DNA from: an uncultured Erysipelotrichaceae bacterium
Lineage (GTDB): Bacteria; Bacillota_I; Bacilli_A; RF39; UBA660
Reading direction: 5' to 3'
NCBI GenBank assembly: GCA_902784095.1
Contig: CACZTK010000014.1
Location: 1 to 32,698 of the forward strand
Length of the DNA stretch: 32,698 nucleotides
Each line of letters begins with the position of its first letter. Position 1 is the stretch's first letter. The position numbers and the translations under genes were made by a program. Below the pieces are notes generated by a model, which ran no database searches, was not told the origin of the DNA, and saw nothing but the letters and a program-made list of their open reading frames with translations. Of this stretch, positions 1-32,698 are shown one piece after another.

Positions 1-1
1 A

Positions 2-769
2 GATAATATTATGTTTTCTCCTGAATTTTTAAGAGAAGGAAGAGCTTTATATGATAATTTATATCCATCTAGAATAATAGTTGGAGAAAAAAGTGAAAGA
101 GCAGAAATATTTGCAGACTTACTTCTAAAAGCTGCAGTTAAAAAAGATGTTGAAGTTAAGTTTATGGATTCAACTGAAGCTGAAGCTGTTAAATTATTTG
201 CTAATACTTTTTTAGCACTTCGTGTATCATATTTTAATGAATTAGATACATATGCAGAAGTTAAAGGATTAAATACTAAAGATATTATTGATGGAGTATG
301 CTTAGATCCAAGAATAGGAGATCAATATAATAATCCTTCATTTGGATATGGTGGTTATTGCTTACCAAAAGATACAAAACAATTACTAGCTAACTATAAA
401 GATGTTCCTCAAAACTTAATTGAAGCAATTGTTAAATCAAATGATACTAGAAAAGATCATATAACAAATGAAATTTTAGCAAAAAATCCTAAAGTAGTAG
501 GTGTTTATAGATTAACTATGAAAACTAATTCAGATAACTTTAGAGCAAGTGCTATTCAAGGTATTATTGAAAGACTTAAAAATAAGGATGTTAATATAGT
601 TATTTATGAACCTACATTAAAAACTGATTCATTTAATGATTGTACAGTTATTCATGATTTAGATGAATTCAATGATAAAGTTGATGTAGTATTAGTTAAT
701 AGAATGGATGAGAATATTAAAAATATTACAAAAGATATATATACTAGAGATTTATTTAGTAGAGATTAG
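2..769 (+). CDS. ugd: UDP-glucose 6-dehydrogenase, 5'-truncated by window edge
   Basis: Oxidises UDP-glucose to UDP-glucuronate with NAD+, supplying an acidic sugar nucleotide for capsule or envelope polysaccharide. The frame is open from base 2, and the residues before the first ATG ([13 protein letters not shown]) already match the family, so that ATG is internal and the Rossmann NAD domain lies upstream of the window. Visible are the SPEFLREG motif, the central dimer helix, the catalytic cysteine in [10 protein letters not shown] and the C-terminal UDP-binding half. About 255 residues are present of the roughly 390-400 usual in the single-copy Ugd/HasB class. A terminator overlaps the stop codon. 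The polysaccharide-type LCP protein after the TA pair fits a capsule role, but that link is inference. Confidence 0.93.
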
Positions 770-797
770 TAACTTTGTTACTAATTTTTTTATTTTT
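766..797 (+). terminator. Intrinsic terminator after ugd
   Basis: TTAGTAAC and GTTACTAA form a perfect 8-bp stem with a 3-base loop, followed by seven T, an A and more T. The stem starts inside the ugd stop codon. It separates ugd from the TA operon. Confidence 0.85.
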
Positions 798-801
798 GTT
801 A

Positions 802-830
802 TTTACATATATTAACCTATGTGTTAATAT
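802..830 (+). promoter_or_regulatory. Promoter of the TA operon
   Basis: A -35-like TTTACA (802-807) and a -10-like TAATAT (825-830) are separated by exactly 17 bases, ahead of GAGGTG and the toxin ATG. Both hexamers lie almost wholly inside the inverted repeat listed separately, so a bound repressor would occlude RNA polymerase. Confidence 0.6.
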
Positions 831-834
831 ATGT
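805..834. promoter_or_regulatory. 12-bp perfect inverted repeat, probable TA operator
   Basis: ACATATATTAAC (805-816) and its exact reverse complement GTTAATATATGT (823-834) flank a 6-base spacer. Type II TA operons are commonly autoregulated by the antitoxin or the complex binding such a palindrome. Here the XRE domain of the downstream protein is the expected ligand. Position over the promoter is seen directly; binding is inferred. Confidence 0.65.
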
Positions 835-857
835 GTAACATGAAGTGAGGTGCATTA

Positions 858-1184
858 ATGAAACTAATCTATACTAAGAATTATAACAAAAGTATTAAAT
901 CTTTAAAAAATAGAGTTTCCGAAAAAAAACTACTTGATGAGATTTTGTTTTATATTAAAAATCAGCCTGATTTTGATACAATGGTTAATGATCCTTTAAG
1001 TAACTTATATAGGTTGGAAAGATTAAAATATGAATTAAGTGATTATTATTCATTTAGATTATCCAAAACGATAAGATTAATTATAAGGCCTAAAGATAAT
1101 AATATAGAGGTATACTTAGTATATATTAGTAAAGAACATTATAAAGATTTTAATGAAGATAAGGTGATTTTAGATGAAGAATAA
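858..1184 (+). CDS. RelE/ParE-superfamily toxin (HigB-like)
   Basis: Probable mRNA-cleaving or ribosome-linked toxin of a type II toxin-antitoxin system. The 108-residue length, the N-terminal K-L-I-Y-T-K-N-Y strand, the central YRLERLKYELSDYYSFRL stretch, the basic RLIIRP strand and the late YISKEHYKDF segment fit the RelE/YoeB/HigB fold. GAGGTG lies 5 bases before the ATG. The gene overlaps the next by 11 bases, and the toxin-first order matches HigBA. Which subfamily it belongs to, and whether it cleaves RNA on the ribosome, cannot be settled from the sequence. A non-toxic RelE-like relic is the main alternative. Confidence 0.78.
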   Translation: MKLIYTKNYNKSIKSLKNRVSEKKLLDEILFYIKNQPDFDTMVNDPLSNLYRLERLKYELSDYYSFRLSKTIRLIIRPKDNNIEVYLVYISKEHYKDFNEDKVILDEE

Positions 1185-2208
1185 ATTTGGTGAACAATTA
1201 GGTAAGTTTTTGAATTTTAGTAATATTAGTATTAATGAATTTGCAGAGAGAGTTGGAACAACACCTAAAAACATGATTGATATTGTAAAAGGGAATGTAT
1301 CAATAACTCAAAATATGATATATAATATTTCTTTTGTTACTGGTATATCGGTAGATTATATAGAAAATGTTGAACGTAGTTTTAGAAATAAAAATATAAT
1401 TGATGAGTTCTTGAAAAGAAATAATATAACTATAACTCAGTTCATAAATAAATTTAAATATAATGAGTTTTCTAAACTTTATGATTTTCAATTTACTGAT
1501 ATTAAAGATAAATATAATATTGCAGAAGATATTCTAAAGTATCTAAGAATCACTAGTCCAGATTTAATTTATAAAGATAGTAATTCTATTCTTTATAAAA
1601 GTAGGAATGATAAACCTGAGTTATTAGCCTTGTGGTTAGAGCATTGTTATAGATGTGTTATGAAACAAGATATTAAAGACTACAAAAAAGAGAATATTAT
1701 GAATGTTGTTGAATTTATAAGAAATGAAGCTAAGAATAATAGATTTAACAAAGAAAAATTAATAAAAGTATTTAATGATAATGGTATATTTCTTGCGATT
1801 GAGCCTGATTTAAAAGGTTCTAAGATAAGAGGGGCCTTTAGAGTTCTAAATGATAAGCCTGCTATATATATAACTACTAAACATAAAAGATATGCTGATA
1901 TTTACTTTGCATTATTCCATGAACTTGCTCATTGCAAGAGTGATTTTAATAGAGCCAAAAGTGGTAGTATTGTAAGTACTATGGATGATGTTGAAATAGA
2001 AGATTATGAAATAAAAGCTGATAAAACGGCACTTAATTGGATGGTATCAGATGATATATATGATCAAATAAAAAGAAATTATTCAAAAGATATGGGTAAT
2101 AGTATTATTATGCCATTTGTTGTATATAGATTAGCTCTAGATGGAATAATTACATATTCGTCTAAATTTTACCAAGATAATAATAAATTAATTGATATAG
2201 ATTTATAA
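1174..2208 (+). CDS. XRE-family antitoxin with ImmA/IrrE (M78) metallopeptidase domain
   Basis: Likely antitoxin and autoregulator of the overlapping RelE-like toxin. Residues about 5-65 look like an XRE helix-turn-helix (EFAERVGTTPKNM, then ISVDYI). Residues about 180-300 form an ImmA/IrrE (COG2856) domain with the zinc motif HELAH at 249-253 and a third ligand at about E279 in an E-x-x-A-D context. AAGGTGA lies 6 bases before the ATG. At 344 residues it is much longer than classical HigA. The intact metal site suggests it may be a protease, possibly cleaving itself or another repressor, as ImmA does. The middle region (about 65-170) is unassigned. A phage-type repressor/protease role is possible, but the adjacent toxin makes antitoxin more likely. 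Confidence 0.8.
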   Translation: MKNKFGEQLGKFLNFSNISINEFAERVGTTPKNMIDIVKGNVSITQNMIYNISFVTGISVDYIENVERSFRNKNIIDEFLKRNNITITQFINKFKYNEFSKLYDFQFTDIKDKYNIAEDILKYLRITSPDLIYKDSNSILYKSRNDKPELLALWLEHCYRCVMKQDIKDYKKENIMNVVEFIRNEAKNNRFNKEKLIKVFNDNGIFLAIEPDLKGSKIRGAFRVLNDKPAIYITTKHKRYADIYFALFHELAHCKSDFNRAKSGSIVSTMDDVEIEDYEIKADKTALNWMVSDDIYDQIKRNYSKDMGNSIIMPFVVYRLALDGIITYSSKFYQDNNKLIDIDL

Positions 2209-2224
2209 TACTTATATATAAATG

Positions 2225-2233
2225 TGCTATAAT
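2225..2233 (+). promoter_or_regulatory. Extended -10 promoter of the LCP gene
   Basis: TGC directly precedes a consensus TATAAT (2228-2233); no good -35 lies 16-18 bases upstream. Transcription would start near 2240, which rules out the in-frame ATG at 2222 and supports the ATG at 2255, preceded by AAGGTG. Confidence 0.6.
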
Positions 2234-2254
2234 AGAAGTATAAGAAGGTGTATT

Positions 2255-3667
2255 ATGAGATTTATTGGTAAAATATTTAGTTTAGTTTTAACGGTATTAT
2301 TCTTCATTACTATGTATTTAATATATAGGTTGAATATTGTACCTACTAAGTACTTATTAGTAATTGGTGTTATTTTATTAGTATTTGTTTTAATATTTGA
2401 TTTAAAACTAATAAGTAGAAGAACTAGACTGGGAAAAAGAATTTTTTATATATTTTTATCTAGTATATTTATAGGTTTAATTATTTATTTATTAACATAT
2501 ATTAATGCTACATATGATTTTATGAATAATATGGTATTTAATAAATTAGAAATAATTACTTATGATATAGTAGTAGATAAATCCTCATCATATAAAAAGA
2601 TAAAAGATCTATCTGGTTTAAATATGGGATATTTAGATAGTGATAAGAATTATTCTAAGTTAAAACTATTAATTAGGAAAGACATTAGATATGAAGAATA
2701 TTATTATAAGAATATTAATAGTATGATTAATTCTTTAGAAGAAGAGAAAAATAATTCTATTATAATAGAAGACAATTATTATGAGGCTTTAAAAGAAGAA
2801 TATGATTATTTAAATGATAATACAAAGGTTATTAAGAAATATAAACTTATTGTAAAGAAAGAAAATAAAAAAGAAGTAAAGGCAAGTACTGATAAGCCAT
2901 TTATTGTATATATTAGTGGTATTGATACTTATGGAAAAATATCTAGTGTCTCAAGAAGTGATGTTAATATAGTAACAGTTGTTAATCCAGTTGAAGAGAA
3001 AATACTATTAGTATCTATTCCTAGAGATTATTATGTTTTGCTACATAAAAACAATGAGAAAGATAAACTTACTCATGCGGGATTATATGGTATTGAAGAG
3101 AGTATGAATACTATAGATGATTTATTAGATATTAAGATTGATTATTATTTAAGACTTAACTTTTCTACAATGACTAAGAGTATTGATTTATTAGATGGTG
3201 TTGATGTTTATTCAGATATGACATTTAATCCAACTGCAAAACCTTCTATAACTATTAAAGAGGGAGTTAATCATATGGATGGGGAAATGGCACTAGCATT
3301 TGCTCGTGAGAGATATCAATATAGAACAGGGGATAGACATAGAGGACAAAATCAACAAGCAATAATAACAGCAGTTATTAAAAAGATGAGTAATCCAAGT
3401 GTAATTGTAAAATATAAAGATTTATTAGATTCTTTAGATGGTACTTTTGAAACTAATATGGATTATAAGAATATTACAAACTTAGTTAAACGACAACTTG
3501 ATAAAAATATTGATTGGGATGTAGAATCAATTAGTTTAGATGGAAAAGGTAGTATGATGCCTACATATTCAATGGGATCTAGAAATTTATATGTAATGAT
3601 TCCTGATGAGAAAACAATTGAAGTTGCTAAAGAAAAGATTGATGAAACGTTAAAGGGTGATGAATAA
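2255..3667 (+). CDS. LytR-CpsA-Psr (LCP) protein with CpsA-type accessory domain
   Basis: LCP enzymes transfer polyprenyl-linked glycopolymers (teichoic acid, capsule) onto peptidoglycan outside the membrane. Three membrane segments are visible (about residues 8-26, 33-50 and 64-83). A roughly 100-residue extracellular accessory region follows, with a D-I-V-V-D-K-S-S-S-Y then D-L-S-G pattern, and the LCP catalytic domain starts near residue 216 (ISGIDTYG, RSDVN, SIPRDYYV, FARERY, GDRHRGQNQQ). Three helices plus an accessory domain is the architecture of streptococcal CpsA/Wzg, rather than one-helix TagTUV. The conserved arginines and the acidic pocket appear intact. The next gene starts one base after the stop. 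Confidence 0.88.
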   Translation: MRFIGKIFSLVLTVLFFITMYLIYRLNIVPTKYLLVIGVILLVFVLIFDLKLISRRTRLGKRIFYIFLSSIFIGLIIYLLTYINATYDFMNNMVFNKLEIITYDIVVDKSSSYKKIKDLSGLNMGYLDSDKNYSKLKLLIRKDIRYEEYYYKNINSMINSLEEEKNNSIIIEDNYYEALKEEYDYLNDNTKVIKKYKLIVKKENKKEVKASTDKPFIVYISGIDTYGKISSVSRSDVNIVTVVNPVEEKILLVSIPRDYYVLLHKNNEKDKLTHAGLYGIEESMNTIDDLLDIKIDYYLRLNFSTMTKSIDLLDGVDVYSDMTFNPTAKPSITIKEGVNHMDGEMALAFARERYQYRTGDRHRGQNQQAIITAVIKKMSNPSVIVKYKDLLDSLDGTFETNMDYKNITNLVKRQLDKNIDWDVESISLDGKGSMMPTYSMGSRNLYVMIPDEKTIEVAKEKIDETLKGDE

Positions 3668-3668
3668 T

Positions 3669-4265
3669 ATGAAGAAAGTATTAGTGTATGGGGATTCTAA
3701 TACTTGGGGAGATAATTTTATTACAAGAAAAAGATCTACTAGTTGGGTTGATTTATTAAGAAATGAGTTAAGTGACTATAGTTTTATTTGTGAAGGATTA
3801 CCAGGTAGGGTAGCTGGTTCATTGGAAATAGATAATTCATATAAAAATGGAAAAGATACTTTTATTTCAGTATTCTTATCTGCTGCTCCTGTTGATATTG
3901 TTATTATTGCTTTAGGTAGTAATGATTTACAAAATAAGTATAATAGGAGTAGTAGAGAGATAGTTAAAGATTTACTTTGGTATGAGGACATTATTTCTGA
4001 TATGGCAAGAGTTGAAGATAATTATAATAGATATTTCAAGGAAGATAAAATTCCTGAGTTTATTTATATTTTACCAACTAATTTTGAGTATATTGAAGGT
4101 GTTTTTGATAAGAGTAGTGAATTAAAAAGACAAGAAATAATTAGTTATTTTAGGAATAGTGATAAAAAAATTATTGAAGTAAATGATATGTCGTTAGTAG
4201 ATGGACTTCATTATAGTGAAGAGGGTCATAAGAAAATGGTTAAACTAGTAAAAGAAATAGTCTAA
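3669..4265 (+). CDS. SGNH/GDSL-family hydrolase (esterase)
   Basis: A 198-residue SGNH-fold esterase. Block I is VYGDSNTWGDN with the nucleophilic Ser, the Gly block is EGLPGRV, the Asn block is ALGSND, and the C-terminal catalytic dyad is DGLHYSEEGH. No signal peptide is seen, so it is probably cytoplasmic. In-frame GTG (3657) and ATG (3660) codons exist upstream, but GGGTGA at 3655-3660 is the ribosome site for the ATG at 3669, one base after the LCP stop. Co-transcription with an LCP protein hints at removing or handling acyl groups on envelope glycans; the substrate is unknown. Confidence 0.82.
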   Translation: MKKVLVYGDSNTWGDNFITRKRSTSWVDLLRNELSDYSFICEGLPGRVAGSLEIDNSYKNGKDTFISVFLSAAPVDIVIIALGSNDLQNKYNRSSREIVKDLLWYEDIISDMARVEDNYNRYFKEDKIPEFIYILPTNFEYIEGVFDKSSELKRQEIISYFRNSDKKIIEVNDMSLVDGLHYSEEGHKKMVKLVKEIV

Positions 4266-4279
4266 CCATTTTTTTTATT
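4233..4279 (+). terminator. Terminator overlapping the SGNH gene end
   Basis: AAAATGGTTA (4233-4242) pairs with TAACCATTTT (4263-4272), then after one mismatch ACTA (4244-4247) pairs with TAGT (4258-4261), leaving a 10-base loop. Eight or more T follow. It sits at the convergent junction where the SGNH and PBP genes overlap by 4 bases. Confidence 0.7.
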
Positions 4280-6181
4280 TCCTAACATGAGTCTTACTAC
4301 TGATCTATCTTCATGTTTGGTTTTTGCTTCAGGTGATTGATCTATGACATAGTCTCCATCTCCTGAGTATTCCACAGTAAAATTCATTAATTGTTTTTTA
4401 GCATCTTCTTTTTTTAATCCAATTACATTAGGTACTTCATAAGTTATTTTATCTGTCCATTCTAAATCTTTTTCTAAACCACCTTTTTGTTTTTCTATTT
4501 TTAAAGCATCAATTATGTCTAAAAGTATTTTTCTTGCAAAAGGAGTAGTTGTATAACTTGAAAGAAGGGCAGTATTTTTTGGATTATCAATTGCAATATA
4601 TAAAACAGCTTCAGGATCATTTGAAGGGACTACAGCCATAAATGACATTATATAATTATTAACTAGATATTTACCATTTACAGCTTTTTGAGCAGTACCT
4701 GTTTTACCACCTATTCGATAACCTTCGATGTATGCTTTTTTTCCTCCTCCTAAAGCGACGACACTTTCAAGTCCCATACGCATAGTACTACTGGTTTCTT
4801 TTGAAATTGTTCTTCTAACAAATACTTTTTTATTTTCTTTTATTATGTCATTTGTTAATGGCTCATTAATTGATTTTAAGATATATGGTTTATATAAATA
4901 ACCACCATTAACAACTGAAGAGACTGCGGTTACTTGTTGAATAGGAGTGACACTTACACCTTGACCAAAAGCAGTTGTTGCTAATTCTACATTTCCAACT
5001 TGACTTAGATTAAATAAAATTCCTTCTCCCTCACCAGTCAAATCAATTCCTGTTTTTTTACCAAAACCAAATTTTTCAATATATGAAAATAATCTTTCTT
5101 TACCAAGTTTTTGTCCTAATGCAACAAATCCTGGGTTACAAGAGTTTTGTAGCACTTGTAAAAATGTTTGATCACCATGACCTCCTGCTTTCCAGCATTT
5201 TATTACAGCTCCATCTACATTAACTTTACCACTATCATAAAAATGATCATGTTCTAGGTCTACTACATGCTCTTCAACAGCAGCAGATGTTGTTATAATC
5301 TTAAAAGTAGAACCTGGTTCATATGAAGCAAAAATAGGTAAGTTTCTATTTAGACTTTCAAGAGAATACTTTTGATAATAATTTGGATCAAAATTAGGAC
5401 GACTAGATATTCCATATATTTCTCCTGTTTTAGGATTCATTACAACAGCAAGGGCCATATCAGGAGAAAACATATCAACTATATTGTTTAGTTCTCTTTC
5501 TATTGATTTTTGAATATTTATATCTATTGTTAAATATATATTCATTCCATTTACTGGTTCTACATAAATATCTGATAAATTTAATCTATTACCTTTTGCA
5601 TCAGAAAAGTATTTTATCGCACCATTTGTTCCTGTTAGAATTTTATCATATTGTAACTCTAGACCAGATAAACCTTGATTGTCGATACCAACATATCCTA
5701 AAGAATTTGAAAGAAGTGTTTTGTAAGGATAATATCTTTTTGATTCTTTTACAAGATAAACTCCATCATAGTTTAGACTATTTATTTTATCTGCAGTTTC
5801 AAACGATAATCTTCTTCCTTCAGGATGAACTCTTTCAATAGAAGTTTTTTTATAAACATGTTTTTTCATTTCATCATATGTTACACCTAATATTTTTGAT
5901 AAATTTTCTGTAACTTCTTTTTTCTTTTTTATTTGATTAGGTATTAATACTAAACTTGTAGTAGTGACATTATCTGCTAAAATATTGCCATTACGATCTA
6001 GAATTTTACCACGATCTGCTTGTACTTCTAAATCTCTACTCCATAAATCTGAAGCAAGATTTTTTAATTTATTATAGTCAAATACTTGAATTTTAAAAAC
6101 TCGTAAGACTATAGATATAAATAATATAATGAAAATAACTAATACAATTCTAATTCTTTTATTAATACTTTTAAAAAACAT
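4262..6181 (-). CDS. Class B penicillin-binding protein with C-terminal PASTA domain
   Basis: Septal- or sporulation-type transpeptidase cross-linking peptidoglycan. One N-terminal membrane anchor (about residues 10-30) is followed by the PBP dimer domain (about 50-210) and the transpeptidase domain with SxxK = S291-T-F-K294, SxN = S347-C-N349 and KTGT at 493-496. One PASTA domain lies at about 575-637 (VPNVIGL). Length is 639 residues. AGAGGTG precedes the ATG on the minus strand. This is a second class B PBP besides the one in the dcw cluster at 27794. FtsI/PbpB and SpoVD share this domain order, so the choice is open; no sporulation gene is visible here. It is transcribed against all its neighbours. 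Confidence 0.9.
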   Translation of the reverse strand: MFFKSINKRIRIVLVIFIILFISIVLRVFKIQVFDYNKLKNLASDLWSRDLEVQADRGKILDRNGNILADNVTTTSLVLIPNQIKKKKEVTENLSKILGVTYDEMKKHVYKKTSIERVHPEGRRLSFETADKINSLNYDGVYLVKESKRYYPYKTLLSNSLGYVGIDNQGLSGLELQYDKILTGTNGAIKYFSDAKGNRLNLSDIYVEPVNGMNIYLTIDINIQKSIERELNNIVDMFSPDMALAVVMNPKTGEIYGISSRPNFDPNYYQKYSLESLNRNLPIFASYEPGSTFKIITTSAAVEEHVVDLEHDHFYDSGKVNVDGAVIKCWKAGGHGDQTFLQVLQNSCNPGFVALGQKLGKERLFSYIEKFGFGKKTGIDLTGEGEGILFNLSQVGNVELATTAFGQGVSVTPIQQVTAVSSVVNGGYLYKPYILKSINEPLTNDIIKENKKVFVRRTISKETSSTMRMGLESVVALGGGKKAYIEGYRIGGKTGTAQKAVNGKYLVNNYIMSFMAVVPSNDPEAVLYIAIDNPKNTALLSSYTTTPFARKILLDIIDALKIEKQKGGLEKDLEWTDKITYEVPNVIGLKKEDAKKQLMNFTVEYSGDGDYVIDQSPEAKTKHEDRSVVRLMLGNKKNG

Positions 6182-6232
6182 ATTTCACCTCTGTATTTTA
6201 TATGATATAATTAGTAAAAAAATGTATAATGT

Positions 6233-6286
6233 TAAGTATAGTTGACAAATTTCCAACCGCACTTGGTAGAACGCAACTGTAACTTA
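6233..6286. promoter_or_regulatory. Imperfect dyad between the PBP and XRE genes, possible operator
   Basis: TAAGTATAGTTG (6233-6244) is mirrored by CAACTGTAACTTA (6274-6286) with one bulge and one mismatch. An inner CCAA (6253-6256) / TTGG (6263-6266) shares the same axis. The interior is unusually G+C-rich for this DNA. It lies just upstream of the TATAAT of the XRE gene, in the divergent promoter region, so autoregulation is plausible but unproven. Confidence 0.35.
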
Positions 6287-6289
6287 GTA

Positions 6290-6295
6290 TATAAT
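6290..6295 (+). promoter_or_regulatory. -10 element of the XRE-membrane/DUF4097 operon
   Basis: Consensus TATAAT about 24 bases before the chosen ATG. No -35 is seen at 16-18 bases; the nearest TTGGTA is 21 bases away, which would fit a promoter needing an activator. The in-frame ATG at 6298 would lie upstream of or at the transcription start. Confidence 0.45.
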
Positions 6296-6318
6296 TTATG
6301 GTGTTGGAGGTGAAAAAA

Positions 6319-6933
6319 ATGACAGTAGGTGAAAGACTGTTAGAACTAAGAAAAAAGAAAGGACTATCTCAAGAAGAAGTTGCTAATGTTTTGAACGTTT
6401 CAAGACAAACAGTATCTAAGTGGGAAGTAGGAGAAAGTACTCCTGATTTTGATAAAATACTTCCTCTATGTAATTTATATGAGATAACATCAGATGAATT
6501 ATTAACTGGAAAAAAAGATATTGTTGTGGAAAAGGAAAATGATAAAAGAAAAATATTTGCAAGAAATTTAGGTATTTCAATTGGACTATACATATTCTCA
6601 ATTGTGTTAATAATACTTTTTGCAGCAGCTTTTGAAAGTCCAGTTATCGGTGTATGTCTATTCTTTATTGTAGTTGCTATTGCTACTGGTTTAATTGTAT
6701 ATACAGCAATTAACTATGGAACTGAAAAAGAAAAAACAGAAGAAGATAAACAACTTAAATTAGTTTGTGACATAATTGATATTATTGGAGTAGTAATCTA
6801 TTTCTTAGTTAGTTTCAAAACAGGAGCATGGCATATTACTTGGATTATATTCCTAATAATAGGTTTATTAGAAGCAATTGCAAAATTGGCACTTAGTTTA
6901 AAGAAAAAAGAAGGAGAGAAAAATAATGAATAA
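6319..6933 (+). CDS. XRE-family regulator with C-terminal membrane domain
   Basis: A one-component membrane-bound regulator. Residues about 5-60 form a clear XRE helix-turn-helix (KKGLSQEEVANVLNVSRQ, then TVSKWEVGES). After a charged linker come about four hydrophobic segments (residues about 80-195), separated by a charged stretch, with a lysine-rich tail. GGAGGTGA at 6306-6313 selects the ATG at 6319 over the ATG seven codons upstream. It overlaps the DUF4097 gene by 8 bases, so the two are translationally coupled. The pairing suggests regulation of, or by, an envelope sensor; Firmicutes commonly pair small HTH-membrane proteins with DUF4097/LiaG-like proteins in envelope-stress modules. 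The signal sensed is unknown. Confidence 0.8.
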   Translation: MTVGERLLELRKKKGLSQEEVANVLNVSRQTVSKWEVGESTPDFDKILPLCNLYEITSDELLTGKKDIVVEKENDKRKIFARNLGISIGLYIFSIVLIILFAAAFESPVIGVCLFFIVVAIATGLIVYTAINYGTEKEKTEEDKQLKLVCDIIDIIGVVIYFLVSFKTGAWHITWIIFLIIGLLEAIAKLALSLKKKEGEKNNE

Positions 6934-7705
6934 AGGATTAACAATAACATTAATTATATTACTTAGTATATTTACATTATTGCTTAGTGCAGTTTTAGTA
7001 GTATTAGTAAAAAAAGATTTTAAATTTAGTCAGTTTAGTTTTGGTGAAAAAATTAGTTCAACTTTAGTTGATGAAAAAGAAATTACAAATATTAAAGATA
7101 TTAATGTAGAAACAGATGTTGCTGATATAAAGGTTGAACCTAGAGATATTTCTAATATAAAGGTTGAATTATATTCAGATAATGTTAAAGAACATGAAAT
7201 AACAGAAGAGGAAAATGATATTAAAGTAGTTTTAAAATCAGAGAAAAGAAATTCATTTGGTTTTGGTAGAACAGCTCCATATATTAAAATATATGTTCCT
7301 AAGACTTATGATAAAAACTTAGATGTTAATAGTAGAGTAGGAGATATTAAAGTAGGAGATTTAGAATCTGCAACATTGAAAGTAAAATCAGATGTTGGTG
7401 ATGTTAAAGTAGAAAATATACTAGATGTTACTATTAAAACAAGAGTAGGAGATATAAAAATTGAAAAGATAAATAATTATCTAAGTTTAAATACCAAGAC
7501 TGGAGATATAAAAATAGGTAATGCAAGTATTAAAAAGAATTCTAAAATCAAAACAAATGTAGGAGATATTAGAATTAATAAGACTAATGGTTGTTATATA
7601 GATGCTACTAGTAATGTAGGGGATAAAAGTATAAATCAAAATGATAGAAAAAGTGATATTGTATTAGAAATTAAAAGTAATGTAGGAGATATAGATATTA
7701 ATTAG
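6926..7705 (+). CDS. DUF4097 (LiaG-like) membrane-anchored beta-solenoid protein
   Basis: A 259-residue protein with one N-terminal membrane helix (about 6-28) and an extracellular part rich in short beta strands. Seven x-G-D turns recur at residues 138, 157, 174, 192, 212, 231 and 253 (VGD, with one TGD), each usually followed by I-K-V/I, giving a 17-22 residue period typical of DUF4097 solenoids; a degenerate VAD copy sits at 65. AAGGAG lies before the ATG. DUF4097 proteins include LiaG of the cell-envelope stress module, but no biochemical role is established for this one. The preceding HTH-membrane gene overlaps it. Confidence 0.78.
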   Translation: MNKGLTITLIILLSIFTLLLSAVLVVLVKKDFKFSQFSFGEKISSTLVDEKEITNIKDINVETDVADIKVEPRDISNIKVELYSDNVKEHEITEEENDIKVVLKSEKRNSFGFGRTAPYIKIYVPKTYDKNLDVNSRVGDIKVGDLESATLKVKSDVGDVKVENILDVTIKTRVGDIKIEKINNYLSLNTKTGDIKIGNASIKKNSKIKTNVGDIRINKTNGCYIDATSNVGDKSINQNDRKSDIVLEIKSNVGDIDIN

Positions 7706-7730
7706 ATAGTTTTATAACTATCTTTTTTTT
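7704..7730 (+). terminator. Terminator after the DUF4097 gene
   Basis: AGATAGTT and AACTATCT form a perfect 8-bp stem with a TTAT loop, running into eight T. The stem includes the last bases of the stop codon. Confidence 0.88.
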
Positions 7731-7748
7731 AATAATTTTATTAATTTG

Positions 7749-7757
7749 TGATATTAT
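7749..7757 (+). promoter_or_regulatory. Extended -10 promoter of the aminopeptidase gene
   Basis: TGA precedes TATTAT (7752-7757). The start of transcription would fall at about 7764, the first base of the AGGAGG ribosome site, so the leader is almost nil. No convincing -35 was found. Confidence 0.4.
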
Positions 7758-7775
7758 AAATATAGGAGGCAAATT

Positions 7776-9155
7776 ATGGAAAAAGAATGTGGATGGAAAA
7801 ATTTAAATGAAAATGAAAAAAATAGTATTTTAGATTTTAATGAAGGATATATAAAATTTTTAAATAGTTCAAAAACTGAACGTTTAGCAAATATGTTTAT
7901 TGTTAATGAACTAGAGAGTAAGGGTTTTGTTAATTTAAATAATTTAGAAGTTCTAAATAAGGGAGATAAAGTTTATTTTAATAATAGAGGAAAAAGTGTT
8001 TTTGCTGCTATTATTGGAGAAAATAAATTAGTAGATGGGGTTAATTTAATAGGTGCTCATATTGATTCACCAAGACTTGATTTAAAACCTAATCCATTAT
8101 ATGAAGATGCAAATCTTGCATTATTTAAAACTCATTATTATGGAGGAATAAAAAAATATCAATGGACAACTATTCCTCTAGCAATTCATGGAGTAGTTGT
8201 CAAACCTACTGGAGAAAAAATTAGTATTTCAATTGGTGAAGATGAAACTGATCCTGTATTTACAATTACTGATTTACTTCCTCATTTAGCAGTAAATCAG
8301 TCTGATAAAAAGTTAAGAGATGCAATTGAAGGAGAAAGCTTAAACCTTTTAGTTGGAAGTATTCCAAATAATGAAGAAAAAGAATCAATTAAGAAAAATA
8401 TATTAAATATATTAAAAGGAAAGTATGGAATTGAAGAATGTGATTTTGTAAGTTCAGAATTAGAAATTGTTCCTGCATTTAAAGCTAGAAGTTTAGGATT
8501 TGATAGAAGTATGGTAGCAGGTTATGGACAAGATGATAGAGTATGTTCATATGCAACATTAGAAGCAATTACTAGTTGCAGTAGTTCAGGATATACACAA
8601 ATAGCAATCTTTGCAGATAAAGAAGAAATTGGTAGTGTAGGAAATACGGGAATGTATTCTGATACTTTTGATTTATTTATTACTGATTTGTTAAATAAAG
8701 TAGGAGAAAATGAAGTTGGTGCAATTAATAAATTATATTGTAACTCAAGAATGCTTTCTGCAGATGTTGGAGCAGGAGTAGATCCTAATTACCAAGACGT
8801 ATCTGAGAAAAATAATGCATCATATATAGGTTATGGAATAGAACTTAATAAATATACTGGCTCTCGTGGTAAGAGTGGAGCAAGTGATGCTAATGCTGAA
8901 TTTGTAGGATTTGTTAGAGGTGTTTTTGAAAAGAATAATGTTAAATATCAAGTTTCTGAACTTGGTAAAGTAGATATTGGAGGAGGAGGAACTATTGCAT
9001 ATATCCTTGCTAATAAAGGAATAGATGTATTAGACTGTGGAGTTCCTGTAATTTCAATGCATTCACCATATGAAGTCACTAGTAAATATGATGTATATAC
9101 AGCATATAAAGCATATAAATCTTTTTATGAAAGTAATGATAAAGTAAGATATTAG
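7776..9155 (+). CDS. apeA: M18 family aminopeptidase
   Basis: A cytoplasmic dinuclear-zinc aminopeptidase that removes N-terminal, often acidic, residues from peptides. The family motifs are in order: GAHIDSPRLDLKP (first His ligand), GYGQDDR (bridging Asp), DKEEIGS (catalytic Glu and ligand), LSADVGAG, and near the C-terminus ISMHSPYEV (last His ligand). At 459 residues it has the usual full length. The motif variant QDDR, instead of the eukaryotic LDNR, is common in the clostridial M18 group. AGGAGG lies 6 bases before the ATG. It is a single-gene unit between terminators. The symbol follows M18 naming and is less certain than the family. Confidence 0.93.
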   Translation: MEKECGWKNLNENEKNSILDFNEGYIKFLNSSKTERLANMFIVNELESKGFVNLNNLEVLNKGDKVYFNNRGKSVFAAIIGENKLVDGVNLIGAHIDSPRLDLKPNPLYEDANLALFKTHYYGGIKKYQWTTIPLAIHGVVVKPTGEKISISIGEDETDPVFTITDLLPHLAVNQSDKKLRDAIEGESLNLLVGSIPNNEEKESIKKNILNILKGKYGIEECDFVSSELEIVPAFKARSLGFDRSMVAGYGQDDRVCSYATLEAITSCSSSGYTQIAIFADKEEIGSVGNTGMYSDTFDLFITDLLNKVGENEVGAINKLYCNSRMLSADVGAGVDPNYQDVSEKNNASYIGYGIELNKYTGSRGKSGASDANAEFVGFVRGVFEKNNVKYQVSELGKVDIGGGGTIAYILANKGIDVLDCGVPVISMHSPYEVTSKYDVYTAYKAYKSFYESNDKVRY

Positions 9156-9160
9156 AAAAG

Positions 9161-9210
9161 AAGACTTGTTATACTATGTAAAGTATGTAAAAACAAGTCT
9201 TTATTTTGTT
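9161..9210 (+). terminator. Terminator after the M18 gene
   Basis: AAGACTTGTT (9161-9170) pairs perfectly with AACAAGTCTT (9192-9201); the 21-base interior holds a smaller ATAC/GTAT pairing. A T-rich tail follows. Confidence 0.75.
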
Positions 9211-9237
9211 TACAAAAAATAAAAATTTAGTTATAAT
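9209..9237 (+). promoter_or_regulatory. Promoter of the TasA-like gene
   Basis: TTTACA (9209-9214), 17 bases, then consensus TATAAT (9232-9237). This is one of the best housekeeping-type promoters in the window. Transcription should start near 9244, so the start codon at 9263 has a leader of about 19 bases. Confidence 0.75.
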
Positions 9238-9262
9238 TTATTTAGATTAGAAGGTGACTAAT

Positions 9263-9832
9263 GTGGAAGAAAAAAATAGAAATAACAAATCAGGATTTTT
9301 AGTTTTAATACTTGTTGTATTAATACTTTTTATAGCAGTTGGTTATGCTGCATGGACAAAAGTGTACAATGGTGAGAAAGAAAATTCAATTGATACTGCT
9401 ACACTTATTCTTACGTTAGATGAGTCAAACAGTAATGAAATCGCTTTACTTAATACAGTACCAGTATCTGATACAAAGGGATTAACATTTAGACCATATA
9501 CATTTAAATTAAAAAATTCTGGTACGATAGCAGCAAAATATAGATTAAGAATTATTAACTATGAAAAAGGCTATACAAATGATGGTTGTAGTAGACTTGA
9601 TTGGTCAAATATTAGATATTCATTTAAAAAGAATAATGAGGTTGCTACTATTGGAAACTTAGGAGAAATTAATGGGGTTTTAAATATTGGTGAAATTGAT
9701 GCTTTAGAAACAAATACATATAGTTTGATTTTATGGATAAAGAGTGATGCTACTAACGAAGTAATGAATCAACATTTCCATGGAATGATTAAAGTCGATG
9801 CAATTCAAAGTGATCAAGAATTAGATGATTAA
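9263..9832 (+). CDS. Secreted or membrane-anchored TasA/CalY-like protein
   Basis: A 189-residue exported protein starting with GTG; AGAAGGTGA at 9249-9257 is its ribosome site, and the in-frame GTG at 9254 lies inside that site. Residues about 12-32 are one hydrophobic segment ending V-G-Y-A-A-W-T, then I-D-T-A-T-L-I-L-T-L-D and a beta-rich domain with the phrase FKLKNSGTIAAKYRL. The T-A-T-L-x-L-x-L-D start after a signal segment and the strand-N-S-G pattern resemble TasA/camelysin (SipW-dependent) matrix proteins; this is a resemblance, not proof. No SipW-type signal peptidase is adjacent. It has its own strong promoter and terminator, as expected for an abundant structural protein. Confidence 0.55.
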   Translation: MEEKNRNNKSGFLVLILVVLILFIAVGYAAWTKVYNGEKENSIDTATLILTLDESNSNEIALLNTVPVSDTKGLTFRPYTFKLKNSGTIAAKYRLRIINYEKGYTNDGCSRLDWSNIRYSFKKNNEVATIGNLGEINGVLNIGEIDALETNTYSLILWIKSDATNEVMNQHFHGMIKVDAIQSDQELDD

Positions 9833-9859
9833 AGACTTGAATTTAAGTCTTCTTTTTTT
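9832..9859 (+). terminator. Terminator after the TasA-like gene
   Basis: AAGACTT and AAGTCTT form a 7-bp stem with a 6-base loop, followed by C and seven T. The stem starts at the last base of the stop codon. Its stem sequence repeats that of the preceding M18 terminator. Confidence 0.85.
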
Positions 9860-9906
9860 AATACTTATGACATAAAATAAAGATATAACATTAAGGGTGT
9901 GGGAGA

Positions 9907-10998
9907 ATGAAAGCAATTATTTGTGCTGGAGGAACAGGTGGACATATCTATCCTGCTTTAGCTATCTTGAATAAGATAAAAGAAAAACAACCAGATAGTG
10001 AGATTTTATATATAGGTACAACAGATAGAATGGAACATGAATTAATTCCAAAATTAGGAATTGATTTTGTTGGTATTGAAATAAAGGGTTTAGACAGAAA
10101 AAATGTATTTAAGAATATAGAGGTTTATAAAAAATATAAAGCTGCTATCAAAAAAACTAAAGAAGTTATAAAAGAATTTAAACCAGATATTGTTATAGGT
10201 GCAGGTGGGTATATTACTTTACCAGTTTTAATTGCGGCTCATAGTTTAGGATGTAAAACTTTAATACATGAGCAAAATTCTATACCGGGACTTTCAAATA
10301 AGATTATTGCTAAGAATGCCGATAAAATATGTATATCTTTACCAAAAACAATGGAGTATTTTCCAAAAGATAAAGTTGTTTATACAGGTAATCCTAGAAG
10401 TGAAGAATTAATTGATATAAAAAAAGAAAGTAAAAAAAGTTTTGGATTAGATGAAAATAAGAAATTAGTTATAATTGTCATGGGGTCCTTAGGATCTACT
10501 ACTATGACTAAAAAAATAAAAGATTTAATTCCAAAATTTAAGGATAAAAATTATCAAGTGCTAGTTATTACTGGTAAATCCTATTATGATTCATATAATG
10601 AAATAGATAGACCTAAGAATGTGACTATTGTTCCTTTTTTAGAAAACTTTATATCATTACTTAAATCTACTGATTTAATAATATCTAGAGCAGGAGCTTC
10701 TACAATTGCAGAGATAACAGCAATAGGTTTACCATCAATATTAGTACCATCTCCATATGTAACAAATAATCATCAATATAAGAATGCCAAAGAACTTGAA
10801 AGTATTGGTGCAGCAAAATTAATTACAGAAGATGAGTTTTCTTCAAATGTAATTATAAAAGAGATTTCTAATATATTGGATAATCCTGCTAATTATAAAA
10901 AGATGAAAGAAGCATCAATGAAATTAGGAATTCATGATTCTAGTACAAGGATATATAATGAAATAGAAAAACTTACAAAGGATGAAGAAAATGAATAA
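9907..10998 (+). CDS. murG: UDP-GlcNAc:lipid I N-acetylglucosaminyltransferase MurG
   Basis: Adds GlcNAc to lipid I to make lipid II on the inner membrane face. Motifs: the N-terminal GGTGGHIYPA loop, GAGGYITLP, the acceptor-site HEQNSIPG, the second-domain GS loop (VMGSLGS), and the UDP-GlcNAc site SRAGASTIAE with LVPSPY and NHQYKNA. Its 363 residues are standard length. AAGGGTG lies 7 bases before the ATG; a TATAAC at 9884-9889 is the likely -10, with no clear -35. The gene overlaps murB by 8 bases and begins a murG-murB-divIB unit, as in Bacillus. Confidence 0.97.
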   Translation: MKAIICAGGTGGHIYPALAILNKIKEKQPDSEILYIGTTDRMEHELIPKLGIDFVGIEIKGLDRKNVFKNIEVYKKYKAAIKKTKEVIKEFKPDIVIGAGGYITLPVLIAAHSLGCKTLIHEQNSIPGLSNKIIAKNADKICISLPKTMEYFPKDKVVYTGNPRSEELIDIKKESKKSFGLDENKKLVIIVMGSLGSTTMTKKIKDLIPKFKDKNYQVLVITGKSYYDSYNEIDRPKNVTIVPFLENFISLLKSTDLIISRAGASTIAEITAIGLPSILVPSPYVTNNHQYKNAKELESIGAAKLITEDEFSSNVIIKEISNILDNPANYKKMKEASMKLGIHDSSTRIYNEIEKLTKDEENE

Positions 10999-11896
10999 TT
11001 GGATAAGTGAGTTAAAAGAATTAAATATAGGTAAAATAGAGACATCGGTTTCTCTAAAAAAATATACTACTTATAAAATAGGTGGTAAAGCTTCATGTAT
11101 TGTGTATCCAAAAAATACAACTTCATTAATAAAGTTGTTAAAGTTTGCTAGAAGAAAGAACATTAAATATAAGATGTTAGGAAATGGTTCTAATTTAATA
11201 TTTAGTGATAATGATTATGATGGTATTTTAATTAAATTAAATGAGTTTGATAATATAGAAATATATGGAAGAAAAATAAAAGTAGGAGCAGGTTATTCAT
11301 TAATGAAATTATCACGTGTTGCTCAAAAAAATGCTTTAACAGGTTTAGAGTTTGCAGCAGGTATTCCAGGTACTATTGGTGGAGCAATTTTTATGAATGC
11401 TGGTGCATATAAAAGTGATATGGGATATATTGTTCAAACAGTTAAAGTATTAACTCCAGATTATAAGGTTGTTGAATTTGAAAATAAAGAGTTAGGTTTT
11501 CATTACCGTACATCATTTTTGAAAAAGCATAAAGATTTTATTTGCTTGGAGGCTGTTTTGAGACTTGAAAAAGGTGATAAAACAAAAATCGCTGAAGTTA
11601 TGAAAAACCGTCTTAAGAGAAGAGTTGAATCACAACCACTTAATTATCCAAGTGCAGGTAGTGTCTTTAGAAATCCTAAAGATATGTTTGCTGGTGAGTT
11701 GATAGAAAAAGCAGGTTTAAAAGGTAAAAAAATAGGTGGAGCAATGATTAGTGATAAACATGCTAATTTTATTGTTAATACAGGTAATGCTAGTAGCGAA
11801 GATGTTAAAAAATTAATTACATTAGCTCAAGAAACTGTTAAAGAAAAATATAATGTTGATTTATTATTAGAACAAGAATATGTAAATTGGGAGTAA
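10991..11896 (+). CDS. murB: UDP-N-acetylenolpyruvoylglucosamine reductase MurB
   Basis: FAD enzyme reducing UDP-GlcNAc-enolpyruvate to UDP-MurNAc with NADPH. FAD-domain motifs are YTTYKIGGKA, LGNGSNL and AAGIPGTIGGAIFMNAGAY. The catalytic region has YRTSF, PSAGSVFRNP with the proton-donor Ser, and a C-terminal E in LLEQEYV. The YRxS loop and about 301 residues fit the type II MurB of Firmicutes. An in-frame ATG at 10982 abuts the AAAGGA ribosome site, so the ATG at 10991, 8 bases after it, is preferred. The start lies inside murG, implying coupling. Confidence 0.96.
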   Translation: MNNWISELKELNIGKIETSVSLKKYTTYKIGGKASCIVYPKNTTSLIKLLKFARRKNIKYKMLGNGSNLIFSDNDYDGILIKLNEFDNIEIYGRKIKVGAGYSLMKLSRVAQKNALTGLEFAAGIPGTIGGAIFMNAGAYKSDMGYIVQTVKVLTPDYKVVEFENKELGFHYRTSFLKKHKDFICLEAVLRLEKGDKTKIAEVMKNRLKRRVESQPLNYPSAGSVFRNPKDMFAGELIEKAGLKGKKIGGAMISDKHANFIVNTGNASSEDVKKLITLAQETVKEKYNVDLLLEQEYVNWE

Positions 11897-11900
11897 TAAT

Positions 11901-12590
11901 ATGGCAAAAAAACTAGTAAAGAGGAGAAAATTAAAAGTATTTACATTGCTTCTAGTACTTATAATACTAGGACTTTTTGCTTTACTAGTCTATTTTGGAA
12001 TAAATGATAGTATAAAAAACATTGTTATTAAAAATACAAGTTATTTAAATGATGATTATATAATTGATTTAGCCTCTATTAAGGAATATCCAAGTTTTTG
12101 GTTAACTAGTACTCATAAAATGAAAAAGAAAATTGAAAAGAGTCCTTATATAGAAAAAGTTAAAATCAAAAGAAAATTTTATAATGTTTTAGAAATTGAT
12201 GTAAAAGAAAATGTTCCTTTATTTGTTTATGAAGGGAATCATAAAATAGTTTTTGAAAATAAAGAAGAAGTAGATGAATTATCAGAAATAGAGTTATTTA
12301 GAGTACCTAGACTTATGAATTATGTACCTGATAATAAATATGAACAATTTATTAAGGGACTAGGTAAAATTGATAAAGATATTTTGGGTAAAGTATCTGA
12401 AATTACATATACACCAAATGATTTTGATAAAGATAGATTTTTATTGTATATGGATGATGGAAATAGTGTTTATTTAACAATTACTAAATTTAGAATGCTA
12501 AATTATTATAATAAAGTATTACCTCAATTGGATGGTAAGAAGGGTATTTTATATTTAGATAGTGGTAATCACTTTAAAATTATGAAATAA
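11901..12590 (+). CDS. divIB: Cell-division protein DivIB/FtsQ
   Basis: Divisome scaffold that joins FtsL/DivIC. A basic cytoplasmic N-terminus (K-K-L-V-K-R-R-K) precedes one membrane helix at about residues 13-34. An extracellular POTRA domain begins with I-K-N-I-V-I-K-N-T-S-Y, contains SPYIEKVKIKR and P-L-F-V-Y-E-G, and is followed by a beta domain and a short C-terminus. At 229 residues it is somewhat shorter than B. subtilis DivIB. GGGAG in the end of murB serves as the ribosome site. The operon ends at the palindromic terminator shared with lexA. Confidence 0.92.
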   Translation: MAKKLVKRRKLKVFTLLLVLIILGLFALLVYFGINDSIKNIVIKNTSYLNDDYIIDLASIKEYPSFWLTSTHKMKKKIEKSPYIEKVKIKRKFYNVLEIDVKENVPLFVYEGNHKIVFENKEEVDELSEIELFRVPRLMNYVPDNKYEQFIKGLGKIDKDILGKVSEITYTPNDFDKDRFLLYMDDGNSVYLTITKFRMLNYYNKVLPQLDGKKGILYLDSGNHFKIMK

Positions 12591-12620
12591 AAAAAGATGA
12601 TTAATCATCTTTTTCTTTTT
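12591..12620. terminator. Bidirectional terminator between divIB and lexA
   Basis: A perfect 24-bp palindrome (12591-12614) centred on GATGATTAATCATC has A-runs on the left and T-runs on the right. It therefore forms a stem plus U-tract on both strands, and the two operons are convergent. Confidence 0.88.
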
Positions 12621-13237
12621 TAAAATTTTCTATATAAACCAATGGCTTTACCTAAAATTGTAACTTCTGATAATATAATTGGATCCATAGTGTCGTTTTC
12701 TGGTTGTAATCTAAAGTAACCATTTTCTTTATAGAAAGTTTTTACAGTTACTTCATTCTCGTTATTCATCGCAACAACTGTATCACCATTTTTTGCAGTG
12801 TTACATCTTTCTACTATTAATATATCTCCATCATATATTCCTACGTTTATCATAGATTCACCACTTACTTTTAAAGTAAATACTTCATCTTTATTAGCAA
12901 TTAGATATGCTGGTAGTGAAAAATATTCATCAGGAGTTTCAATTGCTTCTATTGGAGTACCAGCAGTTACTTTTCCAAGTAGAGGAACATCAATTACATT
13001 TTCATTTACTTCTTCAAATTCATTTGGAACTAGTATCTCAATTGTTCTGTTTTTACTTGTATCTTTTCTTATATATCCCTTTTTTTCTAATTGTGTCAAG
13101 TGAAAGTGGATAGTTGCTGGTGAATGAAGATTTGCTTCTTGACCTATTTCTCTAACGGTAGGTGCATAGCCATTTTTTGCTTTTAACTTTTTTAATATTT
13201 GTAAAATGTCTGCTTGTCTATTAGTAAGTTTTTCCAT
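12620..13237 (-). CDS. lexA: SOS repressor LexA
   Basis: A 205-residue repressor that self-cleaves when bound to RecA filaments. The N-terminal winged helix has TNRQADIL, PTVREIG and a recognition helix SPATIHFHLTQLEKKGYI. The autocleavage bond is A92-G93 in VTAGTP. The catalytic Ser is S128 in SGESM and the Lys is K166 in VTVKTF, spaced as in B. subtilis LexA. GGGAGG precedes the ATG. The upstream region is shared with a divergent small gene and holds candidate LexA boxes, so lexA is probably autoregulated. Confidence 0.97.
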   Translation of the reverse strand: MEKLTNRQADILQILKKLKAKNGYAPTVREIGQEANLHSPATIHFHLTQLEKKGYIRKDTSKNRTIEILVPNEFEEVNENVIDVPLLGKVTAGTPIEAIETPDEYFSLPAYLIANKDEVFTLKVSGESMINVGIYDGDILIVERCNTAKNGDTVVAMNNENEVTVKTFYKENGYFRLQPENDTMDPIILSEVTILGKAIGLYRKF

Positions 13238-13260
13238 AACTTTCCTCCCTTTATATTTTT

Positions 13261-13289
13261 AGTTTACCACTACAAGTGTCAAATGTCAA
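13261..13289 (-). promoter_or_regulatory. lexA promoter (minus strand)
   Basis: On the minus strand, TTGACA (plus 13284-13289), a 17-base spacer and TAAACT (plus 13261-13266). The octamer ACAAGTGT (plus 13272-13279) lies within the spacer, as it does in the divergent promoter. Confidence 0.6.
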
Positions 13290-13300
13290 ACAAATGTTTT
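13287..13300. promoter_or_regulatory. Candidate LexA box 2
   Basis: CAAACAAATGTTTT matches the B. subtilis SOS box pattern (CGAAC, R-N-R-Y, GTTYG) at 12 of 14 positions. It overlaps the -35 of the lexA promoter and lies just upstream of the divergent promoter. Confidence 0.5.
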
Positions 13301-13309
13301 AAAAATATA

Positions 13310-13338
13310 TTGACACGAACAAGTGTACGAGTTATACT
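13310..13338 (+). promoter_or_regulatory. Promoter of the SOS small-protein gene
   Basis: Consensus TTGACA (13310-13315), exactly 17 bases, then TATACT (13333-13338). The 17-base spacer contains the best LexA box, so repressor binding would block the polymerase directly. The expected start of transcription is near 13345. Confidence 0.8.
13316..13329. promoter_or_regulatory. Candidate LexA box 1
   Basis: CGAACAAGTGTACG matches 13 of 14 positions of the Gram-positive SOS box (CGAAC, R-N-R-Y, GTTYG). It sits between the -35 and -10 of a near-consensus promoter. Confidence 0.72.
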
Positions 13339-13369
13339 TGATTTATCAAAAGAAAGGAGAGGATTGATT

Positions 13370-13522
13370 ATGAAAAAGATAGTAAAAGGAGGATTATTTC
13401 TTACATTTATATATCTTATGGCTATAGTTTCAACTCTATTAATTACTGATAGAGTAGCTGAACTTGATGCTAAAGATTTACGTAATAATAATTCATCTTT
13501 ATCTATTAATGTAGCTAGATAG
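13370..13522 (+). CDS. SOS-controlled 50-residue membrane protein (YneA/SosA-position)
   Basis: A small single-pass membrane protein: basic start M-K-K-I-V-K, hydrophobic segment at about residues 7-26 (GGLFLTFIYLMAIVSTLLIT), then a short polar tail. The in-frame region upstream to 13214 covers the lexA promoter and is not translated; AAAGGAGAGG at 13353-13362 sets the start at 13370. In other Firmicutes the gene divergent from lexA encodes an SOS-induced division inhibitor (YneA in Bacillus, SosA in Staphylococcus). This protein shares position, promoter control and topology, but it is shorter, lacks LysM and shows no clear sequence match. A role in delaying division during DNA damage is inference. 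Confidence 0.7.
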   Translation: MKKIVKGGLFLTFIYLMAIVSTLLITDRVAELDAKDLRNNNSSLSINVAR

Positions 13523-13539
13523 ATTCACTTAGAAAAATA

Positions 13540-13548
13540 TGTTATAAT
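13540..13548 (+). promoter_or_regulatory. Extended -10 promoter of polA-mutM
   Basis: TGT followed by consensus TATAAT (13543-13548), with no clear -35. Transcription would start at about 13555, where the AGGTGA ribosome site begins, giving a leader of about 12 bases before the polA ATG. Confidence 0.55.
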
Positions 13549-13566
13549 ATTTTTAGGTGATATTTT

Positions 13567-16182
13567 ATGAAAAAAGTTATATTAGTAGATGGTAATAATT
13601 TATTATTCAGAAGCTATTATGCAACTGCATACCAAGGTGTGATAATGAGAAATTCTAAAGGATTTCCTACTAATGCATTATATGGTTTTATTAACATGAT
13701 GAATAAAATTGTTAAAGAAGAAGAACCAAGTTATATTCTAGTGGCATTTGATAAAGGAAAATCCTTTAGACACACTAAGTATGATTTTTATAAAGGTGGT
13801 AGAGCGGCAACTCCAGATGATTTGAAATTACAATTTCCTATGGCAAAAGAAGTTTTAAATGCAATGGGAATAAAATACTTTGAAATTGATAATTATGAAG
13901 CAGATGATATCATTGGTACAGTTGCAAGAATAGTAGATGAAGAAGATCAGTTTATCGCAACAATTGTAAGTAGTGATAAAGATTTACTTCAGTTAATAAG
14001 TGATGAAGTTGATGTAAAACTTTTGAAAACGAGCGGATTTATTAGGATGGATAAAGAAGAATTTAAAAATACTTATGGTGTAGATCCTATTAGAATGATT
14101 GACTTAAAAGCACTTATGGGGGATTCTAGTGATAATATTCCTGGTGTAAAGGGAATAGGAGAAAAAACTGCCATCAATTTACTTTCAAAATATGAAAACT
14201 TAGATAATCTATATAGTAATATTGATTCTGTTACAGGAAAAACAAAAGAAAAATTAATAAATGATAAAGATAATGCATATATGAGTTATGAAATGGCAAC
14301 TATATATAGAGAAGTTCCACTTGATTTTCAATTAGAAGATTTAAAGTATGAAGGACTTGATTTAGACAATTATATAAAAGTATTAAAAGAATTAGAGTTT
14401 AATTCATTATTAAGAAAACTTGATGTTAATACTAGTGATATTTTAGAAGAAAAAGAAGAAAAGCAAAGACAAGAATTAATTATTAAAGATATAAAAGATT
14501 TTAATAAGGAAAAAGAGTTTTCATATTATATTGAACTAGATAATTTGATATATAATAAAGCAAATATTATTGGAATTGGTCTATATGATGGAGAATTTGG
14601 TTATTATTTAGATAAAGACAATATAGATGAATATAATGATATATTCTCATCAATATATAATAAGTTTACGTATGATTTAAAGAAAAATATTGTTTTACTT
14701 AATAAAATTGGTGTAAAAGAAAAAAATACTACGTTCGATTTAATGATTGCTTTATACTTATTAAATTATACTGTTAAAGATGATATTAGTTTTGTAGCTA
14801 AAAGTTTTGATTATGATATTATCTCATATGAGGATTTATATGGAACAGAAAAGAGAAAGAAAGAATTAGATTCAGAACAAGTAAAAAATGTAATTATTGA
14901 AAAAGCTAAATTTATTTATGAGGTTAGAGAAGAAGTAGAAAAGAAATTAGAAATAGAACAATCAGCTAATTTATATAGAGATATAGAACATCCATTATCT
15001 AGGGTTCTTGCTGATATGGAGATTACTGGAATAAGGGCAAGTTCTACATATTTAAAAGAGATTGCAAGTGATTTAGAAAAGCATATTAAAGAGATAGAGG
15101 AATCTATACACTTAGATGCAGGTGAAGCGTTTAATATTATGTCTACTAAGCAACTTGGTGAAGTTTTATTTGAAAAACTTGGTATTAAATATCCTAAACG
15201 TTTAAAAGGAGAAAAATATTCAACTAATAAAGAAATACTAGATAAAATAGTAGATGAACATCCCATAGTTAGAAAAGTATTAGAATATAGAACTTTAATG
15301 AAACTTTATACTAATTATGCAATAGGACTTGATAATGAAATAAGAGAAGATGGAAAAATTCATACTATATTTACTCAAACATTAACAAGAACAGGTAGAC
15401 TTTCTAGTGTTAATCCTAATTTACAAAATATACCTGCAAGAAAAGAGTATTCTAAACTTATTCGTAAAGCATTTATTCCAGAAGAAAATTCAGTACTATT
15501 ATCTTCAGATTATTCACAAGTTGAATTAAGAATTTTTGCAGCAATGTCTAATGCTACTAATTTAATTGAGGCATTTAAAAATAATCAAGATATTCATGCT
15601 AAAACAGCATCTGATATATTTCATATTCCACTTGAAGATGTAACTAAAGATGAACGTCGTACAGCAAAGGCAGTTAATTTTGGTATATTATATGGAATAA
15701 GTAGTTTTGGTTTATCTGAAGATTTAGGAATTGATATAAAAACAGCTAAATCATTTATAGATAATTATTTAGATACATATCCAGGTATTAAAGAATATAT
15801 GGAAGAAGAGAAGAAAGAAGCATATCAAAATGGTTATGTAACAACATTGATGAATAGAAAAAGAGAAATTCCAGAATTGCGTGATAAAAACTATGTTATT
15901 AGAAGTGCAGGAGAACGAATTGCTTTGAATACTCCAATTCAAGGAACTGCTGCTGATATTTTAAAGAAGGCTATGGTAGAAATATATGATGAGTTTAAAA
16001 AGCGTGGATTAAAGAGTAAAATGTTATTACAAGTACACGATGAATTAGTATTTAATGTTTATAATGATGAACTTTCTGAAGTAAAAGATATAGTTAAGAG
16101 TATAATGGAGAATACTTATCAATTGAGTGTACCATTGAAAGTAGAAATAGAAACTGGATCTAATTGGTATGAAGCAAAATAA
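13567..16182 (+). CDS. polA: DNA polymerase I
   Basis: Fills gaps and removes RNA primers during repair and lagging-strand maturation. The N-terminal 5' nuclease (about residues 1-290) keeps its metal ligands: VDGNN, AFDKGKSFRH, NYEADDIIG, SSDKDLLQL and GDSSDNIPG. The middle 3'-5' exonuclease fold lacks key acidic residues: the E. coli D-T-E-T motif reads Y-I-E-L, and the last Asp aligns with a Lys, so proofreading is probably lost, as in Bacillus PolA. The polymerase has motif A SSDYSQVELR (near 645), motif B RRTAKAVNFGILYG (near 700) and motif C QVHDE (H824-D825). Its 871 residues are typical. mutM follows 15 bases later. Confidence 0.98.
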   Translation: MKKVILVDGNNLLFRSYYATAYQGVIMRNSKGFPTNALYGFINMMNKIVKEEEPSYILVAFDKGKSFRHTKYDFYKGGRAATPDDLKLQFPMAKEVLNAMGIKYFEIDNYEADDIIGTVARIVDEEDQFIATIVSSDKDLLQLISDEVDVKLLKTSGFIRMDKEEFKNTYGVDPIRMIDLKALMGDSSDNIPGVKGIGEKTAINLLSKYENLDNLYSNIDSVTGKTKEKLINDKDNAYMSYEMATIYREVPLDFQLEDLKYEGLDLDNYIKVLKELEFNSLLRKLDVNTSDILEEKEEKQRQELIIKDIKDFNKEKEFSYYIELDNLIYNKANIIGIGLYDGEFGYYLDKDNIDEYNDIFSSIYNKFTYDLKKNIVLLNKIGVKEKNTTFDLMIALYLLNYTVKDDISFVAKSFDYDIISYEDLYGTEKRKKELDSEQVKNVIIEKAKFIYEVREEVEKKLEIEQSANLYRDIEHPLSRVLADMEITGIRASSTYLKEIASDLEKHIKEIEESIHLDAGEAFNIMSTKQLGEVLFEKLGIKYPKRLKGEKYSTNKEILDKIVDEHPIVRKVLEYRTLMKLYTNYAIGLDNEIREDGKIHTIFTQTLTRTGRLSSVNPNLQNIPARKEYSKLIRKAFIPEENSVLLSSDYSQVELRIFAAMSNATNLIEAFKNNQDIHAKTASDIFHIPLEDVTKDERRTAKAVNFGILYGISSFGLSEDLGIDIKTAKSFIDNYLDTYPGIKEYMEEEKKEAYQNGYVTTLMNRKREIPELRDKNYVIRSAGERIALNTPIQGTAADILKKAMVEIYDEFKKRGLKSKMLLQVHDELVFNVYNDELSEVKDIVKSIMENTYQLSVPLKVEIETGSNWYEAK

Positions 16183-16197
16183 AGTAGGTGAAATAAT

Positions 16198-17016
16198 ATG
16201 CCAGAAAAACCAGAAGTAATTACAGTAGTCAAATCATTAAAACAGAAGATATTAGAAGATACAATTCATTCTGTTGATGTATATTGGGATAATATTATCG
16301 CAAGCAATTTAGATGATTTTAAAAGAAATATTAAGAATCAAAAAATTCATGATATTACAACTAGAGGTAAGTGGTTAGTTTTTCATTTAGATAAGGATGT
16401 TTTACTAATTCATCTTAGAATGGAAGGAAAATTTACCTTTAGAAAAGCTGGTGATATTTTAAATAAACATGAACATGTAGTATTTCATTTAGATGATGAT
16501 GTAGAATTACGTTTTCATGATGTTAGAAAATTTGGAAAAATGTATTTAATTGATAAAAATAATTATTTAAATGAAGTTCCTTTAAAAAATATGGGATTAG
16601 AATATAATGATAAGAATTTGACTAGTGATTATTTATATGAAAAGTTAAAGACCAAGACAATACCAATAAAAACGAGTTTACTTGATCAAAGTATTATTAC
16701 GGGTATTGGAAATATTTATGATGATGAGATACTATTTATGAGTGGTATTAATCCTAAGAAAAACTCAAATAAAATAACAAAAAAAGAGTGTCAAAAGATT
16801 ATAGATAATACATATATAGTTTTAGAAAAAGCAATTAAAGCAGGAGGGACTACAATAAAAAGTTTTACTTCGGAAGAGGGAGTACATGGTCTTTTTCAAC
16901 ATCAGTTATTAGTTCATGGTAAAAAAAATGATGTATGTCCAAACTGTAACAACCCTATAGAAATTATAAAAATAAATGGAAGGAGTACTTATTTTTGTTC
17001 AAAGTGTCAAAAATAA
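16198..17016 (+). CDS. mutM: Formamidopyrimidine-DNA glycosylase (Fpg/MutM)
   Basis: Excises 8-oxoguanine and formamidopyrimidines and nicks the abasic site. The N-terminus is M-P-E-K-P-E-V: catalytic Pro2 and Glu3 are intact, with Lys replacing the usual Leu4. The beta-lyase Lys is in HLRMEGKF. The helix-two-turn-helix reads LLDQSIITGIGNIYDDE, with Asp instead of the usual Ala in Y-A-D-E. A C-terminal four-cysteine zinc finger (CPNC, then CSKC) follows. Length is 272 residues. AGTAGGTGA precedes the ATG. The polA-mutM order is common in Firmicutes, but the usual next gene coaE is missing and pyk follows. Confidence 0.95.
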   Translation: MPEKPEVITVVKSLKQKILEDTIHSVDVYWDNIIASNLDDFKRNIKNQKIHDITTRGKWLVFHLDKDVLLIHLRMEGKFTFRKAGDILNKHEHVVFHLDDDVELRFHDVRKFGKMYLIDKNNYLNEVPLKNMGLEYNDKNLTSDYLYEKLKTKTIPIKTSLLDQSIITGIGNIYDDEILFMSGINPKKNSNKITKKECQKIIDNTYIVLEKAIKAGGTTIKSFTSEEGVHGLFQHQLLVHGKKNDVCPNCNNPIEIIKINGRSTYFCSKCQK

Positions 17017-17027
17017 GGTTAAAATAG

Positions 17028-17056
17028 TTGTCTTTTTAAATACAATATTGTATAAT
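17028..17056 (+). promoter_or_regulatory. pyk promoter
   Basis: TTGTCT (17028-17033), 17 bases, then consensus TATAAT (17051-17056), 28 bases before the pyk ATG. The ribosome site TTAGGAGG follows. Confidence 0.7.
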
Positions 17057-17084
17057 TAACTAGACGTTAGGAGGAAGTGTAAAT

Positions 17085-18506
17085 ATGAAAAAAACAAAAA
17101 TGTTATGTGGAATAGGTCCAGCTACACAAGACTGGGAAGTATTCAAAAAATTAGTAAATAATGGTATGAATGTTATTCGTGTTAATTTCTCTCATGCAAC
17201 AGAAGAAGAAAAGAGAATTGATGAAGAACTAGCATTACGTGCTCGTAAAGAATTAGGAAAGAATATTGCAATCCTTTTCGATACAAAGGGACCAGATTTA
17301 AGAACTTGTGTATTTGAAAATGGAGAAGTAGAATTCGTTGAAGGAGAAAATGTTAGAATAGTTAAAGAAGATATCGTTGGTAACAAAGATAAAATTTGCT
17401 TTAATTATCCACAAGTTATTGATAACTTAGAAGTTGGTACAGTTATTCTATTAAATGATGGATTTGTACGTTTAGAAGTAATTTCTAAAGAAGATGATGG
17501 TGTAACATGTAAAATATTAGATTCTGCTACATTAATTAGTAGACGTGGAGTAAATATTCCAGGAGTTGAATTAAATATTCCATTCGTATCTGAAGATGAT
17601 GAAGCTGATATTAAATATGCATGTGAACATAATGGAGATTACTTAGGTATTTCATTTGTTTCAACTGCAGATGATGTAAGAGCAGCTAGAGAATTACTAA
17701 AGAAATATGGTAAACCAGAAATGCAAATCTTATCTAAGATTGAAACAAAGAAAGCTATTGAAAATATTGATGCAATTATTGATGAAACAGATGGTATTAT
17801 CGTTGCTAGAGGAGACTTAAGTGTTGAAGTTCCATTTGTTGAAGTACCAGTATTACAAAAAATGATTACTCAAAAGTGTCGCGAAAAAGGTAAAGTTTGT
17901 ATCATTGCTACAGAAATGTTAAAGAGTATGTGTAAGAATTCTCGTCCAACAAAGGCAGAATTAACAGATGTTTCAACAGCAGTATTTGATGGAGCAGATG
18001 CTGTTTGGTTAAGTGATGAAACAACAATTGGTGCTCATCCAGATTTAGCTTCTCAATATTTAGGAGAAATTTGTGAAGTTTCTGAAGCACATTACAAAGA
18101 ATACTTAAGAAAGTATAATATTAATAGTGATGCTCAACATAATGAAGTATATAAACTAATTGCTAAGAGTGTAGTAGAGGCTTCTAAGAGTTTAGATGTT
18201 AAACTTATAGTAGCAGCAACTATGAGTGGATTTACAGCTAGTACAATTAGTAATTTAAAACCTGATGCATATATTTTAGCATTAGTACCAAATGAAGAAA
18301 TCGGAAGAAGATTATCTCTAAATTGGGGTGTATATCCAGTAGTAGTTCCTAATTTCACATCAACTGATGAATTAGTAAAAGTTGCTATGGAAGAAGCTAA
18401 TAAATTCATGGATTTAGAAAAAGGAGATAAAGTAGTTATTACTGGTGGATATCCAAGTAATGGTACTAAGAAAACTAACTTTATTAAGATTGAAGAAGTA
18501 CAATAG
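17085..18506 (+). CDS. pyk: Pyruvate kinase, divergent active-site variant
   Basis: Transfers phosphate from PEP to ADP in the last step of glycolysis. The fold motifs are clear: GPATQDWE, MNVIRVNFSH, FDTKGPDLRT, the lid domain about residues 68-165, the Lys-containing LSKIETKKAIEN, VARGDL, and ATEMLKSM. The 473-residue length means no C-terminal PEP-utiliser domain of the Bacillus type. Oddities: the usual RGDLG is RGDLS, DVANAV is DVSTAV, and VMLSGE(T/S)A is VWLSDETT, so Gly near the active site is Asp. The sequence has no frameshift and has its own promoter and terminator. It is more rich in NNA/NNT plus C-ending codons than its neighbours, consistent with high expression. Confidence 0.93.
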   Translation: MKKTKMLCGIGPATQDWEVFKKLVNNGMNVIRVNFSHATEEEKRIDEELALRARKELGKNIAILFDTKGPDLRTCVFENGEVEFVEGENVRIVKEDIVGNKDKICFNYPQVIDNLEVGTVILLNDGFVRLEVISKEDDGVTCKILDSATLISRRGVNIPGVELNIPFVSEDDEADIKYACEHNGDYLGISFVSTADDVRAARELLKKYGKPEMQILSKIETKKAIENIDAIIDETDGIIVARGDLSVEVPFVEVPVLQKMITQKCREKGKVCIIATEMLKSMCKNSRPTKAELTDVSTAVFDGADAVWLSDETTIGAHPDLASQYLGEICEVSEAHYKEYLRKYNINSDAQHNEVYKLIAKSVVEASKSLDVKLIVAATMSGFTASTISNLKPDAYILALVPNEEIGRRLSLNWGVYPVVVPNFTSTDELVKVAMEEANKFMDLEKGDKVVITGGYPSNGTKKTNFIKIEEVQ

Positions 18507-18520
18507 TACTTCTTTTTTTT
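18493..18520 (+). terminator. pyk terminator
   Basis: AAGAAGTAC and GTACTTCTT form a perfect 9-bp stem with an AATA loop, followed by T to 18520. The stem lies within the last codons and stop of pyk. Confidence 0.9.
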
Positions 18521-18522
18521 GC

Positions 18523-18555
18523 AAAAAAAAATATTAGTTTAATTCAACTAATATT
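18523..18555 (-). terminator. gmk operon terminator (minus strand)
   Basis: Read on the minus strand, AATATTAGTT pairs with AACTAATATT around a 6-base loop and is followed by eight T. It overlaps the gmk stop region and lies back to back with the pyk terminator. Confidence 0.88.
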
Positions 18556-19181
18556 TCATGTATTTCTTCTTCTAATGAATTTAAGAATGTTTCTTCAATA
18601 CGATCAACTCTACTTCTTTCAGATATTAGTATTGCATTTACTTTTTTACATGCTTCTTCAACTTCGTCATTTATAACGACATAATTATATTTATTAACTG
18701 TATTTATTTCTTGATAAGCAGATTGAAATCTTTTAAACATTGCTTCTTTTGTTTCTGTATTTCTTCCGTCAAGTCTTTTCTTTAATTCTCTCATACTTGG
18801 AGGTAATATAAAGATAAATATTGTATCATCAAGCTTTTCTTTTATTTTTAATGCTCCCTGGATTTCAATAACTAGAATTACATCAATACCAGCTTCAAGT
18901 TTTTCTTCTATAACATCTTTTGGAGTTCCATAATAATTACCAGCATATTCTGCAAACTCTAAGAAATTCCCTTTATCTATTTTTTCAATAAATTCTTCTT
19001 TAGTTAAGAAATAGTAATCTTTACCATCAACTTCTTTTGGACGAGGTGCTCTACTTGTACATGATACTGATAACCATGTATCTTTATTAGTTTTTAATAC
19101 TTCTTTTACAACAGTGTCTTTTCCACAACCAGATGGTCCAGAAATTACTACTAGTTGTCCACGTGTTTTTAATTTATTCAT
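18534..19181 (-). CDS. gmk: Guanylate kinase
   Basis: Phosphorylates GMP to GDP with ATP. The P-loop is ISGPSGCGKDT; the GMP-binding residues are in SCTSRAPRPKEVDGKDYYF, with EFAEYAGNYYGTP; ILVIEIQGALKIK carries the acidic loop; and the lid region is RLDGRNTE. Its 215 residues are slightly over the usual 205, with a short C-terminal extension. The ATG lies inside the end of tmcAL (8-base overlap), with AGGAGAAG upstream. Confidence 0.96.
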   Translation of the reverse strand: MNKLKTRGQLVVISGPSGCGKDTVVKEVLKTNKDTWLSVSCTSRAPRPKEVDGKDYYFLTKEEFIEKIDKGNFLEFAEYAGNYYGTPKDVIEEKLEAGIDVILVIEIQGALKIKEKLDDTIFIFILPPSMRELKKRLDGRNTETKEAMFKRFQSAYQEINTVNKYNYVVINDEVEEACKKVNAILISERSRVDRIEETFLNSLEEEIHEILVELN

Positions 19182-20334
19182 TTTCCATCTTCTCCTTATA
19201 TTTTGGGTGATATATATATTCCTTTTGAATTAGATCTTTTTTTTCTTTTTCATTTAAAATAGATGCATATACACAAGTTGCCTGAAATTCCATTTTAATC
19301 ATCTCTGATTTATTTTTAGAAAAGTTAGATATAATTGGAATATCAACTTCTTTTTTTATCTTACTTATATATGTCTTTCCTTTTTCGTTAAAACCAAGTA
19401 TACGAATGTATTGAAGACTAGTACATTTTTCCTTTATCTCTTTTGTAAATCCACATAAAATATGATTTAACATTCTATTTATTCTATTATGTGTATATCT
19501 TTTAGATTTTAATTTTTCAATTAGTTCATCATATGTTGTTGCATTAATAATTTCTTCTTTTAGTTTATAACCTAAACCTTCATCAACAGTTTGATATATA
19601 TCTAAGTTATCTTCTAACATTATTTTATATTTTAAAAATTTGAAATAGTCTTCATTAAAATGTAATTGATTAAGATAATTATTAACAAAATCAGGTATAT
19701 AGTCTTTTACATCTTTTTTTTCAGATAATGCTTTTCTAATTGCTGTTGAACTACTTAGATTTTCTAATTGTTCACTTTTATAATTATTTTTTCTTTCAAT
19801 ACAAATTGGTTTTATATTAAAGTTATTTTCTTTTATTATTTTTACATAACTAATTCCTAATAAGTCATTTGGTAATGTTAATACTTCACCATCTAAATCT
19901 TTTAGTGCTAATGATAATGCAGTAGGGTAGTTATTACCCAATTTCATATATATTTTAGCAAGTTTATCAAAATCAGGATTATTTAATTGTATATCAGCAA
20001 TACGATCAAATATTTTGATATCATTAGTTTCACTACCAAATACAAATTTATCAACTTTTAAGTTTTCTAATATTTCAAGTGCACCTTTACTAAAATAGTC
20101 AGCACTTTCTGTAGAAAATACATAAGGTAATTCTATTACTAAGTCAATACCTGCTTTTAAACATATTTCTGTTTTATCCCATTTATTTATAACTGAAGGT
20201 TCTCCTCTTTGAGTAAATGAAGAAGATATAACAGCAATTATTTCTTCATTTGGGAACATTTCTTTAATCTTTTTTAAATGATACATATGACCATTATGAA
20301 AAGGATTATATTCAGCAATAATACCAACTGCCAT
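19174..20334 (-). CDS. tmcAL: tRNA(Met) cytidine acetate ligase TmcAL (YlbM)
   Basis: Uses acetate and ATP to acetylate the wobble C34 of elongator tRNA(Met) (N4-acetylcytidine), as shown for the B. subtilis homologue. The N-terminal nucleotidyltransferase domain has AEYNPFHNGH with the HxGH signature, SSSFTQRGEPSVINKWDK, and ELPYVFSTESADYF. The C-terminal half carries a conserved YTHNRINRML segment and RILGFNEKG. Length is 386 residues, full size. AGAGGTGG precedes the ATG. An extended -10 (TGT, TAAAAT; plus 20361-20366) is the likely promoter, divergent from yceD. Pairing with gmk is not functional in any obvious way. Confidence 0.94.
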   Translation of the reverse strand: MAVGIIAEYNPFHNGHMYHLKKIKEMFPNEEIIAVISSSFTQRGEPSVINKWDKTEICLKAGIDLVIELPYVFSTESADYFSKGALEILENLKVDKFVFGSETNDIKIFDRIADIQLNNPDFDKLAKIYMKLGNNYPTALSLALKDLDGEVLTLPNDLLGISYVKIIKENNFNIKPICIERKNNYKSEQLENLSSSTAIRKALSEKKDVKDYIPDFVNNYLNQLHFNEDYFKFLKYKIMLEDNLDIYQTVDEGLGYKLKEEIINATTYDELIEKLKSKRYTHNRINRMLNHILCGFTKEIKEKCTSLQYIRILGFNEKGKTYISKIKKEVDIPIISNFSKNKSEMIKMEFQATCVYASILNEKEKKDLIQKEYIYHPKYKEKMENE

Positions 20335-20423
20335 TTATACCACCTCTTTGGTTAAGCATAATTTTAACACATTATTAAAATAAAATAAAGACTTAAATGC
20401 TTTTATTATTTGTTAAAATATAG

Positions 20424-20429
20424 TATAAT
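20424..20429 (+). promoter_or_regulatory. -10 element of yceD-rpmF
   Basis: Consensus TATAAT. Transcription would start at about 20436, the first G of the GGGTGA ribosome site, so the in-frame ATG at 20432 is not in the mRNA. No good -35 was found. Confidence 0.55.
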
Positions 20430-20446
20430 GTATGCGGGTGAGTTAT

Positions 20447-20902
20447 ATGGAAATAGATTTAAATTTTAATAATGAATATTTATTAGATGAAATTGTTAAT
20501 ATTCCAACTAGTTATTTTGAAAATAGTAAGGTAAAAAAACTAGATAATGTTAAAGTTGTAGGTAAAATCTATTATGATGTTGAAGATAATTTGGCAGCTG
20601 ATGTAGAAATATCCGGGGAAATGATGATAGAAGATGATATCTCATTAGAGGAAATTCCATACTCATTTGATATAAAATATGATGATATTTTAGAAGAAAA
20701 CTTGAAAAATGACCAAAATAGACTTGATTTATTTGAGTTTTTGTGGGAAAATATTGTCTTAGAGGTTCCCTTAAAATTTACTAAGGTTACGAATCTCAGT
20801 GAATTTCATGGGGATGGATGGAAATTAATTAGTGAAGAAGATAGTCAGCTAGAGAATAATCCATTTAGTGAATTATTAAAAAACTTTGATAAAAAGGAGT
20901 GA
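20447..20902 (+). CDS. yceD: YceD/DUF177 family protein upstream of rpmF
   Basis: DUF177 proteins are widely encoded just before rpmF; bacterial YceD has been tied to 23S rRNA/ribosome homeostasis, but the exact role is unsettled. Seen here are the family's late motif [18 protein letters not shown], a GWKLI segment and the terminal [10 protein letters not shown]. The cysteine pair found in many members is absent. Length is 151 residues from the ATG at 20447, which GGGTGA selects over the ATG five codons upstream. The stop overlaps the ribosome site of rpmF. Confidence 0.85.
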
Positions 20903-20907
20903 TAAAG

Positions 20908-21117
20908 ATGATGAAATTAGATATTCAATTATTTGCAGTTCCATTTCGTAAAGTTTCTAAAACTAGAAAAAGAACTAGACAAGCACATAAGGCAATGACA
21001 GCTCCAGGTATGATAAAATGTCCTACTTGTGGTGAAATGATTAAGCCACACAGAGTTTGTAAACATTGTGGAAGCTACAAAAAAGAAACAGTAGTTGAAG
21101 TTAAGGAAGCAGAATAG
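20908..21117 (+). CDS. rpmF: 50S ribosomal protein L32 with N-terminal Prp-type leader
   Basis: L32 core is clear: [20 protein letters not shown] and a zinc ribbon CPTCG ... CKHCG. Standard L32 starts M-A-V-P-F. Here the ORF instead begins MMKLDIQLF directly before AVPF. There is no start codon at the A-V-P-F point, and AAGGAG is placed for the ATG at 20908 (20911 is a possible alternative), so the extension must be translated. It closely matches the L27 N-terminal signal L-N-L-Q-F-F/A cut by the Firmicute protease Prp; cutting after L-F would leave exactly A-V-P-F. Cleavage is inferred. The upstream in-frame GTG belongs to the ribosome site. Confidence 0.95.
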
Positions 21118-21131
21118 TCTGCTTTTTTTTT
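21107..21131 (+). terminator. rpmF terminator
   Basis: AAGCAGA and TCTGCTT form a 7-bp stem with an ATAG loop, followed by a run of T. The loop contains the rpmF stop codon. Confidence 0.87.
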
Positions 21132-21197
21132 GTTAATTTTTCAAAAATAGGGTTAGAAAATAATTATTAACCTCTAATAATATAGGTAGGAGGTAAT

Positions 21198-23273
21198 ATG
21201 AAGATTGTTTTACAGGATGGTATGAAAGATTGTGGAATATGTTCACTTCTATCTATTATTAAGTACTATAATGGTAATGCTTCAAAAGAATATTTAAGAG
21301 AGATTACTAATACGACTAAGGATGGTGTAACGGCATATAGCTTAATTCATGCAGGAAAAAAACTAGGATTTAATACTTTTGCATTAAATGGAGAATTAGA
21401 AGAAATTAATTTATCTAACCTACCATGTATTGCTCATGTAATTATAAGTAAATCATATCAACATTTTGTAGTAATATATGAGATTAATTTTAAAACTAAT
21501 AAAGTTATTATTATGGATCCTGCTAAAGGAAAAAGAATTCTTTCTATTTCTGAATTTAAACTTATGAGTAGTAATAATTATTTATTCTTTATTCCAAATA
21601 AAAAATTACCGGTATTAGTAGATAATAAAATAATAAAGACAACTATCGAAGAATTTTCAAAGAATGATAAGAAAAGTATATTATTAATTATAGTTTTAAC
21701 TCTTCTTTATTTTATATTTAATATATTATCAGCTTTTCATTTTAAGTATTTACTAGATTTTGCGATAGCATATAGAATAAGTTATAATGTATGGCTTATC
21801 AGTTTTATTGTTTTATCCATCTATATAATAAAGGAAATAGCACTCTATTTAAGAAGTATTTTGTTAACTAAATATAGTAGTTTATTAGATTATCTTATTA
21901 CAACTAAGATATATAAACAATTAATATTACTTCCGTATCTTTATTATAAAAATAGGACAACAGGAGAAATAATTTCTAGGATGAAAGATTTAACTGTGAT
22001 TAAGAATCATATTATTAGACTTTTTACTGTTATTACTATTGATATAGTCTCTTGTTTAATTTTTATAATACTTCTATTCAATATAAATATTATTCTAACA
22101 TTACTTTCATGTGTATTATTTATTTTTTTAATAGTAATTAATTTAACTCTTAAAAAGAAATATAATAATAAACTTAGAAAGTATTATAGGAAGGAGGAAA
22201 AGTTAAATTCATATTTAATTGAGTCTTTATCAAGTGTTGATGTAATAAAGGGAATGCATACAGAAAAAATAACTATAGATAAGTTAAAAATTAAATATCA
22301 AAATTTTTTAGAATCTTTATATAGTTTATCTATACATCAAGAAACTCATTCTTTTATTACTAGAGGCATTAATAATGTATTTCAAATAATAATTCTTGGA
22401 TTTGGAAGTTTTTATGTTATTAGAGAAAGAATTAGTTTAAGTGAATTAATTATTTATCAAAGTATCTTAAATTTTCTTAATAATTCAATTAATAATGTAG
22501 TGGGGCTACTCTATGATCATACAAATTTTAAATTAGCTAAAGAAAGAATTGAGGATTTATTTAATATTAGAAAAGAAAATTTTGTAGGTAGCAATTATTA
22601 CAGCAGTATTAATTTAACTGGTAGAATTGTTTATGATAATTTAAATTATTCTTATAATAATAATTTAATTCTTAATAATGTAAATATTGTAATTAATCCA
22701 AAAGAAAAGATATTTTTATGTGGCCCAAGTGGTTCAGGTAAAAGTACTTTTGTTAAATTATTAATGAGATATTTGGATGTTAACTATGGACAATTAAAAA
22801 TAAATAATATTGATATTAATCATTATCATCTAGATGTATTAAGAAATAGAATTACTTATGTTTCTCAACAAGAATTTCTTTTTACAGATACATTATATAA
22901 TAATGTTACTCTTCATAAAGATTATAAAGAAGAAAAAGTAAAAGAAGTACTTAAGCTTATGTTAGTAGATGAATTTATAAAAGATGATATTTCTTATAAT
23001 AAATTAGTAGAAGAAAATGGATTTAACTTTAGTGGTGGTGAGCGTCAAAGAATAATTCTTTCACGAACAATTCTGAAAGATAGTGATATTTATATATTTG
23101 ATGAAGCATTGAGTCAAATAGATATTGAAAGAGAAAGAAAGATACTAAAAAATATTTTTAAATATTTAAAAGATAAGGTGGTTATTGTAATATCTCATAG
23201 ATATGATAATAAAGATTTATTTGATAGAATTATTGAAATTAGAGATGGAAAGCTAAATGAAAAAGAACTATGA
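21198..23273 (+). CDS. Peptidase-containing ABC transporter (C39, PCAT) for GG-leader peptides
   Basis: Cleaves double-glycine leaders in the cytoplasm and exports the mature peptide. The N-terminal C39 peptidase is intact: Gln6, Cys12 in DCG, His89 in QHFVV and Asp107-Pro108. Six membrane segments span about residues 155-440. The ATPase has Walker A GPSGSGKST (near 509-517), the signature FSGGERQR (near 610) and a degenerate Walker B YIFDEALSQID with Glu present, then the H-loop ISHR. Length is 691 residues, normal for the family. AGGAGG sits 4 bases before the ATG, and TAATAT (21178-21183) is a weak -10. Two GG-leader precursors lie at the end of the same operon. Confidence 0.93.
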   Translation: MKIVLQDGMKDCGICSLLSIIKYYNGNASKEYLREITNTTKDGVTAYSLIHAGKKLGFNTFALNGELEEINLSNLPCIAHVIISKSYQHFVVIYEINFKTNKVIIMDPAKGKRILSISEFKLMSSNNYLFFIPNKKLPVLVDNKIIKTTIEEFSKNDKKSILLIIVLTLLYFIFNILSAFHFKYLLDFAIAYRISYNVWLISFIVLSIYIIKEIALYLRSILLTKYSSLLDYLITTKIYKQLILLPYLYYKNRTTGEIISRMKDLTVIKNHIIRLFTVITIDIVSCLIFIILLFNINIILTLLSCVLFIFLIVINLTLKKKYNNKLRKYYRKEEKLNSYLIESLSSVDVIKGMHTEKITIDKLKIKYQNFLESLYSLSIHQETHSFITRGINNVFQIIILGFGSFYVIRERISLSELIIYQSILNFLNNSINNVVGLLYDHTNFKLAKERIEDLFNIRKENFVGSNYYSSINLTGRIVYDNLNYSYNNNLILNNVNIVINPKEKIFLCGPSGSGKSTFVKLLMRYLDVNYGQLKINNIDINHYHLDVLRNRITYVSQQEFLFTDTLYNNVTLHKDYKEEKVKEVLKLMLVDEFIKDDISYNKLVEENGFNFSGGERQRIILSRTILKDSDIYIFDEALSQIDIERERKILKNIFKYLKDKVVIVISHRYDNKDLFDRIIEIRDGKLNEKEL

Positions 23274-23664
23274 ATATAATGGTTTATTAGTATTTGTTAT
23301 TTTGCTATATATTTTAGTTGTTATTTTTGTGATACTTACATATTTTACTAAAACTTATCGTAGTTATAATCTTATTAGTGTAATTGTAGTTACTGATAAT
23401 TATGTTAAAACTTATGTTGATAATAAAACCTTCAAGAAATTAAAATCAACTTCAAGATTTTATATAGATGATAAAATATATGATTATGAAATAATTGAGA
23501 TAGAGAAAAATGTTATGAAAAGAAAAAATATAAATTATCATGAGGTTTTATTAAAAACTAAGTTTCCTAATAAATATAAAGATAATGATAGTATAGATGT
23601 TAGTATATATGGTAATAAAAAGAAGGTATACAGTATGTTTAAAAAATGTTGGGAGAGTGATTAA
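23257..23664 (+). CDS. Small membrane accessory protein, mini-HlyD-like (tentative)
   Basis: A 135-residue protein overlapping the transporter gene by 17 bases. One membrane helix (about residues 9-30) is followed by an about 100-residue extracellular beta-rich, lysine-rich region. It sits where GG-peptide operons usually carry an HlyD-type membrane fusion protein of 400 residues or more. The pattern Y-V-K-T-Y-V-D-N-K then F-Y-I-D-D-K-I-Y-D-Y recalls the beta-barrel part of those adaptors without the coiled coil or lipoyl domains. An immunity protein for the two peptides is the main alternative. The start has only a modest GGAAAG ribosome site. No family is recognised with certainty. Confidence 0.6.
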   Translation: MKKNYEYNGLLVFVILLYILVVIFVILTYFTKTYRSYNLISVIVVTDNYVKTYVDNKTFKKLKSTSRFYIDDKIYDYEIIEIEKNVMKRKNINYHEVLLKTKFPNKYKDNDSIDVSIYGNKKKVYSMFKKCWESD

Positions 23665-23808
23665 ATGCAAAAAATAGAAGAAGAAAAGTTAAAAGAAATT
23701 GAAGGAGGTTTTTCAGCAGTTGTTGGTATTGCTATAGTGTCTGCTATTATGTTTATTTCAGGAATAATAGAGGGAATTGTATCTCCTAGGGGGTGTCATA
23801 ATGAATAA
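23665..23808 (+). CDS. Double-glycine leader peptide 1 (bacteriocin-like precursor)
   Basis: A 47-residue ORF starting directly after the accessory gene's stop, with GGGAGAG as ribosome site. The leader is 15 residues (MQKIEEEKLKEIEGG) with the classic L-x-x-I-x-G-G end. The 32-residue core starts F-S-A-V-V, is hydrophobic and helix-prone, has a GxxxG motif (G33 to G37), and ends G-C-H-N-E with one Cys at 44. It fits one half of a class IIb two-peptide bacteriocin, but the calculated side-chain charge of the core is about -1, whereas such peptides are usually cationic. A signalling peptide is possible. Confidence 0.8.
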   Translation: MQKIEEEKLKEIEGGFSAVVGIAIVSAIMFISGIIEGIVSPRGCHNE

Positions 23809-23974
23809 TATAGAAAAAGAAAAACTTAATAATATAGTAGGAGGAAGTAGTGATATATCTGCTCCAATGATTAATGCAGTACTAAGTGTTGTAAAATTGC
23901 TTGTTGATGCTGGTAGGGATTTAGGAAGTGCTTTTAGAAGGATAGCAGAGGGTAATTTGTGTCCACTTGAGTAG
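23801..23974 (+). CDS. Double-glycine leader peptide 2 (bacteriocin-like precursor)
   Basis: A 57-residue ORF overlapping peptide 1 by 8 bases; AGGGGGTG at 23788-23795 selects the ATG at 23801 over an upstream in-frame start. The 15-residue leader MNNIEKEKLNNIVGG shares M-x-x-I-E-x-E-K-L-x-x-I-x-G-G with peptide 1. The 42-residue core is amphipathic, has GxxxG (G38 to G42), one Cys at 54 and ends C-P-L-E. Both cores therefore carry a lone Cys four residues from a C-terminal Glu. Paired leaders, overlap and GxxxG motifs point to a two-component peptide. No dedicated immunity gene follows; rpsU is next. Confidence 0.82.
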   Translation: MNNIEKEKLNNIVGGSSDISAPMINAVLSVVKLLVDAGRDLGSAFRRIAEGNLCPLE

Positions 23975-24023
23975 GTTTTGCATATAATATCAATAAATTA
24001 TGTAAAAAACTTGTCAAAAATTC

Positions 24024-24052
24024 TTGAAAAATAATGGAATCTTTGTTATACT
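24024..24052 (+). promoter_or_regulatory. rpsU promoter
   Basis: TTGAAA (24024-24029), 17 bases, TATACT (24047-24052). The expected transcription start falls inside the small palindrome 24051-24065. No terminator is seen between the peptide operon and this promoter, so read-through into rpsU is possible. Confidence 0.72.
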
Positions 24053-24065
24053 CATTAGTAATGAG
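24051..24065. repeat. 7-bp palindrome at the rpsU transcription start
   Basis: CTCATTA and TAATGAG are exact inverted copies around one base, overlapping the -10 end and the expected start site. It could be a repressor site, or chance in AT-rich DNA. Confidence 0.4.
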
Positions 24066-24084
24066 AGCGAAGGGAGGGAAAAAT

Positions 24085-24285
24085 ATGGCAACTCAAGTAA
24101 CTGTAAAAAATGGTAACCTAGATATGGCTTTAAGAAAATTTAAGCAAAAAGTAGCTAGAGATGGAGTCCCTTCAGAGTGTAAAAAAAGAGAATGTTATGA
24201 TAAACCAGGAGTAAGAAGAAGAAACGCTAAAAAAGAAGGAATTAAGAATTCTAGAAAAAGAAATCGTGCAAATAGAGACAACTAG
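24085..24285 (+). CDS. rpsU: 30S ribosomal protein S21
   Basis: A 66-residue, lysine/arginine-rich small-subunit protein. Family features are VKNGNLDMALRKFKQKV, a K-R-E-C-Y-D-K-P segment (canonical R-E-x-Y-E-K-P) and a basic tail. AGGGAGGG at 24071-24078 selects the ATG at 24085; the in-frame ATG at 24034 lies within the promoter and is rejected. It is a single-gene unit with its own promoter and terminator. Confidence 0.95.
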   Translation: MATQVTVKNGNLDMALRKFKQKVARDGVPSECKKRECYDKPGVRRRNAKKEGIKNSRKRNRANRDN

Positions 24286-24297
24286 TCTCTATTTTTT
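24270..24297 (+). terminator. rpsU terminator
   Basis: A 10-bp stem AAATAGAGAC / GTCTCTATTT with a 5-base loop, then T. The stop codon lies in the loop and stem. Confidence 0.88.
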
Positions 24298-24298
24298 A

Positions 24299-24327
24299 TT
24301 GAAAAATTCTTCATTTTGTGGTATAAT
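24299..24327 (+). promoter_or_regulatory. Promoter of the TPR gene
   Basis: TTGAAA (24299-24304), 17 bases, consensus TATAAT (24322-24327) with TGG before it, i.e. also an extended -10. The -35 starts at the tail of the rpsU terminator. Confidence 0.78.
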
Positions 24328-24357
24328 ATGTGCTATTAACAAAGGGGCGACAAAAAT

Positions 24358-25968
24358 ATGACAAGAGAGTATATTAGACCTAGAGAAATGACAAAAACCA
24401 GGAAAAAGTATATAGGTGATATGAATTTTAAGATTTCAAAGTCTAAGAGGATAAATAGTATTAAAGAATTGATAGCTAAAAAACAGTATTCTAAAGCTTT
24501 AACTGAAATAGAAGATTACTTAGAAAAATATCCAAATGATTCATATGGATTATTTCAGCGTGGATGTTTATATGACGAGATTGGAGAAAAACAACTTGCA
24601 AAAGAAGACTTTCAATACATTATTGATAATAAATTAGAAAGTATTCATAGTTCAATGTTTAAACTTGCTATGATGGAATATGAAGAGGGAAATTATAAAA
24701 AAGCAGTAAAACTTCTTATTGAGAATATTGAAACAAGTAATTATCCAGAAATATACTCGATTATTAGGCTTACAGATATTTATTTACAACGTGGAGAAAA
24801 ACAAAAAGCACTTGATACACTATGTAAATATGGTGATATGAATAATGATGAAATTATTATTCAATATGTAATTGTGCTTAATTCACTTCAACAAAGAGAC
24901 TCAGCTTATGAAATTTTAGTTTCCCATAATTATAGCAAAGAAAACTATGCAAAATATTATTGGTCTAAAGCATCAATTGAAGCAAATATAGATATGCCAG
25001 AACAAACCCTTAAAACGTTAGAAGAAGGAGAACCATATTTTACTAATAAAGATAGAACTGATTATATAAAGGCAGTTGCTCTTTATAGATTAAATAGATA
25101 TGAAGAGGCTATTGATACGCTTAATTTAATAGTTACAAGAACTAGTTCAGAATTTGCTGAAAAAGCATATTATATGTTGGGTGAAATATATAATTCTCAG
25201 CAAAAATATGAAGAAGCAATTAAAAGTCACTTAATGACAATAGAATATCAAAGTACTCCTGTTTATAGAGGCTATTACAATGCTGCTAAAACTTATACAT
25301 TAATGGGTGATTATGACAAGGGAAAAGAGTATTATTTTAAGTGTATTGGTAATAGTATTAATAAGCAAATAGTCGCATCTTCATACTTAGGAATCTGTTT
25401 TTTAGAATATAGAAAAGGAAATATTGAGTCACTAAGAAATTATATATCTAAAATTAATGCTGATATTTTAGAAGTATCTGATGTAAGTGGATATAGTTTT
25501 TTGAAATCATATCTAGATCGTATTGATGGTATTATTCATAAATGTCCTACTTATACTTATCAACAAACATATGACTATAACTTAGAAAGATTAGTTAATC
25601 ATATTGATAAAGATCATGGGTATTTTGGTAAAGCAGCACGATTTAATGATGAGATAGATCTTAATGAATTAGTTTTATCTATTCCTGAACTATTAGATAG
25701 GAGTACTTTAGTTAGAAATTATGATTTTGATTACTATTTGTTAAGATATGATGATATTGGATTTATTGGAGAAAGAAAAGTTGATTATCTAGAAATGGTT
25801 GTTATTCCTAATACCAAAAATGTTCTTACGATGTATCCTACTAATTCAGTAATCCAAGAAAAAAATGATAAAGAATATGAACAAATAGATAAAAAAATAG
25901 GAAGACAAAAACAAAAATCTATGATAGAAAAATTTAATCAGAGGTATGGAAAGAAAAGTGAAAATTAA
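24358..25968 (+). CDS. Tetratricopeptide-repeat protein with unassigned C-terminal domain
   Basis: A 536-residue soluble protein. After a basic N-terminus, residues about 35-370 contain about nine TPR-like helical pairs (for example QYSKALTEIEDYLEKYPND, NYKKAVKLLIE, RYEEAIDTLN, KYEEAIKSH, DYDKGKEYYFKC). TPR arrays mediate protein contacts. The last about 150 residues (from about 385) form a different domain rich in Y, D and L (NLERLVNHIDKDHGYFGKAA; FDYYLLRYDD) that I do not recognise. AAAGGGGCG precedes the ATG. It has its own promoter and terminator, and neighbours give no hint of function. Confidence 0.8.
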   Translation: MTREYIRPREMTKTRKKYIGDMNFKISKSKRINSIKELIAKKQYSKALTEIEDYLEKYPNDSYGLFQRGCLYDEIGEKQLAKEDFQYIIDNKLESIHSSMFKLAMMEYEEGNYKKAVKLLIENIETSNYPEIYSIIRLTDIYLQRGEKQKALDTLCKYGDMNNDEIIIQYVIVLNSLQQRDSAYEILVSHNYSKENYAKYYWSKASIEANIDMPEQTLKTLEEGEPYFTNKDRTDYIKAVALYRLNRYEEAIDTLNLIVTRTSSEFAEKAYYMLGEIYNSQQKYEEAIKSHLMTIEYQSTPVYRGYYNAAKTYTLMGDYDKGKEYYFKCIGNSINKQIVASSYLGICFLEYRKGNIESLRNYISKINADILEVSDVSGYSFLKSYLDRIDGIIHKCPTYTYQQTYDYNLERLVNHIDKDHGYFGKAARFNDEIDLNELVLSIPELLDRSTLVRNYDFDYYLLRYDDIGFIGERKVDYLEMVVIPNTKNVLTMYPTNSVIQEKNDKEYEQIDKKIGRQKQKSMIEKFNQRYGKKSEN

Positions 25969-25980
25969 TTCACTTTTTTT
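25954..25980 (+). terminator. Terminator after the TPR gene
   Basis: AAAAGTGAA and TTCACTTTT form a 9-bp stem with a 6-base loop, running into seven T. The stop codon is in the loop. Confidence 0.86.
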
Positions 25981-26035
25981 CTTTGTCAATTATATGTAAA
26001 GTATTGATTTATATAAGTTTTTTTTAATTTTTTGA

Positions 26036-26064
26036 TTTACAAATTTAATAATAAATAGTATCAT
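26036..26064 (+). promoter_or_regulatory. mraZ / dcw promoter
   Basis: TTTACA (26036-26041), 17 bases, TATCAT (26059-26064). The expected start is near 26071, immediately before the three GTGG boxes. Confidence 0.6.
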
Positions 26065-26074
26065 AAAATTAACA

Positions 26075-26099
26075 GTGGTTGATTGTGGTAGAAAGTGGG
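26075..26099 (+). promoter_or_regulatory. Three GTGG direct repeats, probable MraZ operator
   Basis: GTGGT at 26075, GTGGT at 26085 and GTGGG at 26095 recur with an exact 10-base period. MraZ proteins are known to bind GTGG/TGGG-type direct repeats, with similar spacing, upstream of their own gene. The third box merges with the ribosome site, so binding could hinder both polymerase escape and initiation. Confidence 0.78.
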
Positions 26100-26106
26100 G
26101 GATTTT

Positions 26107-26544
26107 ATGTTTATGGGAGAATATCATCATAGTATTGATGATAAGAACAGATTAATAATTCCTGCTAAATTTAGAGAAGAACTAGGTAATAGTTTTATAA
26201 TTACTCGTGGTATTGAAAACTGTTTATTTGTTTATTCTCTAAGTGATTGGGAAAAAATTGTTAAAAAACTTGAATCCTTACCTTTTACTAAAAAGGATGC
26301 TAGAAACTTTACTCGTTTCTTCATGTCAGGCGCTGTTGATGCAGAAATTGATAAGCAAGGCCGTAGTGGCCTTTCACAAGCACTTGTAGATTATGCAAAA
26401 ATTGAAAAAGAATGTGTAATAATTGGTGCTGGCAATCGTCTTGAAATTTGGTCAAAACAAGAATGGGATAACTTCTTCAATTCTGCAAAAGATAATATGT
26501 CCGATATAGCTGAAAATTTATTCGAGGGAACTTTAGATTTATAA
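26107..26544 (+). CDS. mraZ: Transcriptional regulator MraZ
   Basis: Ring-forming AbrB-like DNA-binding protein that represses the division/cell-wall operon it heads. Two SpoVT-AbrB repeats are visible: [23 protein letters not shown] with [14 protein letters not shown], and the second starting [27 protein letters not shown] links them. The B. subtilis protein also starts M-F-M-G-E-Y, which supports the ATG at 26107; the in-frame GTG at 26095 is part of an operator repeat. Length is 145 residues. The stop overlaps the rsmH start (TAATG). Confidence 0.96.
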
Positions 26545-27467
26545 TGCATATCAGTGTTTTACTTGAAGAAGCTGTAGATGCTTTAAATCTTAAAGAAAAT
26601 AGTGTTGTAGTTGATGCAACTTTAGGTTATGCGGGACATAGTAGTAAAATTTTAAAAAGAATAAAAAAAGGGGCATTATTCGCCTTTGACCAAGATAGTG
26701 AAGCAATTAAGTATAGTACTGATAGATTAAACTCTATTGGTACTAACTTCACTATCATTAAGAGTAATTTTGTTTATCTAAAAGAAAAACTAAATGATTT
26801 AGGAATTGAAAAAGTCGATGCTGTTTTATTCGATTTAGGAGTTTCTTCGCCTCAACTTGACGAAGCAGAACGAGGTTTCAGTTATCACAATGATGCTAGA
26901 CTTGATATGAGAATGGATACTTCACAAAAGTTATCTGCTTATGAAGTTGTTAATGATTATTCAAAAGAGGAACTTGCTAGAATATTTAATGAATATGGTG
27001 AAAGTAAGTTTGCAAGAAATATTGCAAAAAAAATAGTAGAGTATCGTGAAAATAAGAATATTGAAACTACTTTAGAATTAACAGAAATAATTAAAACAGC
27101 AGTACCAATGAAATTTAGAATAGATAAACATCCTGCTAAACAAATATTTCAAGCAATTAGAATTGAAGTTAATAAAGAATTAGATGTTATTGAACCTGCA
27201 CTTAACTCTGCTCTTGAGATGTTAAATGTTGGAGGAAGAGTAGCAGTAATTACATTTCATTCTTTAGAAGATAGAATAGTTAAACATTTATTTAAAGAAA
27301 AATGTGAAGTTGATTCAAAACTAAGAGGACTTCCAAATATACCTGATGAATATTTACCTGATTTTAAATTGGTTAATAATAAAGCAATTCTTCCAAGCAA
27401 AGAAGAATTAGAAAATAATAATCGTGCACATAGTGCAAAATTGAGGGTTATAGAGAGAATAAAATAA
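26544..27467 (+). CDS. rsmH: 16S rRNA (cytosine1402-N4)-methyltransferase RsmH
   Basis: SAM-dependent enzyme that methylates N4 of C1402 in the 30S P site. The SAM loop is VDATLGYAGHS (canonical D-G-T-x-G-x-G-G-H); other motifs are FDQD, VLFDLGVSSPQLDEAERGFSY, LDMRMD, HPAKQIFQAIRIEVNKEL and ITFHSLEDRIVK. Its 307 residues are standard. The start overlaps the mraZ stop in TAATG with only a distant GAGGG, so translation is likely coupled. An AAGGAG follows for ftsL. Confidence 0.97.
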   Translation: MHISVLLEEAVDALNLKENSVVVDATLGYAGHSSKILKRIKKGALFAFDQDSEAIKYSTDRLNSIGTNFTIIKSNFVYLKEKLNDLGIEKVDAVLFDLGVSSPQLDEAERGFSYHNDARLDMRMDTSQKLSAYEVVNDYSKEELARIFNEYGESKFARNIAKKIVEYRENKNIETTLELTEIIKTAVPMKFRIDKHPAKQIFQAIRIEVNKELDVIEPALNSALEMLNVGGRVAVITFHSLEDRIVKHLFKEKCEVDSKLRGLPNIPDEYLPDFKLVNNKAILPSKEELENNNRAHSAKLRVIERIK

Positions 27468-27481
27468 AGGAGATAGATATT

Positions 27482-27781
27482 ATGAAAAAGAATAAAAAGA
27501 AAGCAAAAATTAGTAAAAGTGAAAAATTTATTTATACTATTGCTATATTTTTGTTATTGGCATCTCCAATATCTATAGTTTTTTCTAAGGCTACTTTGGC
27601 AAAAGTTAATTTTGAAGTAGAACAAGCTAAGAAAGAAATATCTAAGCAAGAAAAGACAAATGAAAGTCTTTCTATGACAATTGATCAACTAGCATCTCTT
27701 ACAAAAATTCAAGAGGTTGCAGGAGAACAAGGATTGAGTTATAATAATAATAACATTAGGACAATTAAAGAAACTAATTAA
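27482..27781 (+). CDS. ftsL: Cell-division protein FtsL
   Basis: A 99-residue bitopic divisome protein: very basic cytoplasmic start, one membrane helix (about residues 17-35), then an extracellular helix suited to a coiled coil (VNFEVEQAKKEISKQEKTNE, residues about 43-62). The call rests on topology and on position between rsmH and the division PBP, since FtsL sequences are poorly conserved. AAGGAG precedes the ATG. Confidence 0.85.
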   Translation: MKKNKKKAKISKSEKFIYTIAIFLLLASPISIVFSKATLAKVNFEVEQAKKEISKQEKTNESLSMTIDQLASLTKIQEVAGEQGLSYNNNNIRTIKETN

Positions 27782-27793
27782 GGACGTGATATT

Positions 27794-29935
27794 ATGGGAA
27801 AGAAAAAGAAGACACGCAACAAAGTTAAATACAGTAAGTTAGTCGTTTTTCTTTCTCTTTTTTTGTTTGGTATTATGATTGCAAGAGTAATATATCTAGC
27901 AACTGCTGAAGAAATAGAAGGAGTTAATATTCAAAAATTAGCTAGCAAAAGAACAACTAGAACAGAAACATTAAAAGCAAAAAGAGGTACAATTTACTCT
28001 AAAGATAATGAGGCTCTTGCTTTAAATGTAGCATCATATAAACTAATTGCTTATCTTGATCCAAAAAGAACAGAAAGAAAAGATAACCCACAACATGTAG
28101 TTGATAAAGAAAAAACTGCAGAAGCTCTTGCACCAATACTTGGAATGGAAAAAGATGAAATTTTAAAATATTTAAGTAAAGAAAACGTATATCAAACTGA
28201 ATTTGGTTCAAAAGGAAAAAATTTGACAGAATTAGATAAAAAGAAAATAGAAGATTTAGAACTACCGGGGTTAGACTTTATAGAAAGTTATAAAAGATAT
28301 TATCCTAAAGGACAATTCTTATCTTATACTATAGGTTATGCTAAGAATAATGAAGATGAAGATACTATAGAAGGTGAGATGGGAATTGAAAAATATTATG
28401 ATAAATTATTAAAAGGAAAAGATGGATATGTAACATATCAAAAAGATTTAAAAGGTTATAAGATTGCTGATACTAAAGAAATGAGAGAAGAGGCAATTGA
28501 GGGAAAAGACATCTATTTAACAGTTGATAGTAATATTCAATTTTTTATAGAACAAGCTTTAAATAATGCAAAAAAGGATTATGGATTTGAATGGTTTACC
28601 ATGGTAGTTGCAGATGCTAAAACAGGGGCAATTTTAGGGCTTTCTCAATCACCATCATTTGATCCTAATTTAAGAAATATGGAAAACTATTTAGACTTGA
28701 CTGTAGCTTCTGCTTATGAACCAGGTTCAACTATGAAGACTTTTACTTATATGGCAGCCATGGAAAATGGTGTATATAATGGAGAGGAAACTTATAAATC
28801 TGGTACTTATGAAACATCAGATGGAACAGTTATTGGTGACTGGAATCGTAATGGTTGGGGAGTTATTTCATATGATAGGGGTTATGCTTTATCTAGTAAC
28901 GTTGGAGTTATCAATATTATAAGTAGACATATGAATTCAGCTATGTTAAGACAATATTTTAGAAAACTAGGATTTGGAACAAAAACAAGAATAGCTTTAC
29001 CAAATGAAGTTGCTGGTAGTCTAAACTTTAAATATGAAACAGAGATTTATAATGCTGGATTTGGACAAGGTATAACAACAACACCTCTTCAAAATATTCA
29101 AGCATTATCACCACTTACTAATGATGGAATGTTATTAAAACCATATATTGTAGATAAGATAGTAAATCCATCTACTAATGAAGTAGTTATGACTGGTAAA
29201 AAAGATGAAATAGAGAGAGTAGCGTCATCTGCCACTGTTCAAAAAATGATTTCTTTAATGGATGATACAGTAAATGGAATTGGTAATACTGGTAGTGGTT
29301 ATAGAATAGATAGTCATGAACTTATTGGAAAGACAGGAACCGCTCAGATAGCATCAGAAAAAGGTGGAGGATATTTAAGTGGTAAAAGTGATATCATTTC
29401 TTCATTTTCAGGAATATATCCAAAAAGTGATCCTCAAATAATTATATATGCATCAGTAAAAAGACCTAAAGAAGGTAGTCAAAAACCAATATCTAATGCT
29501 GTTAAAGAAGTTGTTTTAAATACAGGTAAGTATTTAGGCACAGAAAAAGAAAACTCTAAAGCTGATTTAGAAGAATATGAACTTCCTAATTTTATTAATA
29601 AAAGTGTTGATAAAGTAAAAACAAATCTTAATAGTAAAGGTATGAAATATGTAATACTTGGGAATGGTAATAAAGTAATTAAACAATTTCCAAAAAATAA
29701 GACAAAAGTTACCAATAAGGATACTATTTATATAGTTACAAATGATTCTAACTATAAAATACCTAATGTAGTTGGACTTTCTAGTAAAGAAGCTGAAAGT
29801 GTGTTAAAATTATTAAATGTAAAAGTAAAATTAGATGGTAGTGGTTATGTTATCAATCAAAGTATTGCTCCTGATACTGTTATAACTGATGGTATGGAAA
29901 TAACTTTGGCTCTTAATAAAAAATTTGAAAGTTAG
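27794..29935 (+). CDS. pbpB: Division-specific class B penicillin-binding protein (PBP2B/FtsI type) with two PASTA domains
   Basis: Septal peptidoglycan transpeptidase. One membrane anchor (about residues 16-36), a dimer domain with AKRGTIYSKD, and a transpeptidase domain with SxxK = S312-T-M-K315, SxN = S367-S-N369 and KTGT from K513. Two PASTA domains close the protein (about 593-650 and 653-710, the second starting IPNVVGL). Length is 713 residues, matching B. subtilis PbpB. Position after ftsL in the dcw cluster marks it as the division enzyme, unlike the lone PBP at 4262. An AGGACGTGA ribosome site precedes the ATG. The stop is 9 bases before the next gene. Confidence 0.95.
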   Translation: MGKKKKTRNKVKYSKLVVFLSLFLFGIMIARVIYLATAEEIEGVNIQKLASKRTTRTETLKAKRGTIYSKDNEALALNVASYKLIAYLDPKRTERKDNPQHVVDKEKTAEALAPILGMEKDEILKYLSKENVYQTEFGSKGKNLTELDKKKIEDLELPGLDFIESYKRYYPKGQFLSYTIGYAKNNEDEDTIEGEMGIEKYYDKLLKGKDGYVTYQKDLKGYKIADTKEMREEAIEGKDIYLTVDSNIQFFIEQALNNAKKDYGFEWFTMVVADAKTGAILGLSQSPSFDPNLRNMENYLDLTVASAYEPGSTMKTFTYMAAMENGVYNGEETYKSGTYETSDGTVIGDWNRNGWGVISYDRGYALSSNVGVINIISRHMNSAMLRQYFRKLGFGTKTRIALPNEVAGSLNFKYETEIYNAGFGQGITTTPLQNIQALSPLTNDGMLLKPYIVDKIVNPSTNEVVMTGKKDEIERVASSATVQKMISLMDDTVNGIGNTGSGYRIDSHELIGKTGTAQIASEKGGGYLSGKSDIISSFSGIYPKSDPQIIIYASVKRPKEGSQKPISNAVKEVVLNTGKYLGTEKENSKADLEEYELPNFINKSVDKVKTNLNSKGMKYVILGNGNKVIKQFPKNKTKVTNKDTIYIVTNDSNYKIPNVVGLSSKEAESVLKLLNVKVKLDGSGYVINQSIAPDTVITDGMEITLALNKKFES

Positions 29936-29944
29936 GTGAATAAT

Positions 29945-30487
29945 ATGGAAAATAAAAAAGTTATAGGAGTTATTATAGGCGCTTTAAGTGTAGTTGTAAT
30001 TGTACTTGTTGTTATGATGCTTAAAGGAAATAATAAAAGTGTTAATATAGAACTAAATACTAATTATAAATCATTAATAGGAATTAAGACTAAGTCAGAT
30101 ATCATTTTAGTTATAGATGATAAAGACAATGTAAGTAATATTTTATATTTGAATGATCAAAGTGCTAAGACATTTGCAAATCAAAAAATAGAAGGGAAAA
30201 ATTTGGAAAAAGCAATTGAATTAGTAGTAGATAAATTAAAGAATAATGATGAATTTAATGATGCTAGCAAATTAGTAATAACTAGATATGACGATAATGA
30301 TATATATATAAAAGTATTATCAGAATTAAATAAAGAGTTTGTAATTTATGGAGTAGACAATAAAATAGTAGAAGAATCTAGTACATTAGATTCAAAAATA
30401 ATGGAATTAAAAATAAGTGATTCATCATTTGGAATAGATAAGTTATATGAATATTCTAAAAAAATATTAAAAAACTATGAAAAATAA
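29945..30487 (+). CDS. Membrane protein with RsgI-like ectodomain (tentative)
   Basis: A 180-residue bitopic protein ending the dcw-head operon. A short basic N-terminus is followed by one membrane helix (about residues 7-27) and an extracellular domain. Its middle reads like the anti-sigma RsgI ectodomain: a strand with L-V-I-D-D-K, N-V-S-N-I-L-Y-L-N-D, then K-I-E-G-K-N-L-E-K-A-I-E-L-V. There the family has a strand, an N-x-D/E step and a K-G-K-x-L-x-E-A-I helix. No N-terminal anti-sigma domain is present and no sigma factor is adjacent. AGGTGA picks the ATG at 29945 over the GTG at 29936. mraY, normally next in dcw clusters, is missing here. Confidence 0.55.
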   Translation: MENKKVIGVIIGALSVVVIVLVVMMLKGNNKSVNIELNTNYKSLIGIKTKSDIILVIDDKDNVSNILYLNDQSAKTFANQKIEGKNLEKAIELVVDKLKNNDEFNDASKLVITRYDDNDIYIKVLSELNKEFVIYGVDNKIVEESSTLDSKIMELKISDSSFGIDKLYEYSKKILKNYEK

Positions 30488-30498
30488 AAATTAAATGG

Positions 30499-30526
30499 TA
30501 CTTACTATTAATAGTAAGTATTTTTT
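30499..30526 (+). terminator. Terminator of the dcw-head operon
   Basis: A perfect 22-bp palindrome (30499-30520, arms TACTTACTATT / AATAGTAAGTA) followed by TTTTTT. Confidence 0.87.
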
Positions 30527-30694
30527 ATTAGAGAAATTTTAAAAATTCAGTGAAAAATAGGATTAAAATTTAAAAATTGTTTATTTGCATATATTCAATC
30601 AATATGTTAGTATCTTTCCACAGTTATTAATTTTTTCGACATATTATGACTATAATTATAATAACTGAGAATACTATTATTAGGAGAGATAATT

Positions 30695-30829
30695 ATGTTA
30701 AATACAATTTTTATAATATTAGGAATATTTATAATTTCATTTGTTTTACTATTTGTTTTTTGTGCTTTAAGAATTGCTAGTATTTGTGATAATAATGAAT
30801 TTATATATACAAAATCACTTAAAAAATGA
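30695..30829 (+). CDS. 44-residue single-pass membrane peptide
   Basis: A small ORF with a strong AGGAGAG ribosome site 7 bases before its ATG and a TATAAT-rich stretch upstream (30651-30662). The product has one long hydrophobic helix (about residues 4-24), then C-A-L-R-I-A-S-I-C-D-N-N-E and a basic tail, ending in TGA. It starts what looks like the ruvA-PHP-ruvB operon, 25 bases before ruvA. I do not recognise a family; similar short helix-plus-C-A-L-R/K peptides occur in Firmicutes and their phages. Ribosome site, codon use and topology argue for a real gene. Confidence 0.65.
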   Translation: MLNTIFIILGIFIISFVLLFVFCALRIASICDNNEFIYTKSLKK

Positions 30830-30854
30830 TAGAATATTATTAGAAGGTGATAAG

Positions 30855-31415
30855 ATGTATAACTACATAATAGGAAAAGTAACAGAAATAGATTTTAATA
30901 GTATTACATTAGAAAATAATGGGATTGGTTATTTAGTATATGTAGCTAATCCGTATTCATTCGTTGAAGGTAATGATTATAAAGTATTTTTATATCAACA
31001 AATAAAGGAAGAAGATAACAGTTTATTTGGATTTCAAACAAAAGAAGAAAAAGATATATTTTTAAAACTAATAAGTGTAAAAGGACTAGGGTGTAAAATG
31101 GCTCTTCCAATACTTGCAGCTTCAACTCCTTCTGGAATAATTGATGCTATTGAAAGAGAAAATATTTTATATATAAAGAAATTTCCTAAGATTGGAGATA
31201 AATTAGCTAGACAAATCATTTTAGATTTAAAGGGCAAGCTTAATATGGAAATGAGTGATACTAATACCTCTAAGAATAATAATGATGAACTTATTGAAGT
31301 ATTAAAAGGACTTGGTTATAAAGATAAAGAAATTAAAAGTGTAGTAGGTCAAGTTGATTCAAAATTAGAAATAGAAGTTCAAGTAAAAGAAGCTTTAAAA
31401 CTTTTACTTAAATAA
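30855..31415 (+). CDS. ruvA: Holliday junction branch-migration protein RuvA
   Basis: Binds the four-way junction and recruits RuvB. The OB-fold N-terminus is MYNYIIGKVTEI with NGIGYLVYV, then LFGFQTKEEKDIFLKL, two helix-hairpin-helix motifs (SVKGLGCKMAL; FPKIGDKLARQIILDLKGK) and a C-terminal RuvB-binding domain (LIEVLKGLGYKDKEI). At 186 residues it is slightly short of the usual 190-205. AAGGTGA selects the ATG at 30855; upstream in-frame sequence belongs to the small membrane gene's region. No LexA box like that at 13316 was found upstream. Confidence 0.95.
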   Translation: MYNYIIGKVTEIDFNSITLENNGIGYLVYVANPYSFVEGNDYKVFLYQQIKEEDNSLFGFQTKEEKDIFLKLISVKGLGCKMALPILAASTPSGIIDAIERENILYIKKFPKIGDKLARQIILDLKGKLNMEMSDTNTSKNNNDELIEVLKGLGYKDKEIKSVVGQVDSKLEIEVQVKEALKLLLK

Positions 31416-31436
31416 TATTAGTTGGGGGTAAATGGT

Positions 31437-32258
31437 ATGAAAGATTGTCATGTCCATACAAATATAAGTCATGATGGGATATCATCAATTAGTGATTATT
31501 TAAAAATTTCTAATAATAAAGGGATTGATGAAATTACTTTTACTGAACATTATGATATTTATGATGGAATAAACACTGATTTAAAAACATTAGATATTGA
31601 TTATTATTTGAAAGAATACATGAAATATAAAAAGAGTTCTCCTATAAAAATAAACTTTGGTTTAGAAATAGGATTACAACCAGATAAGTTTTACAAGACT
31701 AATGATATGGTAATAAGATATCCATTTGACTATATTATTGGTTCTTCTCACATAACCTGTAAAAAAGATATCTCAAGCGATAAAAGTTTCTTTGATGGGT
31801 ATACAAGACATGATGCTTATATGAGATACTTTGAAGAAGTATTAGAAAATATTAAAACTTATGATATTGAGTTTGATGTATATGGGCATCTAGATTATAT
31901 AGTTAGATATGGTGAATATAAAGAAAAAGAAATTGATTATGATGAATTTAAAATAGTATTAGATGAAATCTTATTAAATTTAATTAAAAAGAATAAGGGG
32001 CTAGAAGTTAATACTTCTGGATATAGATATGGTTTAGGTAGTCCTCATCCTAATACTTATATTATTAAAAGATATAAAGAATTAGGTGGTAAAATTATTA
32101 CAATAGGTTCAGATGCTCATAAAACAAATGACTTAGGTTCCAATTTTAATGAGGCAATTGATATTTTAGAAAAGGTTGGTTATGATGAAGTTGCATTCTA
32201 TCATAAAAGAAAACCAGAATTTATAAAGATAAAAGAATTTAGAAGACAATGGAAGTGA
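31437..32258 (+). CDS. PHP-family phosphatase, histidinol-phosphatase (HisJ)-like
   Basis: A 273-residue metal-dependent phosphoesterase. PHP motifs: [45 protein letters not shown] and [14 protein letters not shown] supply the His/Asp/Glu ligands of the trinuclear site. The pattern fits HisJ-type histidinol-phosphate phosphatases, but no other histidine gene is present and the gene lies between ruvA and ruvB. A different small phosphate ester, or a nucleotide-related role, is therefore possible. GGGGGT precedes the ATG at 31437; the in-frame TTG at 31422 is less likely. ruvB starts 4 bases after the TGA stop. Confidence 0.85.
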
Positions 32259-32262
32259 TACA

Positions 32263-32698
32263 ATGGAAGAAAATATTATAAGAAATGTAGAGTTAGATGA
32301 TGACGGAATACTTGATAACACAATAAGACCTAGTATGCTTGAAGAGTATATTGGACAAGAAGATGTAAAAGAAAACATTAAAGTGTTTATAGAAGCTGCA
32401 AAGATTAGAAAAGAGAGTCTAGATCATGTATTATTATATGGTCCTCCAGGACTTGGAAAAACAACATTAGCATATATTATTGCCAATGAAATGGGTACTA
32501 ATATTAAAACAGCATCTGGGCCATCTATTGAAAAGTCAGGAGATTTAGCAGCTATACTTTCAACACTGGAAGCAGGAGATGTTTTATTTATTGATGAAAT
32601 TCATCGTATACCTAGATATATCGAAGAAATATTATATCCCGCCATGGAAGATTTTTATCTTGATATCGTTATTGGTGGCACAGAAGGCACTAGTAGAA
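32263..32698 (+). CDS. ruvB: Holliday junction helicase RuvB, 3'-truncated by window edge
   Basis: AAA+ motor that drives branch migration with RuvA. The first 145 residues are present: [17 protein letters not shown], then [17 protein letters not shown] (Walker A), [18 protein letters not shown] and [10 protein letters not shown] (Walker B), followed by [11 protein letters not shown]. The usual L-N/S-P after D-E-I-H-R is I-P-R here. The ribosome site is the weak GGAAGTGA at the PHP gene's end. The reading frame runs to the end of the window. Confidence 0.97.

Follow-up and report, generated by a model that had tools for sequence, protein, structure and literature searches.

The window, the whole stretch of 32,698 nucleotides analysed here, carries four genes on the + strand in the order exporter, accessory gene, pepA and pepB, and a check of its open reading frames found every one at the coordinates given in the earlier note. 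The exporter, a PCAT of 691 aa (positions 21198..23273) with C39, ABC_membrane and ABC_tran domains, is followed by an accessory protein of 135 aa (23257..23664) with an N-terminal TM helix and a beta-barrel-like domain (AlphaFold). The precursors pepA (47 aa, 23665..23808) and pepB (57 aa, 23801..23974) both consist of a leader, residues 1-15, and a core, and match their profiles at 1.2e-20 and 1.9e-25, respectively. pepB starts at the ATG at 23801 and shares 8 nt with the end of pepA; the 65-aa ORF with a TTG start in the ORF list is an upstream extension of pepB. TGA as a stop codon would fit the RF39 lineage (PMC7301438).

On the upstream side, an intrinsic terminator with an 11-bp stem and a T tract lies 3′ of rpmF (21103..21128, + strand), terminator-like sites being found twice against 0.2 expected. 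On the downstream side, an extended -10 promoter-like site conserved in relatives (24024..24052, +) precedes rpsU (24085..24285, +), placed by the ORF and neighbourhood survey in the flank, outside the system. Since it is framed by this terminator and by the promoter-like site of rpsU, the operon is probably an independent unit. We examined 104 distinct loci, mostly with 36-68% exporter identity, 94 of which have at least 1.2 kb of downstream DNA. rpsU lies downstream of the operon in 62 of these 94, the operon is placed elsewhere in about one third of loci, and rpmF is found upstream in the window's genome only, among the loci inspected. The operon had been described earlier as wedged between rpmF and rpsU; the rpsU side recurs, whereas the rpmF side is local with a terminator in between, and we dropped the wedge as a meaningful context. 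At some distance from the operon, inspection of positions 1174-2208 showed an HTH and ImmA/IrrE-like metallopeptidase protein with a HELAH motif.

The exporter is intact, as first reported: the Pfam domains C39 (PF03412, 3.8e-32), ABC_membrane (6.3e-27) and ABC_tran (3.5e-25) are all present, C39 is fused to the ABC membrane and ATPase domains as in the definition of a PCAT, and the C39 Cys/His/Asp, Walker A/B and FSGGERQ can be read in the protein. It is the sole C39 protein in the window's genome, an 82%-complete assembly. With 357.8 bits against TIGR01193 (cut-off 523.85) and 311.8 bits against NF045998 (Mbov_0121; cut-off 500 bits), it stays below both thresholds and is not an equivalog of the latter by score. 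The small accessory gene was likewise confirmed as a 135-aa ORF, and the AlphaFold model of its product (pLDDT 89.7) displays a beta domain besides its single TM helix. While a Pfam search of the accessory family gave nothing useful, 8 of 19 relatives match NF045999 (MAG1140), the best at 1.7e-8 and the window protein at 9.5e-4, and the protein is a distant relative of this Mollicutes family. Its matches to the membrane fusion proteins MacA, BesA and Spr0693 are weak, and its identity as a proven membrane fusion protein was not established, no PDB fold match falling under 0.001; it may be a minimal fusion-protein-like export helper. At one locus (L106, G129:C16) the accessory gene is absent, pepA begins 35 nt after the exporter and the peptides are kept, so the accessory protein would be dispensable there.

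The two overlapping short ORFs with shared 15-residue GG leaders were found again in about 100 loci. In the window the leaders MQKIEEEKLKEIEGG and MNNIEKEKLNNIVGG match the consensus M-x-x-I-E-x-E-K-L-x-x-I-x-G-G proposed for them, and the pepA and pepB leaders are related to each other (E 3.9e-9). Adjacent precursor genes with double-glycine leaders and a GxxxG in both cores, two of the features by which class IIb is recognized, are thus both present. The pepA core, FSAVVGIAIVSAIMFISGIIEGIVSPRGCHNE, is a hydrophobic TM-like helix of 32 aa with GxxxG, a Pro and a Cys; the pepB core, SSDISAPMINAVLSVVKLLVDAGRDLGSAFRRIAEGNLCPLE, is an amphipathic helix of 42 aa with GxxxG, RR and a Cys. Calculated monoisotopic masses are 3285.73 Da for the pepA core, 4396.32 Da for the pepB core and 7680.03 Da for a heterodimer joined by a disulfide. 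Both lengths, both GxxxG motifs and the lone Cys of each peptide agree with the initial description. Across 86 loci, the hydrophobicity of pepA cores equals that of TM helices (median KD 2.46) and pepB cores are amphipathic (median moment 0.68), and a structure model of pepB, of moderate confidence, predicts one long helix that spans residues 21-49 and contains GxxxG. The cores had also been called near-neutral or slightly acidic, which is correct for the window, with a single GxxxG, a single Cys and a net charge of -1 in each; this acidity is local, the median charge of pepB cores over the 86 loci being +1.5.

Conservation within the cores points to the Cys and its position. GG, both GxxxG glycines, a Pro and the Cys are invariant in the pepA alignment (30 rows), as are GG, the second GxxxG Gly, an Arg and the Cys in that of pepB (33 rows), where the first GxxxG Gly is conserved in at least 90%. 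A Cys is present in every core of the 86 loci; exactly one occurs in 82 pepA and 84 pepB cores. It stands 7 residues after GxxxG in pepA (82/86 loci) and 12 residues after it in pepB (80/86); the tail that follows the Cys is of variable length, 0 to 5 residues. The twin C-x-x-E end that had drawn attention to the pair turned out to be a coincidence: it occurs in 3/86 pepA, in 19/86 pepB and in both peptides in 3/86 loci, which rules it out as a shared signature. The family signature is the fixed GxxxG-to-Cys geometry, and this fixed spacing makes an intermolecular pepA-pepB disulfide plausible.

Existing family models capture little of these peptides. In several relatives pepA exceeds or approaches the cut-off of TIGR03949, a class IIb model (23.6 and 25.4 against 21.5 bits where it is exceeded), in alignments that span the leader and part of the core; the window pepA stays below all cut-offs of the bacteriocin families. 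pepB never exceeds the cut-off of a class IIb model, matching by its leader only, and its core gave no family match. No solved relatives of pepA or pepB were found except carnobacteriocin B2, which matches weakly in the leader, and a literature search limited to open-licence papers found none linking RF39-type Bacilli to such a system.

Exporter homologues occur in 370 of 386 sampled genomes of the window's own family at E<=1e-40, the weak end of these matches including ABC exporters without C39. Among the 94 loci with sufficient downstream DNA, pepA lies beside the exporter in 91 and pepB in 89, in the order exporter-accessory-pepA-pepB. Relatives with the transporter and without either ORF, which the earlier note held to be damaging to its proposal, did not appear among these, as the five loci that lack an adjacent pepB carry it elsewhere. 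Both peptides lie 3 to 9 kb from the exporter in genomes G362, G082 and G295, and in G264 pepB is found 1.2 kb beyond pepA. In G292 (L122, G292:C3), the exporter-adjacent pepA ends before the conserved Cys and pepB is on contig C43; this could be a decaying system. In another genome (G045:C2:22886-23304) two pepB-like matches flank a pepA match, possibly a pepB duplication.

Profile searches matched pepB in 51 of 54 and pepA in 19 of 19 family genomes. Outside the family, pepB matches were obtained in 7 of 341 genomes, limited to the leader and the start of the core, and pepA in 1 of 373, by its leader only; none was found for pepB in 72,556 plasmids. Sixteen family genomes were picked for the absence of a strong exporter match or of pepB: pepB is present in all four that have a C39 domain (E<1e-20) and in none of the remaining 12, a split with an exact probability of 1/1820. 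Since exporter and peptides co-occur even when unlinked, the system is kept or lost as a whole. It is wholly absent from the well-assembled genomes G153, G157 and G225 and is therefore not essential. The operon thus appears to be a near-universal trait of the family, with essentially none outside.

A maximum-likelihood tree of 88 exporters, in which 71 rows from 24 multi-member genera were labelled, requires 23 genus-label changes, the minimum for 24 genera (shuffled mean 60.2). Each genus thus forms a single group, and descent at the genus level is vertical. Over 86 loci, the pepA and pepB cores have mean pairwise identities of 43.2% and 44.3%, against 41.2% in the exporter and 27.0% in the accessory protein. 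For the cores, dN/dS in the 30 closest pairs lies mostly at 0.02-0.3, which is similar to the exporter and lower than in the accessory protein, values to be read with short sequences, non-independent pairs and some dS near saturation in mind. The pair formed by the window and L003, its closest relative, ranks among the highest of these 30 pairs at about 0.4; in none of them was diversifying selection on the cores seen. The cores are under purifying selection and as conserved as the exporter.

Most relatives carry one gene more. A third small gene 3′ of pepB, counted by position and motif because its profile drifted into pepB, is present in 57 of 91 loci when a strict rule is applied and in about 64 (~70%) when shorter forms are included. 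It encodes ~50-60 aa and overlaps the stop codon of pepB, in most cases by 12-15 nt. Its product lacks a GG leader, contains a single hydrophobic helix and ends in GxxxGxFxR, similarly to pepB. In hhalign it matches pepB at E 1.5e-4; kinship with pepA was rejected (E 0.29). Short immunity proteins adjoining bacteriocin gene pairs are documented, such as CbnZ (42 aa, one TM), BrcI (53 aa) and AbpIM (55 aa) (PMC6957408), and for the GIP of gallocin A immunity by mimicry of the bacteriocin peptides has been proposed (PMC10100652). By analogy in size and topology, the third gene is a candidate immunity gene. In the window, a clean deletion relative to L003 and L033 leaves a scar at 23975..24000 (+) and keeps the rpsU promoter region; the loss in this lineage is recent. 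The gene was not found elsewhere in the window's genome, an incomplete assembly (control 8/8), and an operon-borne TM immunity protein, another feature of class IIb, is absent from the window and this genome. The remark that no immunity gene is present is thus accurate for the window, whereas some 64 of 91 relatives hold a candidate that the window has deleted. Presence of the third gene switches 14 times along the tree, with the peptides retained, and it is missing in ~30% of loci. If it confers immunity, such repeated loss would imply peptides without strong toxicity to their producer, or a resistance that is readily acquired.

The reading we favour, with a probability of about 0.55, is a class IIb-like system for the export of two peptides, inherited vertically as a standard trait of the family and likely antagonistic. 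The anatomy behind the original class IIb reading (GG pair, PCAT, accessory gene, GxxxG twice) is conserved; the bacteriocin nature is less certain given family-wide vertical fixation, purifying selection on the cores and repeated loss of the immunity-like gene, a combination unusual for a bacteriocin. PCATs cleave the leader after GG and export the peptide. From its domain content, the exporter would remove the 15-residue GG leaders and export both peptides, assisted by the membrane-anchored accessory protein. Outside the cell, the hydrophobic pepA, of membrane-spanning length, and the amphipathic pepB would pair via their GxxxG faces, and the Cys residues 7 and 12 residues past GxxxG would probably join the C-termini by a disulfide. 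The formation of this bond is not assured in an anaerobic habitat, and no oxidoreductase is found in the operon. By comparison with class IIb, the pair would most likely insert into and permeabilise the membranes of susceptible neighbours; such antagonism is likely by analogy and is the weakest step of the explanation. In relatives, the third gene would confer protection on the producer as a mimic of pepB that blocks pairing, and the window strain, having lost it, would have to be insensitive by other means.

A tentative alternative is that the pair is a core secreted factor, a disulfide-linked heterodimer acting on its own kind as a pheromone or kin signal, or as a part of the producer's own membrane or envelope. 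This would agree with its near-universal presence in the family, its absence elsewhere and strictly vertical descent at genus level, with a single copy whose cores are under purifying selection as strong as that of the exporter, and with the many losses of the immunity-like gene while the peptides were retained. Mollicutes, moreover, keep a related PCAT and accessory gene between core genes. Yet no receptor or response regulator is adjacent, nor is any regulator or receptor linked to the operon, two co-dependent GxxxG helices suit membrane insertion better than receptor binding, and G153, G157 and G225 live without the system. More speculative still is the specific version in which a clade-defining GxxxG disulfide heterodimer serves the producer's physiology or communication, with a PCAT and MAG1140-type machinery that predates the split between the family and Mollicutes.

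An ordinary, horizontally acquired class IIb locus of the kind seen in lactic acid bacteria would account for the gene set and the motifs, but we consider it unlikely and reject it, since 23 changes for 24 genera on the exporter tree are the least possible, the 72,556 plasmids hold no pepB and the only pepA match outside the family, in 1/373 genomes, is confined to the leader. A reading of the two short ORFs as non-genic or as decayed remnants, with only the exporter of importance, is very improbable in spite of their shortness, the deleted third gene and the weakest pepA constraint in the window and L003 (dN/dS about 0.4), as frame, leader, GxxxG and Cys are intact, profile matches reach 1e-20 and 2e-25, relatives show purifying selection, and recurrence in ~100 loci with low dN/dS excludes chance ORFs.

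A family of uncultured small-genome gut Bacilli thus seems to maintain a single conserved pair of exported peptides, mostly missed by gene callers and family libraries, which is new in sequence, class IIb-like in anatomy and surprising in its evolutionary behaviour. If it is antagonistic, it represents a bacteriocin under stabilising, not diversifying, selection and offers ~100 natural variants of a fixed architecture for structure-function work; if not, the anatomy of two-peptide bacteriocins serves something else. The peptides are short enough for synthesis, and their function is testable without culturing the producer.

The Mollicutes PCAT/MAG1140 system (NF045998, NF045999) likewise places an exporter beside a one-TM accessory protein of ~125-135 aa; its GG-leader candidates, of 92-137 aa, are far from the exporter and form no pepA/pepB pair. 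In the translations of three Mollicutes-like loci (L157-L159), an Mbov_0121-related C39 exporter and a ~125-aa one-TM protein are flanked by rimP-like and ybeY-like genes, a striking context of housekeeping genes. The start of the 92-137 aa GG-leader proteins, GG-x-x-SGALLNGhxxIhK, aligns with pepB residues 1-34 (E 8.7e-9 against pepB, largely by the leader). Read with TGA as W, their ORFs are at 3827-4111 (-) in L164, 4170-4583 (+) in L165, 3539-3931 (-) in L166, 3996-4280 (+) in L168 and 3637-3915 (-) in L169, and they are possibly unlinked substrates of the Mollicutes PCAT.

With class IIb bacteriocins (lactococcin G, plantaricin S/EF/JK, carnobacteriocin XY; TIGR03949, NF038034), the system shares two GG-leader peptides, GxxxG twice, a dedicated PCAT, an accessory gene and, in most relatives, a downstream small TM protein. 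Antimicrobial activity in class IIb requires both peptides, with little or none from either one by itself; for the present pair the analysis shows co-conservation of the two. Class IIb bacteriocins described so far tend to be patchy and diverse, whereas the present pair is vertical, family-wide and conserved, with near-neutral cores and a dispensable immunity-like gene. Most known class IIb peptides are also devoid of Cys (PMC10100652), whereas each peptide here has one that is invariant. Gallocin A, brochocin C, thermophilin 13 and ABP-118 come nearer, with few charges, Cys in both peptides and a mimicking immunity peptide (PMC10100652). Gallocin peptides nevertheless have two Cys each, which form intramolecular disulfides in helical hairpins, the feature that defines the gallocin A subgroup; the peptides described here are probably single helices, and one Cys per peptide leaves an intermolecular bond or free thiols as the sole options.
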